Positions 1 to 64,000 of a stretch of 64,000 nt of DNA are shown in pieces. A program made the translations under genes and the position numbers. Position 1 is the first letter of the stretch, and each line of letters opens with the position of its first letter. This stretch comes from Ruminococcus sp. YE71 (GTDB lineage: Bacteria; Bacillota; Clostridia; Oscillospirales; Ruminococcaceae): positions 152,222-216,221 of the forward strand of contig NZ_FPIR01000004.1 in the NCBI RefSeq assembly GCF_900119155.1, in the 5' to 3' direction. Below the pieces are notes generated by a model that saw nothing but the letters and a program-made list of their open reading frames with translations, did no database searches and was not told where the DNA came from.

Positions 1-1
1 G

Positions 2-880
2 ATAGAAAAAATAGACAAAGCTGCCGTCATCGCTCAGTTCACCTACGGCGAGGTCAGTCAGGGCTCGGCGGACGATATGCTGTTCGCACACGAATACGCG
101 GCTCCGAAACGCTGCTTGCAGCCCGTATACAACGCGGTATTCTCCCCCGACGGTTTGCAGGTCGCGTCACTTGAGGACACGAAACTGCTCTGCGCCGCAG
201 AGGTAGTCTATCCGCTCTCGCAGATGCTGACGGGCTTCTATCAGGAAACGGGGATGCGCACCGTTATGGTCAGCTCCGCCTACGAAGAACCGCCGCAGAA
301 CAGCTTCGCATATAACGACTACGGCGAATACAGCTACAGCGAAGCGACCCCCACCGCCGAATCCTCGGGACTCATCATCGGGTTCTCGCTATACGAGGAA
401 TACAAGGGCTCGCGGGAATTCACGGGCAAGGGCGTGTACGACTGGTTCACCGAGAACTGCTACAAATATGGCTTCATGCTGTACTCCCCCGAGGGCAAGG
501 AGAGCATCACGGGACGCGACGCCGACCTCACGCGGTTCCGCTACGTCGGCAAGGAAGCCGCATACATCCTGCACGAAAACGGCGCCTGCTTTGAAGAGCT
601 CGAAAGCTGCATCTCACAGCTCAGCTTCGACACCGCCGAGATAATCGAGATCAACGGCAGGGCTGTGATGGTCTACGCCATCGCCGCCGACGAGAACGGC
701 TCGGCACAGATACGTCTGCCTGCCGACCCTGAGGGCAATCCCGCGCCTTTCACCGCGTACACCTGCGGCGGACATTACCTCATCTGCGCGGAGCTGCAAT
801 ACACGCCCCTCATCGAGAGTGCCGCCACCGACACCGCTTCGGACACGAGTACAACAGCCGACGTCAACACTGAGGACTGA
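2..880 (+). CDS. VanY-like D-Ala-D-Ala carboxypeptidase fold, catalytically degenerate, 5' partial
   Basis: The reading frame is open from the window edge, so the N terminus, including any signal or anchor, is missing. The layout follows VanY/DacB-type peptidases: a segment ending in SSAYEEPP stands where the family has SGYRS, a block beginning WFTENCYKYGF and running through SPEGKE matches the conserved core, and RYVGKEAAYI follows. The metal-binding residues are not there. The family motif ExxTGLAxD (preceded by His) reads ESSGLIIGF near 355-390, and EPWHxRYVG reads DADLTRFRYVG near 520-550, so the zinc-binding His and Asp are lost. The C-terminal tail is rich in Thr, Ser and Asp. It lies 3 bp before an esterase gene and is probably co-transcribed with it. 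Compare the intact VanY gene at 47744-48727. I infer a surface protein that may bind but not cut peptidoglycan stems. Confidence 0.7.
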   Translation: MEKIDKAAVIAQFTYGEVSQGSADDMLFAHEYAAPKRCLQPVYNAVFSPDGLQVASLEDTKLLCAAEVVYPLSQMLTGFYQETGMRTVMVSSAYEEPPQNSFAYNDYGEYSYSEATPTAESSGLIIGFSLYEEYKGSREFTGKGVYDWFTENCYKYGFMLYSPEGKESITGRDADLTRFRYVGKEAAYILHENGACFEELESCISQLSFDTAEIIEINGRAVMVYAIAADENGSAQIRLPADPEGNPAPFTAYTCGGHYLICAELQYTPLIESAATDTASDTSTTADVNTED

Positions 881-883
881 GAC

Positions 884-1867
884 ATGGAAAGATACACAGT
901 CAGCGCGGTCAGGATAAACGCCGCCGCGAAAAAGGCCAAAGAACGGCTCGCAGGGGTCGTGCGCGAACCTGCGGACATACCCATCGAGCTGAAACGCAAA
1001 CTGAAGATACGTCATATCAGGAGAAAGAGTGATACTATGGAAAGATTTGAGATAAAGGTCGATTACGCAAAGGCAGGTCTCCCCGACCCCTGCACACAGC
1101 CGCTTCTCGACTGCTACGTGCCTACCATTTTTGAGGAGACAGGCAGACGCAGCAGAGGCGCGGTCGTTATCTGCCCCGGCGGCGGCTACGACTGGTGCAG
1201 CGAGCGCGAAGCCGAGCCTGTGGCGTTCCGCTTCATGGGGGCAGGGTACGCGTGCTTCGTGCTGAGGTATTCCTGCGTGGACAAGAAGTTCCCCACCGCC
1301 CTGCTGGAATGTGCGGCGGCTTTGAAGTACGTCCGCGAGAACGCCGAGCGTTTCGACATCGACCCCGACAGGGTCTTTGTGATGGGCTTCTCCGCAGGCG
1401 GTCATCTGGCGGCTTCGATGGCGAATCTGTGGAACAGCTCCGTGCTCAGCGAGACCCTCGGCTGTGACAGCGAACTGCTGAAAGTCAATGGCTCGATACT
1501 CTGCTATCCCGTCATCCTCTCCGACCCCGAACTGACCCACGAAGGCACTATCTCGAACCTCCTGACCCACAAGGACGACCCCGAGCTCAGAGATCTCGTC
1601 TCAATGGACAAGCGCGTGGGCGAACAGACACCCCCGACTTTCATCTGGCACTGTGCCGACGACGGCTGCGTCCCCGTTGAAAACACGCTCTTCTACACCG
1701 CGGCGCTCTCCAAAAACAAGGTGCCCTTCGAGAGCCACATCTACCCCTACGGCGGCCACGGCCTCTCCCTCTGCGACGGCACGACCGCAACAGGCGACTG
1801 GCACATAGTTCCCGCCGCCGCCACCTGGGTAGACCACTGCCTCCGCTGGCTCAGCGAACAGTGCTGA
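884..1867 (+). CDS. Alpha/beta hydrolase (Aes/BD-FAE-type esterase)
   Basis: A carboxylesterase-type alpha/beta hydrolase, probably cytoplasmic. Visible motifs are an oxyanion motif CPGGGYDW, the nucleophile elbow GFSAGGH (Ser about residue 170 from this start), the acid in HCADDGCVP and the catalytic His in YGGHGLS, so the triad is complete. The family acts on acetyl or feruloyl esters of sugars and on small acyl esters; the substrate here is unknown. Start choice is uncertain. ATG 884 sits 3 bp after the previous stop with a weak GAGGA. An internal ATG at 1037 has AGGAGA upstream and gives 276 residues that begin exactly where family members usually begin. The extra 51 residues are basic and match nothing I know. 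No signal peptide is seen with either start. Confidence 0.85.
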   Translation: MERYTVSAVRINAAAKKAKERLAGVVREPADIPIELKRKLKIRHIRRKSDTMERFEIKVDYAKAGLPDPCTQPLLDCYVPTIFEETGRRSRGAVVICPGGGYDWCSEREAEPVAFRFMGAGYACFVLRYSCVDKKFPTALLECAAALKYVRENAERFDIDPDRVFVMGFSAGGHLAASMANLWNSSVLSETLGCDSELLKVNGSILCYPVILSDPELTHEGTISNLLTHKDDPELRDLVSMDKRVGEQTPPTFIWHCADDGCVPVENTLFYTAALSKNKVPFESHIYPYGGHGLSLCDGTTATGDWHIVPAAATWVDHCLRWLSEQC

Positions 1868-1873
1868 ATTATT

Positions 1874-1932
1874 GGGGGAAACCCTTTTGAAAAAGGGTTA
1901 TCCCCCAAACCCCTTTCCTAAAACTTTTAATA
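1874..1932 (+). repeat. Repeat family B, copy 1 (hairpin)
   Basis: GGGGGAAACCCTTTT pairs with AAAAGGGTTATCCCCC, followed by the family tail AAACCCCTTTCCTAAAACTTTTAATA. It stands just after the esterase stop and could end that transcript, although no T-run follows the stem directly. Confidence 0.6.
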
Positions 1933-2076
1933 CTTTTTGGCTTGGTGGCGCTTCTTCTTTACTTTGTGTTGGACGGGAAGAACGGCGCTCTTCTCTTCGA
2001 TTGTACGTCCCTTGCCAAAAAGACGTTCTATGGTGATTAACGCATCATTTGCGGAAGTCATCAGACGGTCTCTCAT
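1927..2076 (-). CDS. Small basic ORF or gene remnant between inverted B repeats
   Basis: A 49-codon ORF from ATG 2076 to TAA, with a strongly basic C-terminal half (VKKKRHQAKK) and a helix-like N-terminal half (LITIERLFGKGRTIEEK). There is no Shine-Dalgarno sequence, and the frame stays open for seven codons upstream of the ATG without another start before reaching a TAG. It is the only content of the roughly 190 bp between repeat copies B1 (+) and B2 (-). I do not recognise it. It may be the tail of a decayed gene carried between the repeats, or chance. Confidence 0.25.
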   Translation of the reverse strand: MRDRLMTSANDALITIERLFGKGRTIEEKSAVLPVQHKVKKKRHQAKKY

Positions 2077-2123
2077 GAAATGTCGAGAGTCTATATTCTA
2101 AACCACAACAAACGAACGACAAT

Positions 2124-2183
2124 ATTAAAAGTCTTTGGAAGGGGGTCTGGGGGAGAACCTTTCTTCAGAAAGGTTTCCCCCAG
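2124..2183 (-). repeat. Repeat family B, copy 2 (inverted relative to copy 1)
   Basis: Read on the minus strand: GGGGGAAACCTTTCT, a short loop, AGAAAGGTTCTCCCCC, then AGACCCCCTTCCAAAGACTTTTAATA. The tail matches copy 1, while the stem bases differ on both arms and remain paired. Confidence 0.6.
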
Positions 2184-2195
2184 TTAAACCCACGC

Positions 2196-2236
2196 AAAAG
2201 AGCTTCTGTACAGGTTCGTACAGAAGCTCTTTTTAT
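2196..2236 (-). terminator. Intrinsic terminator of ribU
   Basis: A 16-bp perfect stem, AAAAGAGCTTCTGTAC / GTACAGAAGCTCTTTT, with a 6-nt loop AGGTTC/GAACCT. A-runs and T-runs flank it on both sides, so it can act in both directions. It lies just after the ribU stop (minus strand). Confidence 0.85.
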
Positions 2237-2254
2237 CGGGCAGGATGGGTTTTG

Positions 2255-2896
2255 TTAGTGGGCGGCTGCTTCTTTTTTCTTGAGCGACCTTGTGCCCTTT
2301 ATTACGGGGGACAGGGGCTTGTAGACCACTGCGGTTATCATTGCGCAGATAACGCCCTTGACAAAAGTGAAAGGCACGTTGAAGATCAGCAGTGCGGAGA
2401 GGGTGTTCTTCACGCTGGGCAGGATAGCCTGATACATACCGAGCACGCCAGCTTCACCGCCGTACTTAGCGAACAGCTTGAAGTAGAACGGGTAAACGAT
2501 GAAGTAGTTGAGCGGCAGGCTGACAAGAGTGAACACCAGCGAGCCGACAACGGTCGCGATCATTGCGCCCTTGATAGTTCTGTTGTGCTTGTAGATAAGG
2601 CCTGCGGTGAAGCAGAACACCGACGAAGTCACGAAGTCGAACAGGTTGCCGACGCCCATCGTGGAAGCGTAGCCCCTTACCATCAGGTGGATAAGGTTCT
2701 TGATGAAGCACACGATAACGCCCTCAACGGGACCGAGTGCGAACGCTGTCAGAAGCGAGATAACGTTCGAGAGGTCGAGCTTGATGAAGCTGGGCATCAG
2801 CGGTGCGGGTATCTCAAGCATGAATACGATGAAAGACAGCGCGCTCATCATACCGATGACTGTGATCGTTCTTGTGTTTAATTTTGATTTTGTCAT
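2255..2896 (-). CDS. ribU: Riboflavin ECF transporter S component
   Basis: A 213-residue, highly hydrophobic protein with about six membrane segments, the size and pattern of ECF substrate-binding (S) components. Near the N terminus it has an alanine/leucine helix motif of the type that docks with EcfT (MMSALSFIVF). It should capture riboflavin at the membrane and pass it through the shared EcfAAT module, whose genes are not in this window. The substrate call rests on the FMN riboswitch upstream (about 2997-3160) and a terminator between switch and gene, as is standard for ribU. AGGAGG lies 8 nt before the ATG. The C terminus is basic (GTRSLKKKEAAAH), as expected for a cytoplasmic tail. Confidence 0.9.
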   Translation of the reverse strand: MTKSKLNTRTITVIGMMSALSFIVFMLEIPAPLMPSFIKLDLSNVISLLTAFALGPVEGVIVCFIKNLIHLMVRGYASTMGVGNLFDFVTSSVFCFTAGLIYKHNRTIKGAMIATVVGSLVFTLVSLPLNYFIVYPFYFKLFAKYGGEAGVLGMYQAILPSVKNTLSALLIFNVPFTFVKGVICAMITAVVYKPLSPVIKGTRSLKKKEAAAH

Positions 2897-2942
2897 AATT
2901 CATTCCTCCTAAAAAATCGGGTTTTTTAGGGAGAAACAGCAG

Positions 2943-2972
2943 AAAAAAGTCCCCGTACAAACACACGGGGAC
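2943..2972 (-). terminator. Riboswitch-controlled terminator before ribU
   Basis: GTCCCCGTGTGTTTGTACGG-type hairpin (stem GTCCCCGT / ACGGGGAC) followed by six T on the minus strand. It sits between the FMN aptamer and the ribU start, so it is the likely expression platform: FMN bound gives premature termination. Confidence 0.85.
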
Positions 2973-2996
2973 GATAGCTATCTTAAAAAATAGTCT

Positions 2997-3160
2997 GTCG
3001 TTTCTTCCATCCGGACTATCTGGATCCGACCGAAAAGATCAGACCCAACCGTCGGTATCGGAATTTCACCGATTCGGCTCTGTCACAGCGCCGTGTTCGG
3101 CACTGCTTCGAGTTTGCGGACTTTTACCGCCGGTGTGGAATTTCACCACCCCTTGAAACA
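2997..3160 (-). promoter_or_regulatory. FMN riboswitch (RFN element)
   Basis: On the minus strand the conserved RFN blocks appear in order: AGGGGTGGTGAAATTCC, ACCGGCGGTAAAAGTCCGC, GCCGAATCGGTGAAATTCCG, ACCGACGGT and AGTCCGGATGGAAGA. A closing stem GTTTC / GAAAC joins the ends. This is a complete aptamer controlling ribU by transcription termination. Confidence 0.93.
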
Positions 3161-3224
3161 TATTGTGGATGTGCTCATATCCTGCCCGATATGAGTTCTA
3201 TAACATCACCGCGGCGCGGTGTTG

Positions 3225-3827
3225 TCAGCCTAACTGAAGCTTGATGCCGCAGTTTCCGCAGAAGATGATACCTCTTGCCATATCTGCCGCAGAGATACCG
3301 ATAACAGCTCCGCACTCGGGGCACTGGCACTCGTAGCGTTCCTCAGCAGAGGGTGCAGGTGCAGGTGCAGGCTCAGGCTCGGATGCAGACGGCTCGGGAG
3401 CAGGTGCTTCGGCAGTCTCCTCAGCGGGAGTCTCGGGAGCGAGCTCGGTCTGTTCGAGCTCATCAAGACCCGTAAGATCTTCGAGGCGGTCGCCCTCTAC
3501 CAGTTCATCGGTATTTGCGGGCATATCCTCTGCTGCGAAAGCATTATCTGCGGTAGCGCCGCCCTCAGTAGGGTCGCTGTCGAAAACTTCAACGGGGATA
3601 TCGTCGAGATCTTCAAGATCATCGTCAAGGACATCCGCGTATTCATCGAGGTCGTCGATGAACATACCCAGCTCGTCGATAAGCTGAGCGTTAGTCTCGA
3701 TCTCATCGGCCATTTCTTCGAGCAGATCGCTCATAGCGTGAAGTACCTTACCCTCGGGTGTGGTATCGCTGATATTCAGCCCTGCCATAAGACCCTTGAT
3801 GTAGCCAACCTTCTTTGAAAGCTCCAT
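3225..3827 (-). CDS. CD1247 N-terminal domain protein with C-terminal zinc ribbon
   Basis: A 200-residue acidic protein. The first 80 or so residues (YIKGLMAGLNI, then many Leu/Glu/Asp) match the short helical domain named after C. difficile CD1247. A long acidic and then Pro/Ala/Glu linker follows, including an APAPAPS stretch. The protein ends in a CxxC...CxxC zinc ribbon (CPECG and CGNCG). The function is not known. The start at 3827 was chosen because GGAG precedes it and because the homologous domain begins there; the longer frame upstream reads through noncoding sequence. It is the last gene of the efp transcript, 97 bp after efp, a neighbour pairing repeated in many Clostridia. Confidence 0.8.
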   Translation of the reverse strand: MELSKKVGYIKGLMAGLNISDTTPEGKVLHAMSDLLEEMADEIETNAQLIDELGMFIDDLDEYADVLDDDLEDLDDIPVEVFDSDPTEGGATADNAFAAEDMPANTDELVEGDRLEDLTGLDELEQTELAPETPAEETAEAPAPEPSASEPEPAPAPAPSAEERYECQCPECGAVIGISAADMARGIIFCGNCGIKLQLG

Positions 3828-3924
3828 AATGCTTCGCTCCTTTTTTTTAAAGATGAGATGACCCTGTTGAAACAACATCGCCGCAGGCGGCACGGTCTCT
3901 CTTATCTCTTTGTTATTATCTGAT

Positions 3925-4482
3925 TTAAGCGCGCTCCATGTACTCGCAGGTTCTGGTGTCGATCCTGATGCGGTCGCCTGTGTTGATGAACAGCGGAACC
4001 TTGATCTCAGCGCCGGTCTCAACGGTTGCGGGCTTGGTAGCGTTGGTAGCGGTATCGCCCTTGATGCCGGGTTCGGTGTCGGTAACTTCGAGCTCTACGA
4101 ATGTAGGAGGCTCAACGCCGAATACCTTGCCCTTGTAGGACAGTACCTTACATACCATGTTCTCCTTAACGAACTTGAAGTTATCGGAAAGCTCTGCGGA
4201 GTTGATCGGTACCATATCATAGGTCTCGGGATCCATGAAGTAGTAGAGATCGCCGTCGGAGTAGCTGTATTCCATATCCTTTCTCTCAACGAAAGCGGTC
4301 GGGAACTTAGCGGTCGGGTTGTATGTCTTTTCAACTACGGAACCTGTGATAACGTTTCTTACCTTAGTTCTTACGAAAGCAGCGCCCTTACCGGGTTTTA
4401 CGTGCTGGAACTCAACGATCTGCATTACGTTGCCGTCCTCTTCAAAAGTCATACCATTTCTGAAATCGCCTGCTGTAATCAT
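3925..4482 (-). CDS. efp: Translation elongation factor P
   Basis: A 185-residue protein of normal EF-P length. It enters the ribosomal E site and helps peptide bonds form at polyproline stretches. Domain I carries the loop KPGKGAAF, whose Lys at about residue 32 is the tip residue modified in many bacteria. Domains II and III follow ([10 protein letters not shown]; the C-terminal [26 protein letters not shown] region is the family signature). GGAGG lies 10 nt before the ATG. It has its own promoter at 4551-4579 and runs into the CD1247-type gene. The upstream genes are an M24 peptidase and aroQ, the usual Firmicutes order. Confidence 0.97.
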
Positions 4483-4550
4483 ATTTTATATACCTCCGTT
4501 TTTTGTGTGAACGAATGTCCGCACCTTGCGGCAGAACACTCCTTAGAACT

Positions 4551-4579
4551 ATTATATCAAATCTTGGCGTACATTTCAA
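4551..4579 (-). promoter_or_regulatory. Sigma-A promoter of efp
   Basis: On the minus strand TTGAAA, 17 bp, TATAAT with an extended TGA just before the -10 box. It lies about 70 bp upstream of the efp ATG. Confidence 0.75.
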
Positions 4580-4682
4580 GGGCTTTTAAGGATTTTTTAC
4601 CGTATTAATACTTTTTTTACAAAACACTGTCTGCCGAAGGCGGCTGTCTGCGGTAATATTGTCGGTATTATCGGTGGTCTGC

Positions 4683-5759
4683 TCAGAGTACGATAAGGCT
4701 CTTGTCAGCCTCGGTCATATTCACGCAGCCGTCCTTTTTCACTATCACGAAGTCCTCGATGCGCACACCGAATTTGCCTGCAAGATAGATGCCCGGCTCG
4801 ACGGTCACCACCGAATTCTCGGGCAGGACTTCATCGCTCGAAGATGCCGCATAGGGGTTCTCGTGTATCTCAACGCCGACTCCGTGGCCGAGCGAATGGC
4901 CGAACTCCTCGCCGTAGCCCTGCGACTTAATGTAGTCTCTTGCCACCGCGTCGAGCTCACAGCCCTTCATGCCTGCCTTCACCGCCGCGATGCCCTTGAG
5001 CTGTGCTTCGAGCACGATGTTGTAGACGCGGCGCATCTCGTCGGTCGGTTCGCCGACGCACATAGTTCTCGTCATATCGCTGTGATAGCCGTCAACTACC
5101 GCGCCGAAATCCAGCAGCACGAACTCGCCCTTCTGCACTTTCTTGTCGGAAGGCACGCCGTGAGGCATGGAAGTGTTCACGCCGCTCAGCGCAATGGTAT
5201 CGAAGGACAGCGCTTCGGCGCCGTGGCTCAGCATATAGTAATCCAGCTCCAGCTGTATCTCGCGTTCGGTCACGCCCTCGCGGATGAACTCGTACATATG
5301 CTTCAGACCCTCTTCGGCGATACGCTGTGCGGCTATCATCTTTTCGAGCTCGTCGGGAGTCTTGACAAGGCGGATAGAGGTCACGATGTCGGTGAGCTTA
5401 TCGCTCATTTCGAGAGTGACGTCCAGTTCCTCAGCGAGCTTATCGGCTTCTGCGAGGGTCATGCGGTCAGCCTCGACCGCGAGCTGTGTCACGCCGTACT
5501 TATCGCAGAGTTCCTGTATCTGTCCGTAGATGCCTTTCGAGGGCTTTTGCAGGATGACCTCGCAGTTTTTCACGGTATTGCGTGCCTTTTCGATATAGCG
5601 GAAATCAATGATGAGGTATGCTGCTTCGGGGAAGACCAGCAGTGTGCCCGCGCTGGACTTCATGCCTGTGAAGTAGCGTCTGTTCACGTCCGAGCAGATG
5701 ATAGCACCGCCGAGGTTTTCCTCCGCGAGTTTATTTTTCAGTCTGTCTATTGCAGTCAT
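4683..5759 (-). CDS. Xaa-Pro aminopeptidase (M24 family)
   Basis: A 358-residue cytoplasmic metallopeptidase that removes an N-terminal residue before proline. The N-terminal creatinase-type domain spans about 1-125. The pita-bread catalytic domain follows with all five metal ligands visible: Asp in LLDFGAVVDGYHSDMTRT (two Asp), His in GHSLGHGVG, Glu in VEPGIY and Glu in RIEDFV. MPHG provides the substrate-side His. GGAGG stands before the ATG, and the gene starts 4 bp after aroQ. It corresponds to B. subtilis YqhT/PapA in the same neighbourhood. EF-P, which acts on proline stretches, is encoded next. Confidence 0.93.
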   Translation of the reverse strand: MTAIDRLKNKLAEENLGGAIICSDVNRRYFTGMKSSAGTLLVFPEAAYLIIDFRYIEKARNTVKNCEVILQKPSKGIYGQIQELCDKYGVTQLAVEADRMTLAEADKLAEELDVTLEMSDKLTDIVTSIRLVKTPDELEKMIAAQRIAEEGLKHMYEFIREGVTEREIQLELDYYMLSHGAEALSFDTIALSGVNTSMPHGVPSDKKVQKGEFVLLDFGAVVDGYHSDMTRTMCVGEPTDEMRRVYNIVLEAQLKGIAAVKAGMKGCELDAVARDYIKSQGYGEEFGHSLGHGVGVEIHENPYAASSSDEVLPENSVVTVEPGIYLAGKFGVRIEDFVIVKKDGCVNMTEADKSLIVL

Positions 5760-5763
5760 TTTC

Positions 5764-6204
5764 TTATGCCTCCAGAATATTTTTAAGTGCTTCGACGCCC
5801 AGCAGGTAACTGTATTTTCCGAAGCCTGCTATCTGTCCTGCGCACACGGGTGCGATAACAGAAGTATGTCTGAACTCATCCCTTGCGTGAATATTCGACA
5901 TATGCACCTCGACCACGGGTATCTTTATCGCGGCGATAGCGTCGCGGATAGCGTAGCTGTAGTGGGTATAAGCGCCGGCGTTGATGACCACGCCCACGCA
6001 GTCGAGTCTTGCTGCGTGGAGCTTGTCGATAAGTGCGCCCTCGCTGTTGGACTGGAATATCTCGCACTCGAAGTCGAGCTCTTTCGCCTTTGCCTTTATT
6101 TCCTCGTTGACGGAAGCGAAGCTGTCGCTGCCGTAGTATCCCGGTTCACGTTCGCCCAGAAGGTTCAGGTTCGGACCGTGAACTACTAATATTTTCCTGC
6201 TCAT
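5764..6204 (-). CDS. aroQ: 3-dehydroquinate dehydratase, type II
   Basis: Third step of the shikimate pathway: dehydroquinate to dehydroshikimate. Its 146 residues are the normal length of the small dodecameric type II enzyme. Family signatures are visible: [16 protein letters not shown] with the catalytic Tyr and Arg of the lid, [16 protein letters not shown] (substrate-binding Asn and Ala-Tyr-Thr-His), [16 protein letters not shown] (active-site His) and IAGFGKYSY at the C terminus. AAGGAG precedes the ATG. It is the first gene of the aroQ-peptidase pair. The 425 bp upstream hold only repeats. Confidence 0.96.
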
Positions 6205-6307
6205 GTGGATATGCTCCTTGTAATATGTTTGGCGATGTGGTGTTTCTTGTGTGTACTGACTTTTTTTGGGGGTGGTTCAGGTTCGGTCGCAGCTTTGCTG
6301 CGATGAG

Positions 6308-6437
6308 GGGTTTCGCTCGAAGCGCTTCGCTGTCTCGCGAAAATAAAATCGGCATTTTTGGTGATTCTTCGCTTTATGGAGATGTTCTCTCATGAGGTGT
6401 ACTACTCCTGATTTGATTTTGGGATGCCGATTTTATT
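6308..6437 (+). repeat. Repeat family A (MITE-like), copy 1
   Basis: Left flank CGCTCGAAGCGCTTCGCTGTC, then AAATAAAATCGGCA at 6341-6354 and its inverted copy TGCCGATTTTATT at 6425-6437. The interior is about 70 bp and AT-rich with no coding capacity. Confidence 0.65.
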
Positions 6438-6526
6438 GGGTGGTCGGGGAGGGATGGCTTTTTTGGGGTTGGATTGGTTTTTTCTGTCGCGCCTTCGGCG
6501 TGAACGAGGGCTCTGCCCTCGCGCTC

Positions 6527-6612
6527 CCGCAAGGGGGCAGCCCCTTTAAAAAGGGTCATCCCCCTTGACCCCCATGCCCTAAACCTGATTCCCTGGCGAT
6601 CACGGGACGGTG
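6527..6612 (+). repeat. Repeat family B, copy 3
   Basis: AAGGGGGCAGCCCCTTT / AAAAAGGGTCATCCCCCTT stem, then the family tail ending CTGGCGATCACGGGACGGTGG. The same tail ends copies at 15421 and 55440. Confidence 0.6.
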
Positions 6613-6629
6613 GTGATCTTTTTTCTTTT

Positions 6630-7496
6630 TTATTTCTGTTTTCCTAATTCTTTCAGGTAGCTGTTTTTCATTGCGAGGGCGTCGATGTCTTGTGTTCCTG
6701 CGCTTTCGCAGACGAATACGGGCGACAGGTTTTTCCTCGCTACGAGCTCCATCAGCGGCTCGAAATCGGGGCCGTAACCCTCATTCTCCGCAAACGTCAG
6801 ATGCTTCTTCTCGCCGCCGGGCACGGTATACATTATCTTCGAGAAATGGCTGTGAAAACGCGCGAGTCTGTCATGTCCGAGCGCATTCTCCATCTCGTCC
6901 AGCATCTTCCCGAACACCTCCGCGCCGTTCAGCTCCCCGAACGTCCTCGCATACAGATGTCCCCAGTCCACCGTCGGCAGAAAGCTTTCGTCCGGCTTAC
7001 ACAGCTCCAGAACTTCCCGCAGGTCGCCCAGCTGATTGACCTTGCCCATCGTCTCGGGACAGAACACGATGTCCTCAAAGCCCAGCTCCGCCGCCTGCCT
7101 TCTCGCCCTCATGAGCGTATCCTTAGCAAGCTCCAGAGCTTCCTCACGGCTCATTTTCGCACAGCTGCCGCTGTGGATGACGATGCGTTCCGCACCCAGT
7201 CTTTTCGCCGCGTCGCAGGTCTGTAAAATGTAGTTTATCGAATTGTCGCGCTTCTCGGGCTCCACCGACGACAGCGAAATAAAATACGGCGCGTGTACCG
7301 ACAGGGTGATCCCCTCGCGCTCGGCGTTGGCGCGTATCTCAGCCGCCGTCTTGTCGCTGACGCGCACTCCCCTGCCGCACTGATACTCGTAGTGGTCGAG
7401 TCCCATTTCGTGCAGATACTTCGGCGCCGCCGCAGTCGTTCTGTACTTTTCCGAGAAAGCGTCGCTGTTTCCCGCCACTCCGAAACGTGCGCCCAT
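6630..7496 (-). CDS. Endonuclease IV-like TIM-barrel protein
   Basis: A 288-residue TIM barrel of the AP endonuclease 2 / Nfo superfamily, which cuts DNA 5' to abasic sites using three zinc ions. Most ligand motifs are present in order: SVHAPYFISL, VIHSG, CPETMG, TVDWGHLYAR, FHSHFS and CESAG. The usual Asp-Arg-His of the third zinc site reads KKH, so that site may differ. Length fits Nfo. The ATG at 7496 overlaps the stop of the small upstream gene by one base (TGATG), pointing to translational coupling with the YqeG phosphatase operon. Whether it is a true Nfo or a sugar-isomerase-like relative is not settled. Confidence 0.78.
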   Translation of the reverse strand: MGARFGVAGNSDAFSEKYRTTAAAPKYLHEMGLDHYEYQCGRGVRVSDKTAAEIRANAEREGITLSVHAPYFISLSSVEPEKRDNSINYILQTCDAAKRLGAERIVIHSGSCAKMSREEALELAKDTLMRARRQAAELGFEDIVFCPETMGKVNQLGDLREVLELCKPDESFLPTVDWGHLYARTFGELNGAEVFGKMLDEMENALGHDRLARFHSHFSKIMYTVPGGEKKHLTFAENEGYGPDFEPLMELVARKNLSPVFVCESAGTQDIDALAMKNSYLKELGKQK

Positions 7497-7735
7497 CAGC
7501 AGCCCTCCTCCGTCTTGTTCTTTCCGAACAGGCGTTTGCGCGGTCTGTTGTTATCGTTGGGGTCTTTGTCGATGGTGATGCTGACGATATGTCTGCCGTT
7601 GAGGAACATCACTTCCCCCGCCGACTCCACCTCGACCCACTCGTCATGAACCGCCCTGACCACGCCGCAGAACGTTGCGTCTTCGGTCATAAGATCGCAT
7701 TCCCTGCCGATTATCTTCGATGAAAAAAGCAGCAT
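7496..7735 (-). CDS. Small hypothetical protein, possible Sm/KOW-like barrel
   Basis: A 79-residue protein I do not recognise. Its middle (CGVVRAVHDEWVEVESAGEV, then FLNGRHIVSITI) has the alternating beta pattern of small RNA- or protein-binding barrels. The C-terminal tail is basic and polar (NNRPRKRLFGKNK). AGAGGTG lies 8 nt before the ATG, inside the last codons of the upstream YqeG gene. Its stop overlaps the start of the nuclease gene, so it is embedded in a tight three-gene operon. The barrel idea is only a pattern judgement. Confidence 0.65.
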   Translation of the reverse strand: MLLFSSKIIGRECDLMTEDATFCGVVRAVHDEWVEVESAGEVMFLNGRHIVSITIDKDPNDNNRPRKRLFGKNKTEEGC

Positions 7736-7741
7736 AGCAGC

Positions 7742-8227
7742 TCACCTCTTTGGTCTTTCGGGCAGAAACACCCTTTCGATGCGTCTTTTGAACCTGAACG
7801 GAAGGCTGGTTTCGGGCTCGATGGGGAACACGAATATCGAGCGTATACCCATCGCGTGGCAGCCCATCACGTCGGTGAATATCTGGTCGCCCACCGCCGC
7901 TATCTCGCGCTTCGGCAGACCCATGAGCTTTCTCGCCCTGATGTAGCCGATGGGCAGGGGTTTCGCGCCGTTCGGCACGAAGTCGAGCCCCAGCTGACGT
8001 GCGAACGGCGTGACCCTCTCAGGCTTGTTGTTCGACACGATCATAAGTTTTATCCCTGCCGCCTTCATGGTGTCCAGCCAGTCCAGAGAAGACTGCGGCG
8101 GCACGGGGTTATTGTGTGTGGTAAGCGTGTTGTCGAGGTCGAGCAGCAGTCCCCTGATATGCTTCTGTTTCAGGAACTGCGGCGTTATCTCGGTCACGTC
8201 ATTGAATACATAAGTAGGCTTAAACAT
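7742..8227 (-). CDS. YqeG family HAD-type phosphatase
   Basis: A 161-residue HAD IIIA phosphatase. Motif I is LLLDLDNTLT (nucleophile Asp and acid Asp), motif II VSNN, motif III Lys near GAKPLP, and motif IV VGDQIFTDVMGC. It is the right length for YqeG, whose plant relative dephosphorylates phosphatidylglycerophosphate and whose bacterial role is still debated; in Bacilli it sits next to yqeH and nadD/yqeK genes. Here it opens a three-gene operon with a small protein and a nuclease. No strong ribosome site precedes the ATG (only AGAGATATTT). Upstream lies a structured RNA region. Confidence 0.9.
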   Translation of the reverse strand: MFKPTYVFNDVTEITPQFLKQKHIRGLLLDLDNTLTTHNNPVPPQSSLDWLDTMKAAGIKLMIVSNNKPERVTPFARQLGLDFVPNGAKPLPIGYIRARKLMGLPKREIAAVGDQIFTDVMGCHAMGIRSIFVFPIEPETSLPFRFKRRIERVFLPERPKR

Positions 8228-8264
8228 AAATATCTCTGATCTCTTATCTCCGAACTGTTATCTG

Positions 8265-8303
8265 AAAAAAGTCCCCTGTCCTCACCCTCATCCCCGTGAC
8301 AGT
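8265..8303 (-). terminator. Possible terminator after the structured RNA
   Basis: On the minus strand CTGTC pairs with GACAG across a G-rich loop, followed by GGGGAC and six T. The stem is weak, so this is tentative. It would define the 3' end of the RNA at 8304-8463 about 50 nt before the YqeG start. Confidence 0.35.
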
Positions 8304-8463
8304 GCAGGTAGTAATAATAAGTTGTACGCCGTGCATTTGTTACATTGCTGAGCGTAAAAGTAAAAAGAGGAGTCGAACCTCTGTGCCCGCCCCGGGACAC
8401 AACCTTGAAGCGAGGCTCATTCTCAGCCTCAGGAGATACACTCTCATCACGGGAACTACCAGC
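8304..8463 (-). ncRNA. Candidate tRNA-mimicking small RNA (Y RNA / YrlA-like)
   Basis: About 160 nt on the minus strand, starting 9 nt after the stop of the DIP1984 gene. The ends pair: GCTGGTAGT (8463-8455) with ACTACCTGC (8312-8304), broken only by a T-T mismatch. Inside are a D-arm-like hairpin GAGA-GTGTA-TCTC (8445-8433), a perfect hairpin GAGGCT-GAGAATG-AGCCTC (8430-8412), a GTGTCC...GGGCAC hairpin (about 8402-8383) and a perfect tRNA T-arm AGAGG-TTCGACT-CCTCT (8382-8366). No acceptor stem or anticodon loop fits a real tRNA, including tRNA-Sec. A long end-to-end stem closing a tRNA-like module is the architecture described for bacterial Y RNAs. The GGUAGU / ACUACC stem also resembles the lower stem of animal Y RNAs as I recall them. 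No Ro60/Rsr gene is in the window. Confidence 0.45.
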
Positions 8464-8471
8464 AAATATTA

Positions 8472-8924
8472 TCAGATAAGATCGGTGTTCCAGTTCGCGC
8501 CCTGAAGTTTCGTGTCGGTCTCACGAAGCTGTTTCGACAGCTTGTCGAGATCCTTCTGCATAGCGCGGACGTTCACGGTCGGGAGTATCTTCACCTCGCT
8601 GCCCGACATCCTGCGAATATTCATATTTGCCGATGCGAGCAGTGCGCGGATGGCTGCTATCTTCATCGTCAGCACATCGCGTTTTGCGATTATCGCGGAG
8701 AGCGTCTCGCCGTCTGTGACAGCCACCGAGTTTGTGTGATTTATGCGGATAATGAGCTCTTCGAGCCTTTCACAGCAGGAATCGAGTTCTGCCAGCAGTT
8801 CGGCGGGGTCTTCATTCGGCTTTTCGCCCTCCTGCACCTTTGCATTGTTCTCAAGTCTTGTTCTGAGCTGTTCGATCCGCTTCTGAAGATCGGCTCTTTC
8901 GCCAAGTGCCTCTGCAAGTTTCAT
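8472..8924 (-). CDS. DIP1984 family protein
   Basis: A 150-residue, almost fully helical, charged protein. The family pattern is clear: an N-terminal block beginning MKLAEALGERADLQKRI, then NAKVQEGEKPNEDP, INHTNS, ERDVL-like AKRDVLTMKI, VPTV-like ILPTVNV and a C-terminal QGANWNTDLI. The founding member is Corynebacterium DIP1984; 'septicolysin' also appears as a name in databases. The function is unproven. As I recall, computational work on RNA-repair systems has noted such genes in RNA-related neighbourhoods. The start at 8924 follows AGGAG; a longer frame upstream would run into the rpsU terminator. It directly precedes the tRNA-like RNA on the same strand. Confidence 0.88.
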   Translation of the reverse strand: MKLAEALGERADLQKRIEQLRTRLENNAKVQEGEKPNEDPAELLAELDSCCERLEELIIRINHTNSVAVTDGETLSAIIAKRDVLTMKIAAIRALLASANMNIRRMSGSEVKILPTVNVRAMQKDLDKLSKQLRETDTKLQGANWNTDLI

Positions 8925-8943
8925 ATCTGTCTCTCCTTTCAAG

Positions 8944-8978
8944 AAAAAAAAACGGGCATTTTTTGCAAAAATACCCGC
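8944..8978 (-). terminator. Intrinsic terminator of rpsU
   Basis: CGGGTATTTTT, loop GCA, AAAAATGCCCG, then nine T on the minus strand. The 11-bp stem has one G-T pair. It separates rpsU from the DIP1984 gene, which begins 20 nt later. Confidence 0.88.
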
Positions 8979-8989
8979 CTTTATTATCA

Positions 8990-9163
8990 TCAATACTTGC
9001 GCTTACGAGCAGCTTCGGACTTCTTCTTACGCTTTACCGAAGGCTTTTCGTAGTGCTCTCTCTTACGAACCTCAGCGATAACGCCGTCCTTTGCGCAGCT
9101 TCTCTTGAAGCGCTTAAGAGCGGTATCAAGGCTCTCGTTCTTGCCTACGCGAATTTCTGCCAA
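8990..9163 (-). CDS. rpsU: 30S ribosomal protein S21
   Basis: A 57-residue protein starting from a TTG codon. It begins [19 protein letters not shown] and ends in the lysine/arginine-rich tail [14 protein letters not shown], both diagnostic of S21. GGAGGG lies 7 nt before the TTG, and no in-frame ATG fits. S21 contacts the 3' end of 16S rRNA near the anti-Shine-Dalgarno region and affects initiation. The gene is monocistronic, with a strong promoter at 9345-9373 and a strong terminator at 8944-8978, and has a leader of about 175 nt. Confidence 0.93.
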
Positions 9164-9340
9164 AATGTTTCCCTCCCTTTGCCGCTGCTGACAGAGAATA
9201 GTTATGTGTCCCGACGCATCTTCTTTGCGGTTATAGTAAAGGAGGCTTGCGCATCAACAGCGCAGTCCTTGAAAGTGCGGTATTACCGCGCTCCCTCTCT
9301 GCCGTTCTTTACCGTCAGGCTTTACTTACATAACTACAGA
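9164..9340 (-). promoter_or_regulatory. Long structured leader of rpsU
   Basis: About 175 nt between promoter and TTG start. It can form hairpins GCGGTAATACCGC and AAGGACTGCGC...GCGCAAGCCTCCTT; the second arm holds a CCTCC run that could mask a Shine-Dalgarno sequence. It is possibly an S21 autoregulatory leader, but I recognise no known class. Confidence 0.35.
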
Positions 9341-9344
9341 CATC

Positions 9345-9373
9345 ATTATATCACATTTCTTCTCATTTGTCAA
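9345..9373 (-). promoter_or_regulatory. Consensus sigma-A promoter of rpsU
   Basis: On the minus strand TTGACA, 17 bp, TATAAT, with TGTGA just before the -10 box. This is a perfect match in both boxes, fitting a strongly expressed ribosomal gene. Confidence 0.88.
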
Positions 9374-9418
9374 TAGCTTTTTGAGATTTTTTTTGTATTT
9401 ATTTTTTTGAAGATCTTC

Positions 9419-9442
9419 ACGGGTCCGAAAAATGTCAGACCC
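9419..9442. repeat. Inverted repeat downstream of leuS
   Basis: ACGGGTC / GACCCGT arms with a 10-12 nt loop, 20 nt after the leuS stop. On the minus strand A-rich rather than T-rich sequence follows, so it is an incomplete terminator or an mRNA 3'-end stem. Confidence 0.45.
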
Positions 9443-9460
9443 GTAAATATCTGTCAGTCA

Positions 9461-11875
9461 TCACTTCACTACGATATTGACCAGCTTAGCAGGTACAGCG
9501 ATCTCCTTGACGATGTTCTTGCCCTCGATAGCAGCGGCAATATCGGGCTGTTCCTTTGCGAGCGCCAGCATCTCGTCCTTGGTGCTGTCCTTCGGGATGT
9601 TCAGCTTGCACTTGATCTTGCCGTTGATCTGGCAAACGATCTCAACGGTCGCGTCGATGCAGAGTGCGGGATCGAAGCTCACCCACTCCTGCTCGTCGAG
9701 CACGCCCTCGCAGCCGATAGCCTGATACAGTTCCTCGGTGATGTGGGGTGCGAACGGATAGAGGATGATGAGGAAGTCCCTGAACTCGCGCTTTGTGATG
9801 CTGCCGACTGCATAGATGTCGTTCAGCAGGGTCATCATAGCGGCGATAGCGGTGTTGAACTTCATCGCCTCGATGTCCTCGGTGACCTTCTTGATAGTCT
9901 TGTGCATATTGCTTCTGAGAGCGTCGCTGTAGTCGTCGCTGTCAACGACCTTCTCCTGAAGCGCCCATACTCTGTCCGCAAAACGCTTGCAGCCCTTAAC
10001 GCTGCTGTCGCTCCACGGTGCAGCCTTCTCGTAGTCGCCCATGAACAGAACGTAGAGTCTGAGAACGTCAGCGCCGAACTCCTTGACAACGTCGTTAGGG
10101 TCAACGACGTTTCCTCTCGACTTGGACATCTTCTCGCCGTCGGGTCCGAGGATGAGTCCCTGAGCAGTTCTCTTTGCATACGGCTCGGAAGTCGGAACGA
10201 GGCCGAGGTCGTAGAGGAACTTGTGCCAGAAGCGGGAGTAGATCATGTGGCGTGTAACGTGCTCCATACCGCCGTTGTACCAGTCAACGGGCATCCAGTA
10301 TTTCAGAGCCTCCTGCGATGCGAACTCGCTGTCGTTGTGGGGGTCGCAGTAGCGCAGGAAGTACCAGCTCGAACCTGCCCACTGAGGCATGGTATCGGTC
10401 TCGCGCTTAGCAGCGCTGCCGCACTTAGGGCAGGTGCAGTTCACGAAGCTCTCGATCTTTGCCAGAGGGCTCTCGCCGTCGGTACCGGGCTCGAAGTTCT
10501 CAACGGGGGGCAGTCTCAGCGGGAGCTCTTCGTAAGGAACAGCCACCATGCCGCACTTCGGGCAGTGAACTATCGGGATAGGTTCGCCCCAGTAGCGCTG
10601 ACGGTTGAACGCCCAGTCCTTCATCTTGTACTGAACGCCTGCCTCGCCGCAGCCTTTTTCGGCAAGCACGCCGAGTATCTTTGCGATAGCTTCCTTCTTG
10701 GTCTTGATGCCGTTGAGGATGTCGGAGTTGACCATCTCACCGTCGCCCGTGTAGGCTTCCTTGGAGATGTCGCCGCCCTTGATGACCTCGATGATGTCGA
10801 TGCCGAACTTCTTAGCGAAGTCGTAGTCACGGGTATCGTGTGCGGGAACAGCCATGATAGCGCCCGTGCCGTAGCCCATCATTACGTAGTCGGAGATGAA
10901 TACGGGTATCTCCTTGCCGTTGATGGGGTTGATAGCGGTCAGACCTTCGATCTTCACGCCTGTCTTGTCCTTTACGAGCTGTGTTCTCTCGAACTCGCTC
11001 TTCTTTGCGCACTCAGCCTTGTAAGCGTCGAGGGCGTCTATGTTGGTGATGGAATCACGGTACTTCTCGATGATGGGGTGTTCGGGAGCGATTACCATGA
11101 ATGTTACGCCGTAGAGGGTATCGGGGCGTGTGGTGTAGATGCGGAGCTTTTCGTCAGCGCCGCCTACCTTTACCGCGAAGTCAACGAATGCGCCCGTGGA
11201 CTTGCCTATCCAGTTCTCCTGCTGGAGACGGACGTTGGGCAGGTAGTCTACCTCTTCGAGACCCTGGAGCAGCTTGTCTGCGTACTCGGTGATGCGCAGG
11301 TACCATACTTCCTTGGTCTTCTGAACGATGTCGCTGTGGCAGATATCGCACTTGCCGCCCTGGGAATCCTCATTGGAGAGAACCACCTTACAGCTGGGGC
11401 AGTAGTTAACGAGGGTCTTGTCGCGGAACACGAGACCGTTCTCGAACATCTTGAGGAATATCCACTGGGTCCACTTGTAGTAGCCCTCATCGGTGGTGTC
11501 AACGACTCTCGACCAGTCGAAGGAGAAGCCGACCTTTTTGAGCTGACCCGTGAACTTGACGATGTTGCGGTCGGTAACGAGTCTCGGGTGGATGTTCTCC
11601 TTGATGGCGGTGTTCTCGGTGGGCAGACCGTAAGCGTCGAAGCCGATGGGGAACAGAACGTTGTAGCCCTGCATACGTCTCTTGCGGCTGACTACTTCAA
11701 GACCCGAATAAGCCTTGATGTGTCCCACGTGCATACCGTGTCCCGACGGATAGGGGAACTCAACCAGTCCGTAGAACTTTTTCTTGCTGTGATCGTCCGA
11801 AGCCTTGAACGTGCCGTGCTCGTCCCAGTACTTCTGCCATTTTTCCTCTATCGAGGCAAAATCGTAGCTTTTCAT
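9461..11875 (-). CDS. leuS: Leucyl-tRNA synthetase
   Basis: Class Ia synthetase that charges tRNA-Leu. The 804 residues match bacterial LeuRS. The HIGH-type motif is in YPSGHGMHVGHIK near residue 45. The zinc-binding and CP1 editing insertion follows (NYCPSCKVVL, CDICHSD, and the editing motif TTRPDTLYGVTFM at about 230-245). The catalytic DWAFNRQRYWGEPIP block and the KMSKS loop GEKMSKSRGNV (near 580) come next, then the anticodon-binding C-terminal helices. GAGGACTG precedes the ATG. No T-box fits in the 77-bp gap upstream; it appears to be the last gene of the rdgB-yhbY-nadD-yqeK-rsfS transcript. Confidence 0.98.
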   Translation of the reverse strand: MKSYDFASIEEKWQKYWDEHGTFKASDDHSKKKFYGLVEFPYPSGHGMHVGHIKAYSGLEVVSRKRRMQGYNVLFPIGFDAYGLPTENTAIKENIHPRLVTDRNIVKFTGQLKKVGFSFDWSRVVDTTDEGYYKWTQWIFLKMFENGLVFRDKTLVNYCPSCKVVLSNEDSQGGKCDICHSDIVQKTKEVWYLRITEYADKLLQGLEEVDYLPNVRLQQENWIGKSTGAFVDFAVKVGGADEKLRIYTTRPDTLYGVTFMVIAPEHPIIEKYRDSITNIDALDAYKAECAKKSEFERTQLVKDKTGVKIEGLTAINPINGKEIPVFISDYVMMGYGTGAIMAVPAHDTRDYDFAKKFGIDIIEVIKGGDISKEAYTGDGEMVNSDILNGIKTKKEAIAKILGVLAEKGCGEAGVQYKMKDWAFNRQRYWGEPIPIVHCPKCGMVAVPYEELPLRLPPVENFEPGTDGESPLAKIESFVNCTCPKCGSAAKRETDTMPQWAGSSWYFLRYCDPHNDSEFASQEALKYWMPVDWYNGGMEHVTRHMIYSRFWHKFLYDLGLVPTSEPYAKRTAQGLILGPDGEKMSKSRGNVVDPNDVVKEFGADVLRLYVLFMGDYEKAAPWSDSSVKGCKRFADRVWALQEKVVDSDDYSDALRSNMHKTIKKVTEDIEAMKFNTAIAAMMTLLNDIYAVGSITKREFRDFLIILYPFAPHITEELYQAIGCEGVLDEQEWVSFDPALCIDATVEIVCQINGKIKCKLNIPKDSTKDEMLALAKEQPDIAAAIEGKNIVKEIAVPAKLVNIVVK

Positions 11876-11952
11876 TTTATCAGTCCTCTTTTACATTAAA
11901 AAATTTTGACTTGGTTAATATGTAGGGTGGGTGCCCCTGCCCTGCATACATA

Positions 11953-12276
11953 TCAGGAAAAGAATGCGCGTACATCTTTATTGATGACCAGCATTGCCGC
12001 GCAGAGGATATCTGCTATACCCTCAGCGAGGTAGAGCGCCTGTCTGCCTTCGATGTTGGCTTTCAGGTGCATCAGCGCTATCGCGCCGAGAAACACTGCT
12101 GTCAGCAGGTTAAAGGGCTTTCTGCCCCGGCGCAGCGTGTATCCCAGCGCCGCATTCACCACTATCATCACGATGTTCGTCAGCGAGAAGCCCAGCAGCA
12201 GGTTCACCACGCTCTTTACCACCATATACAGGGCGATGCCTGTGGAGATACTGTGTCCGTTCGATGAATTACCCAT
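11953..12276 (-). CDS. Small membrane protein, hypothetical
   Basis: 107 residues with three or four hydrophobic segments (IALYMVVKSVVNLLLGF, IVMIVVNAALGY, LLTAVFLGAIALMHL and ILCAAMLVI) joined by short basic turns (LRRGRK). I recognise no family. It lies 6 bp after rsfS and 77 bp before leuS, so it is probably translated from the same transcript. No catalytic motif is visible. Confidence 0.7.
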   Translation of the reverse strand: MGNSSNGHSISTGIALYMVVKSVVNLLLGFSLTNIVMIVVNAALGYTLRRGRKPFNLLTAVFLGAIALMHLKANIEGRQALYLAEGIADILCAAMLVINKDVRAFFS

Positions 12277-12282
12277 CTTCCG

Positions 12283-12645
12283 TCAGCCTTCCTTCACGTA
12301 CTCGCTGATGTCCATGAACTCGCCGTCCTGCCACAGCTTTTCGAGCTTGTAGAAGTCGCGGGTCTCTTTATTGAAAACGTGTACCATGATGTCGGTGTAG
12401 TCGAGAATTATCCAGTTCGCTTCCGAGTAGCCCTCGGTGCGCACAGGCTCCAGACCGAGCTTTTTCAGCTCGTACTCCACCACGTCCGCCAGCGCCTTCG
12501 TCTGGGTGGACGATGTACCGTTCGCGATCACGAAGTAGTCCGCGAGTATCGTCAGGTCGCGGATGCCGACTGCCTGTATGTCCTCTGCCCTCTTCGAGTC
12601 GAGTGCCTTGATTATGGTTATCAGGGTTTCCTTCTGTGAAGCCAT
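12283..12645 (-). CDS. rsfS: Ribosomal silencing factor RsfS
   Basis: A 120-residue DUF143/Iojap protein that binds uL14 and keeps the 50S subunit from joining in starved cells. Family features: AIDSKKA-like ALDSKRAEDIQAVGI, then LADYFVIANGTSSTQTKALAD, and the C-terminal WIILDYTDIMVHVFNKETRDFYKLEKLW. The start at 12645 follows GGAGGAAAGCTA; a further 13 codons upstream look untranslated. It stands between yqeK and a small membrane protein, the standard Firmicutes order nadD-yqeK-rsfS. Confidence 0.96.
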   Translation of the reverse strand: MASQKETLITIIKALDSKRAEDIQAVGIRDLTILADYFVIANGTSSTQTKALADVVEYELKKLGLEPVRTEGYSEANWIILDYTDIMVHVFNKETRDFYKLEKLWQDGEFMDISEYVKEG

Positions 12646-12739
12646 TAGCTTTCCTCCTTGGGTCTTTGTTTTATTTTTGGTCATAAAGTGCGGGTTTTCC
12701 TGTGGGGAACTTCGTCCCCCATGCCCCTTGTTTATTTTT

Positions 12740-13318
12740 TTATTTCTTACTTAGTATTTCATTGTAGGCTTCGAGTGTCGAGATGGGTATCGTATTGCCT
12801 TTCAGCGCACTGTCCGCTATCGAATATCTTAACGCTTCATACATTCCCTTGTCAAGACTCGTATGCGCGTATTTGCGGTACTTCTTTACATCCTTGTACT
12901 CCCTGTCCTCCGAGGTCAGGTCCGCAAGATATACTATCTGAGCCAGCTTCGACATCCCCGCCGCTCCTACCGTGTGGTACCTCACGGCTTCGAGTATGTC
13001 CCTGTCCTCTTCAAGCGTCAGCCCGAATTCCTCCATCAGCAGCTGCGCCCCCGCTACCGCGTGCAGCAGCGGTGTGCTCTTCAGCTCTATCTGTGAGACC
13101 GCTATCTTGCACCTCGACGCAAGCTCGAATTGCCGCTCCCTCGGAAGCTCCTTCGCGATGTCGTGTATCAGTCCTGCAAAATATGCCCTCTCCTTGTCCT
13201 CGCCGTACAGCTCGGCAAGCTCTCTCGACATCGCGGCTACGTTCAGCGAGTGTACGTACCGCTTCTTTGAAAGGTTCGCTTTCAGAAAGTCCTTGTATTT
13301 ATTCAGTTCTTTCGCCAA
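12740..13318 (-). CDS. yqeK: HD-domain Ap4A hydrolase YqeK (symmetrical)
   Basis: A 192-residue HD-superfamily hydrolase that splits diadenosine tetraphosphate into two ADP. The metal site is intact: His in RYVHSLNVA, HD in LIHDIAKEL, His in HAVAGA and VRYHTVG, and Asp in VYLADLTS. The start codon is TTG (13318) with GAGGA upstream; an upstream in-frame TAG rules out a longer protein. It begins 6 bp after nadD. The two are paired in many Firmicutes. Confidence 0.95.
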   Translation of the reverse strand: MAKELNKYKDFLKANLSKKRYVHSLNVAAMSRELAELYGEDKERAYFAGLIHDIAKELPRERQFELASRCKIAVSQIELKSTPLLHAVAGAQLLMEEFGLTLEEDRDILEAVRYHTVGAAGMSKLAQIVYLADLTSEDREYKDVKKYRKYAHTSLDKGMYEALRYSIADSALKGNTIPISTLEAYNEILSKK

Positions 13319-13324
13319 TATCTA

Positions 13325-13924
13325 TCATTCCTCGTTAGTGTAAAGCTTATGCGCCGTGATGTATCCGAGCACCCTTTCGTCCAGCAGCTTTTCAAGCTCG
13401 CCGTAGCGGCGTTCCCTCGCCAGCGCACGTATCTGCGTCGAGCTGACCTCGAAGGGTTCCGCCTCGACAAATACCGCCTTCGGGTACCGCTTCGCTTTTT
13501 CGCGGCAGGCCTGTGTGTCCTCGGCGCAGCGTGTGATGCACAGCGGCGTACACATTTTCATCAGTTCGTCCGCTCTGTACCATTGGTCGAAGGTCAGCAG
13601 CATATCGCTGCCCATGATGAAGTACAGCTCACCCTCGGGATACAGCTCCCGAAAGTGCCTGACCGTGTAGTAGGAATAGCTCTTACCCTCACGTTCAAGC
13701 TCCCATCCGCTGACCGTCACGCCGTTCATATCCCCGACTGCGAGTTTCAGCATCTCCAGCCTGTCCTCTCCGCCCGACAGACCCTTTGCCTGCTTATGCG
13801 GCGGCGTTTTCGTCGGGATAACGAACGTCCTGTCTATATCCACGGCTTCGAGCACGGTTTTCAGCAGACGGATATGCCCCATGTGTACGGGGTCGAAGGT
13901 GCCGCCGAATATCGCGGTGCTCAC
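13325..13924 (-). CDS. nadD: Nicotinate-nucleotide adenylyltransferase
   Basis: Makes deamido-NAD from nicotinate mononucleotide and ATP. The nucleotidyltransferase signature IFGGTFDPVHMGH is at the very N terminus, GSDM (FIMGSDMLLTFDQW) binds substrate, and VSSTQIR is the ISSTxIR ATP motif. The start is GTG at 13924, whose last two bases are shared with the TGA stop of yhbY (GTGA). A longer frame would add residues before the signature that no NadD has. With this start it has 199 residues, the normal length. Confidence 0.95.
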   Translation of the reverse strand: MSTAIFGGTFDPVHMGHIRLLKTVLEAVDIDRTFVIPTKTPPHKQAKGLSGGEDRLEMLKLAVGDMNGVTVSGWELEREGKSYSYYTVRHFRELYPEGELYFIMGSDMLLTFDQWYRADELMKMCTPLCITRCAEDTQACREKAKRYPKAVFVEAEPFEVSSTQIRALARERRYGELEKLLDERVLGYITAHKLYTNEE

Positions 13925-14217
13925 TTGGCTTTCAGCCTTATCTTCGGCTCTTTTTCGTTGCGCTTGAACAGCACCGCCTTTGAACCGATGCACTGCACGA
14001 CCTCTGCCCCGATGCGTTCCGCGATGTCCTCTGCGGCCTCGCGTGCGGTCAGGAGAGAGTTGTCCAGCACCTTTATCTTGATTATCTCATGCACTCTGAG
14101 GTAGTCGTCTATCTGCTGTGCCTGAGCGTCGTTCACGCCGCCCTTTCCGATCTGGAAAGACGGCTCTATCGAATTTGCCAGAGCCTTGAGTTCGGCTCTC
14201 TGTTTTGGTGTTATCAT
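13921..14217 (-). CDS. yhbY: YhbY family RNA-binding (CRM domain) protein
   Basis: A 98-residue single CRM domain that binds pre-50S ribosomal particles. It shows the usual order: QRAELKALANSIEPSFQIGKGG with the conserved GKGG loop, a middle helix pair ending HEIIKIKVL, and GAEVVQCIGSKAVLFKRN. The stop overlaps the nadD start; the gene starts 4 bp after rdgB. Confidence 0.95.
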   Translation of the reverse strand: MITPKQRAELKALANSIEPSFQIGKGGVNDAQAQQIDDYLRVHEIIKIKVLDNSLLTAREAAEDIAERIGAEVVQCIGSKAVLFKRNEKEPKIRLKAK

Positions 14218-14220
14218 ATT

Positions 14221-14808
14221 TTATCCTTTCAGTTCGTTCACGAGTTTCCTCAGTGCCGTACCCCTGTGTGAAACGGCGTTCTTTTCTTCCGCGCCTATCT
14301 GTGCGAAAGACCTGTCGCCGTACATGAAAATCGGGTCGTAGCCGAAGCCGTTCTCACCGAGCGGTTCAAAGCCTATGCGTCCCTCGCACTCGCCGCGCAC
14401 GGAGATCTCCGTACCGTCAGCCTTGATGAAGTGTATCACGCAGACGAATCTTGCGGAGCGTTCGCTGCCTGTTTTGCCTTCGAGCCTGCGGATAAGCTCA
14501 TCATTCTTTGCCTTATCGTCGCCCAGTCCGAGCCATCTTGCCGAGTAGACGCCGGGTTCGCCGTTCAGCGCGTCCACCGACAGTCCGCTGTCGTCCGCGA
14601 GTGCTGCCGCGCCCGTGCCCTTCACCAGCCCGAACAGTGCCCTTGCCTTGATAGCGGCATTCTCTTCAAAAGTCGTACCTGTTTCCTCAGGGTCGCAGAC
14701 TATGCCTGCGTCTTTAAGGCTGAGCACCTCATCGAACCCGCATTCTGCGAGCATTTCCTTATACTCGCGCACCTTGCCTGCGTTGCCGCTTGCGATTATG
14801 AGCTTCAC
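14221..14808 (-). CDS. rdgB: XTP/dITP diphosphatase (Ham1/RdgB)
   Basis: Removes non-canonical purine nucleotides (XTP, dITP, ITP) by pyrophosphate release. It shows IASGNAGKVREYKEML at the N terminus, TTFEENAAIKA, the catalytic ADDSGLSVDAL with GVYSARWLG, GFGYDPIF and SHRGTALRKL. The 195 residues are the normal length. The start is GTG (14808), with GGAGGAGTGG at the end of the upstream gene as ribosome site. Confidence 0.96.
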   Translation of the reverse strand: MKLIIASGNAGKVREYKEMLAECGFDEVLSLKDAGIVCDPEETGTTFEENAAIKARALFGLVKGTGAAALADDSGLSVDALNGEPGVYSARWLGLGDDKAKNDELIRRLEGKTGSERSARFVCVIHFIKADGTEISVRGECEGRIGFEPLGENGFGYDPIFMYGDRSFAQIGAEEKNAVSHRGTALRKLVNELKG

Positions 14809-14812
14809 TTTT

Positions 14813-15322
14813 TTACCACTCCTCCATGTAAGTCACACGGGTCTTGCGGAGTTTCTCGCGCAGCTTCTTGGTCTTTTCGGGCTGCATCAGTTTTATGCAC
14901 GCCTCATTGAAATATACGTGGAGCTTGTAGTCCTCGGTAGCGGTCATAGCGCTCTTTCCGATATCCTCGCCCAGGTCAACACCCACGAATTCTATCTCCT
15001 TCACGTTTCTCGCACGGATAAAGTCCAGCAGTGCGTTGTTCGAGAACACGTCGGACTTTGTGCGCTCGTAGATATTCTTCTTGTCTATCTTGATGTCCTT
15101 TACGACGTCCGCCTCGGAAGAACCTGCTTTCGGCACGTTGCTTTTCTGCAAAAGCCCCTTGCCGACAATATTCAGCGCGAACACCTCTTCGGGCTTATAC
15201 TCCGCGATACGCTTCTTTATGCCTTTTATGAGCTGCTCCGCGTCAAAGGGGAACTTCTCCATATCGCGCGTTCTGCCTACGTAATATTCCTGTAAATTGA
15301 TTATAAACAAAACTCTGTCCAT
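14813..15322 (-). CDS. Isochorismatase-fold protein lacking catalytic residues
   Basis: 169 residues with the cysteine-hydrolase (isochorismatase) fold pattern: an N-terminal VLFIINLQEYYV strand, a YERTKSDVFSNNALLDF block and VKEIEFVGVDLGEDIGKSAMTATEDYKL. In active members the first motif has Asp (IDMQ) and the last has Cys (D.CV..TA). Here Asp reads Asn and the Cys position reads Ile/Gly; only the Lys of the triad remains. AGAGG precedes the ATG. It lies 4 bp before rdgB, so it belongs to the rdgB-yhbY-nadD operon. It is probably a binding or scaffold protein rather than an enzyme. Confidence 0.7.
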   Translation of the reverse strand: MDRVLFIINLQEYYVGRTRDMEKFPFDAEQLIKGIKKRIAEYKPEEVFALNIVGKGLLQKSNVPKAGSSEADVVKDIKIDKKNIYERTKSDVFSNNALLDFIRARNVKEIEFVGVDLGEDIGKSAMTATEDYKLHVYFNEACIKLMQPEKTKKLREKLRKTRVTYMEEW

Positions 15323-15420
15323 ATTGGATTACCTCTTTGCTTTTCATATTCTTTTTCTTTTGGCTTGATGGTTGTCCTGATCGTGTGTTTTTTGAGGGGG
15401 GTGTGCTCTTGCGCGTTGGC

Positions 15421-15513
15421 GGAGAATGTCCCTCGTTTTGTTGCGCCTGCGGCGCAATTGAGGACTCTCCCCTAAGACTTTTTTTGCCTCCGGCGAACAC
15501 GGGACGATGGTGA
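15421..15513 (+). repeat. Repeat family B, copy 4
   Basis: GGAGAATGTCCCTCG / TTGAGGACTCTCC imperfect stem with an inner TTGCGCC-TGC-GGCGCAA hairpin, then CCTAAGACTTTTTTT and the tail CTCCGGCGAACACGGGACGATGG. It lies directly after the ftsY stop. Confidence 0.55.
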
Positions 15514-16419
15514 TTAATCGAACAGCGCGTTCACAAAATCTCTTGCTACAAATGGCTGCATATCGTCTATCTTTTCACCTACTGTTATCAGCTTTACGGG
15601 GATGCCCAGCTCCTCCGATATCGTGATGACTATTCCGCCCTTGGCTGTGCCGTCCAGCTTCGTTAAAATGATGCCCGTGATGTCACACGCCTCGTTGAAC
15701 AGCTTCGCCTGACTTACCGCATTCTGCCCCGTCGTCGCATCCAGCGCAAGCAGTACCTCCAGCGAACAGCCCTCAGCCTGCTCGTGAACTATTCGGCTTA
15801 TCTTTTTCAGCTCGTTCATAAGGTTCTTCTTGTTGTGCAGCCTTCCCGCAGTGTCGCACAGAACAACGTCCATGCCCCTCGCTTTCGCGGCGGTCAGCGC
15901 GTCAAATACTACTGCCGCAGGGTCGCTGCCCTCTTTATGCTTTATTATATCACATCCTGCACGGTTTGTCCATACCTCAAGCTGATCTATCGCAGCCGCA
16001 CGGAAGGTGTCGCCTGCCGCTACCAGTACGTTCTTGCCCTGTAAGTGCAGCGAATACGCCAGCTTGCCGATGGTCGTGGTCTTGCCTGCACCGTTCACGC
16101 CAATGACCAGCACTACGCTCGGGGTCGTCGAAACGTCCAGCGGTGTGTCCTCGCCCAGCATCTCGATGATGATCTCTTTCAGCAGATCCTTGATCTCCAT
16201 CGGGTCTGTGATGCCCTTTATCTTCACCTGATCTCTCAGCTTGTCGCAGATCGCCACAGATGTGTTCACACCTATGTCGCACATGATGAGCGTCTCTTCC
16301 AGCTCCTCGAACAGATCCTCGTCGATCTTCGTGAACGACCCCAGCAGACGTTCGATCTTGCTCATCATCGAATCTTTCGTCTTTTTCAGACCTGCTTTCA
16401 GCTTTTCAAAAAATCCCAT
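15514..16419 (-). CDS. ftsY: Signal recognition particle receptor FtsY
   Basis: GTPase that docks SRP-ribosome complexes at the membrane. 301 residues: a short basic N domain without the long acidic A domain, as in Gram-positives, then the NG core with G1 GVNGAGKTTTIGKLA (near 107), DTFRAAAIDQL, G3 DTAGRLHNKKNLM, G4 TKLDGTAKGG and the C-terminal GEKIDDMQPF. GGGAG precedes the ATG. It follows smc by 14 bp; smc-ftsY is a conserved pair. Confidence 0.97.
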   Translation of the reverse strand: MGFFEKLKAGLKKTKDSMMSKIERLLGSFTKIDEDLFEELEETLIMCDIGVNTSVAICDKLRDQVKIKGITDPMEIKDLLKEIIIEMLGEDTPLDVSTTPSVVLVIGVNGAGKTTTIGKLAYSLHLQGKNVLVAAGDTFRAAAIDQLEVWTNRAGCDIIKHKEGSDPAAVVFDALTAAKARGMDVVLCDTAGRLHNKKNLMNELKKISRIVHEQAEGCSLEVLLALDATTGQNAVSQAKLFNEACDITGIILTKLDGTAKGGIVITISEELGIPVKLITVGEKIDDMQPFVARDFVNALFD

Positions 16420-16433
16420 TGGTCATCTCCCTT

Positions 16434-19400
16434 TCAGTCCAGCTCCATTTTATCCGCTTCCTCCGACGGCATCTTCAGAAGTCTCGATATGCCGTCGATC
16501 ATGGTCACGCCGTAGATCACGTCAGCCTCCTCCATCGTACCGCGGCGGTGGGTGATCGTGATGAACTGCGTCTTGTCGGTGAAACGGTGCAGATACGCGG
16601 CGTATTTCGCCACGTTCACGTCGTCGAGCGCCGCTTCGATCTCATCGAGCAGGCAGAACGGCGAAGGTCTCACCGTAAGTATCGCAAAGTATATGCACAC
16701 CGCCACGAACGCCGTCTCGCCGCCCGACATACTCATCAGGTTCTTCACCATCTTGCCGGGGGGCTGTACGTTTATGTCGATGCCGCATTCGAGCACGTCG
16801 TCGGGGTCGGTGAGCGTAAGGCTCGCCTTGCCGCCGCCGAACAGCTCGGTGAATATCGCCGAAAAGCGTCTGGCTATCTTCTCGAAGTTCTCGGTGAACA
16901 TGGACTTCATGTTCTCGGTCAGGTTCTCTGCCAGCTTTTCGAGTTCCGCCTTCGACTTGTTCACGTCGCCTATCTGTTCCTTGAAGAACTCATACCTCTC
17001 GCTGACCTCGGCGTACTCTTCGATAGCCCCGAGGTTCACGCTTCCGAGGGATTTTATCTTGCTCCTCAGTTCCGCAAGGCGCTTGTTCGCCGCCGAAACG
17101 TCCTCGGGCTCATTGTACTGTGCCGCGGCTTCGCTCCGTGTCAGACCGTGCTCATCGAGCAGCTGTCCCACCAGCTTGTCGAACTCAGCCCTCACGCTGT
17201 TTCCGCGCTCGGTGACTCTCGTCAGCTCCGCCGCCAAAGTCTCGCGCTCGTTCGATTTGTTCCTCTGTTCGCTCCTGAGCTTTTCGGCTTCATTTGAAAG
17301 ACGCACCTGTTCGGCGCTCTCTTCCGCTATCTTCTTTTCAAGTGCCGCTATCCGCTCGCCCGAGCCGCTTATGCTCTCTGCTATGCGTTCTATCTCGGCA
17401 CGCTTATCCTCTATATCCTTCCTGCACTGCCCGATGTCCCCCTCGAAGCGTTCCTCGCTGTCCTGACCTGCGCCAATCGCCTCGTTCAGGCGGTCTATCT
17501 CGGCGCGGCAGTTTTCCTCGTCCTTCGAGTTCTCCGCGAGGGATATCTTCAGCTCCGACAGGCTGTCGGCGAGTTCCCTGCGCTTTTCGGCGGCGTCCTC
17601 GCTCTCGCCCTTCTTGTCGGCGAGCTCCTTTTCGGCGGTCTCTATCTCGCTCCCGAGCTTTGACAGCTCTGCCGCGGCTTCGTCCGCCTGCTTCTCGGCG
17701 TCTTCCATCTGAGCCATGCATCTTGCAACGTTCTCATCCAGCTTCTCGCCGCCCGAGTCGAGCTGTTCCATCAGTTCCCCGACTCTCTTCTGTTCGAGGC
17801 TGTTTTCCCTGATGCCGCTCTCGCACTCCGAAAGCTCCGAGCGCTGACCCTCCAGCTCTGCCGCCAGATTCTGCACCTCCTGCGAAAGCTTCACACAGCT
17901 CTGTCTGAGGGTGCCGTTCTGTTCGGAGAGCTTTTCCGACTGCGCTTCAAGCTCGTTTATCTCGTTCTTTCTGGTCAGTATGCCCGCGCTCTTGTTCACG
18001 GTACCGCCCGTATACGAACCGCCCGCGTTGACGACCTGACCGTCAAGAGTCACTATCTTGAACTTATACCCGTGTCTCTTTGCGATGACCGAAGCCGCGT
18101 CGATGTCCTCCGCCACCGCGACCCTGCCGAGGAGATTGTTTATCAGTCCCGTGAATTTCGGGTCGAAATCCACGAGCTCGCACGCCAGCGCAACGTAGCC
18201 GTCCTCGCCGTCGGGGGTATCGTCCAGCGTCCTGCCCTTTACCGAAGTCAGCGGCAGGAAGGTCGCTCTGCCTGCCCTGCTCTCTTTGAGCAGTCTGATG
18301 CCGCGCTTTGCGCTGTCCTCGTTCTCGACTGCGATGTTCTGCATGGCGCCGCCCAGTGCGGTCTCGATAGCTGTCGAGTACTCGGGGGCGGTGGAAATGA
18401 GCTGTGCCACCGACCCGAAAACGCCCTTGATGCGTCCCTGTTTCGACGCCTTCATGATGAACTTTACGCTCCCTGCGAAGCCCTCCATCGCGTTCTCCAA
18501 GTCGCGGAGTATGCCGAGGCGCTGTTCGATGCCGCGGAGCGCGTTGTCGTTCGCCGAGAATTCCTCCTGCGCCGCTTTCAGCTTGTTGGACTTGGAGCTG
18601 TGCAGTTTCTCGAAGCCCGATATCTTATTTGAAAGTTCGTTCTTCTTCGCGCCCAGCTTATCTGCCTTGTCGGTGAGCTTTTTCAGCTCGCCCTCGTAGA
18701 GTTTCCTGCGTTCGGCGCGTTCCTCCTGCTCGGCTGTCAGCTCTTCGAGAGTCTCCGCCGCCGAGTCGGAGCTGTTCTTCGCGGTCTCAAGCCTGAAAGC
18801 CGCGTTTGACTTTTTCAGGTACAGCTCGCTGATATGTGCGCCCATGCGCTCTATCTCATTTGAAACGCCGTCCAGCTCGCTCTGCGCACCCGAGAGCGAA
18901 GCCTCCGCTTCGGTTATCTCGGTCTGCTTCGCCTTGCCTGCGGCGATGATGTTCTCAAGTTCCTTTTTCTTATCCTCAAGCTGTGTGCCGAGGAAGTAGC
19001 CGCTCGAACGCGCCTGTTCTATCTGCTCGTTTATCTGGTTTATGCGCTGTTCGAGGTGTTCTATGTCGTTGCCGAGGACGGCTGTCCTCTGCTCGCTCTG
19101 CGAACGCTCCGACTCGATGGCGCGTATGTCCTCGCGGAAGCTGTTCGCCCTGTCGCCGCACTCTGCGGACTTGGCGAATCCCTCTTCTATCTTATCGTCG
19201 AGTTCGTCTAAATATTCTGTCTTTTCGGTGTATTCTCTTCTCAGCTCCGCGAGTTTTTCGTCAAGCTCCTTCTGCTGTGAGGTCAGCTCGTTGAGCCGCC
19301 TTACCCACAGCGAGATCTCCAGCTTGCACTTCTCCTCGTCGAGTATGCGGAACTGCTTCGCCTTTTCGCACTGTTTCTGCAAAGGCCCGATGCGGCTTTC

Positions 19401-19994
19401 AAGCTCGCCCATGATGTCGGTGAGTCTCGAAAGGTTATCCTCCGCCTTCGCCAGCTGTTCTTCGGTCTCGCGCTTTTTGCTGCGGAATTTCGAGATGCCT
19501 GCCGCCTCGTCGAATATCTGTCTGCGGTCGCTCGCCTTGCTCGAAACTATCTCGCCGATGCGTCCCTGCCCGATTATCGAGTAGCCGTCGCGTCCGAGAC
19601 CCGTATCCATGAAAAGCTCGTCAAGGTCTTTTCTTCTGACCGCCTTGCCGTTTATCTGATATTCGCTGTCGCCGCTGCGGTATATCTTTCTTGAAACGCT
19701 GACGATGTCGCTGTCCTCGGCAAGCGCCCTGTCGGTATTGTCGATAGTGATGGTCACCTGTGCGAATCCCGACTTCGAGCGGTTCGCCGTGCCCGAAAAG
19801 ATGACGTCCTCCATCGTCTTTCCGCGCAGGCTTTTCGAGGAGCTCTCGCCCATTACCCAGCGCATGGCGTCGCCGATGTTCGACTTGCCGCTGCCGTTGG
19901 GCCCGACTACCGCAGATATTCCTTTTGTGAAGTCCAGTCTCGTCTTGTCGGGAAAGGACTTGAAGCCTTGCAGCTCAAGCGATCGTAAATACAT
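16434..19994 (-). CDS. smc: Chromosome segregation protein SMC
   Basis: 1186-residue condensin ATPase that organises the chromosome with ScpA and ScpB. N-terminal head: ELQGFKSFPDKT and Walker A GPNGSGKSNIGDA. Long coiled coils flank the hinge (about residues 500-680, with FVIKASKQGRIKG-like and AIETALGGAMQNI motifs). C-terminal head: signature LMSMSGGETAFVAV, Walker B PFCLLDEIEAALDD and ITHRRGTM. Within the signature the sequence reads SMSGGE rather than the common LSGGE, a mild change. ATG 19994 was chosen because the head motif starts there and AAGGACG precedes it. Confidence 0.98.
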   Translation of the reverse strand: MYLRSLELQGFKSFPDKTRLDFTKGISAVVGPNGSGKSNIGDAMRWVMGESSSKSLRGKTMEDVIFSGTANRSKSGFAQVTITIDNTDRALAEDSDIVSVSRKIYRSGDSEYQINGKAVRRKDLDELFMDTGLGRDGYSIIGQGRIGEIVSSKASDRRQIFDEAAGISKFRSKKRETEEQLAKAEDNLSRLTDIMGELESRIGPLQKQCEKAKQFRILDEEKCKLEISLWVRRLNELTSQQKELDEKLAELRREYTEKTEYLDELDDKIEEGFAKSAECGDRANSFREDIRAIESERSQSEQRTAVLGNDIEHLEQRINQINEQIEQARSSGYFLGTQLEDKKKELENIIAAGKAKQTEITEAEASLSGAQSELDGVSNEIERMGAHISELYLKKSNAAFRLETAKNSSDSAAETLEELTAEQEERAERRKLYEGELKKLTDKADKLGAKKNELSNKISGFEKLHSSKSNKLKAAQEEFSANDNALRGIEQRLGILRDLENAMEGFAGSVKFIMKASKQGRIKGVFGSVAQLISTAPEYSTAIETALGGAMQNIAVENEDSAKRGIRLLKESRAGRATFLPLTSVKGRTLDDTPDGEDGYVALACELVDFDPKFTGLINNLLGRVAVAEDIDAASVIAKRHGYKFKIVTLDGQVVNAGGSYTGGTVNKSAGILTRKNEINELEAQSEKLSEQNGTLRQSCVKLSQEVQNLAAELEGQRSELSECESGIRENSLEQKRVGELMEQLDSGGEKLDENVARCMAQMEDAEKQADEAAAELSKLGSEIETAEKELADKKGESEDAAEKRRELADSLSELKISLAENSKDEENCRAEIDRLNEAIGAGQDSEERFEGDIGQCRKDIEDKRAEIERIAESISGSGERIAALEKKIAEESAEQVRLSNEAEKLRSEQRNKSNERETLAAELTRVTERGNSVRAEFDKLVGQLLDEHGLTRSEAAAQYNEPEDVSAANKRLAELRSKIKSLGSVNLGAIEEYAEVSERYEFFKEQIGDVNKSKAELEKLAENLTENMKSMFTENFEKIARRFSAIFTELFGGGKASLTLTDPDDVLECGIDINVQPPGKMVKNLMSMSGGETAFVAVCIYFAILTVRPSPFCLLDEIEAALDDVNVAKYAAYLHRFTDKTQFITITHRRGTMEEADVIYGVTMIDGISRLLKMPSEEADKMELD

Positions 19995-20022
19995 TAAAAA
20001 ACGTCCTTGCTTTAGTTTTATG

Positions 20023-20670
20023 TCAGCCGTCCTCATCCGGCGCGAGCCTTTTCCAGCACCAGACTGCTGCGGCACATTCGCCGGCGGTGAGAAGCGTCCT
20101 CACCGGTATCCCCCAGACGGTGTACTGCAAAATATGCCCCGCCATATTGCTGACGGCGTGCATCAGCATCACCGACGGCAATGTCAGCCGCGACCTGCCT
20201 GCGGCGATCCCGTACCATATCACGATGGTCAGCGCCGCACACGAAGCCGCGCCCTCTGCCGCCGACCATATGTTCACCGGCAGGATATCTCCGGCGGCTC
20301 TGCCCGTGCCGATCAGTCCAAGACAGGTCAGACCTGCGGTCAGACCCTCGAATGCGCCGTGCCCGATCGAATAGCTCACCGCGTCGCGGCGGCTCCCGAA
20401 CCGGTCGGAGAGAAATTTCAGCGCGAGAAACTTCGCGCCCTCCTCAAGCACGCCGTAGAGCAGCCCTCTTTTGATAAAATACCCGAGCGACACCTCGCCC
20501 TCGAAGCCCAGCCTTACCGCCGCCGCGAACATGAACACGGGTATGCACACCCCGAACGCTATAAACGCGGGGTAGATCAGCGCCCCCGTTTTCCTGCGCC
20601 AGAGGTACAGCAGGACAGTCGGCTCCGCGAGCCATATCAGCCCTGCCAGCAGACAACTCAGGTCTTTCAT
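20023..20670 (-). CDS. YhfC-type intramembrane metalloprotease
   Basis: 215 residues with about seven membrane segments. Motifs of the PrsW/YhfC group are present: EEGAKFLAL (Glu-Glu), GHGAFEGL (His and Glu) and LMHAVSNMAGH (His). These would bind the catalytic metal inside the membrane. Substrates are unknown; relatives cut membrane-bound anti-sigma or signalling proteins. The start at 20670 overlaps nothing essential; a longer frame would overlap the upstream gene by 50 bp. It is inserted between the radical SAM gene and smc, with a second membrane protein gene just upstream. Confidence 0.75.
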   Translation of the reverse strand: MKDLSCLLAGLIWLAEPTVLLYLWRRKTGALIYPAFIAFGVCIPVFMFAAAVRLGFEGEVSLGYFIKRGLLYGVLEEGAKFLALKFLSDRFGSRRDAVSYSIGHGAFEGLTAGLTCLGLIGTGRAAGDILPVNIWSAAEGAASCAALTIVIWYGIAAGRSRLTLPSVMLMHAVSNMAGHILQYTVWGIPVRTLLTAGECAAAVWCWKRLAPDEDG

Positions 20671-20692
20671 GGTCTCCCCTGCCTTTTTGCCG

Positions 20693-21088
20693 TTACTGAT
20701 GCGCCGACATGACCGCCATAAGAACAAGAAGTGCGCCGTAGACAAGCACCGTGCTTATCACGACATCCGCCCTGAACAGCGGTCTTTTCTTTTGCTCGTC
20801 GGGTGAACTCTCGGGCTTGCCCTCATGCGGAGTTTCCTCGCTGTGTAAAGCCGTATTGCCGCGCTCGGAAAGCATCGCCGCGAAAAGCGCCGCGTTCTTT
20901 TTCTGCGCCTTGATGTGAAAGACCACACCCGCCGCTATCCCCGCCGCGAATATGCCCGAAAAAAGCAGGCACTTCCACGCCGTCCCCCAGAAAAACCAGT
21001 ACAGCGCGGCAAGCGGCGAAAATATGAACACAAATATAAGAGCCGCCAAAAAAAGACGGTATTTCAGAAAATCCCAGACAACTCTCAT
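20693..21088 (-). CDS. Hypothetical membrane protein
   Basis: 131 residues. Two close N-terminal membrane helices (LFLAALIFVFIFSPLAALYWFF and LLFSGIFAAGIAAGVVF) are followed by a charged cytoplasmic segment (HEGKPESSPDEQKKR) and a C-terminal helix. No family recognised. It lies 22 bp before the YhfC-type protease gene, so the two may work together, possibly as substrate and protease; that link is only positional. Confidence 0.6.
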   Translation of the reverse strand: MRVVWDFLKYRLFLAALIFVFIFSPLAALYWFFWGTAWKCLLFSGIFAAGIAAGVVFHIKAQKKNAALFAAMLSERGNTALHSEETPHEGKPESSPDEQKKRPLFRADVVISTVLVYGALLVLMAVMSAHQ

Positions 21089-21142
21089 CTTTTTTCCACT
21101 TTTATACTAATCCCCGAATTGATTGCTTACGTTATGATATAA

Positions 21143-21187
21143 GTCCGTTAACCTAGGGCAACACAAGTGTAGGGCGGTCAACGGACA
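21143..21187. repeat. Hairpin with a fragment of repeat family C
   Basis: GTCCGTT / AACGGAC arms close a loop containing CCTAGGGCAACACAAGTGTAGGGCGG-like sequence, whose TAGGGCAACAC core matches the ends of the family C repeat at 62827. It follows the radical SAM stop and may be a solo end of that element. Confidence 0.4.
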
Positions 21188-21193
21188 ATTCTG

Positions 21194-22201
21194 TTATACG
21201 CAGTCAAATACCTCGCCGCCGAGACTTATCTGCCTGCTGTCAAGCGTGCTGTCGGGGATGATCTCAAGCCCGATGCCACGCTTTTCAAAATATTCCCTGT
21301 TACATTTCTTATGCCCCGCCGCCGCGCTCACAAGGCTTTTGCCTACACGCACCTCGACCCGCGAACAGCCGTCGGGGATGTTTTTCTCGATAATGTCCCT
21401 AATCATTCGCGAGCGGACTATCTCGCCCAGTGCGGGATGATAATACCCCGCCACAAGCCCCGAACCGACCTCTTCCGAAGCGTGCAGACCTATCCGCAGT
21501 ATCCGTATCCCAGCCGCCGAAAACGCCGCCGCTTCCTCAGCCGCGATGCCGATGACGGTATCAAAGTCCATGAGCCTGTACTCGCCCTTTCGGTAGAGCT
21601 CGGCGAGCTTCGTGCCCTCAAGGACACACACGGGGTAGATACGCACCGTGTCGGGCGCGATATCGAGCACCGCCTGTGCCGTGGCTCTCTCGTCGGCAAT
21701 ATCCGACTTGTACAGCCCCACCATTATCTGCAATCCCAGCTCGAAGCCGTACTGACGTATCAGCTTTGACGCGCTGTACACCGCCTGCGCCGAATGTCCG
21801 CGTTCGTTTTGTTCAAGCACCCTGTCGCTCATCGACTGTGCGCCGAGTTCTATCGCAGTCACGCCGCAGCTTTTCAGCAGTCCGAGCACCTCGCCGTCGA
21901 TGCAGTCGGGGCGGGTGGATATGCGTATCCCGCGGAACCCTTCGCCGCCCACAAAAGGCTTTGCCGCGTCGAGCAGTTCGGTCATATAGTCCCTCGGTAT
22001 CGCCGTAAAGCTCCCCCCGAAGAAGGCTATCTCGGTCTCGGAGCGGTCGCTGACCTCGTCCCACGCCTGTTCACAGGCGCGTCTTACGTCCTCCGCATGA
22101 GGGACGCTGACGCTTCCCGTGATGGTATGCTGGTCGCAGAAGGAACAGCAGTGCGGGCAGCCCATATGTGGCACGAATATCGCGATGTTCGAGTGGCTCA
22201 C
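21194..22201 (-). CDS. Radical SAM protein, Elp3-related, rnc-linked
   Basis: 335 residues. The iron-sulfur cluster motif is at the N terminus, GCPHCCSFC (CxxxCxxC spacing in Elp3-like proteins), followed by EIAFFGGSFTAIP and GIRISTRPDCID, as in the Elp3 radical SAM core; the acetyltransferase half of Elp3 is absent. Conserved C-terminal HKKCNREYFEKRG. The substrate is unproven. The GTG start (22201) overlaps the rnc stop (GTGA). This gene stands between rnc and smc in many Clostridia, so it may act on RNA. Confidence 0.88.
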   Translation of the reverse strand: MSHSNIAIFVPHMGCPHCCSFCDQHTITGSVSVPHAEDVRRACEQAWDEVSDRSETEIAFFGGSFTAIPRDYMTELLDAAKPFVGGEGFRGIRISTRPDCIDGEVLGLLKSCGVTAIELGAQSMSDRVLEQNERGHSAQAVYSASKLIRQYGFELGLQIMVGLYKSDIADERATAQAVLDIAPDTVRIYPVCVLEGTKLAELYRKGEYRLMDFDTVIGIAAEEAAAFSAAGIRILRIGLHASEEVGSGLVAGYYHPALGEIVRSRMIRDIIEKNIPDGCSRVEVRVGKSLVSAAAGHKKCNREYFEKRGIGLEIIPDSTLDSRQISLGGEVFDCV

Positions 22202-22896
22202 TTTTCAAGACCCATGAGCCTGAGTGCTTCCCGTGCGGCAGCCTGCTCGGCAGCCTTTTTCGACCTGCCCTCGCCCTCGCCTATCACGTTGGAGTTGAGC
22301 ATCACGCTCACGCGGAAATGCTTGTCGTGGTCGGGGCCCGACTCGCCGCTGAGCTTGTATTCTATCTTCTCTTCGGGATTGCGCTGGATGACCTCCTGCA
22401 ATTCCGTCTTGTAATCGTGGAAGCTCTTTCCGCCCTGTGGAGTAATATCCTTCGGGATGAAGGACAGCACGTAGGGGCGCACCGCATCCATGCCGCCGTC
22501 GAGGTATATCGCCGCGATGACCGCCTCAAACGCGTCGGAGACTATCGAGGGGCGTTCTCTGCCGCCCGTCATCTCCTCGCCCCTGCCGAGAAACAGCATC
22601 TCGCCGAGGCGTATGCGCTTGGAGAATTCATACAGCGCAGTCTCGCACACCAGCGAAGCGCGGAGCTTTGTCAGCTCGCCCTCGGGTATCTGCTTGAAGT
22701 GCTTGAAGATATAGTCGGACACGATGACCGACAGCACCGAGTCACCCAGAAATTCAAGTCTCTCGTTGCTGCGCCGTGACTTCTTGTTCTCATTTGCGAA
22801 CGAGGAGTGCGACAGTGCCTCATACAGCAGCTTCTCGTCGTGGAAGCGGTAGCCGATGAGCTTTTGCAGCTCCTCCATTTTCTCAGTTTCGGTCAT
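22198..22896 (-). CDS. rnc: Ribonuclease III
   Basis: Cuts double-stranded RNA in rRNA and mRNA processing. 232 residues: catalytic domain with the signature SNERLEFLGDSVLSVIVSDYI and the second acidic site ATASDAFEAVIAAIYLDGG-like (VSDAFEAVIAAIYLDGG), then the dsRNA-binding domain (KTELQEVIQ; GEGEGRSKKAAEQAAAREAL). The start overlaps the plsX stop (ATGA). It is the usual plsX-rnc-smc order, but acpP, often found here, is absent. Confidence 0.97.
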   Translation of the reverse strand: MTETEKMEELQKLIGYRFHDEKLLYEALSHSSFANENKKSRRSNERLEFLGDSVLSVIVSDYIFKHFKQIPEGELTKLRASLVCETALYEFSKRIRLGEMLFLGRGEEMTGGRERPSIVSDAFEAVIAAIYLDGGMDAVRPYVLSFIPKDITPQGGKSFHDYKTELQEVIQRNPEEKIEYKLSGESGPDHDKHFRVSVMLNSNVIGEGEGRSKKAAEQAAAREALRLMGLEK

Positions 22897-23903
22897 TCTG
22901 TCTCAGCCTTCTTTTCATTTGCTTTCATCTCAGCAAGTGCCGCGGTTATCTCACCGATAACGCCTGTCTCTGTGAACAGCTTAGCCTGACGTACTGCGTT
23001 GTAGAACGCCTTTGCGTCCGAAGCTCCGTGAGCCTTGATAACGGGCTTTGCAGCACCGAGAAGCGGAGCGCCGCCCCACTCGCTGTAATCTATCTTCTTC
23101 TTGAATTCCTTTACCTGCGGCATCAGCATAGCAGCCGCGATCTTGTTCTTCTGGAGCATACCCTTGAGCTCGCCGCCGAAGAATTTGCCCATACCCTCGT
23201 AGAGTTTGAGCATTACATTACCCGTGAAGCCGTCTGTTACGACAACGTCAGCGTCTCCGAGCGGCACCTGTCTCGGCTCGATATTGCCGATGAAGTTGAC
23301 GGGTGCATTTATGAGCTGCTGATAAGTCTCAACATCGAGCGGTCTGCCCTTCGACTCCTCGGAGCCGATATTCACGAGCGCAACCTTCGGGGTCGCAACG
23401 CCCATTATCTTGTTCATGTAAGCGCTGCCCATGATAGCGAACTGCACGAGCATTTCGGGGCGGCATTCAGCGTTCGCGCCCGCGTCGAGGAGCATAGTCG
23501 GGTTGCCTGCGGTCGGGATGATGGTAGCGATAGCGGGGCGCTTGATGCCCTTGATGCGCTTTGCTATCATGGTCGCGCCGACAACGAGCGCACCTGTCGA
23601 GCCTGCCGACAGAAAAGCGTCGCCCTCGTTATCCGCGAGCATCTGCATTCCCACTGCCATAGAGCAGTCCTTTCTGCCCTTGAGTATCTCCGTAGGTTCT
23701 TCGCAGACATCTATCACGGTATCCGCGTGGCGTATTTTCAGTGCCGAGATGTCAAGGCTGTTGTTCTTTGCGCAGTCCTTTATCTTCTGCTCGTCGCCCA
23801 CGAGGGTGATGTCAACACCGAAATCGTTATGTGCGTCTATCGCGCCTTTGATGACTTCGAGGGGGGCGTTGTCTCCTCCGAATGCGTCCATTACTATGTT
23901 CAT
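22893..23903 (-). CDS. plsX: Phosphate acyltransferase PlsX
   Basis: Converts acyl-ACP and phosphate to acyl phosphate, the donor for PlsY in membrane lipid synthesis; a peripheral membrane enzyme. 336 residues from ATG 23903, which follows GGAGGAAAAC; an ATG five codons earlier overlaps this ribosome site. Motifs: VMDAFGGDNAP, SAGSTGALV, AIATIIPT, LDAGAN, NIGSEESKG and VVTDGFTGNVMLKLYEG. First gene of the plsX-rnc-radical SAM run. Confidence 0.97.
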   Translation of the reverse strand: MNIVMDAFGGDNAPLEVIKGAIDAHNDFGVDITLVGDEQKIKDCAKNNSLDISALKIRHADTVIDVCEEPTEILKGRKDCSMAVGMQMLADNEGDAFLSAGSTGALVVGATMIAKRIKGIKRPAIATIIPTAGNPTMLLDAGANAECRPEMLVQFAIMGSAYMNKIMGVATPKVALVNIGSEESKGRPLDVETYQQLINAPVNFIGNIEPRQVPLGDADVVVTDGFTGNVMLKLYEGMGKFFGGELKGMLQKNKIAAAMLMPQVKEFKKKIDYSEWGGAPLLGAAKPVIKAHGASDAKAFYNAVRQAKLFTETGVIGEITAALAEMKANEKKAETE

Positions 23904-23929
23904 GATGTTTTCCTCCATGCGGTTGGTGT

Positions 23930-24235
23930 TCTTTAGTTCGTTATTGTTTGTTTTTGGTATTTTTTGAGCGAGCGAGGGGGTGTTTGGCTCGAATCGCTTC
24001 GCTCTCTCGCCAAAATAAAATCGGCAAATTGTTTGTTCTTTTTAGGTTGATTTGGATTTTTTTGGGTGCGCCTTTTGGGACGTTTCTTTTGGATTGCCGA
24101 TTTTATTTTCGCCTTCGGCGAAACCGAGAGTTTCACTCTCGGGCTCTTGACCAAAGGCTTCCGCCTCTGGACTCTGACCAGCGCGATGCCGGCGCTGGAC
24201 CCGGCTTGTCTCCGGCGTGCCCGCTTCTTTTGATG
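23930..24235. other. Intergenic repeats upstream of plsX
   Basis: About 330 bp between trmFO and plsX with no gene. It holds repeat A copy 2 (about 23970-24108) and then a chain of GC hairpins: CGCCTTCGGCG, CGAGAGTTTCACTCTCG, AGGCTTCCGCCT and GCGCGATGCCGGCGC. No promoter with both boxes was found. Confidence 0.55.
23970..24108 (+). repeat. Repeat family A (MITE-like), copy 2
   Basis: Left flank GCTCGAATCGCTTCGCTCTC, inverted ends ATAAAATCGGCA (24015-24026) and TGCCGATTTTAT (24095-24106), interior with TTTTGGGACG shared with copies 3 and 4. Confidence 0.7.
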
Positions 24236-25555
24236 TTACAGAGTCGCTATCGTTTCGCTCAGGTCGTTCAGACCCCTCAGCGCAAGCGCTTCATATCTCT
24301 CCTGCTTGCCCTTTATCCTTATTCCCATGGGCGGCAATATGCCCATATTACTGCCCATCGGCTGAAAATCCGTCACCGTCGGGTCGCTTATATACCCAGA
24401 CAATGCCCCGAGCATCGTCGTCTCGGGCAGGGTCACGGGCGGCAGTCCCTTAACGTCCCTCGCCATGCTCAGCCCTGCGAAAATACCGCTCGCCGCCGAC
24501 TCGATATATCCCTCAACGCCAGTCATCTGACCCGCGAAATATATCCTCGGCTCCGCTCTCAGGCAAAAACGTCCGTCCAGCAGCTTCGGCGAATTCAGGA
24601 ACGTATTTCGGTGCATCACGCCGTACCTCACGAACTCCGCGTTTTCAAGCCCCGGTATCATCGAGAACACGCGCTTCTGCTCGCCGAATTTCAGGTTCGT
24701 CTGGAATCCCACCAGGTTATACATCGTCCCCTGCGAGTTCTCCGCTCTCAGCTGAACGACCGCGTAATACCGTTTATTCGTGACGGGGTGGTATATCCCC
24801 ACGGGTTTCAGCGGCCCGTAGCGCATGGTGTCCGCGCCGCGTTTTGCCAGCACTTCCACAGGCATACAGCCCTCATAGACCTTGAAGCCGTCACTTTCCT
24901 GTCCGTCGAAATCGTGCAGAGGTGCGCTCTCGGCGTGTACCAGCGCCTCATAGAAGCGTTCATACTCGTCCTTTTCCATCGGGCAGTTTATGTAATCGGC
25001 GTCGCCCCTGCCGTAGCGCGAAGCGAAGAACGCCTTTTCCATGTCGATGCTCTCTCTCGTGACGATAGGTGCGGCCGCGTCGTGGAAATGCAGATACTCC
25101 TCACCGATGAAGCGCCGTATGCTCTCGGACAGCGCGTCCGAGGTCAGAGGACCCGTTGCGATTATCACGCGGCCGTCGGGGATGTCTGTCACCTCGCGTT
25201 CGGTCACAGTGATGTTCGGGTGCGAGCGTATCCGTGCGGTCACCTCGTCCGAAAAGACCTGTCTGTCCACCGCCAGCGCACCGCCTGCCGAGACTCTTGC
25301 CTTCTCGGCGCAGCGCATGGTCAGCGAACCCAGTCGGCGCATCTCTTCTTTGAGCATACCCGCCGCCGAACCTATGCGGTCGGCTTTCAGCGAGTTTGAG
25401 CAGACCAGTTCCGCGAAGCCCTTGTACTTATGCGCAGGGGTGAATTTCTGCGGTTTCATCTCGATAAGCTCTGTCTGCAAGCCTGCTTCTGCCAGCTGCC
25501 ATGCGGCTTCGCAGCCTGCAAGTCCTGCGCCTATTACTTTTATTGTTTCATTCAT
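24236..25555 (-). CDS. trmFO: tRNA (uracil-54-C5)-methyltransferase, folate dependent
   Basis: Makes ribothymidine at position 54 of tRNA with methylenetetrahydrofolate and FAD. 439 residues: FAD-binding GAGLAGCEAAWQLA at the N terminus, catalytic-site LVCSNSLKADRIGSAAG, CPMEKDEYERFYEAL-like (NCPMEKDEYERFYEAL), TMRYGPLKPVG, VQLRAEN and the C-terminal MGSNMGILPP. No Shine-Dalgarno sequence precedes ATG 25555; the upstream sequence is A-rich and abuts an A-family fragment. It commonly lies next to topA and dprA, as here. Confidence 0.96.
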   Translation of the reverse strand: MNETIKVIGAGLAGCEAAWQLAEAGLQTELIEMKPQKFTPAHKYKGFAELVCSNSLKADRIGSAAGMLKEEMRRLGSLTMRCAEKARVSAGGALAVDRQVFSDEVTARIRSHPNITVTEREVTDIPDGRVIIATGPLTSDALSESIRRFIGEEYLHFHDAAAPIVTRESIDMEKAFFASRYGRGDADYINCPMEKDEYERFYEALVHAESAPLHDFDGQESDGFKVYEGCMPVEVLAKRGADTMRYGPLKPVGIYHPVTNKRYYAVVQLRAENSQGTMYNLVGFQTNLKFGEQKRVFSMIPGLENAEFVRYGVMHRNTFLNSPKLLDGRFCLRAEPRIYFAGQMTGVEGYIESAASGIFAGLSMARDVKGLPPVTLPETTMLGALSGYISDPTVTDFQPMGSNMGILPPMGIRIKGKQERYEALALRGLNDLSETIATL

Positions 25556-25609
25556 TGTTATTGTTTGTTTTCTATGGGTTGAGTTGTGTTTGATCCTCGC
25601 CTTGCGGCT

Positions 25610-25650
25610 ATGGGGTCTTTCGCTCGAATCGCTTGCTCTCTTTCGGGTCA
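25610..25650 (+). repeat. Left-flank fragment of repeat family A
   Basis: CTTTCGCTCGAATCGCTTGC matches the left flank of A copies 2-4, but the ATAAAATCGGCA core is missing. A B-family copy follows directly, so this is a partial composite element. Confidence 0.5.
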
Positions 25651-25664
25651 AAGCGGTGTTCCCT

Positions 25665-25760
25665 GTGTGCCTTCGGCGACAAGGGGAAACCTTTCTGAAG
25701 AAAGGTTCTCCCCTTGACCCCTTCCAAAGACTTTTGATTCTCTGGCGGTCTCCGCTCAGT
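25665..25760 (+). repeat. Repeat family B, copy 5
   Basis: AAGGGGAAACCTTTCT, loop, AGAAAGGTTCTCCCCTT stem followed by GACCCCTTCCAAAGACTTTTGATTCTCTGGCGG. It lies just after the topA stop and may end that transcript. Confidence 0.6.
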
Positions 25761-25786
25761 TGTGCAGGGGACGCCTTTTTTCTTAT

Positions 25787-27889
25787 TTAGTTCGTTTCTC
25801 CGCTGTCGCTGCCTGACAGGTCTTTTTCGTAGCCGCAGCCTTCTTTATGGCATACCAGTTTGCCGCTCTTGCCGCCTTTTCTGAACAGCGTCGAGCCGCA
25901 CTTCGGACACTTGTCCTCCATCGGTACGTCCCACGTCATGAAACGGCACTCGGGATTTGCTTCACAGCCGTAATACTGCTTGCCCTTCTTGGACTTTTTC
26001 AGCAGGACTTTCTTTCCGCAGTACGGACAGGTACCGCCTGTTTCATGCACTACGGGCTTCGTGTTCGTGCAGTCGGGGAATCCCGTACACGCCATGAACT
26101 TTCCGAACCTGCCTATCTTGATGACCATCGGCTTTCCGCAGACTTCGCAGACCTGATTGGTCTCCTCGTCGGGGACTTTCACGCGCTTGCCCTCCATCGC
26201 TTCTTCCGCTTCGGACAGCTCCTTCTCGAACTCGCCGTAGAACTCGCGCAGTGTATCTGTCCACTGCATATCGCCGCTCTCGACTTTATCGAGGTCGGTC
26301 TCCATGTTTGCCGTGAACTTCACGTCAACTATCTTGTCAAAATGCTCGCTCATAAGGCTGTTCGTGACCTCGCCCAGCGAAGTGGGCTTCAGCTGCTTTC
26401 CGTCACGCTCCACGTAGTTTCTCGCGAGTATCGTCGTGATGGTCGGCACGTAGGTCGAAGGTCTGCCTATACCCGTCTCCTCGAACGCCTTTACCAGCGT
26501 TGCTTCGGTGTAGCGCGGGGGCGGCTGTGTGAAATGCTGATTTCCCGTCAGCTCTTTCAGGCGCACATCGTCGCCCTTCTTGATGTCCGAAAGGTCGTTC
26601 TTCGGCTCGTCGTCCTCCTTGGTCTCCTCGTAAAGCACGGTAAAACCGTCGAACTTTACCGAGTAACCCGACGACTTGAACACGCATCCGTTGGCTTCGA
26701 TGTCAGCCGAGATAGTGTTCATCACGCACTTCGACATCTGGCTCGCCATGAAGCGCTCCCAGATGAGCTTGTACAGCTTGTACTGGTCGGCGGTGACGCC
26801 GCTCGCCTTTACCTTGTCGGGGGTAAGCTCGGGATGAGTGGGGCGGATAGCCTCGTGCGCGTCCTGAGCGTTGCCCTTTGTCTTGTATTTGTTCGGGGTG
26901 TCGGGGATGTAATCATCGCCGTACTTCCCGCGGATGAAGTCGTATGCCTGCGCTCTCGCCTCGTCGGAGATTCGCTGGCTGTCGGTACGCATATAGGTGA
27001 TAAGACCCACGGGACCCATGTCCGTGATGTCAACACCTTCGTACAGCTCCTGCGCAACCTTCATGGTGCGCCTTGCCTGAAACGAAAGTCTCCTCGAAGC
27101 CTCCTGCTGGAGCGTCGAGGTAGTAAACGGTGCGGCAGGCGATTTCCTGCGCACGCTCTTTTTCACGTTCGCGACGGTGAACTCCGCGCCTTCGAGACGC
27201 TTTAAGATAACGTCGGCGTCCGCATGCGAATTCAGTTCGGGCTTTACGCCGTCTACCGTTTCGAGCTTTGCCGAGAACGCCCTGCGCGAACCCTTTGCCG
27301 CGAACTTCGCGTCGATAGACCAGTACTCAGAGGACACGAACTTGCGTATCTCCTCCTCGCGGTCGCATATCATCTTCACGGCGACCGACTGCACTCGTCC
27401 TGCGGACAGACCTCTGCGTATCTTTCTCCAGAGAAACGGCGACAGCTTGTAGCCCACGATTCGGTCAAGCACTCTTCTTGCCTGCTGTGCGTCCACAAGG
27501 TTCATGTCTATCTGTCTCGGAGCGCTCATGCCCGCCTTGATGCCTGCGGCGGTCAGCTCCTTGAAAGTAACGCGGTTCTTGTCCGAAAGGTCAAGACCCA
27601 GTATCTGCGCAAGATGCCACGAGATAGCTTCTCCCTCGCGGTCAGGGTCTCCTGCAAGATATACGTGGTCGCATTTCTTCGCCTTTTTCTTGATCTCTTT
27701 TATGATCTGTTCCTTATCTTTAATATTTATATAATGGGGTTCAAAGTTGTTTTCGATATCGACGCCGAGCTTCGACTTCGGCAGGTCGCGAAGATGTCCT
27801 CTCGAAGCCATGACCTCGAAATCATCGCTGAGATATCTCTTGATGGTCTTTACCTTTGTCGGCGACTCAACTATAATGAGATTTGACAA
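25787..27889 (-). CDS. topA: DNA topoisomerase I
   Basis: Type IA enzyme that relaxes negative supercoils. 700 residues: Toprim domain (VESPTKVKTIKRYL; acidic GDPDREGEAISWH), active-site Tyr in LITYMRTDSQRIS near residue 300, and the GRPSTYVPTI motif. The C-terminal part has three four-Cys zinc ribbons (CEVCGKPMV...CTGFPDC, CPYCGKKV...CEANPEC, CPKCGSTLF...CHKEGC). The start codon is TTG (27889) with GGAGAGGA upstream; no in-frame ATG fits before the Toprim motif. dprA is 50 bp upstream, a standard pair. Confidence 0.97.
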   Translation of the reverse strand: MSNLIIVESPTKVKTIKRYLSDDFEVMASRGHLRDLPKSKLGVDIENNFEPHYINIKDKEQIIKEIKKKAKKCDHVYLAGDPDREGEAISWHLAQILGLDLSDKNRVTFKELTAAGIKAGMSAPRQIDMNLVDAQQARRVLDRIVGYKLSPFLWRKIRRGLSAGRVQSVAVKMICDREEEIRKFVSSEYWSIDAKFAAKGSRRAFSAKLETVDGVKPELNSHADADVILKRLEGAEFTVANVKKSVRRKSPAAPFTTSTLQQEASRRLSFQARRTMKVAQELYEGVDITDMGPVGLITYMRTDSQRISDEARAQAYDFIRGKYGDDYIPDTPNKYKTKGNAQDAHEAIRPTHPELTPDKVKASGVTADQYKLYKLIWERFMASQMSKCVMNTISADIEANGCVFKSSGYSVKFDGFTVLYEETKEDDEPKNDLSDIKKGDDVRLKELTGNQHFTQPPPRYTEATLVKAFEETGIGRPSTYVPTITTILARNYVERDGKQLKPTSLGEVTNSLMSEHFDKIVDVKFTANMETDLDKVESGDMQWTDTLREFYGEFEKELSEAEEAMEGKRVKVPDEETNQVCEVCGKPMVIKIGRFGKFMACTGFPDCTNTKPVVHETGGTCPYCGKKVLLKKSKKGKQYYGCEANPECRFMTWDVPMEDKCPKCGSTLFRKGGKSGKLVCHKEGCGYEKDLSGSDSGETN

Positions 27890-27939
27890 ACTATCCTCTC
27901 CTCATACTTTCTCAATGCCGTGACTTCCCGTCACCGATG

Positions 27940-29160
27940 TCACAGTCTGTAGCTTTTTCCCGGAAGCTCTGTGACCATTCCCTTCAATGTAAGCATGGTA
28001 AGCTCTGTCATGACCTCACTGACGGGTATTTCCGTCGATTCGGCTATCTGATTAAGGTGGAGCGTACCCTTTTCGCTGAGCAGTTCACAGATGCATTTCT
28101 GCGTCTGCGACAAGCCGCTCATATCTATTTTAGCAGACTTTTCGCTGTTATGCAAGCCCTCGGGCGTACTTTCGTCAACTTTTTTCACGTTTTTAACAGA
28201 CATATCTGCGGTTTTTTCCCGTTCATTGTGCTTATTTGTCTTTATATCCGCGAATTTCACACTGCGGACCGTCTCGCCCGTAAGCTCTCCGTAGCGCGAA
28301 AGTATCTGTTCCGCGCCGAATGCAGGCTGTGCGCCGTGTCTCAGCAGACGTTCCTGACCTTTGAACCGCGTGTCGAAAATATCGGCAGGCGGCACGCAGA
28401 ACACGGGACGGTTGAGCCGTTCGGCGTGTTTTACGTTGTTGAGTCCGCGGCTGTCGGCTCTCGCTTCGATGAACAGCACCATATCGCACAGACCGCAGAG
28501 TATGCGGTTCCTGCTGTCGTAGCTGACCTTCCTGAAGGTCACGCTGTCGGTGTATTCCGAGAGCAGAACGCCTTTTTCGGCGGTCTGAAGGAGGGTATCC
28601 TCCCTTGTGCGCTGCTCGAATATCCCCTTTCCGAGCAGTACGGCAGGTCTGCCGTTTTCCGCGAGCACTCCCTCGACGGCGGCAGTATCTATTCCTGCCT
28701 CTCCGCCCGTGATTATGACCGCGCCCTTACGCGCAAGGTCGGCGCAGAGCGTCCGTGCGGCTTTCAGCGAGTAGTCGCAGGGAGTCCGCGTACCCACCAC
28801 CGAAACGTTCCGTCTGCCGCCGAGTATCCCGATGTCGCCCTTTGCGAACAGCACGGGCGGCGGATTCGGGGTGTGTTTCAGCCGCTGAGGGTAGCATTCG
28901 TCGCGGAAGATGACGACCTGCACCTTCTCGTCTGCGCAGCGTTCTATCAGTGCTTCGGCGTCGTCATAAGTCAGTGACTGCGCCCTTTCGCACTGAGCCT
29001 CGCTCATGTCCGAGAACCTGCATTCCCTGACATTCTCGGCAAAGTCGCTTATGGAGCGATAACCTCTGCACAACCGCCAGAAGCTCTCATTCGCCGCCCC
29101 GAGCACCATCGTGAGCCAAACCCAGTACACGCGCCTGTCGCTATAATTCTTTTCTTCCAC
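27940..29160 (-). CDS. dprA: DNA processing protein DprA
   Basis: Loads RecA on incoming single-stranded DNA in transformation. 406 residues from GTG 29160, chosen because AAGGAGGGG lies 6 nt before it. SAM-like N-terminal part, then the Rossmann domain: VSVVGTRTPCDY, ITGGEAGIDTAAVEG, GKGI, SEY and NRILCGLCDMVLFIEA. The C terminus has a winged-helix (DML1-like) domain, LSQTQKCICELLSEKG. A linker of about 60 polar residues joins the two. It precedes topA and trmFO. Confidence 0.94.
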   Translation of the reverse strand: MEEKNYSDRRVYWVWLTMVLGAANESFWRLCRGYRSISDFAENVRECRFSDMSEAQCERAQSLTYDDAEALIERCADEKVQVVIFRDECYPQRLKHTPNPPPVLFAKGDIGILGGRRNVSVVGTRTPCDYSLKAARTLCADLARKGAVIITGGEAGIDTAAVEGVLAENGRPAVLLGKGIFEQRTREDTLLQTAEKGVLLSEYTDSVTFRKVSYDSRNRILCGLCDMVLFIEARADSRGLNNVKHAERLNRPVFCVPPADIFDTRFKGQERLLRHGAQPAFGAEQILSRYGELTGETVRSVKFADIKTNKHNEREKTADMSVKNVKKVDESTPEGLHNSEKSAKIDMSGLSQTQKCICELLSEKGTLHLNQIAESTEIPVSEVMTELTMLTLKGMVTELPGKSYRL

Positions 29161-29309
29161 TACTCTCCCCTCCTTTTCATCAAATATAAAGTGTCCCTCG
29201 AACATCTTTTCGGCAAGGGTTCCCACCCAATAACAGAAGAATAACAAACTCCCTGCCCTATACTACTTATAATAGATATTCTCCCCTTGCAAAAAAGCAT
29301 TAAAAATTT

Positions 29310-29392
29310 CAGGAAGGGGGGTTGGGGAAAGAACCCTTTTTTTAGCCGTGCGAAGCTAAGGCGAAGGGTCTTTCCCCAAGAGTTCCCGCACT
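29310..29392 (-). repeat. Repeat family B, copy 6
   Basis: On the minus strand GGGGAAAGACCCTT ... AAGGGTTCTTTCCCC, with an inner CGCCTTAGCTTCGCACGGC hairpin, then AACCCCCCTTCCTGAAATTTTTAATG. It lies directly after the SpoU methyltransferase stop. Confidence 0.6.
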
Positions 29393-30190
29393 CTATCGCT
29401 TCCCCATTTCCCACAAAAAGATCGTGCCTGCTATCGCGGCATTCAGGGAATCCATGCTGCCGTTCATGTGTATCGTCAGTTTTTCGCTGCACATATCCGC
29501 GTGTTCATCGGGCAGACCTCTGCCCTCGTTGCCGATAACGACGGCGCATCCGCCCGAGAAATCGGCAGACCTCAGGTCTTTGCCGCCGCGCACAACTGCC
29601 GCGCAGGTCCTGACCCCGACGCTGTGCAGGATGTCGGTCACCCTCGAAAAATCGTTCTCGATGAACACCTTCACGCAGGACATACTCGCCATCGCCGACC
29701 TGACGACCTTCGGGTTGTAGAGATCGACCGTATTGTTGGAGAGTATGACCCCATCCATGCCGACTGCCGCCGAAGTCCTCAGCAGAGTACCGAGATTTCC
29801 GGGGTCCTGCAAGTCGTCGAGCACGAGATATTTTCCGTCGGCTCTGACGGCTTCGGCAGTCAGCTCGCGGTGAAAAGCCTTCACGACCGCGAACGCGCCC
29901 TGCGTCTGCCCGACCTCCGACATCTTTTCAGCCACCGCCTCGGTCACGCGGAACACCCTGCCCTCGCCAAGCTGTTCTATCCGCTCGACGGGCAGTCTGC
30001 CCCTGTACTTTTCGATAGCCTCTTCGGTCACGAACACGCTCTCGACCTCGATGCCGTCAAGTGCGATAAGGTCGAGCACGTTCCTCAGCCCCTCGGCTGC
30101 GAAAAGCCCCTGCTCAGCGCGGTATTTCCTGCCGGAGCAGAGTTTTTTGTAATGTTTTATCTTCGGATTATCCTTTGCGGAGATAAGCAT
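29393..30190 (-). CDS. TrmH/SpoU family RNA 2'-O-methyltransferase
   Basis: 265 residues. N-terminal substrate-binding domain (KIKHYKKLCSGRKYR, typical of 23S rRNA-specific members) and C-terminal SPOUT knot: LDDLQDPGNLGTLLRTSAA, CAVVIGNEGRGLPDE and IHMNGSMDSLNAAIAGTIFLWEM, the three SpoU motifs. It transfers methyl from SAM to a ribose 2'-OH, probably in 23S rRNA; the exact site is unknown. It lies downstream of rplT beyond a terminator, a common order in Firmicutes. Confidence 0.93.
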   Translation of the reverse strand: MLISAKDNPKIKHYKKLCSGRKYRAEQGLFAAEGLRNVLDLIALDGIEVESVFVTEEAIEKYRGRLPVERIEQLGEGRVFRVTEAVAEKMSEVGQTQGAFAVVKAFHRELTAEAVRADGKYLVLDDLQDPGNLGTLLRTSAAVGMDGVILSNNTVDLYNPKVVRSAMASMSCVKVFIENDFSRVTDILHSVGVRTCAAVVRGGKDLRSADFSGGCAVVIGNEGRGLPDEHADMCSEKLTIHMNGSMDSLNAAIAGTIFLWEMGKR

Positions 30191-30209
30191 CTGTTACACC
30201 TCAATAAGC

Positions 30210-30243
30210 AAAAACGCACAGAGCCCGTGAAAGCCTGTGCGTT
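30210..30243 (-). terminator. Terminator of the infC-rpmI-rplT operon
   Basis: AACGCACAG / CTGTGCGTT stem with a 13-nt loop followed by TTTTTG on the minus strand, 10 nt after the rplT stop. Confidence 0.82.
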
Positions 30244-30253
30244 GTATTTGCGA

Positions 30254-30607
30254 TCAAAGAGCAGCCTTAGCCTGCTCTGCAATAGCTGTGAAGCCTGCGG
30301 GGTCGCTGATAGCGATCTCGGAAAGCATCTTTCTGTTGAGTGCGATGCCTGCCTTCTTGCAGCCGTTCATAAAGGTCGAGTAGTTCATGCCGTTGAGCTT
30401 TGCAGCTGCGGAGATTCTGGTGATCCAGAGTCTTCTGAAGTCTCTCTTCTTCTGTCTTCTGCCGATGTATGCGTACTGACCGCTCTTCATGACAGCCTGC
30501 TTAGCCATCTTGAAGTGCTTGCTCTTAGCACCGAAGTAACCCTTTGCGAGCTTTAAGGTCTTATTTCTTCTCTTACGAGTCATCATTGCGCCCTTGATAC
30601 GAGCCAT
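30254..30607 (-). CDS. rplT: 50S ribosomal protein L20
   Basis: 117 residues, standard for bL20. It binds 23S rRNA early in 50S assembly and represses its own operon in many bacteria. It begins [20 protein letters not shown], with [23 protein letters not shown] and WITRISAAA in order. Last gene of the infC-rpmI-rplT operon, 66 bp after rpmI. Confidence 0.98.
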
Positions 30608-30673
30608 AGTTAATTACCTCCTGTTATTTCCTCTTACATCTTTACTAAAAGTACCGATTACTACAGCCCTATC

Positions 30674-30871
30674 TTACTTGTAAGGGATGAGTGCCTTAAC
30701 GTTCTTGAGATTGGATTCGTCAGCGTAAGCCGAGCCTCTCAGAATTCTCTTTCTCTTGTGATCCTTCTGAGTAAGTCTGTGTCTCTTGTTGATGTGCTGG
30801 AACTTTACCTTGCCGCTTCCGGTTACGGAAAAACGCTTCTTAGCACCGCTGTGTGTCTTGATCTTAGGCAT
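30674..30871 (-). CDS. rpmI: 50S ribosomal protein L35
   Basis: 65 residues, basic, bL35: PKIKTHSGAKKRFSVTGSGK and KRHRLTQKDHKRKRILRG. It sits between infC and rplT, and GGAGG lies upstream of the ATG. Confidence 0.98.
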   Translation of the reverse strand: MPKIKTHSGAKKRFSVTGSGKVKFQHINKRHRLTQKDHKRKRILRGSAYADESNLKNVKALIPYK

Positions 30872-30894
30872 AATATTTATCCTCCTTAATTATT

Positions 30895-31416
30895 TTACTT
30901 GGTCGATTTAGGCGAAACGAACATTACGTAGCTTCTGCCTTCCATTTTGGGCTGCTTATCAACAACGCCGACCTCGGATACGCATTCCGCGAACTTCTTG
31001 AGAAGTTCCTCACCGAACTGTGGATGTGCCAGAGTTCTCTTCTTGCGGAATCTTACCTCGACCTTGAGTCTGTCGCCGTTTTTCAGGAACTTCATAGCCT
31101 GATTGACCTTAGTCTCGAAATCGTGGGTGTCGATCGTCGGGGAAAGTCTTACTTCCTTGACGTCCATGACCTTCTGATTCTTCTTTGCTTCCTTTTCGCG
31201 CTTGGACTGTTCAAAAAGGAATTTTCCGAAGTCCATGATCTTGCACACGGGGGGATTTGCGTTAGGCGCGATCTTCACGAGATCCTTATCCTCGCTGTAT
31301 GCTTTTTCGAGAGCGTCCTTTGCGGACATGATCCCAAGCTGACTTCCGTCCGAGCCTACGACTCTGACCTCTTTGTCGCGGATATCCTCATTGATCTTGT
31401 AATCCTTGTTGTTAAT
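30895..31416 (-). CDS. infC: Translation initiation factor IF-3 (AUU start)
   Basis: 173 residues. It keeps ribosomal subunits apart and checks start codon choice. It begins INNKDYKINEDIRDKEVRV, and the C-terminal domain shows MDFGKFLFEQSKREKEAKK and IDTHDFETKVNQAMKFL. The likely start codon is ATT at 31416, 9 nt after GGAGG; in frame there is no ATG, GTG or TTG between the ribosome site and the conserved N terminus. AUU starts on infC are known to give autoregulation, because IF-3 itself rejects non-canonical starts. First gene of the infC-rpmI-rplT operon, with a leader of about 150 nt. Confidence 0.95.
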   Translation of the reverse strand: MNNKDYKINEDIRDKEVRVVGSDGSQLGIMSAKDALEKAYSEDKDLVKIAPNANPPVCKIMDFGKFLFEQSKREKEAKKNQKVMDVKEVRLSPTIDTHDFETKVNQAMKFLKNGDRLKVEVRFRKKRTLAHPQFGEELLKKFAECVSEVGVVDKQPKMEGRSYVMFVSPKSTK

Positions 31417-31570
31417 AACAGTACACCTCCAAAACAAAATAAACGGACACAGAATAAACTTCCGCGTCCGCAACAATTTCCAAAAAATATGTGAAATCTA
31501 TTGAGGTGCCGACCCTTTCGCTGCCAAACTGCGCTGGAGGGTGAGAACGGAAGTGTTCTTCTTTTGCCAC
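31417..31570 (-). promoter_or_regulatory. Leader of the infC operon
   Basis: About 150 nt between promoter and AUU start with CG-rich pairing segments (CAGCGCAGTTTGGCAGCG; GGGTCGGCACC). Firmicutes carry L20-binding leaders here, but I cannot confirm the class by eye. Confidence 0.4.
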
Positions 31571-31576
31571 TTAATC

Positions 31577-31605
31577 ATTATACAACAAAACTGCCCCCGT
31601 GTCAA
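31577..31605 (-). promoter_or_regulatory. Promoter of the infC operon
   Basis: TTGACA, 17 bp, TATAAT on the minus strand. The -35 box spans the loop of a GC-rich hairpin (31590-31615) that ends the upstream gene. Confidence 0.85.
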
Positions 31606-31615
31606 CGGGGGCAGT
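31585..31615 (-). terminator. Terminator of the MoxR-like gene, overlapping the infC promoter
   Basis: ACTGCCCCCGT / ACGGGGGCAGT, an 11-bp perfect stem with a 4-nt loop TGAC, then TTTGTTG on the minus strand. It ends 32 bp after the ATPase stop. Confidence 0.75.
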
Positions 31616-31646
31616 CGTAAATTTTTTGTGAATTTTAGTCTGAAAA

Positions 31647-33224
31647 TTAGTACGGCTGAGGATTTCTTCTGAATCTCTCTCTGGGGTCTTCAACGGTGTA
31701 GTTGATCTTGAGTCCGTCGAACATACTGTAATCAACTGCGGGCAGAGGACCTGTCGGGTTAGAGCAGAAGTCTGCCAGACCGAACTTTGTGATAAACTTA
31801 ACAGCGTTGCCGTTCATACCGAGGTTGGTGAATACCGATCTCAGCTCGTCGCCTGCGCCGAAAGCGGACAGAACGAACTTGGTAACGTTGAAGAATACCG
31901 CAACAGCCGCCTGAGTTACGCCCTTGACCTCTCTTACCTTCTCGTCGTACATCTGCATTACCTTGGTGATAGCAGCGTTGTTGGTACGGCAGTCGGTAGT
32001 AACGTCGAGGTAATTTTCAAGGTGGTGGATGATCCAGCGCTCGACCTTCTTGTTGGAGCTGGAGATAACGCGTGCGATTATCATTCTTTCGAGGTCACGC
32101 TGTCTCTGCATGATCTTGTTGGAGAATACGTCACGGTTCGAGAAGCCCTCACCCATTCTCTCGCAGGCATCCTGGAGGATAGGAAGCATCTCGGTAAGGA
32201 GTCGTGTAGTCTCACGGCTGTACTGCATAGCGCCTGCGCACTCTGCGGTGAGGATGTCGAGGAGAACAGCCTTGCCCTCCCAGTCCATATCTCTTGCTCT
32301 CTGCATCAGTTCAGCGCTTGCCTGACCCTGAAGGATGCTGTCGATAGCGAAGCCGTCCTTGATCTCGTTGTAGAAGTTGTAGAAGTCCTCATAGTCAACA
32401 GCGATATCGTGATCCTGGATATACTGCTCGATAAGGATGAGGTCTACGGGGATACCGCCCTGCTCGTAAAGATCGATCATAGCGGACATATCTTCCCATG
32501 CACGGGAAGTAACGAAGTCAGGTGTAGCGTTGGGGTTGAGCTTCTTCTTCTCGATCATGTCGTCCTCAGGGTCAACACCGTAGAAGTTATCGGGGTTCAT
32601 GGTGAGGTAGGAAATGATCGAAGTATGGATCTGAGCCTTGAGCGCGAACTCTTTCCAGCAGCCGAACTCGGCTACGCAGTCAACCTTTTTCAGACGGTCG
32701 AGAGTCGCGATATCGAACTCTGTAACAGCGTGGTTATACTCGGGAGGGTTACCTGCGGTAGTAACTACCCAGCCCTCGGGGATCTGATGCTTACCGAAGA
32801 TCTTGTACTGTAAGAACTGGAGCATCATAGGAGCGATGGATCTGTCAACGCAGTTGATCTCATCGAGGAAGAGGATGCCCTCACGGATGCCCGTTTCCTC
32901 CATGGTCTCGTACATATTCGCGATAACTTCGGACATGGTGGACTCGGATACCTTTACCTCACGTCCGATGAAGTTCTTGTTAACGATCATCGGCTGACCG
33001 ATAGCAGACTCACGGGTCTGGTGGGTCATAGCGTAGGAAACGAGGTTGATCTGGAGGTCCTGAGCGATCTGGTCCATGATAGCGGTCTTACCGATACCCG
33101 GAGGTCCCATCAGGAACAGCGGACGCTGTTTCTCCAGTGAGATCTGATAGTCGCCGTATTCGTCTTTGAGCAGGTACGACTTGATCGCGTACTCGATCTG
33201 CTCCTTGGCTTCTTTAATATTCAT
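31647..33224 (-). CDS. MoxR-type AAA+ ATPase
   Basis: 525 residues. N-terminal AAA+ domain: Walker A GPPGIGKTAIM (near 39), Walker B ILFLDEINCVD (near 120), sensor 1 TAGNPPEYN and an arginine finger region LDRLKKVD. The C-terminal 230 residues are helical, with no known domain. MoxR ATPases usually act with a von Willebrand A-domain partner to activate or assemble proteins; no such gene is next door. It has its own promoter (33301-33329) and terminator, so it is monocistronic. Confidence 0.87.
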   Translation of the reverse strand: MNIKEAKEQIEYAIKSYLLKDEYGDYQISLEKQRPLFLMGPPGIGKTAIMDQIAQDLQINLVSYAMTHQTRESAIGQPMIVNKNFIGREVKVSESTMSEVIANMYETMEETGIREGILFLDEINCVDRSIAPMMLQFLQYKIFGKHQIPEGWVVTTAGNPPEYNHAVTEFDIATLDRLKKVDCVAEFGCWKEFALKAQIHTSIISYLTMNPDNFYGVDPEDDMIEKKKLNPNATPDFVTSRAWEDMSAMIDLYEQGGIPVDLILIEQYIQDHDIAVDYEDFYNFYNEIKDGFAIDSILQGQASAELMQRARDMDWEGKAVLLDILTAECAGAMQYSRETTRLLTEMLPILQDACERMGEGFSNRDVFSNKIMQRQRDLERMIIARVISSSNKKVERWIIHHLENYLDVTTDCRTNNAAITKVMQMYDEKVREVKGVTQAAVAVFFNVTKFVLSAFGAGDELRSVFTNLGMNGNAVKFITKFGLADFCSNPTGPLPAVDYSMFDGLKINYTVEDPRERFRRNPQPY

Positions 33225-33300
33225 ATACTACTTCCTCTCCGTCTGAAGATTCATATTCGTGAGCGTCAATTGATACCGCGTTCACAAACACCATAATTTA

Positions 33301-33329
33301 ATTATAATATATAGCAAAAACTTTGTCAA
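33301..33329 (-). promoter_or_regulatory. Promoter of the MoxR-like ATPase
   Basis: TTGACA, 17 bp, TATAAT on the minus strand, about 75 bp before the ATG. Confidence 0.85.
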
Positions 33330-33392
33330 CCGCAGATTTATTCTTTGTAGGCTTGCACAACCTTTATAAATCAAACTTGTACAATTCGACCA

Positions 33393-33671
33393 TTACTCAA
33401 AGGTCACGCTGACGCCGCTGCTGTTTTCGCGGAGGTAAGCCGACACCGCCCCGATGATCTGCGGCTTTTCCTCCTCGCGCACTCTGCCCTGAATGTCCTG
33501 AATACCGATGGGTTTATAGTAATAAGTCAGACCGCTGACCAGCAGCCAGTTGGCGTTCATTTTCCCGACAAAGCCGCCTTCCACGAGCTTGCCGGGCACT
33601 CTGACCGCTCGCTCATCCGAGAGCAGGAACTCCATATAATCCCCCGTTGCGATAAGCTGTAAAACTTTCAT
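33393..33671 (-). CDS. Hypothetical 92-residue protein
   Basis: I do not recognise it. The pattern is mostly beta (MKVLQLIATGDYMEFLLSD; NWLLVSGLTYYYKPIGI; a C-terminal GVSVTFE) with one helix, soluble, without Cys. It has a good promoter at 33710-33738 and a GGAGGGATGA ribosome site, so it is a real single-gene unit. It lies between mscL and the MoxR ATPase on the same strand. Confidence 0.72.
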   Translation of the reverse strand: MKVLQLIATGDYMEFLLSDERAVRVPGKLVEGGFVGKMNANWLLVSGLTYYYKPIGIQDIQGRVREEEKPQIIGAVSAYLRENSSGVSVTFE

Positions 33672-33709
33672 AGATCATCCCTCCGTTCTGTGCTTGTTGC
33701 TTTTATACA

Positions 33710-33738
33710 ATTATATCACATTTCAGAGAGAATTTCAA
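33710..33738 (-). promoter_or_regulatory. Promoter of the 92-residue protein gene
   Basis: TTGAAA, 17 bp, TATAAT with TGTGA before the -10 box, on the minus strand. Confidence 0.75.
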
Positions 33739-33750
33739 GTGATTTCAGAC

Positions 33751-33781
33751 AAAAAAGCGGCATCGTCCGAAAACGATGCCG
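33751..33781 (-). terminator. Terminator of mscL
   Basis: CGGCATCGT / ACGATGCCG stem with a 6-nt loop, then CTTTTTT on the minus strand. Confidence 0.88.
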
Positions 33782-33808
33782 ACCTGTGTACTATTCTGTA
33801 GAGATCCG

Positions 33809-34276
33809 TCAGACCTTGACTTCGACCTTTTCAAGCTCGGAAGTGCAGTGCGGGCATCTGGTAGCCGCAACGTTGATCTCGCTGAAGCAGAACGGGCACT
33901 CCTTGGTGGTGGGAGCAGCCTCTTCCTCTTCCTTCTTTGCAAGAGCAGCAGCCTTTTCCATAGCGGTGTTCACAGCCTTCAGCATGATGAACAGGATAAG
34001 AGCGATAACGACGAAATTGATAACAGCCGAGATGAAAGAGCCGTAATTGAATGCAACGCCCTTGATCTTGAACGAACCGCCGACTACCTGCATAACGCCG
34101 TTCTCGTCCTTCTTCGCGCCGCCCGTTACAACTGCGATGAGCGGATTGATGAAGTTATCGGTGAGCGAGGTAACGATATTACCGAAAGCAGCACCGATGA
34201 TAACACCGATAGCCATATCCATTACGTTGCCCTTGAGAGCGAACTCCTTGAACTCGGTCATAAACTTCTTAAACAT
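33809..34276 (-). CDS. mscL: Large-conductance mechanosensitive channel with zinc ribbon
   Basis: 155 residues. The channel opens under membrane tension to release solutes in osmotic downshock. N-terminal FKEFALKGNVMDMAIGVIIGAAFGNIV is the gating helix, and the second helix is AVINFVVIALILFIMLKAVN. The normal C-terminal helix bundle ends in an acidic coil (KKEEEEAAP) and is followed by a CxxC...CxxC ribbon (CPFCFSEI, CPHCTSE). ATG 34276 follows AAGGACG; the longer frame has no ribosome site. Single gene with promoter 34353-34381 and terminator 33751-33781. Confidence 0.95.
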   Translation of the reverse strand: MFKKFMTEFKEFALKGNVMDMAIGVIIGAAFGNIVTSLTDNFINPLIAVVTGGAKKDENGVMQVVGGSFKIKGVAFNYGSFISAVINFVVIALILFIMLKAVNTAMEKAAALAKKEEEEAAPTTKECPFCFSEINVAATRCPHCTSELEKVEVKV

Positions 34277-34352
34277 GAAAAACACGTCCTTCCCAAATAA
34301 TAAAAAATAGTGTAACGGCAGCAATTTCAGCTGCCATTTTCATACAAAACAG

Positions 34353-34381
34353 ATTATATCACACCTTACACAAAAAGTCAA
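34353..34381 (-). promoter_or_regulatory. Promoter of mscL
   Basis: TTGACT, 17 bp, TATAAT with TGTGA before the -10 box, on the minus strand. Confidence 0.8.
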
Positions 34382-34559
34382 CACATTACAGCTCATTATT
34401 TCATTAAAAATCTTACCATAAAAAGCGCCGAAGAAACAAAATGCCGTTTTTTCTATGTGAGAGCGACGTTTTGCGTATGTCGGGCTCCCCTTTAAAAGCT
34501 GACGGAATATCCCTCAAAAAGAAATTTGTGAACATTTTGTAAAACATCATTTTTACCTC
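34382..34559. other. Gene-free spacer between mscL and the tRNA genes
   Basis: About 180 bp (340 bp counting the two divergent promoters). AT-rich with a short GC patch; I see no ORF, hairpin or repeat worth naming. Confidence 0.5.
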
Positions 34560-34588
34560 TTGCCAAACTCAAAATCTTGTGATATAAT
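34560..34588 (+). promoter_or_regulatory. Promoter of the tRNA-Gln pair
   Basis: TTGCCA, 17 bp, TATAAT with TTGTGA before the -10 box, 30 bp upstream of the first tRNA. Confidence 0.82.
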
Positions 34589-34617
34589 AATAAAGCTGAA
34601 TCGAGCAATTGAGATAC

Positions 34618-34692
34618 TGGGATATAGCCAAGGGGTAAGGCAAGGGACTTTGACTCCCTCACTCGCTGGTTCGAATCCAGTTATCCCAACCA
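34618..34692 (+). tRNA. tRNA-Gln (UUG)
   Basis: Acceptor TGGGATA pairs with TATCCCA, followed by discriminator A and an encoded CCA. The anticodon loop CTTTGAC on an AGGGA/TCCCT stem gives anticodon UUG. T-arm CTGG-TTCGAAT-CCAG. Confidence 0.95.
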
Positions 34693-34721
34693 TGACATTC
34701 AGCGAAAAGCATTATATATAA

Positions 34722-34797
34722 TGCCGCGTCGCCAAGTGGTAAGGCAGCGGACTCTGACTCCGCCATTCCGTAGGTTCGAATCCTTCCGCGGCAGCCA
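34722..34797 (+). tRNA. tRNA-Gln (CUG)
   Basis: Acceptor TGCCGCG / CGCGGCA, discriminator G and encoded CCA. The anticodon loop CTCTGAC on CGGA/TCCG gives anticodon CUG. T-arm TAGG-TTCGAAT-CCTT. It follows the UUG isoacceptor by 29 bp in one transcript. Confidence 0.95.
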
Positions 34798-34801
34798 ACA
34801 T

Positions 34802-34832
34802 GGCCTCACAGTTTTCTGTGAGGTCTTTTTTT
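34802..34832 (+). terminator. Terminator of the tRNA-Gln operon
   Basis: GCCTCACAG, loop TTTT, CTGTGAGGT, then seven T, 5 bp after the second tRNA. Confidence 0.9.
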
Positions 34833-34834
34833 GC

Positions 34835-34863
34835 TTGCATTTCCGACAGATGTGTGGTATAAT
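34835..34863 (+). promoter_or_regulatory. Promoter of the YcxB-like gene
   Basis: TTGCAT, 17 bp, TATAAT with TGTGG before the -10 box. Its -35 box starts inside the T-run region of the tRNA terminator. Confidence 0.7.
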
Positions 34864-34892
34864 ATCAAAAACATCGTTTGTGAGGGATGAAA

Positions 34893-35531
34893 ATGCAGCA
34901 GAACGAAAGAACTTATATTTACAATTCGAGGTACAGAGTGGTTGATGAGGAAGTCTTTCTCGCGGAGACAAGCGAGACTCCCTTCGCCGAGGTGCATACC
35001 AACATAAGCGAAAAGACCTTTCTGAGCAGTTATTCCGCCCTCAGAAGAAAATACGTCCTGCCTGTCATCCTTCTTCCGGTGACGGGCGTACTCATGATAG
35101 CCGCCGCGATGCTCGGGGCTGACAAATGGCAGGACGAGAACACTGCCTACTTCATCACCCTGCTCGCCGCGATACCCATCGGAACGGCTCTGACGCTGGC
35201 GCTGAAATCCTACCTGAAAAGCGCCGCCTTTCTCTCAAATCTGGGTGCAAAGGCAGAAAAGAAATGGGACAAGTCATGCGACATCGCTTTCTATTCCGAC
35301 TGTCTGACCTGCCATGACCGCCTGAACAACTGGGCGTTCACCAAAAAGGGCATCGAGGTCATTCCCTACACCGCCATAAGAAAAATGCTCAGGACGGACG
35401 ACGTCTTCGTCCTCATGGACGGACACGACAAGGGCATCTACATGATGAGGAAGGACATCCCGAGCGGCATCGAGGAAAAGATAGCCGCAAAATGTACGAA
35501 GGCCGCACTCACCAAACGTACCGCACTGTAA
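34893..35531 (+). CDS. YcxB-like membrane protein
   Basis: 212 residues. About 55 soluble residues precede two membrane helices (YVLPVILLPVTGVLMIAAAML and FITLLAAIPIGTALTLAL). The C-terminal half (CDIAFYSDCL ... IPYTAIRKMLRTDDVFVLM ... IYMMRKDI) matches the beta-rich YcxB-like domain found in many Firmicutes; its role is unknown. Two in-frame ATGs exist, and 34893 was chosen because GAGGG lies 6 nt before it, whereas 34887 touches that site. Own promoter and terminator. Confidence 0.7.
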   Translation: MQQNERTYIYNSRYRVVDEEVFLAETSETPFAEVHTNISEKTFLSSYSALRRKYVLPVILLPVTGVLMIAAAMLGADKWQDENTAYFITLLAAIPIGTALTLALKSYLKSAAFLSNLGAKAEKKWDKSCDIAFYSDCLTCHDRLNNWAFTKKGIEVIPYTAIRKMLRTDDVFVLMDGHDKGIYMMRKDIPSGIEEKIAAKCTKAALTKRTAL

Positions 35532-35538
35532 AGCCGTT

Positions 35539-35575
35539 CCCCCGAAGCGCCGCACCTGCTTCGGGGGATTTTTTT
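35539..35575 (+). terminator. Terminator after the YcxB-like gene
   Basis: CCCCCGAAGC / GCTTCGGGGG stem with a 9-nt loop, then ATTTTTTT, 8 bp after the stop. Confidence 0.9.
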
Positions 35576-35599
35576 GCATAAATTTCACGCTTTGCGCTA

Positions 35600-35628
35600 T
35601 TGAAATCCGCGGGGGAATGTGTTATAAT
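35600..35628 (+). promoter_or_regulatory. Promoter of the DUF4317 gene
   Basis: TTGAAA, 17 bp, TATAAT with TGTGT before the -10 box, 36 bp before the ATG. Confidence 0.8.
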
Positions 35629-35664
35629 AATAAGGTATTGACAATTTACGAAAGGGTGCATATC

Positions 35665-36783
35665 ATGAACAAAAAAGAGATAGCGGAAATAAAGAAGAAC
35701 TTCTCCGACCAGAGCAATTTCTTCACCATCGGCAAGGTGCTCAGAGCCTTCATCGATGTGGAAAAGAACATAGTTTATAAGGACACCACGCTTTACAACC
35801 TGATGGACAGCGAAGAAGCCGAGCTCATCATGGAGAACCTCAAAAAGGCTCTCTCGGGAACGCTGGGAAAGAACCTGCGCGAATACCCGTTCCCAAACGA
35901 ACAGTACGAAGAGGACGGCTCGCAGAAATTCCTCTACACCCTCCTCGGCTCGAAGCTGGCTGACGACGAGCTCAACGAGGCGTTCCTGAAGCGCATCGCC
36001 GAGAAGGTCGAGTACGTATCGACTTTCGCCGTGTTCGCGGCGCACTGCACCTACTCGGTGCTCAAAAAGAACAAGATGGATGACCTTGAAGAGGACAGCA
36101 ACTCCCTCGACTACAACTTCATCCTCACGGCGATATGCCCCGTAGACCTGCGTTTCGACGGGCTCATTTTCAGCGACGAGAACCAGAAGATAGAGAAAAA
36201 ATCCACCTGCGACCGCATCGTGGGCAAGCCTACCGACGGCTTCCTCTTCCCCGTGTTCTCCGAGCGCGCTCCCGACGTCAACGCGGTCATGTGCTACGCG
36301 AAGAACTTCAAGAAGCCGAACATCTCGGTGGTTGAGGAATTCCTCGGGTGCGAGTTCGTGATGACCGCGCCTTCGGAGAAGGAGACTTTCCAGAAGATAC
36401 TCTCGAACGTTGTGGGCGAGGAGCTTGACTACGACCTCATTACCACCGTCAACGAAAAGATAGCCGATTTCGTCGATTCGTCCACCCACGAGACCGAGCC
36501 TGCACAGGTAGACGCGGCAAAGCTCAACTCGATACTGTGGGACTGCGGCATCTCACAGGAGAAGCTGGAGAACATCCCGAAGGTGTTCGAGTCCGCCACC
36601 GAGAACAAGCCGCTGACCGCCGCGAACCTCGTGGAGCGCAAGACGGTTGTCGAGGTCGAGGGCATCACGGTCAACATCGGCAAGGACAGCGTTGACAAGG
36701 TCAAGACTCAGGAGATAGGCGGCAGAAAATGCCTCGTTATTGCGCTTGACGACAGCGTTTCGGTCAACGGACTGCCCGTGTGA
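35665..36783 (+). CDS. DUF4317 domain protein
   Basis: 372 residues of a Firmicutes-restricted family with no known function. It begins MNKKEIAEIKKNF; the conserved blocks LSGTLGKNLREYPFP, ICPVDLRFDGL, RIVGKPTDGFLFPVF and APSEKETFQKIL follow in the family order. Soluble, no Cys clusters. The start at 35665 follows AAAGGGTG. It is followed after 65 bp by ybaK, perhaps in one transcript. Confidence 0.88.
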   Translation: MNKKEIAEIKKNFSDQSNFFTIGKVLRAFIDVEKNIVYKDTTLYNLMDSEEAELIMENLKKALSGTLGKNLREYPFPNEQYEEDGSQKFLYTLLGSKLADDELNEAFLKRIAEKVEYVSTFAVFAAHCTYSVLKKNKMDDLEEDSNSLDYNFILTAICPVDLRFDGLIFSDENQKIEKKSTCDRIVGKPTDGFLFPVFSERAPDVNAVMCYAKNFKKPNISVVEEFLGCEFVMTAPSEKETFQKILSNVVGEELDYDLITTVNEKIADFVDSSTHETEPAQVDAAKLNSILWDCGISQEKLENIPKVFESATENKPLTAANLVERKTVVEVEGITVNIGKDSVDKVKTQEIGGRKCLVIALDDSVSVNGLPV

Positions 36784-36848
36784 AATAAGAAAAAGAGCGG
36801 CAGACTGCGGCTCATCTTTCTGATCTTTTTAAAAACGGAGTTTTTTAT

Positions 36849-37325
36849 ATGGCTAAAAAACAGCAGAAAACCAACGTCATGCGAGTGCTTGACGCGGCGA
36901 AGATCTCATATAACGAATACACCTTTGAGGGTGAGTACACCAACGGCGTTGAGATCGCCGAGGCTATGGGTCAGCCCGTCGAGCGTGTGTTCAAGACGCT
37001 GGTGACGGCGGGAAAATCGGGTCGGAACTTCGTGTTCATGGTGCCCGTGGCAGAGGAACTCGACCTCAAAAAAGCCGCAAAAGCCGTCGGCGAGAAGTCG
37101 ATAGCGATGATAAAGTCAAAGGAACTGCTCCCACTGACGGGCTACATCCACGGCGGATGCTCCCCCATCGGCATGAAAAAGCAGTTCGAGACGGTAATAC
37201 ACGAGACCGCACAGACCTATGATACCATATTTTTCAGCGGCGGACGGATAGGCTTTCAGGTGGAGCTTGCCCCTGATGACCTGTTCGGGCTGATACCGAT
37301 ACGGTCGGCCGATCTGATCGTGTGA
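36849..37325 (+). CDS. ybaK: Cys-tRNA(Pro)/aminoacyl-tRNA deacylase YbaK
   Basis: 158 residues of the YbaK/ProX editing fold, which hydrolyses Cys wrongly attached to tRNA-Pro. Motifs: ERVFKTLVTAG (catalytic Lys in FKTL), VPVAEELDLKKAAKAVG, MIKSKEL and GYIHGGCSPIGMKK, all diagnostic. CGGAG lies about 10 nt before the ATG. Gene order DUF4317-ybaK-mgtE on the plus strand, gaps 65-110 bp. Confidence 0.95.
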   Translation: MAKKQQKTNVMRVLDAAKISYNEYTFEGEYTNGVEIAEAMGQPVERVFKTLVTAGKSGRNFVFMVPVAEELDLKKAAKAVGEKSIAMIKSKELLPLTGYIHGGCSPIGMKKQFETVIHETAQTYDTIFFSGGRIGFQVELAPDDLFGLIPIRSADLIV

Positions 37326-37435
37326 CAGTTACAATATCAGCATTTATCTGACGCTTAATCAAAGACACTTTTATTTTTCTTATCAAAAAGGAGAATAGCT
37401 TATAGAAAAAACAATCTGACAAGAAGGTGCTAAGA

Positions 37436-38803
37436 ATGTACGACATCGTAAAAGACGCGGTGGAGGCGAGAGACTTCCGCAAGGTAAAGGAAATATTCTC
37501 AAAGCTTGAGGAAGCGGATATCGCAGACCTCATGCAGGGCTTCCACGATAACAAAGAGGTGGACACCAAGGATATCACGTTGCTGTTCAGGCTGCTGCCG
37601 AAGGACACCGCCGCCGAGGTTTTCACCTACATGGAGTCGGATATGAAGGAGCTGCTCATCAACAGCTTCACCGATACCGAGCTCGAAGAGGTCATCGACA
37701 ACCTCTTCATCGACGATACCGTAGACCTTATCGAGGAGATGCCCGCAAACGTAGTTCAGCGTATCCTCGACGCTTCCGACCCGCAGTCGCGCAGGCAGAT
37801 AAACATGATACTCAAATACCCCGAGGACAGCGCGGGTTCGATGATGACCACCGAGTTCATATACATGAAACGGCATATGTCCGTCGGGGAGACGCTTCAG
37901 AAGATACGCTCCCTCGGTATGGTGAAGGAGACGGTATACACCATCTACATCACCGAAGCCGACCGCAAGCTCATCGGCGTTCTCTCGATACTCGACCTGC
38001 TGACCTCCGATGACGACGAAGAGCTCGGCAACATCATGGATCCGAACGTCATCACCGTCGAGACCACCGAGGACCGAGAGGTCGTGGCTTCACAGTTTGC
38101 GAAGTACGACTACGTAGCGCTGCCCGTGGTTGACAACGAGAACCGCATAGTCGGGATCGTGACCTTCGACGACGCGATGGACGTTATCGAAGAAGAGGTC
38201 ACCGAGGACTTCGCGCACATGGCTGCGGTAGAGCCTTCGGAAGAGAGCTACTTCAAGACCCCCGTGTTCATCCACGCCAAGAACCGTATCATGTGGCTTC
38301 TCGTGCTGATGCTGTCCTCGACCATTTCGAGCGTCATCATCGGGCATTACGAGGCGGCGTTCGCGACGGTGCCGCTGCTGGTAGCGTCGATACCGACGCT
38401 GACGGGTACGGGCGGTAACTGCGGTTCGCAGACCTCGACTATGGTCATCCGCGGAATGAGCCTCGGCGAGATAGAGCTGAAAGACTTCTTCAAGGTCATC
38501 TTCAAGGAGTTCCGCATCTCGGTCATAGTCGCTATAATACTCGGCGCGGTGAACTTTGCACGTATCTGCATACAGTACCACAGCGACCCGCAGGTGACAA
38601 AGCTGGCGATATGCGTCAGCCTTGCGATAGTCGCGGCGGTCATCATGTCGAAGCTCATCGGCTGCATACTGCCTATGGCTGCGAAGGCGGTCAAGATAGA
38701 CCCCGCCCTCATGGCAGCGCCTTTCATCTCGACGATAGTGGATGCTTCCACCACCCTCGTATTCTTCAATATAGCACTTCTTGTTTTCCACATTCGCATT
38801 TAA
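37436..38803 (+). CDS. mgtE: Magnesium transporter MgtE
   Basis: 455 residues. N-terminal superhelical MgtE domain (DIADLMQGF; LPKDTAAEVFTYM), two CBS domains (residues about 140-260) that sense Mg2+ and close the pore, and five C-terminal membrane helices with the pore motif PTLTGTGGNCGSQTSTMVIRG and the end helix FISTIVDASTTLVFF. The ATG at 37436 is 6 nt after AGAAGGTG; a GTG three codons earlier lies within that ribosome site. No M-box riboswitch fits in the 110-bp upstream gap. Confidence 0.96.
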   Translation: MYDIVKDAVEARDFRKVKEIFSKLEEADIADLMQGFHDNKEVDTKDITLLFRLLPKDTAAEVFTYMESDMKELLINSFTDTELEEVIDNLFIDDTVDLIEEMPANVVQRILDASDPQSRRQINMILKYPEDSAGSMMTTEFIYMKRHMSVGETLQKIRSLGMVKETVYTIYITEADRKLIGVLSILDLLTSDDDEELGNIMDPNVITVETTEDREVVASQFAKYDYVALPVVDNENRIVGIVTFDDAMDVIEEEVTEDFAHMAAVEPSEESYFKTPVFIHAKNRIMWLLVLMLSSTISSVIIGHYEAAFATVPLLVASIPTLTGTGGNCGSQTSTMVIRGMSLGEIELKDFFKVIFKEFRISVIVAIILGAVNFARICIQYHSDPQVTKLAICVSLAIVAAVIMSKLIGCILPMAAKAVKIDPALMAAPFISTIVDASTTLVFFNIALLVFHIRI

Positions 38804-38818
38804 GGAGAGTAATTATTT

Positions 38819-39724
38819 ATGTTGTTGTTCAAATGTTCCGTATGCGGTGCCGACCTTAACGCTTCCGACACGTCAGCTATCGTAAAATGCAAGTACTGCG
38901 ATTCTATCCAGACCATCATCCCCGACATCTCACCCGAAAGCATCGCCGAAAGCGCCACAAGCTGTCAGGAACGCATCGATAAGGCTCAGGAACTGATGCA
39001 GAAGATAGGCAAGACCGTCAACGACTCGGGCGACGAACCCGATACAAAGACTCTTGCAGAGAGCGTCGAGAACGTTCTGGCACACCTCGGAAAAGGTATC
39101 GCCGTGGGAGATTTTGCGGAGATATTCAACAAGACCCGCAACAGATGCAGGCTGTACCTTGAAGCTGTTAACCTGATGGACGAAAATACCCTCGACAGCC
39201 TTTTCAGCGCATCGAAGAAATTCTCGGAAACCGACAACGTCATGTCTGCAAAAAAGCTGTCCACCATCTGCACCGCAAGGGTCAGAAAAATGCTCGAAAA
39301 CGAGCTCTTCGATAAGATCGAAGAACTCGGCAGCGACTTCGACGAGGCTAAGTTCTACGAGTTCGGAAATTTCGCGGAACAGCTTCTCGGCAAATACTCC
39401 ATGAAGGTCGTGCCCCTTGAGATAGCAAAGGCAAACGTCCTTGTCAGCTACGCCGACGATACCCCGTTCCGACTCACGTCGGGAAAACAGCACACCGTCT
39501 ACTACTACAAGAACCGCCACGCTGTCATCCCTGCTGTTTTCAACAAGGATATCAAGACCATCACCGCCGAGACCTTCGGCTACGCCGACCAGAACTGCGA
39601 GGGCAACCCCATCCTCAGCGAGACCGTTAAACTGAAGCCCGAGGACGGAAAACTCTCCGTAATCTACTTCAAAGCAAACATCTTCGCAGGAACCTTCACA
39701 GTGCGTCACTACGCATACAAATAA
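38819..39724 (+). CDS. Zinc-ribbon protein, otherwise unknown
   Basis: 301 residues. The N terminus is a small ribbon (FKCSVCGADL and CKYCDS). Residues 40-190 are helical and charged; the last 100 residues look beta-rich (VLVSYADDTPFRL, VYYYKNRHAVIPAVF, LSVIYFKANIFAGTFTVRHYAYK). No family recognised. AAGGAG lies 11 nt before the ATG, 15 bp after mgtE, so it is likely the last gene of that transcript, ending at the hairpin 39748-39779. Confidence 0.7.
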   Translation: MLLFKCSVCGADLNASDTSAIVKCKYCDSIQTIIPDISPESIAESATSCQERIDKAQELMQKIGKTVNDSGDEPDTKTLAESVENVLAHLGKGIAVGDFAEIFNKTRNRCRLYLEAVNLMDENTLDSLFSASKKFSETDNVMSAKKLSTICTARVRKMLENELFDKIEELGSDFDEAKFYEFGNFAEQLLGKYSMKVVPLEIAKANVLVSYADDTPFRLTSGKQHTVYYYKNRHAVIPAVFNKDIKTITAETFGYADQNCEGNPILSETVKLKPEDGKLSVIYFKANIFAGTFTVRHYAYK

Positions 39725-39747
39725 ACCGGATAACAGATAAAACGAAG

Positions 39748-39779
39748 CCCGAGAGGATGACCTCCCGGGCTTTTATCAT
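39748..39779 (+). terminator. Terminator after the mgtE / zinc-ribbon genes
   Basis: AAGCCCGAGAGG, loop ATGA, CCTCCCGGGCTT with a short T-run (one mismatch in the stem). Confidence 0.8.
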
Positions 39780-39847
39780 GTTTCATCTTAGCCTAACACG
39801 TAAACCGTAATTGAAACGGCGGAGCAAGTCCGACCCTATATTACCAT

Positions 39848-39917
39848 CTTACTCAAATATTTTTGGGAGAACCATTTTTTCCTGCCATGCGAAGCTAAGG
39901 CGAAGGGTCTTCACCAG
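39848..39917 (-). repeat. Repeat family B, copy 7 (decayed)
   Basis: On the minus strand GACCCTTCGCCTTAGCTTCG and GGTTCTCCCAAAAATATTTG: the inner GCGAAGCTAAGGCGAAGGG block is shared with copies at 29310 and 55440, but the outer stem is mostly lost. It lies in the convergent gap between two genes. Confidence 0.45.
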
Positions 39918-39931
39918 GTAAATTCTGCCCG

Positions 39932-42121
39932 TCAAGGCACTTCCGTTGCTACGCCGTCGGTGTCGAAGTGGTAGGTAACGCCTTCTATTTCCATGTCGGT
40001 GTCGGTGTATCTTACGCCCGATTCGGTGGTGTAGTAGCGCTGGGTGTTCCATGTTGCCCAGCCTTCCTTGACGTAGCCCACGTCGCCTATCAGGTACTTG
40101 ATGCCGCCGATGGAGAACGGACCGCGCAGCTGTGCGCCCTTTTCGAGATAATAGGTCTTGCCGTCGATGGTCTGCCAGCCGTTTTTCAGCTTCGCGTCGG
40201 AACCGAAATAATAGAAGATACCATCTATCTCGTTCCAGCCTGCCACCGCAACGCCGTCGCTTCCGAAATAATAGGTCGTATCGCTGTCGGTGCTGACCCA
40301 TCTGTTCTTCACAGAGCCGCCTGCCGTGATATAATATATCGCGCTTCCGTTCTTCTGGATGCCCGTCTGCAAAACGCCGTTGGAATTGAAGTAATACATC
40401 GCGCCGTTTATCTCGTGCCAGCCTGTCACCGCATATCCGCTTCCGTCAAAATAATAAGTCTTGTTCTTGTCGCTTCGGAAATCGTTGATGACCCAGCCGT
40501 CGCCTTCGGCACAGCGTATACCGTCGTCGGTCTTGGTGATGCCTGCGGGCAGAGAACCGTCCTTTGTGAACTCGTACTGATTACCGTCTATCGTGACATT
40601 TCCCGAAACGCACAGACCGAACTGACCGAGGTAGTACTTCTTGCCCCCGATAGTCTGCCAGCCTGTCAGCTTCTCGCCAGTAACGGGGTCGAAATAGAAC
40701 TTGAAGCCCGAGACCGTCTGCCAGCCGACCTTGATGAGATGGTCTGTGCCGAACAGGTGCTGATAGAACAGCTTGTCCCCCAGCTTGTTGTACGCCGTGA
40801 TGACGTTCGCCTCATACGAGCCCTCGCGCAGGTAAGTCCTGTTCAGCTCGCGGATGCGTGCGGCTTCGGAGTCGGTCAGCTTAACGTCGGGGTCGGTCTC
40901 CATCTGCTGATACTTCTGCATCAGCTTGTAGTCCTTGCGGAACTGCTTGATGTCAGCCCTCAGCTCGTCGTTGTAGGGCAGGGTGTGGGTCAGACCCGTC
41001 GCCGCGCGGTGGGTCTTCTGGTCGAAGTAGTAGACGCTGTCGCCCGTGTTCAGGAATCCCTGCCAAACCTTGCCGTCCTCGCCGAAATAGTAAGTACCGC
41101 CGTCGAACTGGTGCCAGCCGTAGCAGAGCTTGTTGTTGTCGCCGAAGTAGTAGTACTCGTAGCCGACCTTGATGAAGCCCTTCGCCGCCCTGCCGTCCGA
41201 CAGGAAGTAGTATTTATTACCGTTGTCCTCGAACCAGCCTATGGTCATCTCGCCCACCTCGTTGAAGTGGTAGCTGTTGTCGCCAATATGCTGCCAGCCC
41301 TTGACCATGTGGTATTCCTGGTCGAAGTAGTATTTCTTGCCGTCTATCTCGCTGAAGCCCTGTGCGAACGCGCCCGTTTCCTCATCGGCGTAAATAAACT
41401 TACCCGTCTCGTCCTTTGCCCAGCCCGTGAACAGTACGCCGTTATCCTGCAAGTCGTACATAGTGCCGTTGATAACGACCTTTCCCGTGACCATGTGACC
41501 GTCCGAAGCGAAATAGTGCATATTGCCGTCTATCTCGGTAAATCCCGTGGCACGCTGACCCTTTTTCTTCCCCGACTCGAAGAAGTAGTAGGTCATGCCG
41601 TTTATCTCGCGCAGACCCAGCAGACGCTTGCCGTAAGCGTCGTAGTAATACTTGCCGTCGCTGTCGAAGCCCGCGTCGGGAAAACCGTGGTCGTTGAAGA
41701 AGTATTCCTCGCCGTTGAAGTCCTGCAATCCCGTCTTGAAGATGCCCGACTCGTCCGAGAGGTAGTATTCCTCGCCGTCTATCTTGATTATGCCCTTCTG
41801 CATAACGCCCATATCGTCGAAGTAGTAGGTATTGCCCTCATACTCCTGCCAGCCTTTGAGGATGTAGCCGTCGCTGTCAAAGAGGTAGGAAGCGTTATTG
41901 ATGAGTTTGAGCCCCACTGCCCGTTCGTGGGTGGTGCGGACGATGTAGTAAGTGCCGTCCTCACCCGTGTGCCATCCCGGTGAGCGGTTGAGACTGTAAT
42001 CAAAATAGTACATGAAACCTGCGCCGACCGCTATCGTGCAGGCCGCCGACGCCAGCGCCGCCGTGAGTCTCGACCCGTGAGAGCGGAGAGTGAAGGCGGT
42101 CAGATGTCTGTTTATACTCAT
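39932..42121 (-). CDS. Surface protein made of YYF-type cell-wall/glucan-binding repeats
   Basis: 729 residues. After a basic start, an uncleaved or signal-type helix (LAGALASAACTIAVGAGFMYYF-like, about 20-42) puts the rest outside. Nearly everything that follows is about 27 units of roughly 20 residues of the form GW..I.G..YYF...G.., the fold of choline- or glucan-binding repeats. One helical insert of about 90 residues (near 375-465, DNA 40726-40996) breaks the array. No hydrolase, protease or other enzyme domain is present. It may bind teichoic acid or glucan at the cell surface. Own promoter at 42165-42193; divergent from a solute-binding lipoprotein. Confidence 0.85.
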   Translation of the reverse strand: MSINRHLTAFTLRSHGSRLTAALASAACTIAVGAGFMYYFDYSLNRSPGWHTGEDGTYYIVRTTHERAVGLKLINNASYLFDSDGYILKGWQEYEGNTYYFDDMGVMQKGIIKIDGEEYYLSDESGIFKTGLQDFNGEEYFFNDHGFPDAGFDSDGKYYYDAYGKRLLGLREINGMTYYFFESGKKKGQRATGFTEIDGNMHYFASDGHMVTGKVVINGTMYDLQDNGVLFTGWAKDETGKFIYADEETGAFAQGFSEIDGKKYYFDQEYHMVKGWQHIGDNSYHFNEVGEMTIGWFEDNGNKYYFLSDGRAAKGFIKVGYEYYYFGDNNKLCYGWHQFDGGTYYFGEDGKVWQGFLNTGDSVYYFDQKTHRAATGLTHTLPYNDELRADIKQFRKDYKLMQKYQQMETDPDVKLTDSEAARIRELNRTYLREGSYEANVITAYNKLGDKLFYQHLFGTDHLIKVGWQTVSGFKFYFDPVTGEKLTGWQTIGGKKYYLGQFGLCVSGNVTIDGNQYEFTKDGSLPAGITKTDDGIRCAEGDGWVINDFRSDKNKTYYFDGSGYAVTGWHEINGAMYYFNSNGVLQTGIQKNGSAIYYITAGGSVKNRWVSTDSDTTYYFGSDGVAVAGWNEIDGIFYYFGSDAKLKNGWQTIDGKTYYLEKGAQLRGPFSIGGIKYLIGDVGYVKEGWATWNTQRYYTTESGVRYTDTDMEIEGVTYHFDTDGVATEVP

Positions 42122-42164
42122 ATCGTCTGTGTCCCTTTTTGGTCAAAAATGCGTGTACGGTATT

Positions 42165-42193
42165 ATTATACCACACCGCCGTCTTTTTTTCAA
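42165..42193 (-). promoter_or_regulatory. Promoter of the YYF repeat protein
   Basis: TTGAAA, 17 bp, TATAAT with TGTGG before the -10 box, on the minus strand, about 45 bp before the ATG. Confidence 0.78.
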
Positions 42194-42276
42194 GTCTCTG
42201 CATCCAATTTTCAGAAAACCGACAAATATTCCGCAGAAACCGCCGCGCTTGTAAATATTTGAAACTATGTGACAGC

Positions 42277-42359
42277 GATTATTTTTACATTTAATAAAAT
42301 AATCACATTTGATGGTTTATGCACAAAACTTAATCGATTTTTGTTGCATGGTGCATAAA
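42277..42359. promoter_or_regulatory. Two inverted repeats in the divergent promoter region
   Basis: GATTATTTT (42277-42285) / AAAATAATC (42296-42304) and TTTATGCAC (42316-42324) / GTGCATAAA (42351-42359), both perfect 9-bp arms, between the two divergent promoters. They could be operators or hairpins; no regulator gene is adjacent. Confidence 0.4.
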
Positions 42360-42389
42360 TATCGGTGTGGAATTTGTCTTTTATGTATA

Positions 42390-42418
42390 TTGACATCCCG
42401 AGTAAATTAGTCTATAAT
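42390..42418 (+). promoter_or_regulatory. Promoter of the solute-binding lipoprotein
   Basis: TTGACA, 17 bp, TATAAT, followed by an untranslated leader of about 85 nt. Confidence 0.85.
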
Positions 42419-42511
42419 TTAACTATGGTATAGTGATCAGAGCCGATAAAATGGTGATTTATAAGTATTTTACACAGGCTCGCGACGGCTTTGGAAAGGT
42501 CAGGTAATCAT

Positions 42512-43942
42512 ATGATAAAAAGAAACATCAAGAGAACAGCGGCGTTCCTCACGGCTATCCTCTCGGTGAGCGGTGCGGCAGGCTGCGGAAGCTCCTCTAA
42601 AACTTCCTCGGGCGAGGACGTTTCGCAGGTCGAGACCGTTGTGGTAAACGACACCAGCGAGATAGACGCTATCCCCGAGGGCGCAGAGACCGAGATACGC
42701 TGGATGGGCACTTACGACCTCAACCCCGCAAAGGGCAAGGACAAATCGGTAGAGATGTCCCTCTTCAACAACAAGGGCGGTACGGTCGTATGGGATCAGG
42801 TAATCGACAGCCAGAAGTTTGACAAGCTGGCGGCGGCTATCATGTCCAAGCAGAACGTTCCCGACATCTTCAAGTACGAGTGGCTGGCATTCCCCTGCCA
42901 GGTGGTAAAGGATATGTACCAGCCCGTTGACAGCATCGTCAGCTTCGACGATCCGCTGTGGGCTGACACAAAGGAGACCGCCGACCAGTTCGAGATGGCG
43001 GGCGAGCACTACGTTGCGCCTATCTCCTTCGAGCCCACCACCTTCATGATGTACGACTATGACCTCATCCAGAGCGAGGGTCTCGACGACCCCTACGAGC
43101 TGTACAAGAACGGCGAGTGGAACTGGAACAACTGGGTGGACATCATCGACACCTTCTGCTCCAACGCTACGGGCGACGATATCCGCTACGGCGTGAACGG
43201 CTGGTTCAACACCCAGATAATCCAGCAGACGGGCAAGACGATGATAAACTACGACAAGGCGAACAACCAGTTCACCTCCAACCTGAACGACCCCGACATC
43301 GAGCGTGCCGAGAATATGCTCTACGACCTGGCAAAGAACGGCTACATCCTGAACGAGTGGACGGGCAGCGCCAGCGCCACCCTCAAGGGCGGCAACGTGC
43401 TCTTCTACGTAATGGGCACATGGGCAATGACGGGCAACGCAGGTCCCAAGGACGGCGACGACTGGCGCATTGTGCCCATGCCTTCCGACCCGAACACCGA
43501 CGAGAAGTATATGTCCTCCGCAATGACCGCATATATGTGGGTAAAGGGCAGCACCAAGAAGGAAGCTGTAAAGACATGGTACGAGTGCTGCCGCATGGCT
43601 GCCACCAGCGACGAGTACAAGGAGAACGGCAAGGAGAAGTTCCTCAACGCCAATCCCCACTGGACAGAGGAGATGTACCAGGTAATAGTTGACGCATCCT
43701 CCACCGACTACAAGCAGATATTCGACTACGGCTACGGCATCTCGGGCACGCTGTCGGACGACAACTCCAACGAGGACGGCAGCTGCGTAACAAGAAAGCT
43801 GTACGAGTACACGAACAACACCGACGATTCGGGTCACAGGTACACATGGGCTGAGTTGAGAGAGACATGGGGACCGACGGTCGAAAGTGAGTTAAAGACG
43901 ATAAACGCCGCGATCTCGTCGTATATCGCATCTAAAGAATGA
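42512..43942 (+). CDS. Extracellular solute-binding lipoprotein (ABC type, family 1)
   Basis: 476 residues. Lipoprotein signal: basic MIKRNIKR, a hydrophobic stretch and the lipobox GAAGC. The mature part has the pattern of sugar-type binding proteins: AAAIMSKQNVPDIFKYEW, VAPISFEPTTFMMYDYDL, NWNNWVDIIDTFC, LKGGNVLFYVMGTWAM and MPSDPNTDEKY. The ligand is not predictable; many Trp and Tyr suggest a carbohydrate. No permease or ATPase genes are nearby, so it is an orphan component or works with a system elsewhere. TTG upstream (42491) is an alternative start but lacks a signal-type N terminus. Confidence 0.88.
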   Translation: MIKRNIKRTAAFLTAILSVSGAAGCGSSSKTSSGEDVSQVETVVVNDTSEIDAIPEGAETEIRWMGTYDLNPAKGKDKSVEMSLFNNKGGTVVWDQVIDSQKFDKLAAAIMSKQNVPDIFKYEWLAFPCQVVKDMYQPVDSIVSFDDPLWADTKETADQFEMAGEHYVAPISFEPTTFMMYDYDLIQSEGLDDPYELYKNGEWNWNNWVDIIDTFCSNATGDDIRYGVNGWFNTQIIQQTGKTMINYDKANNQFTSNLNDPDIERAENMLYDLAKNGYILNEWTGSASATLKGGNVLFYVMGTWAMTGNAGPKDGDDWRIVPMPSDPNTDEKYMSSAMTAYMWVKGSTKKEAVKTWYECCRMAATSDEYKENGKEKFLNANPHWTEEMYQVIVDASSTDYKQIFDYGYGISGTLSDDNSNEDGSCVTRKLYEYTNNTDDSGHRYTWAELRETWGPTVESELKTINAAISSYIASKE

Positions 43943-43952
43943 TATGACAGCA

Positions 43953-43989
43953 AAAGCGCATTCGGGTTTGTTCCGAATGCGCTTTTTTT
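43953..43989. terminator. Bidirectional terminator between solute-binding gene and thiE
   Basis: AAAGCGCATTCGG, loop of 7 nt, CCGAATGCGCTTTTTTT. A-run and T-run on either side serve both the plus-strand gene and the thi operon. Confidence 0.92.
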
Positions 43990-44011
43990 CGCACATATGA
44001 CGGCAGGACGC

Positions 44012-44587
44012 TCACTTTTTGCGGCATCCCTGCCTTAACGCTTCTATATATGCAGCAGGGTCTTCGCTTTTCATCAGACCGCTCATCACGCAGACCCCTG
44101 CCGCGCCCGCTTCTGTCACTTCCCCGATATTTTCGGGGGTGATGCCGCCGATGGCATACACGGGTATCGGCACCGCCGAGCAGACCTCATGCAGGAATCC
44201 CGTTCCGCGGCCTTTGAGCCCTTTCTTGCAGTCGGTCTCGAAAATGTGACCTGCCACAAGGTACTCCGCGCCCATCCCGAACGCCTGCTCGGCATCCGAA
44301 ACAGAATGAACTGATACGCCGAACCTGCCGCTCGGTCTCTCTTCGCTCAGCAGCGGCAGCGGCATATGCCGCACCTCCGCACCCTCGATACCGTAAAAAT
44401 GCGGCACGAGCAGCACATCTCCGCAGACCTCCTTCGCGGAAAGGTACAGTTCAAGGTAAGCGTCCGCACCGAGGGTCTTTGCGCGGAGTATCACCGCGTC
44501 GGGTCTGCCCTCGCATATCCTGCCCAGCTGAGTCAGGAAGTCTCCGCGGCAGGACGCGATGTCGGTCACGCATATTATCTTACACAT
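44012..44587 (-). CDS. thiE: Thiamine phosphate synthase-like protein (ThiE/TenI)
   Basis: 191 residues of the ThiE/TenI barrel: AVILRAKTL (RxK substrate motif), GVSVHSVSDAEQA, YLVAGHIFETDCKKG, PVYAIGGITPENI and GVCVMSGLM. ThiE joins thiazole phosphate and HMP pyrophosphate; the regulator-like TenI instead aromatises the thiazole. The sequence lacks the longer N terminus of classical ThiE (the DRxxC region is shortened), and with thiG/thiH in the operon either role is possible. It overlaps thiH by 8 bp; last gene of the operon. Confidence 0.85.
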   Translation of the reverse strand: MCKIICVTDIASCRGDFLTQLGRICEGRPDAVILRAKTLGADAYLELYLSAKEVCGDVLLVPHFYGIEGAEVRHMPLPLLSEERPSGRFGVSVHSVSDAEQAFGMGAEYLVAGHIFETDCKKGLKGRGTGFLHEVCSAVPIPVYAIGGITPENIGEVTEAGAAGVCVMSGLMKSEDPAAYIEALRQGCRKK

Positions 44588-45830
44588 AGAGGTAGTCGTT
44601 CAGCACGGGCTGCATACCTTCGTCCGCCATATCGCGGTACATCTGCCCGAGGCTGCGGTCGTCGTTGATCTCGAACTGCTCGTCGCCGCCCTCGCCGTCG
44701 TCATGACCTGCGTACTTGCTCTCGTGGTCGCCGATGCCCGTGGAAACGCCTGCCGAGATCTTCGTCGCCGCTATCTTCACGATGCCGTCGCGGAAGGACT
44801 TGCTCTCGCGCGAGGATACCGTGATGCCTGCAAACGGCATGAAGATGCGGTACGCACAGAGTATCTGGCAAAGCTCCTTTTCGCCCACGTCCTGGGGATT
44901 TATCTTGTTGTTGTTGATTATAGGGCGCAGACGCGGACATGAGAGCGATATCTCCGCATGGGGATACTTGCGCTGAAGGAAGTACATATGCAGAGCCGAT
45001 GCCAGCGCGTCGCGGCGGAAGTCCGAAAGTCCCAGCAGAGCCGAGCCTGCCACTCCCCTCATGCCTGCCATCAGCGCACGCTCCTGCGCTTCAAAGCGGT
45101 AGGGCCATACGCGCTTGTGGCCTGCAAGATGCAGTGTCTCGTACTTCTCCGTGTCGTAGGTCTCCTGAAAGACGGTCACGTAGTCCACTCCGCACTCGTG
45201 CAGATAGCGGTAGTCCTCGGTGTTGACGGGGTAAATCTCGATACCCACCATGCGGAAGTACTTCCGCGCCAGCTTGCAGGCTTCACCGATATACTTGATG
45301 TCGCTCATTGTGGGGCTCTCTCCCGTCAGCAGGAGTATCTCCTCCATTCCGCTCTCGGAGATGACCTTCATCTCGTGCTCGATCTGCTCGGGCGTCAGGC
45401 GCATACGGCGGATGTGGTTGTAGCAGTTGAAGCCGCAGTAAACGCAGTAATTCTCACAGTGATTTGCGATGTAGAGCGGCGTGAAAAGATAGACGGTGTT
45501 GCCGAAATGGCACTGTGTCTCGACGGTAGCACGCTGCGCCATCTTCTCAAGAAGGGGCGCCGCGGCAGGCGAAAGGAGCGCTTTCAGCCCCTCGATGCCG
45601 ATATTGTCCTGCGCAAGGGTGCGCACAACGTCCGCCGCCGTGTAGCGCGACGGGTCGTAGGACTCCACCTCCGCCATCACCCTCTCGCGGATATCCGAGT
45701 CTATCTGCTCCTGACCGGGCAGATACGCCATATGGTCGGTGCGGGATGAGGGGTCATTTTCAAGGCGGTGTTTTTTCTCAAGCGCTTTCGGGGAAAGACC
45801 CTCGTCCCCGACTAAAAAACGGTCATCCAT
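44580..45830 (-). CDS. thiH: 2-iminoacetate synthase ThiH
   Basis: 416-residue radical SAM enzyme that cleaves tyrosine to dehydroglycine for thiazole synthesis. Cluster motif CENYCVYCGF (CxxxCxxC), GESPTM, TVFQETYDTEKYETLHLAGHK and SLSCPRLRP in the family order. GAGGAGGCAC before the ATG. Fourth gene of thiSFGHE; the use of ThiH rather than ThiO fits an anaerobe. Confidence 0.96.
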   Translation of the reverse strand: MDDRFLVGDEGLSPKALEKKHRLENDPSSRTDHMAYLPGQEQIDSDIRERVMAEVESYDPSRYTAADVVRTLAQDNIGIEGLKALLSPAAAPLLEKMAQRATVETQCHFGNTVYLFTPLYIANHCENYCVYCGFNCYNHIRRMRLTPEQIEHEMKVISESGMEEILLLTGESPTMSDIKYIGEACKLARKYFRMVGIEIYPVNTEDYRYLHECGVDYVTVFQETYDTEKYETLHLAGHKRVWPYRFEAQERALMAGMRGVAGSALLGLSDFRRDALASALHMYFLQRKYPHAEISLSCPRLRPIINNNKINPQDVGEKELCQILCAYRIFMPFAGITVSSRESKSFRDGIVKIAATKISAGVSTGIGDHESKYAGHDDGEGGDEQFEINDDRSLGQMYRDMADEGMQPVLNDYLYV

Positions 45831-45841
45831 ACTGTGCCTCC

Positions 45842-46624
45842 TCAGTCATGCAGGAAGCCCGTGAGGGTATCCGAGGGAGCCGCGCCGCGTGTCAGCACGC
45901 GTCCGAGACCTGCGAGGTGAGCGCGTCTGCCTGCCTCGACCGCCTGACGGAAAGCCGCCGCCATCATCGGCAGGTCGCCTGCGGTGGCAAGAGCGGTGTT
46001 GGACATGACTGCGGCAGCACCCATCTCCATAGCCTCGCAAGCCTGCGAGGGACGGCCGATGCCTGCGTCAACGATGATGGGCAGGTCTATCTCGTCGATG
46101 AGTATCTGTATGAAGTCGCGGGTAGCAAGACCCTTGTTTGAACCGATAGGCGAAGCCAGCGGCATAACTGCGGCGGCGCCTGCGTTCACGAGGTCGCGGG
46201 CGGTGTTGAGGTCGGGGTACATATAGGGCATCACCACGAAGCCCTCTTTCGCGAGTATCTCGGTAGCGCGGACGGTCTCGGAGTTATCGGGGAGAAGGTA
46301 CTTTGTGTCGCGCATGATCTCTATCTTGACGAAATCGCCGCAGCCGAGTTCACGTGCAAGGCGTGCGATGCGCACAGCTTCCTCGGCGTTGCGTGCGCCC
46401 GAAGTGTTCGGCAGAAGTGTGATGCCCTTCGGGATGAAGTCGAGGATATTCTCGTGTTCCTTTGTGTTTGCGCGTCTGACGGCGCAGGTGATTATCTCCG
46501 CGCCCGCGTGCTCGACTGCCGCCTGTATCAGCGAGAGCGAATATTTGCCCGAGCCGAGAATAAAGCGCGAGCCGAATGATTTTCCGCCGATAACAAGGCG
46601 GTCGTCTTTAGCAAGATCTTTCAT
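45842..46624 (-). CDS. thiG: Thiazole synthase ThiG
   Basis: 260 residues, TIM barrel that builds thiazole phosphate from DXP, ThiS thiocarboxylate and dehydroglycine. Motifs: [34 protein letters not shown], the Schiff-base Lys in [51 protein letters not shown]. Third gene of the operon. Confidence 0.97.
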
Positions 46625-46651
46625 TGTAAAGTTCCTTTCAAAAATAAAGTA

Positions 46652-47284
46652 TCAGCTGTCATATTCCCCTGCGAGTATGCGGAGGACGGTATGTGCCTGA
46701 TGAGCCGCGCAGACCGCGACCCTCGTGCCGAAGAGCCCCTCTGTGCTTTCGACGTCGCTCACACCGTCGCCGCTGAGGAAAAAGCGCTTTGAAACGCGGC
46801 GTGTCTGTATGCTGTTTGCCGAATCTATCCCTGCCATCCCCGAAGCGGAAACGAGCCACGCCTTCGGGAACTGTTCGAGCACGGCGTTGACGAGCATCGC
46901 CTTCTGATCGGCGCTGTCGAAGCATTCGCAGACCACGTCGAAGCCCGAAAGCAGCTGAGGGATATTTTCCGCGGTTATCTTCTCGGTCTGAGCGGTGATA
47001 TTGCTGTAGGGCGCAGCTCTGCGGACGTTTTCAAGCAGAGCGTCCGCCTTGTTCATCCCGACCTGATCGGGGAAATACTGCTGACGGCCGAGGTTCGTAG
47101 TCTCGACGCGGTCGAAGTCTATCATATGTATGCGCCCGACCCCTGCCCGTGCGAGAGCAAGAGCCACATTCGAGCCGAGACCGCCGAGTCCGCATATGAC
47201 GACCGAAGCCGCCGCAAATCTTTCCTGCGCGGTCCCGCCCTGTTTTTCGGCAAGGCTGCGGTACAGTTCCTCCTCGGTTATCAT
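46652..47284 (-). CDS. thiF: ThiS adenylyltransferase ThiF (short form)
   Basis: 210 residues, E1-like enzyme that adenylates the C terminus of ThiS. ATP-binding VVICGLGGLGSNVALALARAGVG, then IDFDRVETTNLGRQQYF (nucleotide contact residues) and CFDSADQKAML. It belongs to the short clostridial ThiF form lacking the zinc-binding Cys pairs of E. coli ThiF. ATG 47284 follows the thiS stop by one base, with GGAGG 8 nt upstream; an ATG 6 codons earlier lies inside thiS. Confidence 0.92.
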   Translation of the reverse strand: MITEEELYRSLAEKQGGTAQERFAAASVVICGLGGLGSNVALALARAGVGRIHMIDFDRVETTNLGRQQYFPDQVGMNKADALLENVRRAAPYSNITAQTEKITAENIPQLLSGFDVVCECFDSADQKAMLVNAVLEQFPKAWLVSASGMAGIDSANSIQTRRVSKRFFLSGDGVSDVESTEGLFGTRVAVCAAHQAHTVLRILAGEYDS

Positions 47285-47285
47285 T

Positions 47286-47480
47286 TCAGCCGCCTCCGAC
47301 AAAGCTCACGATCTCCACCGTGTCGCCGTCCTGTACCACAGTGCTGTCGTAAGCGGATTTCGGAACGATCTCCTCGTTTCGTTCAACTGCGATGCGGACA
47401 GGGTCATAGCCCTGAGCGGTCACCAGCTGAGTCACCGTCTGACCTGCCGCTTCCATCGGCTGTCCGTTGACTTTTACCAT
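47286..47480 (-). CDS. thiS: Sulfur carrier protein ThiS
   Basis: 64 residues, ubiquitin-like beta-grasp carrier. [19 protein letters not shown] at the start, [14 protein letters not shown] in the middle, and the required C-terminal Gly-Gly (SFVGGG), which becomes a thiocarboxylate. ATG 47480 is 8 nt after GGAGG; the ATG two codons upstream lies too close to it. First gene under the TPP riboswitch. Confidence 0.95.
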
Positions 47481-47498
47481 TAACATCCCCTCCTAAAG

Positions 47499-47535
47499 TA
47501 AAAAACGGGAACTGCTCTTAGAGACAGTTCCCGTT
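47499..47535 (-). terminator. Riboswitch terminator upstream of thiS
   Basis: AACGGGAACTG / CAGTTCCCGTT, 11-bp stem with a 10-nt loop, then TTTTT on the minus strand, between aptamer and thiS. Confidence 0.88.
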
Positions 47536-47548
47536 ATCGGTCAGATAT

Positions 47549-47634
47549 GTCCCTACGTTGGCATTACCCAAATCAGGTTCAAGGGTCAGGCACTCGGACG
47601 TGCTACTCTCAGCCTGTTTACAGGCTCCCCTTTG
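47549..47634 (-). promoter_or_regulatory. TPP riboswitch (THI element)
   Basis: On the minus strand CAAAGGGGAGCCTGT, CAGGCTGAGAGTAGC, GACCCTTGAACCTGATTTGG and GTAATGCCAACGTAGGGA: all conserved THI-box segments in order. It controls thiSFGHE by termination. Confidence 0.95.
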
Positions 47635-47670
47635 TAAATGTCTGTGCGGTCTTTCGACCTCACTTATGTT

Positions 47671-47699
47671 ATTATATCACACGAGGTCTCAAAATGCAA
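47671..47699 (-). promoter_or_regulatory. Promoter of the thi operon
   Basis: TTGCAT, 17 bp, TATAAT with TGTGA before the -10 box, on the minus strand, about 35 bp before the THI element. Confidence 0.78.
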
Positions 47700-47743
47700 G
47701 TCTTTTTTTATTTGGATGTGTGACATTTTTGTGGTGTTTGTTG

Positions 47744-48727
47744 TTACCACCATGTTTCGTCGGTGTAGGTGTCGTTATAGGTGTAGTTGTCGCTGTTTTC
47801 GGTGTAGGCGTTATCCGTATTGCTTTCTTCTGCCTGCGATACTTCTTCACTGGCACTGTACTCCGAATCAATACAGAAATACTCCTCCAGCGTCAGTCTG
47901 TGATCGGTCAGCAGCTTTGCAAGATCCTTCCCCACATACCTGATATGCCACGGCTCATACATGAACCCCGTGACTTCCTCCTTGCCGTAAGGATACCTCA
48001 CGATGAAACCGTACTCCGCGCAGTGCTTCTCTATCCACTGCGCTTCGGGCGTGCCTGCAAAATATCGGCTCGCGTTATTGACGTCCATCGCAAGCCCCGT
48101 CTGGTGCTCCGAATGTCCCGGTCTCGCCGAAAAACGGTCGGTCTCCGCGCCGTTGTAGTAATAGTAGTTGTTGTACAGCCCCTCCTGCTCCGCGTATGAA
48201 CGGTAGCCCGAAACTATGTACAGCATTATCCCTTCCATCGAAGCCGCCGACTGCATCTCGTTGAAGGCGTTCTGCGCTTCGGGCAGAAGCCCCTGCGGGT
48301 CGTAGGAGGCAGGCACCGAATAGGTCTTGTTGACGATGAGTATGTCGTCTATGTAGGTCATGCCGTTTATCTGCGTGAACGAATGGCTCGTCGGCAGAAG
48401 TTCCTCCACCTCAGTGTCGGGGATGACCGTCTCGGGAAGCGTGACCTCGAAATAGTCGATGAGGTTCGCCTCGTGGTCGGTGACGGTGGTGGTCGCAGTC
48501 GTTTCGTCGGGTTTTCGGGTGGTGGTCGTCTGTGCAGCAGTCTGCGTCTCGGAAGGTGCAGTCTCTGTCTCTGCGGACGATGTCCCCGCGGCAGTTTCGG
48601 TCACGGTAGTTTCGGCAGGCAGTGCAGTAACGGTGACCACCGCCGCTTCTGACGATGTTTCCTGCTGACCGCAGGCAGACAGCATCGCCGCCGCCAGTAT
48701 CACGGCAAAAGCCTTATCTTTCCGCAT
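47744..48727 (-). CDS. D-alanyl-D-alanine carboxypeptidase lipoprotein (VanY family)
   Basis: 327 residues. Lipoprotein signal with lipobox MLSAC near residue 19, then about 70 residues rich in Thr, Ala, Glu as spacer. The peptidase domain is complete: SGYRSYAEQ, SEHQTGLAMDV (zinc His and Asp), WIEKHCAEYGFIVRYPYGKE and EPWHIRYVG (catalytic Glu and zinc His). It would trim the last D-Ala of peptidoglycan stems at the cell surface. A Tyr/Asn/Thr/Glu-rich tail of about 40 residues follows. It is neighbour to an O-acetylation cluster, also envelope-related. Confidence 0.92.
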   Translation of the reverse strand: MRKDKAFAVILAAAMLSACGQQETSSEAAVVTVTALPAETTVTETAAGTSSAETETAPSETQTAAQTTTTRKPDETTATTTVTDHEANLIDYFEVTLPETVIPDTEVEELLPTSHSFTQINGMTYIDDILIVNKTYSVPASYDPQGLLPEAQNAFNEMQSAASMEGIMLYIVSGYRSYAEQEGLYNNYYYYNGAETDRFSARPGHSEHQTGLAMDVNNASRYFAGTPEAQWIEKHCAEYGFIVRYPYGKEEVTGFMYEPWHIRYVGKDLAKLLTDHRLTLEEYFCIDSEYSASEEVSQAEESNTDNAYTENSDNYTYNDTYTDETWW

Positions 48728-48836
48728 GAACGTTCCTCCTTTTACAGTCTTTTCGCACAGAAAACGAACAATACGGTATTTATTCTAACACATAAAACTC
48801 TAAACTATATAAACATATTGTAAATCACGTCTTAAC

Positions 48837-49982
48837 TCAGCCCAGCCACACGAAATTCCTGTCCTCATTGAGGAAATCCATGTTGTGGATGAACAGCACT
48901 TCGTCCGCGCCGTTCTGTTCGATAAGCTCGCTGACCGTTCCCGTGTGGTAGTATCTCAGGTCAACGACCCACATCTCGGAGAACTTGTCCGCGAGCATGG
49001 GGAGCATAGCGTTGGCGTAGCTGTCCTTTACGACCACGAGCTTTCTGCCGCCCGCCGCGTTCGAGGTGATATGCAGGAGCGCAAAGTTTCCGCCGAGGAG
49101 TGCGCCGTACTTGTCTTTTTTCTCAAGGTCAGCCTCGTCAACGAAGCGGTCGGTCGTCCTGCCCTCCATCACGTACTCGATGGTATACTGACCCTCGGGG
49201 TTGAAAAAGTACCCGAAGTTATCCGACTTTGCCCCGAATGCAGGCACTTTCGAGTAGAGGGTGCCGTAGAACTTATACCCGTCGAGGTACTCGTATGGCG
49301 CGTCCGTACCGCCTATCCCCTCCTTGTCCAGCCACATATCGAGGGTCGCCCTTGCGCCCGAGACCGTCCAGTGGTGGTCGGTGCGGAAGTAGGTCTGTAT
49401 CCCCTGTTCCTGAAGCTCGACGAGTCGGCTGTAGGGCATGACGTAGTTGTGGAAATGCCCCGCGAATTTCTCGAACTGCGATACCCTGTGGATGTCCACC
49501 TGATTATCGGTGACGGCGTCCTTCGGCAGTCTGTCGGCGTTGACGCAGATGGAATTCGGCGCGAGTATCATGCTCACGGGGACGGTGCAGCTGTCGGCGA
49601 AATCGGTGATGAGCTTCATGTTCGTTTCGAGCTGGTCGCTGAAAGTGAATCTCTGCATCAGGTAGCCGCCTTTTCCAAAGTACACACCGTTCTGATAAGT
49701 CCGTCCCGACATGAGGTCGAAGCTGGTCTTCAGCGACATCATCTTGTCCTTGAGGAATATCTGGTCGGACATATACTTTTCCGTGCCGTTGCCGAACTCG
49801 CCGTTCATGACCGCCTCGGTCGTGAGTTCGGGCTTCTGTGCGAGGGGGCGGTTCTCCATCTCGGAGAACTCACGGTCTTTTATAAGCAGCGTACCCAGCG
49901 AGAACACCGCCAGATAGCCGATGAAAACGCCCGTCATTATGATGCTCGGGAGCTTATCGCGCTTGATATCTTCTTTTCTCAT
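48837..49982 (-). CDS. DHHW family protein (AlgJ/AlgX-like)
   Basis: 381 residues. N-terminal membrane anchor (IIMTGVFIGYLAVFSLGTLLI), then an extracellular SGNH-like domain with FSEMENRPLA, the signature YFRTDHHWTVSGA (DHHW), KDSYANAML and the C-terminal VLFIHNMDFL. Such proteins work with MBOAT transferases to O-acetylate polysaccharides. It lies 18 bp after the MBOAT gene; last gene of the cluster. Confidence 0.88.
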   Translation of the reverse strand: MRKEDIKRDKLPSIIMTGVFIGYLAVFSLGTLLIKDREFSEMENRPLAQKPELTTEAVMNGEFGNGTEKYMSDQIFLKDKMMSLKTSFDLMSGRTYQNGVYFGKGGYLMQRFTFSDQLETNMKLITDFADSCTVPVSMILAPNSICVNADRLPKDAVTDNQVDIHRVSQFEKFAGHFHNYVMPYSRLVELQEQGIQTYFRTDHHWTVSGARATLDMWLDKEGIGGTDAPYEYLDGYKFYGTLYSKVPAFGAKSDNFGYFFNPEGQYTIEYVMEGRTTDRFVDEADLEKKDKYGALLGGNFALLHITSNAAGGRKLVVVKDSYANAMLPMLADKFSEMWVVDLRYYHTGTVSELIEQNGADEVLFIHNMDFLNEDRNFVWLG

Positions 49983-50000
49983 AGCAAAGAACTCCCTTCA

Positions 50001-51413
50001 TCAGAATCGGAAATAAAGGAACGGGTTGAACGCGCTCGACGCAAGATACGCGGTCGAGAGCACCAGCATCGCCGCCGTCAGGACAGGCTCCGCGATGAGC
50101 TGATAGTGCTTCGGGAAGGTGTTGTTCATCTTTATCCTGAGCTTTTCCACAACGGGGGTCGAGCCGATGATGAGCACTATCATCAGCGGCAGGAACTCCG
50201 TGAACCAGAGCGTGGTCTGGTCGTTCCAGAGTTCCAGACCGCCGAAGCCGAACATATTCGCGAAGTTCGCTTTCAGCTGTGCGGTATCCTCAAACGCGAA
50301 TATGCCCCAGCCGATAACGATGATGAACAGCGCGTAGATATGCTGCACCACGGCAGGCAGTTTCTCCAGCCGTTTCAGCAGCACCAGCTTCTCGATAAGC
50401 AGCAGCACGCCGAAGTAGAGACCCCACAGCAGGAAGTTCCAGTTCGCGCCGTGCCAGAAGCCCGTCAGGCACCACACTATCATGATGTTCACGCACTGTC
50501 TGACCTTGCCCTTGCGGTTGCCGCCCAGAGGGATGTAAACGTAATCCCTGAACCATGAGGACAGCGACATATGCCATCTTCTCCAGAACTCGGTGACCGA
50601 CTTCGAGATGTAGGGGTAGTCGAAGTTCTCAAGGAAATCGAAGCCCAGCATACGTCCCATGCCGATAGCCATATCCGAATAGCCGCTGAAATCGAAGTAT
50701 ATCTGGAAGGTGTAGGCTATAGTTCCGAGCCATGCCGCGCCCACGCTCAGCTGTGAAGCGTCCGCGTGGCTGACCTCGTCGAAGAGGATGTAGATGTTGT
50801 TGGCAAGCAGCGACTTTTTCGCAAGACCCACCGCGAACCTCTTCGCACCCGAAGCGAACTGTTCGGGCGAGAATTTCCTCTCGGCGTTCAGCTGTTTCTC
50901 GATGTCGATGTAGCGCACGATAGGGCCTGCCACCAGCTGCGGGAACAGCGCCACATAGGTGCCCAGCGTGATGAAGTTCTTCTGCGGCTTGACCTCGCCC
51001 CTGTACACGTCGATGACGTAGGACAGCGACTGGAAGCTGTAGAAGGAGATGCCTATCGGCAGCGCTATCTCGGGGACCTTGAACGCCGTATGGAACAGCG
51101 AGTTCGTGTTCATCACGAAGAAGCCCGAGTACTTGAAGAACAAAAGCAGTCCCATATTCCACACGACCGCAAAGACGGTGGATATGAGCGCGGTTTTTTT
51201 ACCGTATTTTTCCTTGTCTGCGAAGAGACCCGTAACGTATGCCGCGCCGATGGAAGTCAGCATCAGCAGTATGTACCTCGGCTCGCCCCATGCGTAGAAA
51301 AACAGGCTGACGATAAACAGCACAGCGTTTTTCAGAAATCTCGGGACAGCGAAGTACAGCGCGAACACCACAGGCACGAACGCGAACAGGAATACCATGC
51401 TTGAAAAGACCAT
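50001..51413 (-). CDS. MBOAT family O-acyltransferase (AlgI/DltB-like)
   Basis: 470 residues with about ten membrane helices. Family motifs: FYAWGEPRYILLML, GISFYSFQSLSYVIDVYRGE, LFPQLVAGPIVRY, FFDFSGYSDMAIG-like (YFDFSGYSDMAIGMGRMLGF), FWRRWHMSLSSWFRDYVYIPLGG and the catalytic His in LTGFWHGANWNFLLWG. It moves acetyl groups across the membrane for transfer to surface glycans. ATG 51413 follows CGGAG; an earlier ATG 13 codons upstream lacks a good site. Confidence 0.93.
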   Translation of the reverse strand: MVFSSMVFLFAFVPVVFALYFAVPRFLKNAVLFIVSLFFYAWGEPRYILLMLTSIGAAYVTGLFADKEKYGKKTALISTVFAVVWNMGLLLFFKYSGFFVMNTNSLFHTAFKVPEIALPIGISFYSFQSLSYVIDVYRGEVKPQKNFITLGTYVALFPQLVAGPIVRYIDIEKQLNAERKFSPEQFASGAKRFAVGLAKKSLLANNIYILFDEVSHADASQLSVGAAWLGTIAYTFQIYFDFSGYSDMAIGMGRMLGFDFLENFDYPYISKSVTEFWRRWHMSLSSWFRDYVYIPLGGNRKGKVRQCVNIMIVWCLTGFWHGANWNFLLWGLYFGVLLLIEKLVLLKRLEKLPAVVQHIYALFIIVIGWGIFAFEDTAQLKANFANMFGFGGLELWNDQTTLWFTEFLPLMIVLIIGSTPVVEKLRIKMNNTFPKHYQLIAEPVLTAAMLVLSTAYLASSAFNPFLYFRF

Positions 51414-51530
51414 AAATATTTCTCCGAAAAAACAGCGGAAGCACCGTTTCAAGAACCTCCGCCGTGATTTTTAAACGATCCGTTATCGCCGCAGTGAGAT
51501 CCCACAGCAGCACATATCGTTATCTGTTAC

Positions 51531-52085
51531 TTATCCGATTACCTCTTTTGCCTTTGCATTGTCGTTGCTGAGGCACATATATACCGAGTTGCCGTTCACA
51601 ACGAGAACGGGGTCGTTGAGCTTAGTCAGCTCGTCGGGGTTGTAGCCCTCGACCGCCTTGATCTGTGCGGCTATCCTTGCCTCACAGGCAGCCTTGATGT
51701 CTGCCGCCGCCGCCTCGTCAACAGCGTCGAAGCAGGCGATCTCCTCAGCGGTGGAAACGCCGCCTACGTAAACCTTGCCGTCGGAATACTTGTCCGCGGG
51801 GATACCGTACACCTTCTCCACCATTTCGGGCGAGATGGGGTTGAGCTGATCCACATACTCGATTCCGTTGAACAGGTCATCGGCATATGCGCTTGCGTTC
51901 TTTCTTGTTTCATCAGTGTGCTCGTTGCCTTCGTTTCCGCCTTCTGCGGTGCTGTCAGCGGTCTGAGCCTGAGCGGGAGCAGCCTTGCTCTCCTCGCTGC
52001 TGTCATCACTGCCGCCGCAGGCGGTCATCATCGAAGCCGCCATGATAACTGCGGCAAGTACGCAAATACTCTTTTTCATTTTCAT
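51531..52085 (-). CDS. DUF4358 lipoprotein
   Basis: 184 residues. Lipoprotein signal MKMKKSICVLAAVI...MMTAC, an Ala/Glu/Thr-rich linker, then the DUF4358 pattern (ADDLFNGIEYVDQLNPIS, YGIPADKY, GVSTAEEIACFDAV, VYMCLSND). The function is unknown; it is often found beside MBOAT and SGNH genes, as here. Confidence 0.85.
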   Translation of the reverse strand: MKMKKSICVLAAVIMAASMMTACGGSDDSSEESKAAPAQAQTADSTAEGGNEGNEHTDETRKNASAYADDLFNGIEYVDQLNPISPEMVEKVYGIPADKYSDGKVYVGGVSTAEEIACFDAVDEAAAADIKAACEARIAAQIKAVEGYNPDELTKLNDPVLVVNGNSVYMCLSNDNAKAKEVIG

Positions 52086-52111
52086 TTTTCCTTTCCGTTA
52101 TTTATATCAGC

Positions 52112-53026
52112 TCACACGTTCTCGCCTGTCGGGACAAGATATGCGAGCAGGTCTATCCACTTTAAGCAGTAATCCCTTGTGAAGTGTATGCCGTCGGCAG
52201 CCGCGTCCTCGGGGAGCATACCTGACGCGTCCTTGAAGTAGGAGTTGATGTCGAGGTAAGTTGTACCCGTCTGTGCAGCCACCTGCTTTACGAAGTTCTC
52301 ATTGAACGAGTCGATATTATCGTTTGTGAACACCTCGTTCTCGTTCACTGCGGCAGCGCTCACGGGCAGCACCGACTGGATATAGATCTGAGCGTCGGGC
52401 TGAACAGCCTTGACCTGTGTGATGAGATCGACGTAATCCGCCACGAAAGTCTCGGGCGAAGGCCAGCCGAGTTCGTTGATGCCGAACATGATGAAGATAC
52501 GGCTGTAAGGTTTCTGAGCAGCGCCTTCGATAACAGTACCCATATTGCCGTTATCGAGCGTTACGACCTGATCGGTCAGTGCGGAGCTGATATTCAGACC
52601 CTGCGAAGCGTAGAAATCCGCCTTTGCCTTATCGCTGTTGAGTTCAAGACCCACAGTTCTCGAATCGCCGATGAAGCAGGCATCGGAAAAGTCATCCTTC
52701 ATAGCGGCGCCCTCATACACAGCCGCCTGTGAGCTCGGATCGGAGCTGTCGGAAGGTATCACCTGTTCGGGCAGGGAGTCTGCCTTACTCTCGGTGTCGG
52801 TCACTGCCGAGCTGTCCTTCTTCTTTTTCGAGCTTTTCTTCTTGCCCGTCTCGCTCTGCGAAGCCGAAGTCTCGGCCTTCTTTGCGGTCAGCAGTGTAAG
52901 TCCGTACTTTCTGCCTGTTACCGCAGTATTTATGAGCCATGCAACCACGAACACTATGAGTGCCGCCGACACCACAGAGATTATTCCCGATTGCAGTCTT
53001 ACTCTTTGCTGTCTTTCGTCTTTCAT
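52112..53026 (-). CDS. Membrane-anchored SGNH/GDSL hydrolase
   Basis: 304 residues. An N-terminal membrane helix and a Lys/Ser/Thr linker precede the hydrolase domain: CFIGDSRTVGLEL (block I Ser), FIMFGINELGW (block III Asn) and ADGIHFTRDYC (block V Asp and His). Probably adds or removes acetyl groups on a surface polymer. ATG 53026 was preferred because AAGGAAT lies at a good distance; earlier ATGs overlap that site. First gene of the acetylation cluster, with a promoter at 53064-53092. Confidence 0.9.
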   Translation of the reverse strand: MKDERQQRVRLQSGIISVVSAALIVFVVAWLINTAVTGRKYGLTLLTAKKAETSASQSETGKKKSSKKKKDSSAVTDTESKADSLPEQVIPSDSSDPSSQAAVYEGAAMKDDFSDACFIGDSRTVGLELNSDKAKADFYASQGLNISSALTDQVVTLDNGNMGTVIEGAAQKPYSRIFIMFGINELGWPSPETFVADYVDLITQVKAVQPDAQIYIQSVLPVSAAAVNENEVFTNDNIDSFNENFVKQVAAQTGTTYLDINSYFKDASGMLPEDAAADGIHFTRDYCLKWIDLLAYLVPTGENV

Positions 53027-53063
53027 GCTTACCATTCCTTTCACGAAAAGCGATATATAAGAT

Positions 53064-53092
53064 ATTATACCACATTTTCCGTGTTAAATCAA
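53064..53092 (-). promoter_or_regulatory. Promoter of the SGNH-DUF4358-MBOAT-DHHW cluster
   Basis: TTGATT, 17 bp, TATAAT with TGTGG before the -10 box, on the minus strand. Confidence 0.75.
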
Positions 53093-53184
53093 GTCTGCCG
53101 CATGAAAAATTTGCACAGCTTTTGGATTTTTAGTTGTTGATTTGTTACAGTATGGGTGGGCGTTTTTGGGGGTTATTCGGGCGA

Positions 53185-53325
53185 GCGGCTCGGGTCTTTG
53201 GCTCGAATCGCTTGCGTTCTCTCGCCAAAATAAAATCGGCAAATCCGTCTGTTCACGTTCAATCGTCTTTGTCCCTGTTTGGACGGCTTTTTGAACGTGT
53301 TTTCAGGATCTGCCGATTTTATATC
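53185..53325 (+). repeat. Repeat family A (MITE-like), copy 3
   Basis: Left flank GGCTCGAATCGCTTGCGTTC, inverted ends ATAAAATCGGCA (53230-53241) and TGCCGATTTTAT (53311-53322), interior with TTTGGACGG. It is the only notable content of the 390-bp gap between the ABC-F and SGNH genes besides the promoter. Confidence 0.7.
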
Positions 53326-53417
53326 GTTATGGATCAGTTTGTGCTTTTTATTCGCCTGCGGCGGATCTTGGAGCTCGGATAGGTCATTTGCGCGGTTTAA
53401 CGATCATCGCATTCTTC

Positions 53418-55031
53418 TTATTCTGCGTTTGCTTCGCGTTCTTTCTTCCAGTCGAGATATTCCTCATACGTGCCAACCTTATCGATACAGCCGTCCTCGG
53501 TTATCTCGATGATGCGGTTAGCGGCGGTCTGCATTATCTCGTGGTCGTGAGTCGTGAAGATCGCCACGCCCTTGAAGTCGGTCAGCGCATTGTTCACCGC
53601 CGTGATGGATTCAAGGTCGAGGTGGTTGGTGGGCTGGTCGAGCAGTATAACGTTCGAGCCGAACAGCATCATGCGCGAGAACATACATCTCACCTTCTCG
53701 CCGCCCGAGAGAACGTCCACCTTCTTGTAGATATCGTCCCCCGAGAACAGCATCTTGCCGAGGAATCCGCGCAGGAACGTATCGGTGTCCTCGCCCGTCG
53801 AGTACTGACGTATCCACTCGACGATGGTCATTTCGCAGCCGTTGAAGTACTCGCTGTTGTCCTTCGGGAAGTAAGAGCGCGATGTCGAAACGCCCCACTT
53901 CATCGTGCCGCTGTCGGGCTCGACTTCTTCAGCCATTATCTTGAACAGCATGGTGATAGCCTGTTCGCTCTTGCCGATGATAGCGACCTTGTCGGTGCGT
54001 CCGAGAGTGAAGGTCACGTTGTTGAGCAGCTGTTCACCGTTCTCGCCCTTCTTGCAGATACCGTCGAGTTTGAGGATATCCTTGCCGAGTTCGCGGTCGG
54101 GTGTGAAGCCGATGTAGGGATATTTTCTCGAAGAAGCAGGCATTTCCTCAACGGTCAGCTTATCGAGCAGTTTGCGGCGGCTGGTCGCCTGCTTGGACTT
54201 GGACTTGTTCGCGGAGAACCGCGAGATGAACTCCTGCAATTCCTTTATCTTCTCCTCGGTCTTCTTGTTCTGCTGTTTGATAAGTCTCTGCATCAGCTGC
54301 GAGGACTCATACCAGAACTCGTAGTTGCCGACGTACATCTTGACCTTGCCGTAGTCGAAATCGACGATGTGGGTGCAGACGTTATTGAGGAAGTGTCTGT
54401 CGTGTGATACCACGAGCACGGTGCCGAAGTATTCCGCGAGGAAGTCCTCCAGCCAGCGGATAGCGTAGATATCGAGGTGGTTAGTCGGCTCGTCCAGCAG
54501 GATGATGTCGGGGCTTCCGAAGAGTGCCTGTGCAAGCAGAACCTTGACCTTCTGGTTACCGTCGAGTTCGCTCATCTGCTGATAGAGTATTCCCTCGTCG
54601 AGACCGAGACCCTGTATAAGTTTAGAAGCCTCGCTCTCAGCCTCCCAGCCGTTGAGCTCAGCGAACTCGCCTTCGAGCTCCGCAGCTCTTTCGCCGTCCT
54701 CGTCTGAGAAATCGGGCTTAGCGTAGAGCTCGTCCTTTTCCTGCATGATATCGTAAAGGCGCTTATTGCCCATGATAACGGTATCGAGCACGGTATACTC
54801 ATCGAACGCGAAGTGATCCTGTCTCAGAACGGACATACGTGTGCCCTTGTCGATGACGATCTCGCCCTTTGTAGGTTCAAGCTCGCCGCAGAGAATGCGC
54901 AGGAATGTGGATTTGCCTGCACCGTTCGCGCCGATGATACCGTAGCAGTTACCGCCCACAAATTTCAGTTCCGCGTCCTTGAACAGCATCTGTCCGCCGA
55001 ACTGCATTGTCAAGTCATTTACCTGTATCAT
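53418..55031 (-). CDS. ABC-F ATPase (ribosome-associated type)
   Basis: 537 residues, two ABC domains and a charged linker. Domain 1: GANGAGKSTFLRIL (Walker A), QKVKVLLAQALFGSPDIILLDEPTNHLD. Linker with many Lys and Gln (IKQQNKKTEEKIKELQ). Domain 2: Walker A is degenerate (IIGKSEQAITML, no GKST), followed by KWGVSTSRSYFPKDNSEYF and a normal signature and Walker B (VLSGGEKVRCMFSRM; VILLDQPTNHLD, with Gln replacing the usual catalytic Glu). ABC-F proteins bind the ribosomal E site. ATG 55031 follows AAGGAGAAG. Confidence 0.92.
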   Translation of the reverse strand: MIQVNDLTMQFGGQMLFKDAELKFVGGNCYGIIGANGAGKSTFLRILCGELEPTKGEIVIDKGTRMSVLRQDHFAFDEYTVLDTVIMGNKRLYDIMQEKDELYAKPDFSDEDGERAAELEGEFAELNGWEAESEASKLIQGLGLDEGILYQQMSELDGNQKVKVLLAQALFGSPDIILLDEPTNHLDIYAIRWLEDFLAEYFGTVLVVSHDRHFLNNVCTHIVDFDYGKVKMYVGNYEFWYESSQLMQRLIKQQNKKTEEKIKELQEFISRFSANKSKSKQATSRRKLLDKLTVEEMPASSRKYPYIGFTPDRELGKDILKLDGICKKGENGEQLLNNVTFTLGRTDKVAIIGKSEQAITMLFKIMAEEVEPDSGTMKWGVSTSRSYFPKDNSEYFNGCEMTIVEWIRQYSTGEDTDTFLRGFLGKMLFSGDDIYKKVDVLSGGEKVRCMFSRMMLFGSNVILLDQPTNHLDLESITAVNNALTDFKGVAIFTTHDHEIMQTAANRIIEITEDGCIDKVGTYEEYLDWKKEREANAE

Positions 55032-55105
55032 TTTTCTTCTCCTTTTTCTTTCCTTTTTCCTTTTCGCAGCGCGAAGTCTGTGCGCCGTCAAATCATACAA
55101 AGTTT

Positions 55106-55134
55106 ATTATATCATAAAACCACGCGCTATTCTA
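55106..55134 (-). promoter_or_regulatory. Possible promoter of the ABC-F gene
   Basis: TATAAT with extended TGA on the minus strand, and a weak -35 (TAGAAT) 17 bp upstream. Confidence 0.5.
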
Positions 55135-55231
55135 TAATATTTTGTAAATTCACCCTGTGGGGTGTGCTGGTTGGGGTGTTGTACCGCTTGTGCATTACAA
55201 GTTCTTTTGAGTCATGACTTGTCGCACCTAT

Positions 55232-55375
55232 TGGTGCGAGGGGGTGTTTCACTCGAATCGCTTCACTCTCTCGCGAAAATAAAATCGGCAAATCGTGTGT
55301 TCCTGTTATGTTGGATTGGTTTTTTCATTTTGCGCCTTTTTGGACGTTGTTCTTGGGATTTGCCGATTTTATGTT
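55232..55375 (+). repeat. Repeat family A (MITE-like), copy 4
   Basis: Left flank GAGGGGGTGTTTCACTCGAA, inverted ends ATAAAATCGGCA (55279-55290) and TGCCGATTTTAT (55361-55372), interior with TTTTTGGACG. A B-family copy follows after about 65 bp; together they fill most of the 560-bp gap between cheW and the ABC-F gene. Confidence 0.7.
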
Positions 55376-55439
55376 TGGTGGGGTCGTTTGTGCGCTTTCG
55401 GGGCAGAACGGTGTTCCGAGGGCGGGGACGCTGTCCCCG

Positions 55440-55532
55440 AGCCCCTGCTGGGGGACCCTTTGTAGCCGTGCGCAGCTAAGGCGGGGGTCTCCCTCCCTCC
55501 TAAACTTTTTAGTCTCCGGCGAACACGAGGGG
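55440..55532 (+). repeat. Repeat family B, copy 8
   Basis: GGGGGACCC ... GGGGGTCTCCC stem region with the inner AGCCGTGCGCAGCTAAGGC hairpin, then CCTCCTAAACTTTTTAGTCT and CTCCGGCGAACACG. A GGGGACGCTGTCCCC hairpin stands just before it. Confidence 0.6.
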
Positions 55533-55552
55533 GGTGTCTTGGCTTTTCATTT

Positions 55553-55589
55553 GATAAAAAAAGAGAGAATGAATAGTCATTCTCTCTTT
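55553..55589 (-). terminator. Terminator of the cheR-cheB-cheW genes
   Basis: AAAGAGAGAATGA, loop of 4 nt, TCATTCTCTCTTT, then a T-run on the minus strand, just after the cheW stop. Confidence 0.9.
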
Positions 55590-55594
55590 CCTGT

Positions 55595-56032
55595 TTATTC
55601 TCCGCATAACAGTCCGGGGGTTATTACGTAGTATATCTTCCCGTCATGCACGAATGTGCCCGATACATACTTCGCAAAACTCTCCGAATTCACCGCGGGC
55701 GGCGGACTCAGCTCCTCTTCCAGCTTCACCGAACCGCATACTTCATCGGTCAGCGCGGCACAGCGGTCGTACCTGCCGTCAAGCCCTTCTGTCAGCTTCG
55801 CAACGATGAAACAGCTGTACTCGCCCCTCACTCGCCTGCCCAAGCCAAATCGCCGCGCAGTGTCGATGACAGGCACTACTTCGCCCTCCGAAACATACGT
55901 CCCGGGCATATACTCGGGAAATGAGGGCGCCGCTGTCACCGTCTTGTCCGCGGCAGCCTCGATGCGGATGATGTCGTCAAAATCACAGGCGAAATCCACG
56001 CCTGCTGTCTTAAAGGTCAGGTAGCTTTTCAT
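55595..56032 (-). CDS. cheW: CheW-like chemotaxis coupling protein
   Basis: 145 residues of the CheW SH3-like fold: YLTFKTAGVDFACDFDDIIRI, the YMPGTYVSEGEVVPVIDTARRFGL core (where CheW has GxxxxRGxxxPVxDL) and a C-terminal FVHDGKIYYVITPGLL. CheW links receptors to CheA. It is more divergent than CheW of motile bacteria. It starts 3 bp after cheB, and no cheA or receptor gene is in the window. Confidence 0.82.
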   Translation of the reverse strand: MKSYLTFKTAGVDFACDFDDIIRIEAAADKTVTAAPSFPEYMPGTYVSEGEVVPVIDTARRFGLGRRVRGEYSCFIVAKLTEGLDGRYDRCAALTDEVCGSVKLEEELSPPPAVNSESFAKYVSGTFVHDGKIYYVITPGLLCGE

Positions 56033-56035
56033 ATC

Positions 56036-57052
56036 TTATTTCCACTCCCCAAGTTTCTTGCGGACGTTGAAGCTGATGCTGCCCAGCGCACTCTGCTTCT
56101 CCACCGCGCCCGCTTCAAAAGCCGCTCTCGGCATACCGTATACCATCGAGGTCTTTTCGTCCTGCCCTATTGTGTATGCCCCTGCTTTCCTGAGCTTCAG
56201 CATACCGTCGGCGCCGTCGTAGCCCATTCCCGTCAGCAGCACCGCGATGAAACGGTCAGCTCTCAGCTCCGCCGCCGACGTGAACAGCGCGTCCACCGAA
56301 GGACAGTGCCCCGATATCTTCTCGCCCTCTTTCGAGCTTATGGCGTAGCCAGTCACCGACTGTACTATGCGCATATGCTTCGCGCCCTCGGCGATGACCA
56401 CCATGCCCTTTTCGAGAGCCATGCCGTCTACCGCCTGACACACTTTCAGACTGCACTCTTTTTTCAGCCGCTCCACGAAAAGCGAGGTATATCCCGGCGG
56501 AAGATGCAGCGTCACGGCTGTGGGCGGCATCGAGCTGTCAAAGCCTTTGAGCACCACGGGCAGAGCCTCGGTACTGCCTGCCGAACCCCCGATGAGAATG
56601 AGTCTGCGGTCGGCTGCGGCTATCTTCTCGGCTGTGCGTCTGAGCTTGTAGACCTTGCCCTCGCAGGTTATCTCGCGGAGATTCGCGGCGTTTGCCATCG
56701 CCGACCTGAGCGCACCGCGGAATTCCTCTATCGCGCTGCCGTCGGGTTTGAGCACGAAATCCGCCGCTCCTGCCGTCAGCATCGTCGAAGCCATACCCTT
56801 GTGGGTGGTGCAGGCGATGACGGGGATAGCGTACTGAGGGATGAGCTTGCGCAGGAATTTTGCGCCGCCCAGCACGGGCAGTTCAACGTCGAGGATGAGC
56901 ATATCGGGTTTCAGCTTTTCGATAAGGGTGACCGCCTCATACGGGTCGGTGGCGCAGCCGCATATCTCGAAGCCGTCGGTGCCGTTCACTATGCTTTTCA
57001 CCAGCTGTGTGTACAGGGGGGAATCATCAAGGATAAGTATGCGTCTTTTCAT
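56036..57052 (-). CDS. cheB: Chemotaxis response regulator / methylesterase CheB
   Basis: 338 residues. Receiver domain: ILDDSP, phospho-Asp in MLILDVELPVLGG (near 56) and Lys in VLKPDG. Methylesterase domain: LIGGSAGSTEALP (catalytic Ser), TLHLPPGYTSLFVERL (His) and LLTGMGYDGADGM (Asp); the triad is intact. It removes methyl or amide groups from receptor glutamates. It overlaps cheR by 4 bp (ATGA). Confidence 0.94.
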   Translation of the reverse strand: MKRRILILDDSPLYTQLVKSIVNGTDGFEICGCATDPYEAVTLIEKLKPDMLILDVELPVLGGAKFLRKLIPQYAIPVIACTTHKGMASTMLTAGAADFVLKPDGSAIEEFRGALRSAMANAANLREITCEGKVYKLRRTAEKIAAADRRLILIGGSAGSTEALPVVLKGFDSSMPPTAVTLHLPPGYTSLFVERLKKECSLKVCQAVDGMALEKGMVVIAEGAKHMRIVQSVTGYAISSKEGEKISGHCPSVDALFTSAAELRADRFIAVLLTGMGYDGADGMLKLRKAGAYTIGQDEKTSMVYGMPRAAFEAGAVEKQSALGSISFNVRKKLGEWK

Positions 57053-57891
57053 CTTTCATCCCTCCTCAGTTTGCGGTAGACCGCCGCCTGTTCGCGGACA
57101 TACGGGCAGTCGTCTGGCAGCGATTCGGCGTGACCGATGTAGAGATAGCCGCCCTCATTGGTAGCGTCGTAGAAGCGGCGTATCAGCTGTGAGATGGTAT
57201 CTCTCTCGAAATATATCATTACGTTTCGGCAGACTATCAGGTCGAATTTCTTCTTGAAGGTGATAGGATCCATAAGATTATGGCACTTGAACACCACCTG
57301 TGAGCGCAGCCGTTCATTAACGGTGTAGATGCCGTTCTTCTCGGTGAAATACTTGCGTTTCCAGATCTTCGGGAGCGCATCGAGAGTCGCCTCACTGTAG
57401 CTGCCGCGCTTTGCAGTCAGCAGGGCGTTGTGGGATATATCGGTCGCAAGGATGCGCCTGTCCCAGTTGTTGTTCCGCCCCTCGAAGTAGTCCTCCATGC
57501 AGGCGGCGAAGGTGTAAGCCTCATGCCCGAAGGAACAGCCCGCGCTCCAGATACAGAGCTGGTCGCCCCTGAGGGTCTTTTCCGCGTTCGGCAGAAAGAC
57601 CTTCCTGAAATGGTCGTAATGCTCCTGTTCGCGCATGAAGTATGTATAATTTGTCGTCAGGCGGTTGATGATGTTCGCCATCTCCGTCTCATTATCCGCG
57701 GCGAGCGCAACCGAGGTGAACTCCGCGAACGATGAGAAGCCTCTGTCAAGGACATAGTTATAAAGCCGACTCTCGACAAGCTTTTTCTTATCGTCGAGAT
57801 TCAGCCCGTATCGGGTCTTGATGCAGTCAGCAAGCCTTAGAAAATCCTCGTCCGTCATCGGGGCGAGTCGCTGAGGGAAGAATGCGTTCAT
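57049..57891 (-). CDS. cheR: Chemotaxis protein methyltransferase CheR
   Basis: 280 residues. N-terminal helical domain (LADCIKTRYGLNLDDKKKLVESRL), then the SAM domain: LCIWSAGCSFGHEAYTFA, ILATDISHNALLTAKRGSY, FDLIVCRNVMIYFERDT and GGYLYIGHAESL. It methylates receptor glutamates. AAGGTGTGATGTT before the ATG. First gene of the three-gene che set. Confidence 0.95.
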   Translation of the reverse strand: MNAFFPQRLAPMTDEDFLRLADCIKTRYGLNLDDKKKLVESRLYNYVLDRGFSSFAEFTSVALAADNETEMANIINRLTTNYTYFMREQEHYDHFRKVFLPNAEKTLRGDQLCIWSAGCSFGHEAYTFAACMEDYFEGRNNNWDRRILATDISHNALLTAKRGSYSEATLDALPKIWKRKYFTEKNGIYTVNERLRSQVVFKCHNLMDPITFKKKFDLIVCRNVMIYFERDTISQLIRRFYDATNEGGYLYIGHAESLPDDCPYVREQAAVYRKLRRDER

Positions 57892-57904
57892 AACATCACA
57901 CCTT

Positions 57905-58060
57905 CTTTATCAGATAAGAAATGAGAGACAGGAGATGCGGTATCGCCTTCGGCGACGTTATTCCAGCGGTTTGTGCAGTATCTTTTTTAATTGTCCGCAC
58001 GGCGGACTTCATAATTCTTATTCCCTATTTCTCATCTCGTATTTCTTATCACTGATACAT
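57905..58060. repeat. Inverted repeat between cheR and DUF3592
   Basis: CAGATAAGAAATGAGAGA (from 57911) is nearly complementary to TCTCGTATTTCTTATCACTG (58035-58054), closing about 100 bp. The distal arm overlaps the last codons of the DUF3592 gene. Confidence 0.4.
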
Positions 58061-58519
58061 TATCGATTCACGGTTCTTTTTGTAGCGTTTTTTCGCGAAC
58101 ATCGTGATGATGCCGACGGCTATCTCAAGCACTCCGCCGCCGCCGAATCCTATCGCCATGTAGCGCAGGAAGTTGTCCGAATCGACGTAGACGCTGTTCG
58201 GGTCGGTGGGGTCGTAGCGCAGTTCGGCGGTGTCGCCGACGCTGTACTTCGGGGGCGAGCTGTAGGTGTTCATCTTTACCGTGTACACCTTCCCGTCCGC
58301 CGTGAAGCTGAACACAGGCGCCTGCGCGTGGGAAGAACTGCTCTGACGCATATCCGTGACTACCGCGGTGACGATCTCGGTGCATCTGTCGCTTTCCTGC
58401 TTGTCGGCAAAATACATGATGCCGCCCAACGCACCTATTATCACTCCGATGGCTATGAATACCACCGAGATTATTGTCAAAAACGCCGTGACTTTTTTTG
58501 TTCCTGCCGAACGATCCAT
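58049..58519 (-). CDS. DUF3592 membrane protein, copy 2
   Basis: 156 residues. One membrane helix at each end (FLTIISVVFIAIGVIIGALGGIMYF and MAIGFGGGGVLEIAVGIITMF) around an extracytoplasmic beta domain with the DUF3592 pattern (APVFSFTADGKVYTV, SSPPKYSVGDTAELRYDPTDPNSVYVD). The function is unknown. It is a paralogue of the gene 12 bp upstream; likely the last gene of the lipoprotein / two-component operon. Confidence 0.85.
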   Translation of the reverse strand: MDRSAGTKKVTAFLTIISVVFIAIGVIIGALGGIMYFADKQESDRCTEIVTAVVTDMRQSSSSHAQAPVFSFTADGKVYTVKMNTYSSPPKYSVGDTAELRYDPTDPNSVYVDSDNFLRYMAIGFGGGGVLEIAVGIITMFAKKRYKKNRESIMYQ

Positions 58520-58531
58520 TTTATCTGCTCC

Positions 58532-59026
58532 TTACATACCGTACTGCTGATACTGATACTGCGGCGGCGGTGTGCGCCCGAGCTTTCTCGTCAGCACAAA
58601 GCCGAGTATTATCACAACAAGCCCCATAAGCACCAGTCCTCCGCCCACCGCGATGAACACCGTGATGATGGTGCGGAGAGTCTTGTCGCCAGGCACGAAT
58701 ATCGTCGTCGGGGCGTCGGGGTCGTAGTTCAGCTGCACTTTCTCACCCACCGAATAGCGCGGCGGATCCGAGTAGTTCGAGTAGGTGACCTGATATTTCT
58801 TGCCGTCAACGCTGAACAGGAAGATCGGCGCCGAAGCCTTATCGCTGTCGGAAACGAGCTTTATGACCTCAGCTTCGGCAGTACCGCTGCACTTGTCGCG
58901 GAGCTTGTCCTGCGAGATGCGGAACGCCAGCGACACGCCTCCGAATACCAGTCCCACCAGTATAAGAATGACACCGAAAAAAGCCGCTATCACTCTTATG
59001 ATTATCTTTCCGCCGTTCGGTCTCAT
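58532..59026 (-). CDS. DUF3592 membrane protein, copy 1
   Basis: 164 residues with the same plan as the next gene: two membrane helices around a beta domain (APIFLFSVDGKKYQVTYSNY, SDPPRYSVGEKVQLNYDPDAP). The C terminus is Tyr/Gln-rich (PPPQYQYQQYGM). GGAGGGATAACGG before the ATG, which is 4 bp after the histidine kinase stop, so it is co-transcribed. Confidence 0.85.
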   Translation of the reverse strand: MRPNGGKIIIRVIAAFFGVILILVGLVFGGVSLAFRISQDKLRDKCSGTAEAEVIKLVSDSDKASAPIFLFSVDGKKYQVTYSNYSDPPRYSVGEKVQLNYDPDAPTTIFVPGDKTLRTIITVFIAVGGGLVLMGLVVIILGFVLTRKLGRTPPPQYQYQQYGM

Positions 59027-59030
59027 TCCG

Positions 59031-60602
59031 TTATCCCTCCGTCTTGGTCCTGTCCGACGAAATGAGCTGAGCGTCTACCGTCGGCTTGTTCTCGGTCTGC
59101 TGTTTGCCGTCGTTTATCGCAGGGAGGGTTATCAGCACGGTCGTGCCCACGCCCTCTTCGCTGTTGATGTTCAGCGTGCCGTTGTGACGGGTGATTATCT
59201 CGTTCGCCACCGCAAGTCCGATGCCCGAACCGCGGCGCGTATGGTTCGCCTTGAAGAACTTCGTCTTGACCTTCGGAAGGTCTTCTTTCTTGATGCCGAT
59301 GCCCGTGTCGCTCACGAGTATGCAGATGTCGCCCTTTTCCTCATACGCCTCCACCGACACGGTATCGCCCTTGTCGGAGTACTTGATGGCGTTGTCCACG
59401 ATGTTTATGAACACCTGTCTGAGCCTGTTCTTGTCGCCGTAAACGAAGGGCAGCATAGTGGGCTCGTAGTAGTTGAGGGTGATGCCAAGCGCCCTCGCAC
59501 GCTCCTGATAGATGAGCACCGTCTCGCCTATCTCGGCGAGTATGTCTATCTTGTCCATGATGAGCGTCAGGCGGTTGTCCTGTATGCGTGAGAAGTCGAG
59601 AAGCTCTTCCACCATCTGCGAAAGTCTCTCGGTCTCGGATGTGATCACGCGCATACCCTTGACGAAGGTATCCCTGTCGTCTATCGCCGTCAGCGTCTCG
59701 CTCCAGCCCTTGATGGCGGTGAGCGGCGTTCTCAGCTCATGGGAGATGGACGATATGAACTCGTTCTTCATGGACTCGGTTCGCGAAAGCTCCTGAGCCA
59801 TGTAGTTTATCGAGTCGCAGAGGTCGCCCAGCTCGTCGTCCGAGGTCTTGTCGATGCGCTCCGAGAAGTCGCCCTTCGCTATCTTTCGCGCTATCTCGCC
59901 TATCCTGATAACGGGGTACACTATCGAGCGGATGAAAAACCTGCCCGACAGGTATATCAGCAGCGTTATCAGCAGGAACAGCATGACCACTCCGAGCATG
60001 AGTATCAGAAGCTGATGGTCAACGTTCTTCATGGAGCTGACCATACGCAGAGCCTTGTATTCGCAGCCCGCCAGCGATATCATCGAGGTCACGGCTATGA
60101 CCTTCTCGCCGCTCGGCAGCTCGAAGATGTCGTAAGCCATGCCGTTGTCGGCGATCTTTGCGGCCTCATAGTCGGAGAAGCTCATATCCTCTCCCGGTGA
60201 GAAGCCCGACGAGGTGATGTCCACCCTGTCGTCGGCGGTTATCGCCATAAGCTCTATCTTGTCCTTGTCCTCATACCCCTCGACTATCGAGCGTATCTGT
60301 GCCGAGTAGTTGATGGCGGTGTCGCCCGAGTAGTTCTCAAGCGAGCCCGTGATTATGTTCATTCGGCTGGTGAGGTACTGCCTTGCCGAGCCGTAGTAGT
60401 AGCTCCTCAGCAGCACGCCTATGAGCACACCCGTTATCACCAGCAGAGCCACGACCATGCCCATCGAGGTCGTCTGCCAGTGGGTGACGATGCTTCGCCT
60501 GCCGAAGGGGTTCCTTGCCCTGCGTTCGGACTTTGCCTTCTTTGCCTTGTTTTTCGGCTTTGCCTTAAATTTGAATAAGGTCACACCCATATCTTTTATC
60601 AC
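59031..60602 (-). CDS. Sensor histidine kinase
   Basis: 523 residues. A very basic 40-residue N terminus, membrane helix 1 (MGMVVALLVITGVLIGVLL), an extracellular sensor domain of about 130 residues, membrane helix 2 (LILMLGVVMLFLLITLLIYL), HAMP (YPVIRIGEIARKIAKGDF), H-box ISHELRTPLTAIKGW, N-box NIVDNAIKYSD, G1 DTGIGIKKEDL and G2 GSGIGLAVA. It should phosphorylate the response regulator encoded 18 bp upstream. The start is GTG (60602) with GGAGACGG; an ATG four codons on is the alternative. Confidence 0.95.
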   Translation of the reverse strand: MIKDMGVTLFKFKAKPKNKAKKAKSERRARNPFGRRSIVTHWQTTSMGMVVALLVITGVLIGVLLRSYYYGSARQYLTSRMNIITGSLENYSGDTAINYSAQIRSIVEGYEDKDKIELMAITADDRVDITSSGFSPGEDMSFSDYEAAKIADNGMAYDIFELPSGEKVIAVTSMISLAGCEYKALRMVSSMKNVDHQLLILMLGVVMLFLLITLLIYLSGRFFIRSIVYPVIRIGEIARKIAKGDFSERIDKTSDDELGDLCDSINYMAQELSRTESMKNEFISSISHELRTPLTAIKGWSETLTAIDDRDTFVKGMRVITSETERLSQMVEELLDFSRIQDNRLTLIMDKIDILAEIGETVLIYQERARALGITLNYYEPTMLPFVYGDKNRLRQVFINIVDNAIKYSDKGDTVSVEAYEEKGDICILVSDTGIGIKKEDLPKVKTKFFKANHTRRGSGIGLAVANEIITRHNGTLNINSEEGVGTTVLITLPAINDGKQQTENKPTVDAQLISSDRTKTEG

Positions 60603-60620
60603 TTATTTCCCGTCTCCGCT

Positions 60621-61319
60621 TCAGCTGGCGCTCCACTTGTAGCCGAAGCCCCAGATGGTGAGGATGTACTTCGGGTTGGAGGGCTCGTCCTCGATCTTCA
60701 TGCGGATACGGCGGATGTTAACGTCCACTATCTTGTCGTCGCCGTAGTAGCTCTCGCCCCAGATATGGTTGAGTATGCTGGAACGGTCGAGAGCGGTGTT
60801 CTGGTTTTTGAAGAAGTACTCCATTATCTGGTACTCCACCTGTGTCAGGTCTATCTGCGTGCCGTTCTTGAACACGGTACGGCTCTTGAGGTTAAGAGTG
60901 AAGGGGCCGCTCGTGATGACCGAAGCAGTCTCTGCCTTCGAGTGTACCATGCTTACGCGGCGGCATACCGCATCGACTCTCGCGATAAGCTCCGAGATGG
61001 AGAAGGGCTTTGTGATATAGTCGTCCGCGCCCATCATAAGCGAGGATATCTTGTCCATCTCCTGCGACTTAGCCGACAGCATGATGATGCCCATAGTCTC
61101 GCTTCTCTCGCGGAACTTCTTGCATACCTGCATACCGTCCATACCGGGCATCATGATGTCCAGCAGAGCCACGTCGAATCCGCCGTCCTCGTTATCGTAT
61201 GCCTTTATCGCGTCCTCGCCGCAGCAGACATCCACCACGTCGTAGCCGCTTCTTTTAAGGTTTATCACCACAAAATCTCTTATGGACTCCTCGTCCTCAC
61301 ATACCAGTACTTTTTTCAT
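60621..61319 (-). CDS. OmpR/PhoB-type response regulator
   Basis: 232 residues. Receiver: VCEDEE, phospho-Asp in VALLDIMMPGMDG (near 54), Lys in ITKPFS. Winged-helix DNA-binding domain: LTQVEYQIMEYFFKNQNTALDRSSIL and VDVNIRRIRMKIED...ILTIWGFGYKW. WxxxYxGD-like WGESYYGDDKIVDVNI is typical of clostridial PhoP-type regulators. AAAGGAC before the ATG. Confidence 0.95.
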   Translation of the reverse strand: MKKVLVCEDEESIRDFVVINLKRSGYDVVDVCCGEDAIKAYDNEDGGFDVALLDIMMPGMDGMQVCKKFRERSETMGIIMLSAKSQEMDKISSLMMGADDYITKPFSISELIARVDAVCRRVSMVHSKAETASVITSGPFTLNLKSRTVFKNGTQIDLTQVEYQIMEYFFKNQNTALDRSSILNHIWGESYYGDDKIVDVNIRRIRMKIEDEPSNPKYILTIWGFGYKWSAS

Positions 61320-61397
61320 TATATCCCAGTCCTTTCTTTGGTTTTTCTGTAATTTTTTCCGAACGCATGCACGTATCTCAGCCGTTCACTCAGGGGT

Positions 61398-62699
61398 TCA
61401 GTTCGTTATCGGATAGAAGTTGTTCTGTACCTCGTCTATCGTCAGTATAAGTTTTTCGCGCTTGTTTGTGGGCAGCTTCACCAGATAGTCTATCTGTCCC
61501 GACGAAACGATGAGCCTGTAGCCGTTGTAGAGCAGCTCTTCCGCCTCGTCCTTGCGGACGGTCTTGATGCGCATGAGCTCCTGCATCTCGGCGTTGATAT
61601 CGCCCTCGTACTTGTAGAACACGGCTTCGCCCGTATCGGCGTCTGTCTTGACCGTCACCGTATCCGTCCATCTCTGGGGGAACTCCAGCGTGTATCCGTC
61701 GGCAACGCTGTGGTAGCCCGATATCTTCGGGGTCAGCTTATAGAAATCCTCATAAACGCTCCAGGTCGTTTTCAGCACCTGTTCCTCCGCCACCGCGTCC
61801 TCGTAACCGAGCATCGGCTTGCAGGAAGGTATCTCGTAAACGCCGTCGCCGTCAAGGTCTGCGCAGTTGTAGCCCGCAGGTCTCGTGACCATCGCCGCCA
61901 TCTTCTCGGCTCTGAGCCGTACGGGGTTCTGAAGTCCCGAATAGCGGTAGAACACCAGCTCCGTCCGAAGCTGACCGTCGGGGTCGAGCTCGTCTATGTA
62001 CACCGCGGGGTCGCCGCTTTTCAGCCTGCCCTTGTACGCCTTCACGTAGCTCTGAACGCTCGGCATCATGTCGATGCCGTCGTCCTTGACTATCTCACCG
62101 TCGCTTATCCTCAGCAGGTAGGCTTTGGTGAAAGCCGTGCCCGTCTCGGAATCCTGTATGCGCTGAATGGTGACTATCTCCTCCTTGCCGTCGGAATTGA
62201 TGTCCACCGTTTCGAGGAGCGAGTAGCTGTCCGCGCCGATGCGCTGGAAGGTCTCTCCCGAGTAGCTGTATATCTCAAGGGCGTTCTCGCCAGTGATGTT
62301 CTGGTAGCCGACGAGGATGTCCTGGTCACTGCCCGAACCCATCGCCGAGATCACCACCTTGTCTATCTCCGTGCCTGCGCCTGCTATCTCTCTCACCGAG
62401 TACCAGCTGCCATCCTCGCGCCTGTCAAGCAGGTTGACGCGCACGCCCTCATTCTCCGCGCCCGTATATTCGTAGAATACCAGCGCTTCCTCCGTAGGCT
62501 CGCCGTCAACGTTCGCGATGACGTAAGCCGAGCGGTTCGCACCGCCCCGCGGATATTTCAGCGTGATGTTCCTGCCGACGGCAGCGATGAGCGCCGCGTG
62601 TATCTGCGACTGTTCATCGGTAAGTTTTGGTGCTGCCAGCAGACTGTCTACCGTAAGATTTACACCTGTGCAGCCCGAAAGTATCATCGCCGCCGCCAT
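61398..62699 (-). CDS. Lipoprotein with Asp-rich calcium-type loops
   Basis: At least 433 residues, exported. The lipobox is ILSGC. From ATG 62699 the signal would be only nine residues and lacks a basic part. Reading 11 codons further gives FDRIKLAAVSMAAAMILSGC, a perfect lipoprotein signal, but the only codon well placed after GGAGG is ACG at 62732, so a non-canonical start is possible. The body holds two DxDxDG-type loops (DINSDGKEEIV; DLDGDGVYEI), as in FG-GAP or calcium-binding repeats. First gene of the operon that continues with the two-component pair, so it may sense or feed a signal to the kinase. I recognise no full-length family. Confidence 0.8.
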   Translation of the reverse strand: MAAAMILSGCTGVNLTVDSLLAAPKLTDEQSQIHAALIAAVGRNITLKYPRGGANRSAYVIANVDGEPTEEALVFYEYTGAENEGVRVNLLDRREDGSWYSVREIAGAGTEIDKVVISAMGSGSDQDILVGYQNITGENALEIYSYSGETFQRIGADSYSLLETVDINSDGKEEIVTIQRIQDSETGTAFTKAYLLRISDGEIVKDDGIDMMPSVQSYVKAYKGRLKSGDPAVYIDELDPDGQLRTELVFYRYSGLQNPVRLRAEKMAAMVTRPAGYNCADLDGDGVYEIPSCKPMLGYEDAVAEEQVLKTTWSVYEDFYKLTPKISGYHSVADGYTLEFPQRWTDTVTVKTDADTGEAVFYKYEGDINAEMQELMRIKTVRKDEAEELLYNGYRLIVSSGQIDYLVKLPTNKREKLILTIDEVQNNFYPITN

Positions 62700-62788
62700 C
62701 GAAACGGCAGCGAGCTTTATGCGGTCAAACGTCTGTACACACCTCCGAGGGTTCAGCAGACAACAGTCTGCTCATTATAATCTATTTT

Positions 62789-62817
62789 ATTATAACACAT
62801 TCCGCAAAAATTTGCAA
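62789..62817 (-). promoter_or_regulatory. Promoter of the lipoprotein / two-component operon
   Basis: TTGCAA, 17 bp, TATAAT with TGTGT before the -10 box, on the minus strand. A GCAGAC-TGTT-GTCTGC hairpin follows in the leader (62757-62772). Confidence 0.78.
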
Positions 62818-62826
62818 GAGAAATTT

Positions 62827-63142
62827 TAGGGCAATACCGCACAACCGTTTTTCGTCAGATCGTCTAAGGCAACACCGCACGACCATTGTGCGTCAGATGC
62901 GAAGTCAGAAATTTCGTCAGATTACCTAAATGAGGCGCAGATGGGCTGGCGCCCATCAAGCCGAATTTGGGTAATATGACGGAATTTATGCAAGCATATG
63001 ACGTGCAAAGGCGCGAGCCGGTGGTTGCGCGGTGTTGCCCTAAATCCGACGCAGGCTTTCTGACGCAAGTCAAGGGGAATTTGGACAACATGACGGAAAA
63101 TATGCAAGCAGGCGAAGTCGGCGGTCGTGCGGTGCTGCCTTA
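62827..63142. repeat. Repeat family C: nested inverted repeats, about 315 bp
   Basis: Left side: TAGGGCAATACCGCACAACC (from 62827) and CTAAGGCAACACCGCACGAC (from 62864). Right side: their complements GGTTGCGCGGTGTTGCCCTA (to about 63052) and GGTCGTGCGGTGCTGCCTTA (to 63142). Inside, AATTTGG...ATGACGGAA...ATGCAAGCA occurs twice in direct order on the right and once inverted on the left. Frames read through it but look like repeat, not protein. Confidence 0.7.
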
Positions 63143-63240
63143 GTGACAAATGTGACAGGAACATACCCCCTCGGAGCCCCCGGTGCATCCGACGTACAAT
63201 TTACGGGCGCTTATGCCTAAATAATTTGATATTTTGGGGC

Positions 63241-63269
63241 TTGAAATCCTTTTCGTGATGTGATATAAT
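63241..63269 (+). promoter_or_regulatory. Promoter of ruvC-ruvA
   Basis: TTGAAA, 17 bp, TATAAT with TGTGA before the -10 box, 37 bp before the ruvC start. Confidence 0.82.
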
Positions 63270-63305
63270 AGTATAGATTGTACGAACACGGAGAGGAGTG
63301 AGGGT

Positions 63306-63812
63306 TTGAGGATACTCGGGATAGACCCAGGATACGCAATTGTGGGCTACGGCGTCATCGACTACGACGGCTCGGATATGCAGCTGATAGGCATGGGCGC
63401 CATCACTACCGAAGCAGGCACGCCTTTTGAAAAACGCCTGCTCGCCATCTATAGCGATATGCGCGTTCTCCTGCAAAACTACAAGCCCGATGAGCTCAGC
63501 ATCGAAAAACTCTACTTCGGCAACAACAAGACCACGGGCATCGGGGTCGGCGAGGCAAGAGGGGTCATCCTCCTCGCGGCGACACAGTTCGGGCTGCCGA
63601 TATACGAATACACCCCCTCACAGGTCAAGAGCGGCATCACAGGCTACGGCAACGCCGAAAAACAGCAGGTGCAGGAGATGACCCGTGTGATACTTCACCT
63701 CAAGAACGTACCCAAGCCCGACGATACCGCCGACGCGGTGGCGATGGCGATGTGCCACGCCTACTCGGTGAATTCGCGGCGTCTCGTTGAGGGTCAGAAA
63801 CGCAGATACTAA
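63306..63812 (+). CDS. ruvC: Holliday junction resolvase RuvC
   Basis: 168 residues, endonuclease that resolves recombination junctions. Catalytic acidic residues: Asp in ILGIDPGYAIVGYG, Glu in LSIEKLYFGNNKTT, and the Asp pair of PDDTADAVAMAMCHAY. The start codon is TTG (63306), with AGGAGTGAGGG upstream; it has the exact N terminus of the family. First gene of the ruv operon. Confidence 0.97.
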   Translation: MRILGIDPGYAIVGYGVIDYDGSDMQLIGMGAITTEAGTPFEKRLLAIYSDMRVLLQNYKPDELSIEKLYFGNNKTTGIGVGEARGVILLAATQFGLPIYEYTPSQVKSGITGYGNAEKQQVQEMTRVILHLKNVPKPDDTADAVAMAMCHAYSVNSRRLVEGQKRRY

Positions 63813-63823
63813 GGAGCAGACAG

Positions 63824-64000
63824 ATGATATATTCTTTAAGGGGCAGGCTCGCACACACCGAAGCCGAGCTTGCGGTGGTGGAATGCGGCGGCGTTGGATA
63901 CGCCTGCAAGACTACCATGTCAACGCTGCAAAAGATAACGGGCAGCGATGAGGTGTTCCTCTACACATACATGAGCGTGAGAGAGGACGCGGTGGAGCTG
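63824..64000 (+). CDS. ruvA: Holliday junction DNA helicase subunit RuvA (3' partial)
   Basis: The first 59 residues are in the window. MIYSLRGRLAHTEAELAVVECGGVGYACK and FLYTYMSVREDAVEL match the N-terminal OB-fold domain of RuvA, which binds the four-way junction and holds RuvB. AAGGAG lies 8 nt before the ATG, 11 bp after ruvC. Confidence 0.93.
   Translation, partial: MIYSLRGRLAHTEAELAVVECGGVGYACKTTMSTLQKITGSDEVFLYTYMSVREDAVEL

Follow-up and report, generated by a model that had tools for sequence, protein, structure and literature searches.

A conserved, pseudoknotted RNA accompanies genes of the DIP1984 family on bacterial chromosomes, plasmids and viral contigs

Y RNAs have 5′ and 3′ ends that are joined by a helix, OLE is a structured RNA of bacteria that acts together with the Oap proteins dedicated to it, and type III toxin-antitoxin systems such as ToxIN place repeats of an antitoxin RNA upstream of the gene for a nuclease toxin, the two lying side by side on mobile DNA. 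Rfam includes OLE, as well as ROOL and GOLLD. The latter two are phage RNAs that occur near tRNA islands (PMC12286853), and YrlA, a bacterial Y RNA, has been suggested to act in tRNA decay or to inhibit a tRNA nuclease competitively (PMC7790460). Here we describe a structured RNA that lies directly behind a gene of the DIP1984 family in a 64,000-nucleotide stretch of the genome of Ruminococcus sp. YE71, hereafter the window. A preliminary description had read this RNA as a Y-RNA-like tRNA mimic, 160 nt long and closed by an end-to-end stem, that would form a ribonucleoprotein with the DIP1984 protein.

The gene order on the minus strand of the window is rpsU (S21), DIP1984, the structured RNA and yqeG (7742-8227), with the DIP1984 stop codon at 8474-8472. 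Assignment of the gene to the DIP1984 family holds under both curated models, as it matches NF038048 with 184.9 bits against a cut-off of 70 and the Pfam family PF20935 (DUF6847) with 178.5 bits against a cut-off of 27. Four helices are predicted for the protein (AlphaFold2 model, pLDDT 83.4), and PDB entry 3kdq, a DIP1984 homologue with no function assigned, is both the only significant fold match of this model and the only close solved relative; other matches to solved structures were set aside as helical or designed proteins. Some Acinetobacter plasmid records annotate DIP1984 as septicolysin. In the open-access literature that we searched for DIP1984, DUF6847, septicolysin, 3KDQ and wider topics (the last covered in part), titles and the openings of abstracts describe no RNA beside DIP1984; DUF6847 returned no paper, most of the septicolysin papers listed are Acinetobacter reports, judged by title, and the mentions of 3KDQ fall in unrelated papers.

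Every element named in the preliminary description was located where it had been placed. The features of the locus are as follows.

8472..8924, minus strand: DIP1984 family gene (DUF6847; NF038048 and PF20935), 150 aa, ATG start
8272..8464, minus strand: structured RNA, whole match to covariance model R1, ~193 nt, 122.3 bits (the window row is among the 23 that built R1; 98 aligned copies)
8456..8460, minus strand: conserved GGTAG, core of the proposed 5′ end strand; strongly conserved, no covariation beyond swapped partners
8447..8455, minus strand: helix b, 5′ strand TTCCCGTGA, pairing with 8291-8299 in the single-sequence fold and by reading; covaries
8438..8442, minus strand: helix c, 5′ strand AGTGT, pairing with 8301-8305
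8433..8436, minus strand: pseudoknot e, TCTC, pairing with GAGA at 8424-8421 in the loop of hairpin d
8412..8430, minus strand: hairpin d, GAGGCT-GAGAATG-AGCCTC, called D-arm-like in the preliminary description; main helix covaries
8383..8400, minus strand: hairpin f, GTGTCC-CGGGGC-GGGCAC, whose loop GGGC pairs with GCTC at 8350-8353 (pseudoknot g)
8366..8382, minus strand: tRNA T-arm, AGAGG-TTCGACT-CCTCT, perfect in the window
8350..8353, minus strand: pseudoknot g, 3′ strand GCTC; judged by pairing fraction and swap test
8307..8311, minus strand: conserved CTACC, core of the proposed 3′ end strand; strongly conserved together with GGTAG, no covariation beyond swapped partners
8301..8305, minus strand: helix c, 3′ strand GCACT; covaries
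8291..8299, minus strand: helix b, 3′ strand TCACGGGGA, from the single-sequence fold; covaries across copies
8272..8289, minus strand: conserved G-rich 3′ end GAGGGTGAGGACAGGGGA; conserved among the compared copies (A2), absent from Acinetobacter copies

The proposed end strands GCTGGTAGT (8463-8455) and ACTACCTGC (8312-8304, both on the minus strand) span exactly 160 nt from end to end. A structured RNA is indeed present, but it extends ~30 nt further, to about 8272, through the conserved G-rich 3′ end. This end (GAGGGYGGG..GGGGA) contains three runs of G that are unpaired in the proposed structure. The GAGAATG loop of hairpin d (8418-8424, minus strand), together with its surroundings, may resemble the TPP riboswitch element CUGAGA. 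Folding of the single sequence only mildly beats shuffled controls (z = -1.92; 10 of 200 shuffles fold equally well) and is weak by itself, so that a comparison across copies was needed to settle the RNA.

For this comparison, DIP1984 genes came from three sources: the genus (4 of 13 genomes), the family (matches in 21 of 148 genomes, 19 of them above the cut-off) and contigs of GTDB genomes, limited to the best 80 of 556 relatives. The sequence 3′ of the DIP1984 stop codon is similar in most loci. We used 23 sequences to build a covariance model, R1, and ran it at E<=0.01 on the window and 99 loci (100 sources). Seven of the loci L001-L106 were left out: L002, which is the window; L030, L043 and L067, which are exact duplicates; L106, a near copy of L094; L020, in which the contig ends after DIP1984; and L022, a gene fragment whose RNA scored 44.1 bits in a later search. 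R1 matched 97 of the 100 sources, twice in one of them (L013) and always downstream of DIP1984 on the strand of the gene; since 23 of the sources had trained the model, the fair figure is 74 of the remaining 77. The three misses comprise a divergent DIP1984 (L021), a locus with a sub-threshold protein match of 24.2 bits (L023) and an Acinetobacter locus (L025). With filters off, the Acinetobacter locus matches at 21.1 bits (E = 3.4e-5), and neither L021 nor the duplicated copy L145 gives a match even then. Two genomes each carry two DIP1984 genes ~2 kb apart on one contig (L130 and L146 in G168, L131 and L145 in G254); by eye, the stretch behind the second copy lacks the G-rich end in both.

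The median gap between the stop codon and the RNA is 7 nt. An RNA in this position could be a cis-acting element of the 3′ untranslated region that only governs how stable the DIP1984 message is or how well it is translated, an autoregulatory arrangement that would fit the same-strand location, no more than 30 nt from the stop in 85 of 98 copies, and in which the DIP1984 protein could bind its own message. However, in two bacterial loci an entire GNAT acetyltransferase gene (identified by Pfam; 1966-2403 in L005 and 2453-2899 in L061) separates DIP1984 from the RNA, which is kept and starts 6 nt and 3 nt, respectively, after the intervening gene. In three viral contigs (L190, L186 and L185) the RNA lies 144, 303 and 519 nt past the DIP1984 stop, and L013 carries two tandem RNA copies (1076-1290 and 1299-1474, minus strand) behind a single DIP1984 gene. 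Two covarying pseudoknots maintained over several phyla also exceed, in our judgement, what would be expected of such an element, and we consider autoregulation unlikely. DIP1984 also has a GNAT gene nearby on a plasmid of Mycolicibacterium (L194).

Across the 98 aligned copies, 81.0% of the cells in proposed pairs are paired, and 779 cells carry double changes, compared to 266±21 in shuffled controls and a maximum of 203 when partners were slid; this alignment was fitted to the covariance model and therefore leans towards it, and the relatedness of the copies enters all pairing and swap statistics. The first MAFFT alignment, of 23 sequences, gave the same picture, with 139 double changes compared to 52.8±6.4 shuffled and at most 47 slid, the structure having been set by eye from sequences like those in it. 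We then compared each strand with its own partner and with partners swapped between copies. Helix b (6.31 with own partners, 3.61±0.10 swapped) and helix c (5.26 and 3.30±0.10) showed strong covariation, with 93.7% of cells paired in helix c and double changes at each of its six pairs. Hairpin d scored 4.17 with own partners and 2.91±0.09 with swapped ones (74.5% of cells paired in its main helix, double changes at 5 of 5 pairs), and pseudoknot e scored 3.88 and 3.30±0.07 (90.2% of cells paired, double changes at 3 of 4 pairs). Pseudoknot g was weaker but clear (4.37 with own partners, 3.90±0.06 swapped; 73.6% of cells paired). Hairpin f, which is poorly aligned, has 63.1% of its cells paired, and helix i is weak at 66.0%.

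The end stem of the preliminary description did not hold up in these tests: 8 of 9 positions of GCTGGTAGT and ACTACCTGC pair in the window, but the strands are conserved in sequence without covariation, and their cores GGTAG and CTACC, taken as an end stem or as a pseudoknot, score 4.06 with own partners and 4.07 with swapped ones. Judging from covariation, the RNA is instead closed by helices b and c, which lie near its ends. The tRNA T-arm motif is present in 56 of the 98 aligned copies and missing in 42, indicating that it is common but dispensable. Conservation and covariation together make the RNA firm as a real entity, with hairpins far beyond chance, and the comparison of copies establishes, at the level of sequence, a conserved fold with closing helices b and c, covarying pseudoknots e and g, and an optional tRNA T-arm.

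How closely the RNA goes with DIP1984 can be seen from searches of whole genomes, which used stricter filters, so that weak copies were lost. In the family (148 genomes), R1 was found in 19 genomes, 18 of which have a DIP1984 match (a gene fragment in G109); the nineteenth, G113, has a marginal partial match of 19.3 bits. Family genomes with DIP1984 and no R1 match are G091, where the contig ends just past the gene, G114, which holds the divergent locus L021, and G143, in which the protein match of 24.2 bits is below the cut-off. In the phylum (299 genomes), all 17 genomes with R1 also have a DIP1984 match (a fragment in G377), and among the 19 with a DIP1984 match R1 was absent only from G302, where the RNA of locus L141 appears at 26.6 bits once filters are switched off, and from G315 (27.9 bits, below the cut-off). 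Three genomes (G185, G380 and G452) matched R1 with just 24-25 bits over 39 bases, and by eye their downstream regions keep the conserved ends. Matches away from any DIP1984 gene scored 19.3 (G113), 20.3 (G455) and 21.5 bits (G185).

The same association bears on the possibility that the RNA is a leader or riboswitch of the gene that follows it, which is yqeG in the window. In two members of the genus the 3′ end of the RNA does lie a few bases at most from the start of yqeG. At the yqeG loci of the genus, however, the RNA is present in 4 of 4 with DIP1984, and all 7 of the 7 that lack DIP1984 are without a match at E<=0.01 (best score 7.2 bits), and the sequence past the RNA varies between loci, so that a leader function is contradicted and can be regarded as extremely improbable. 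One of the yqeG loci without DIP1984 (L176) contains only rpsU, a terminator-like hairpin and yqeG, resembling an empty site, and another (L173) has a different small frame in the intergenic stretch. Pairwise distances between RNAs correlate with those between DIP1984 proteins (r = 0.60 over 96 loci, compared to a maximum of 0.21 in the null), a correlation that could also come from common descent alone. Comparison of loci and genomes thus places the RNA, with few exceptions, directly behind DIP1984 in the same orientation, and in the searched genomes without DIP1984 it was not convincingly found. Conservation and covariation behind other DIP1984 genes had been named beforehand as the point on which the pairing would stand or fall; both were found, and DIP1984 and the RNA form a conserved pair.

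The pair is distributed widely. Named isolates and plasmids place it in six phyla: Bacillota, Bacteroidota (Parabacteroides, L099), Campylobacterota (C. showae, L027), Cyanobacteriota (a Picosynechococcus plasmid, L024), Actinomycetota (Streptomyces, Streptantibioticus, Mycobacterium and Mycolicibacterium plasmids) and Pseudomonadota (a Paracoccus plasmid). The plasmid copies from Streptomyces, Mycobacterium, Mycolicibacterium, Streptantibioticus and Paracoccus score 57.5-73.7 bits with R1. Metagenome bins, which may be mis-binned, add Fusobacteriota, Spirochaetota, Synergistota and Chloroflexota. The copies on Acinetobacter and Enterococcus plasmids are reduced (19.0-21.1 bits) and score no better than the matches away from DIP1984, so that they rest mainly on position. 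In a collection of viral contigs, viral by their membership in it, there are seven DIP1984 loci, six of them with the RNA (20.0-61.1 bits); one of these (L187) resembles the Acinetobacter copy, and the seventh locus (L191) has a DIP1984 gene fragment, one tRNA and no R1 match. Contig L185 has a second weak R1 match at 3795-3985 (23.3 bits), ~600 nt past the first. Four of the seven viral loci lie inside tRNA arrays, with 4, 11, 7 and 6 tRNAs within ~4.4 kb (the four being L186, L188, L189 and L190), whereas tRNA genes occur beside 5 of 80 bacterial copies and 0 of 10 plasmid copies. The joint occurrence of RNA and DIP1984 on chromosomes, plasmids and viral contigs is thus borne out by comparison of these sequences, and the DIP1984 protein tree, which mixes phyla in places, suggests transfer.

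A patchy distribution with plasmid and viral carriers, and a protein tree that partly mixes phyla, would also fit a type III-like toxin-antitoxin system or another defence cassette in which the RNA neutralises the protein. PADLOC, however, returned weak matches for only one of five DIP1984 proteins (best E 0.0025), the protein is helical with a significant fold match only to its own homologue, and the RNA stands behind the gene and is usually single, which departs from the layout of type III systems. We therefore view a defence cassette as quite unlikely. A PHROGs search with DIP1984 gave nothing beyond weak matches, and among 50,697 phage records the DIP1984 protein of the window matched just 5.

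Known RNA families were examined by Rfam 15 scans at relaxed thresholds (E<=10 for the window, E<=1 for 23 further loci; 24 sources in all). At Rfam's own cut-offs there was no known RNA at the site in the window. The best tRNA-type match in the window, tRNA-Sec, reached 18.1 bits against a cut-off of 47 and was taken as chance, as were sR1 (12.5 bits) and sR14 (9.5 bits), both far below their cut-offs, and RT-12 in L007, which overlaps the 3′ end of the RNA with 29.3 bits against a cut-off of 44.2. ROOL, GOLLD and OLE were rejected as identities, with no Rfam match in the 24 sources and a size of ~193 nt here. Elsewhere in the window, FMN and TPP riboswitches (2995-3164 and 47532-47641, both minus strand) are ordinary Rfam matches, and two adjacent tRNA-Gln genes with anticodons TTG and CTG lie at 34618-34692 and 34722-34797 on the plus strand.

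One reading that remains close to the preliminary description is that of a genuine bacterial Y RNA, YrlA, left without its former partner Ro60/Rsr. The T-arm, the presence of a closing helix, a size of the same order and a genome lacking Rsr all agree with it: Rsr/TROVE (PF05731) has 0 matches in the source genome (G000, 99.96% complete), so that the absence of Rsr proposed for this locus extends to the genome, and in the family a TROVE protein is encoded in 2 of 148 genomes, both without a DIP1984 match, and in none of the 21 with one. Against it, the 24 sources gave no Y RNA or YrlA match, the YrlA model (RF02553) found nothing in the whole genome, the end stem offered as a Y RNA trait does not covary (helices b and c, near the ends, do), the protein partner is a different one, and pseudoknots e and g are part of the fold; we deem a lost-partner Y RNA very improbable. 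A whole-genome search with the Y_RNA model (RF00019) was uninformative, giving no signal in any control either. By the tests that could be run, the RNA is not a Y RNA, and the preliminary description's identification is not supported, although it may still work like one. The related claim of tRNA mimicry stands in part: the perfect T-arm (8382-8366) is confirmed, but its variable presence among copies shows that the motif is not required. ARAGORN finds no tRNA or tmRNA there, in agreement with the earlier statement that this is not a real tRNA.

Taken together, these observations argue that DIP1984 and the RNA most likely constitute a two-part module that makes a ribonucleoprotein. The gene and the RNA would be transcribed together, the RNA would afterwards be stabilised or set free, and it would be bound by the helical DIP1984 protein. 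More weakly, the T-arm and neighbouring hairpins might engage tRNA-handling enzymes, with the RNA serving as a decoy, scaffold or tRNA guardian. A connection to tRNA biology is hinted at by the T-arm motif and by the tRNA arrays of the viral contigs, and the copies without the motif, together with the bacterial contexts, call for caution on this link. Unrelated phage RNAs, ROOL and GOLLD, are likewise located close to tRNA islands (PMC12286853), which also counts against it. A tRNA-linked role of the particle, by analogy to proposals for Y RNAs, is for this reason put forward as a tentative working model, and the role in RNA surveillance or repair envisaged in the preliminary description is a guess. 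In its broadest and most speculative form, this model would have a widespread class of pseudoknotted, tRNA-mimicking RNAs act with DIP1984 as a mobile ribonucleoprotein on the tRNA pool. Viruses would keep this particle within their tRNA arrays as a means of protecting or managing tRNAs during infection, and bacteria and plasmids would use it likewise under stress; we consider this doubtful.

The RNA class appears to be new, as the RNA fits no identified class and the role of its protein fits none either: the RNA corresponds to no Rfam 15 family in the 24 sources and has no account in the open-access literature searched, the wide topics being covered in part. DIP1984, a family that has a solved structure but no assigned function, thereby gains a large conserved RNA as its partner, which makes the function of the protein directly testable. 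The RNA tracks DIP1984 over six phyla by isolates and plasmids, over more by bins, and onto viral contigs, and in our judgement new RNA classes that are this broad and have a single dedicated protein are rare.

Several described systems offer points of comparison. As with YrlA and Ro60/Rsr, a non-coding RNA with a tRNA-like part adjoins the gene of a dedicated protein (PMC7790460); unlike YrlA, the RNA described here has no Rfam match, no Rsr and a different protein, contains covarying pseudoknots and is closed by a different helix. It shares a T-arm with a TTCGANT loop with tRNA and tmRNA, from which it differs in receiving no ARAGORN call. The adjacent encoding of an RNA and a protein on mobile DNA resembles ToxIN, but here the RNA lies behind the gene and is usually single, and the protein is no recognisable endoribonuclease. 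ROOL and GOLLD are likewise structured RNAs with no function assigned that are often found near phage tRNA islands (PMC12286853), but they measure 659 nt and often >800 nt, compared to ~193 nt here, and ROOL has no identified protein partner. OLE RNA and its Oap proteins similarly represent a structured bacterial RNA with dedicated protein partners, and the RNA that accompanies DIP1984 is set apart from them by its size, its protein and its lack of an Rfam match.
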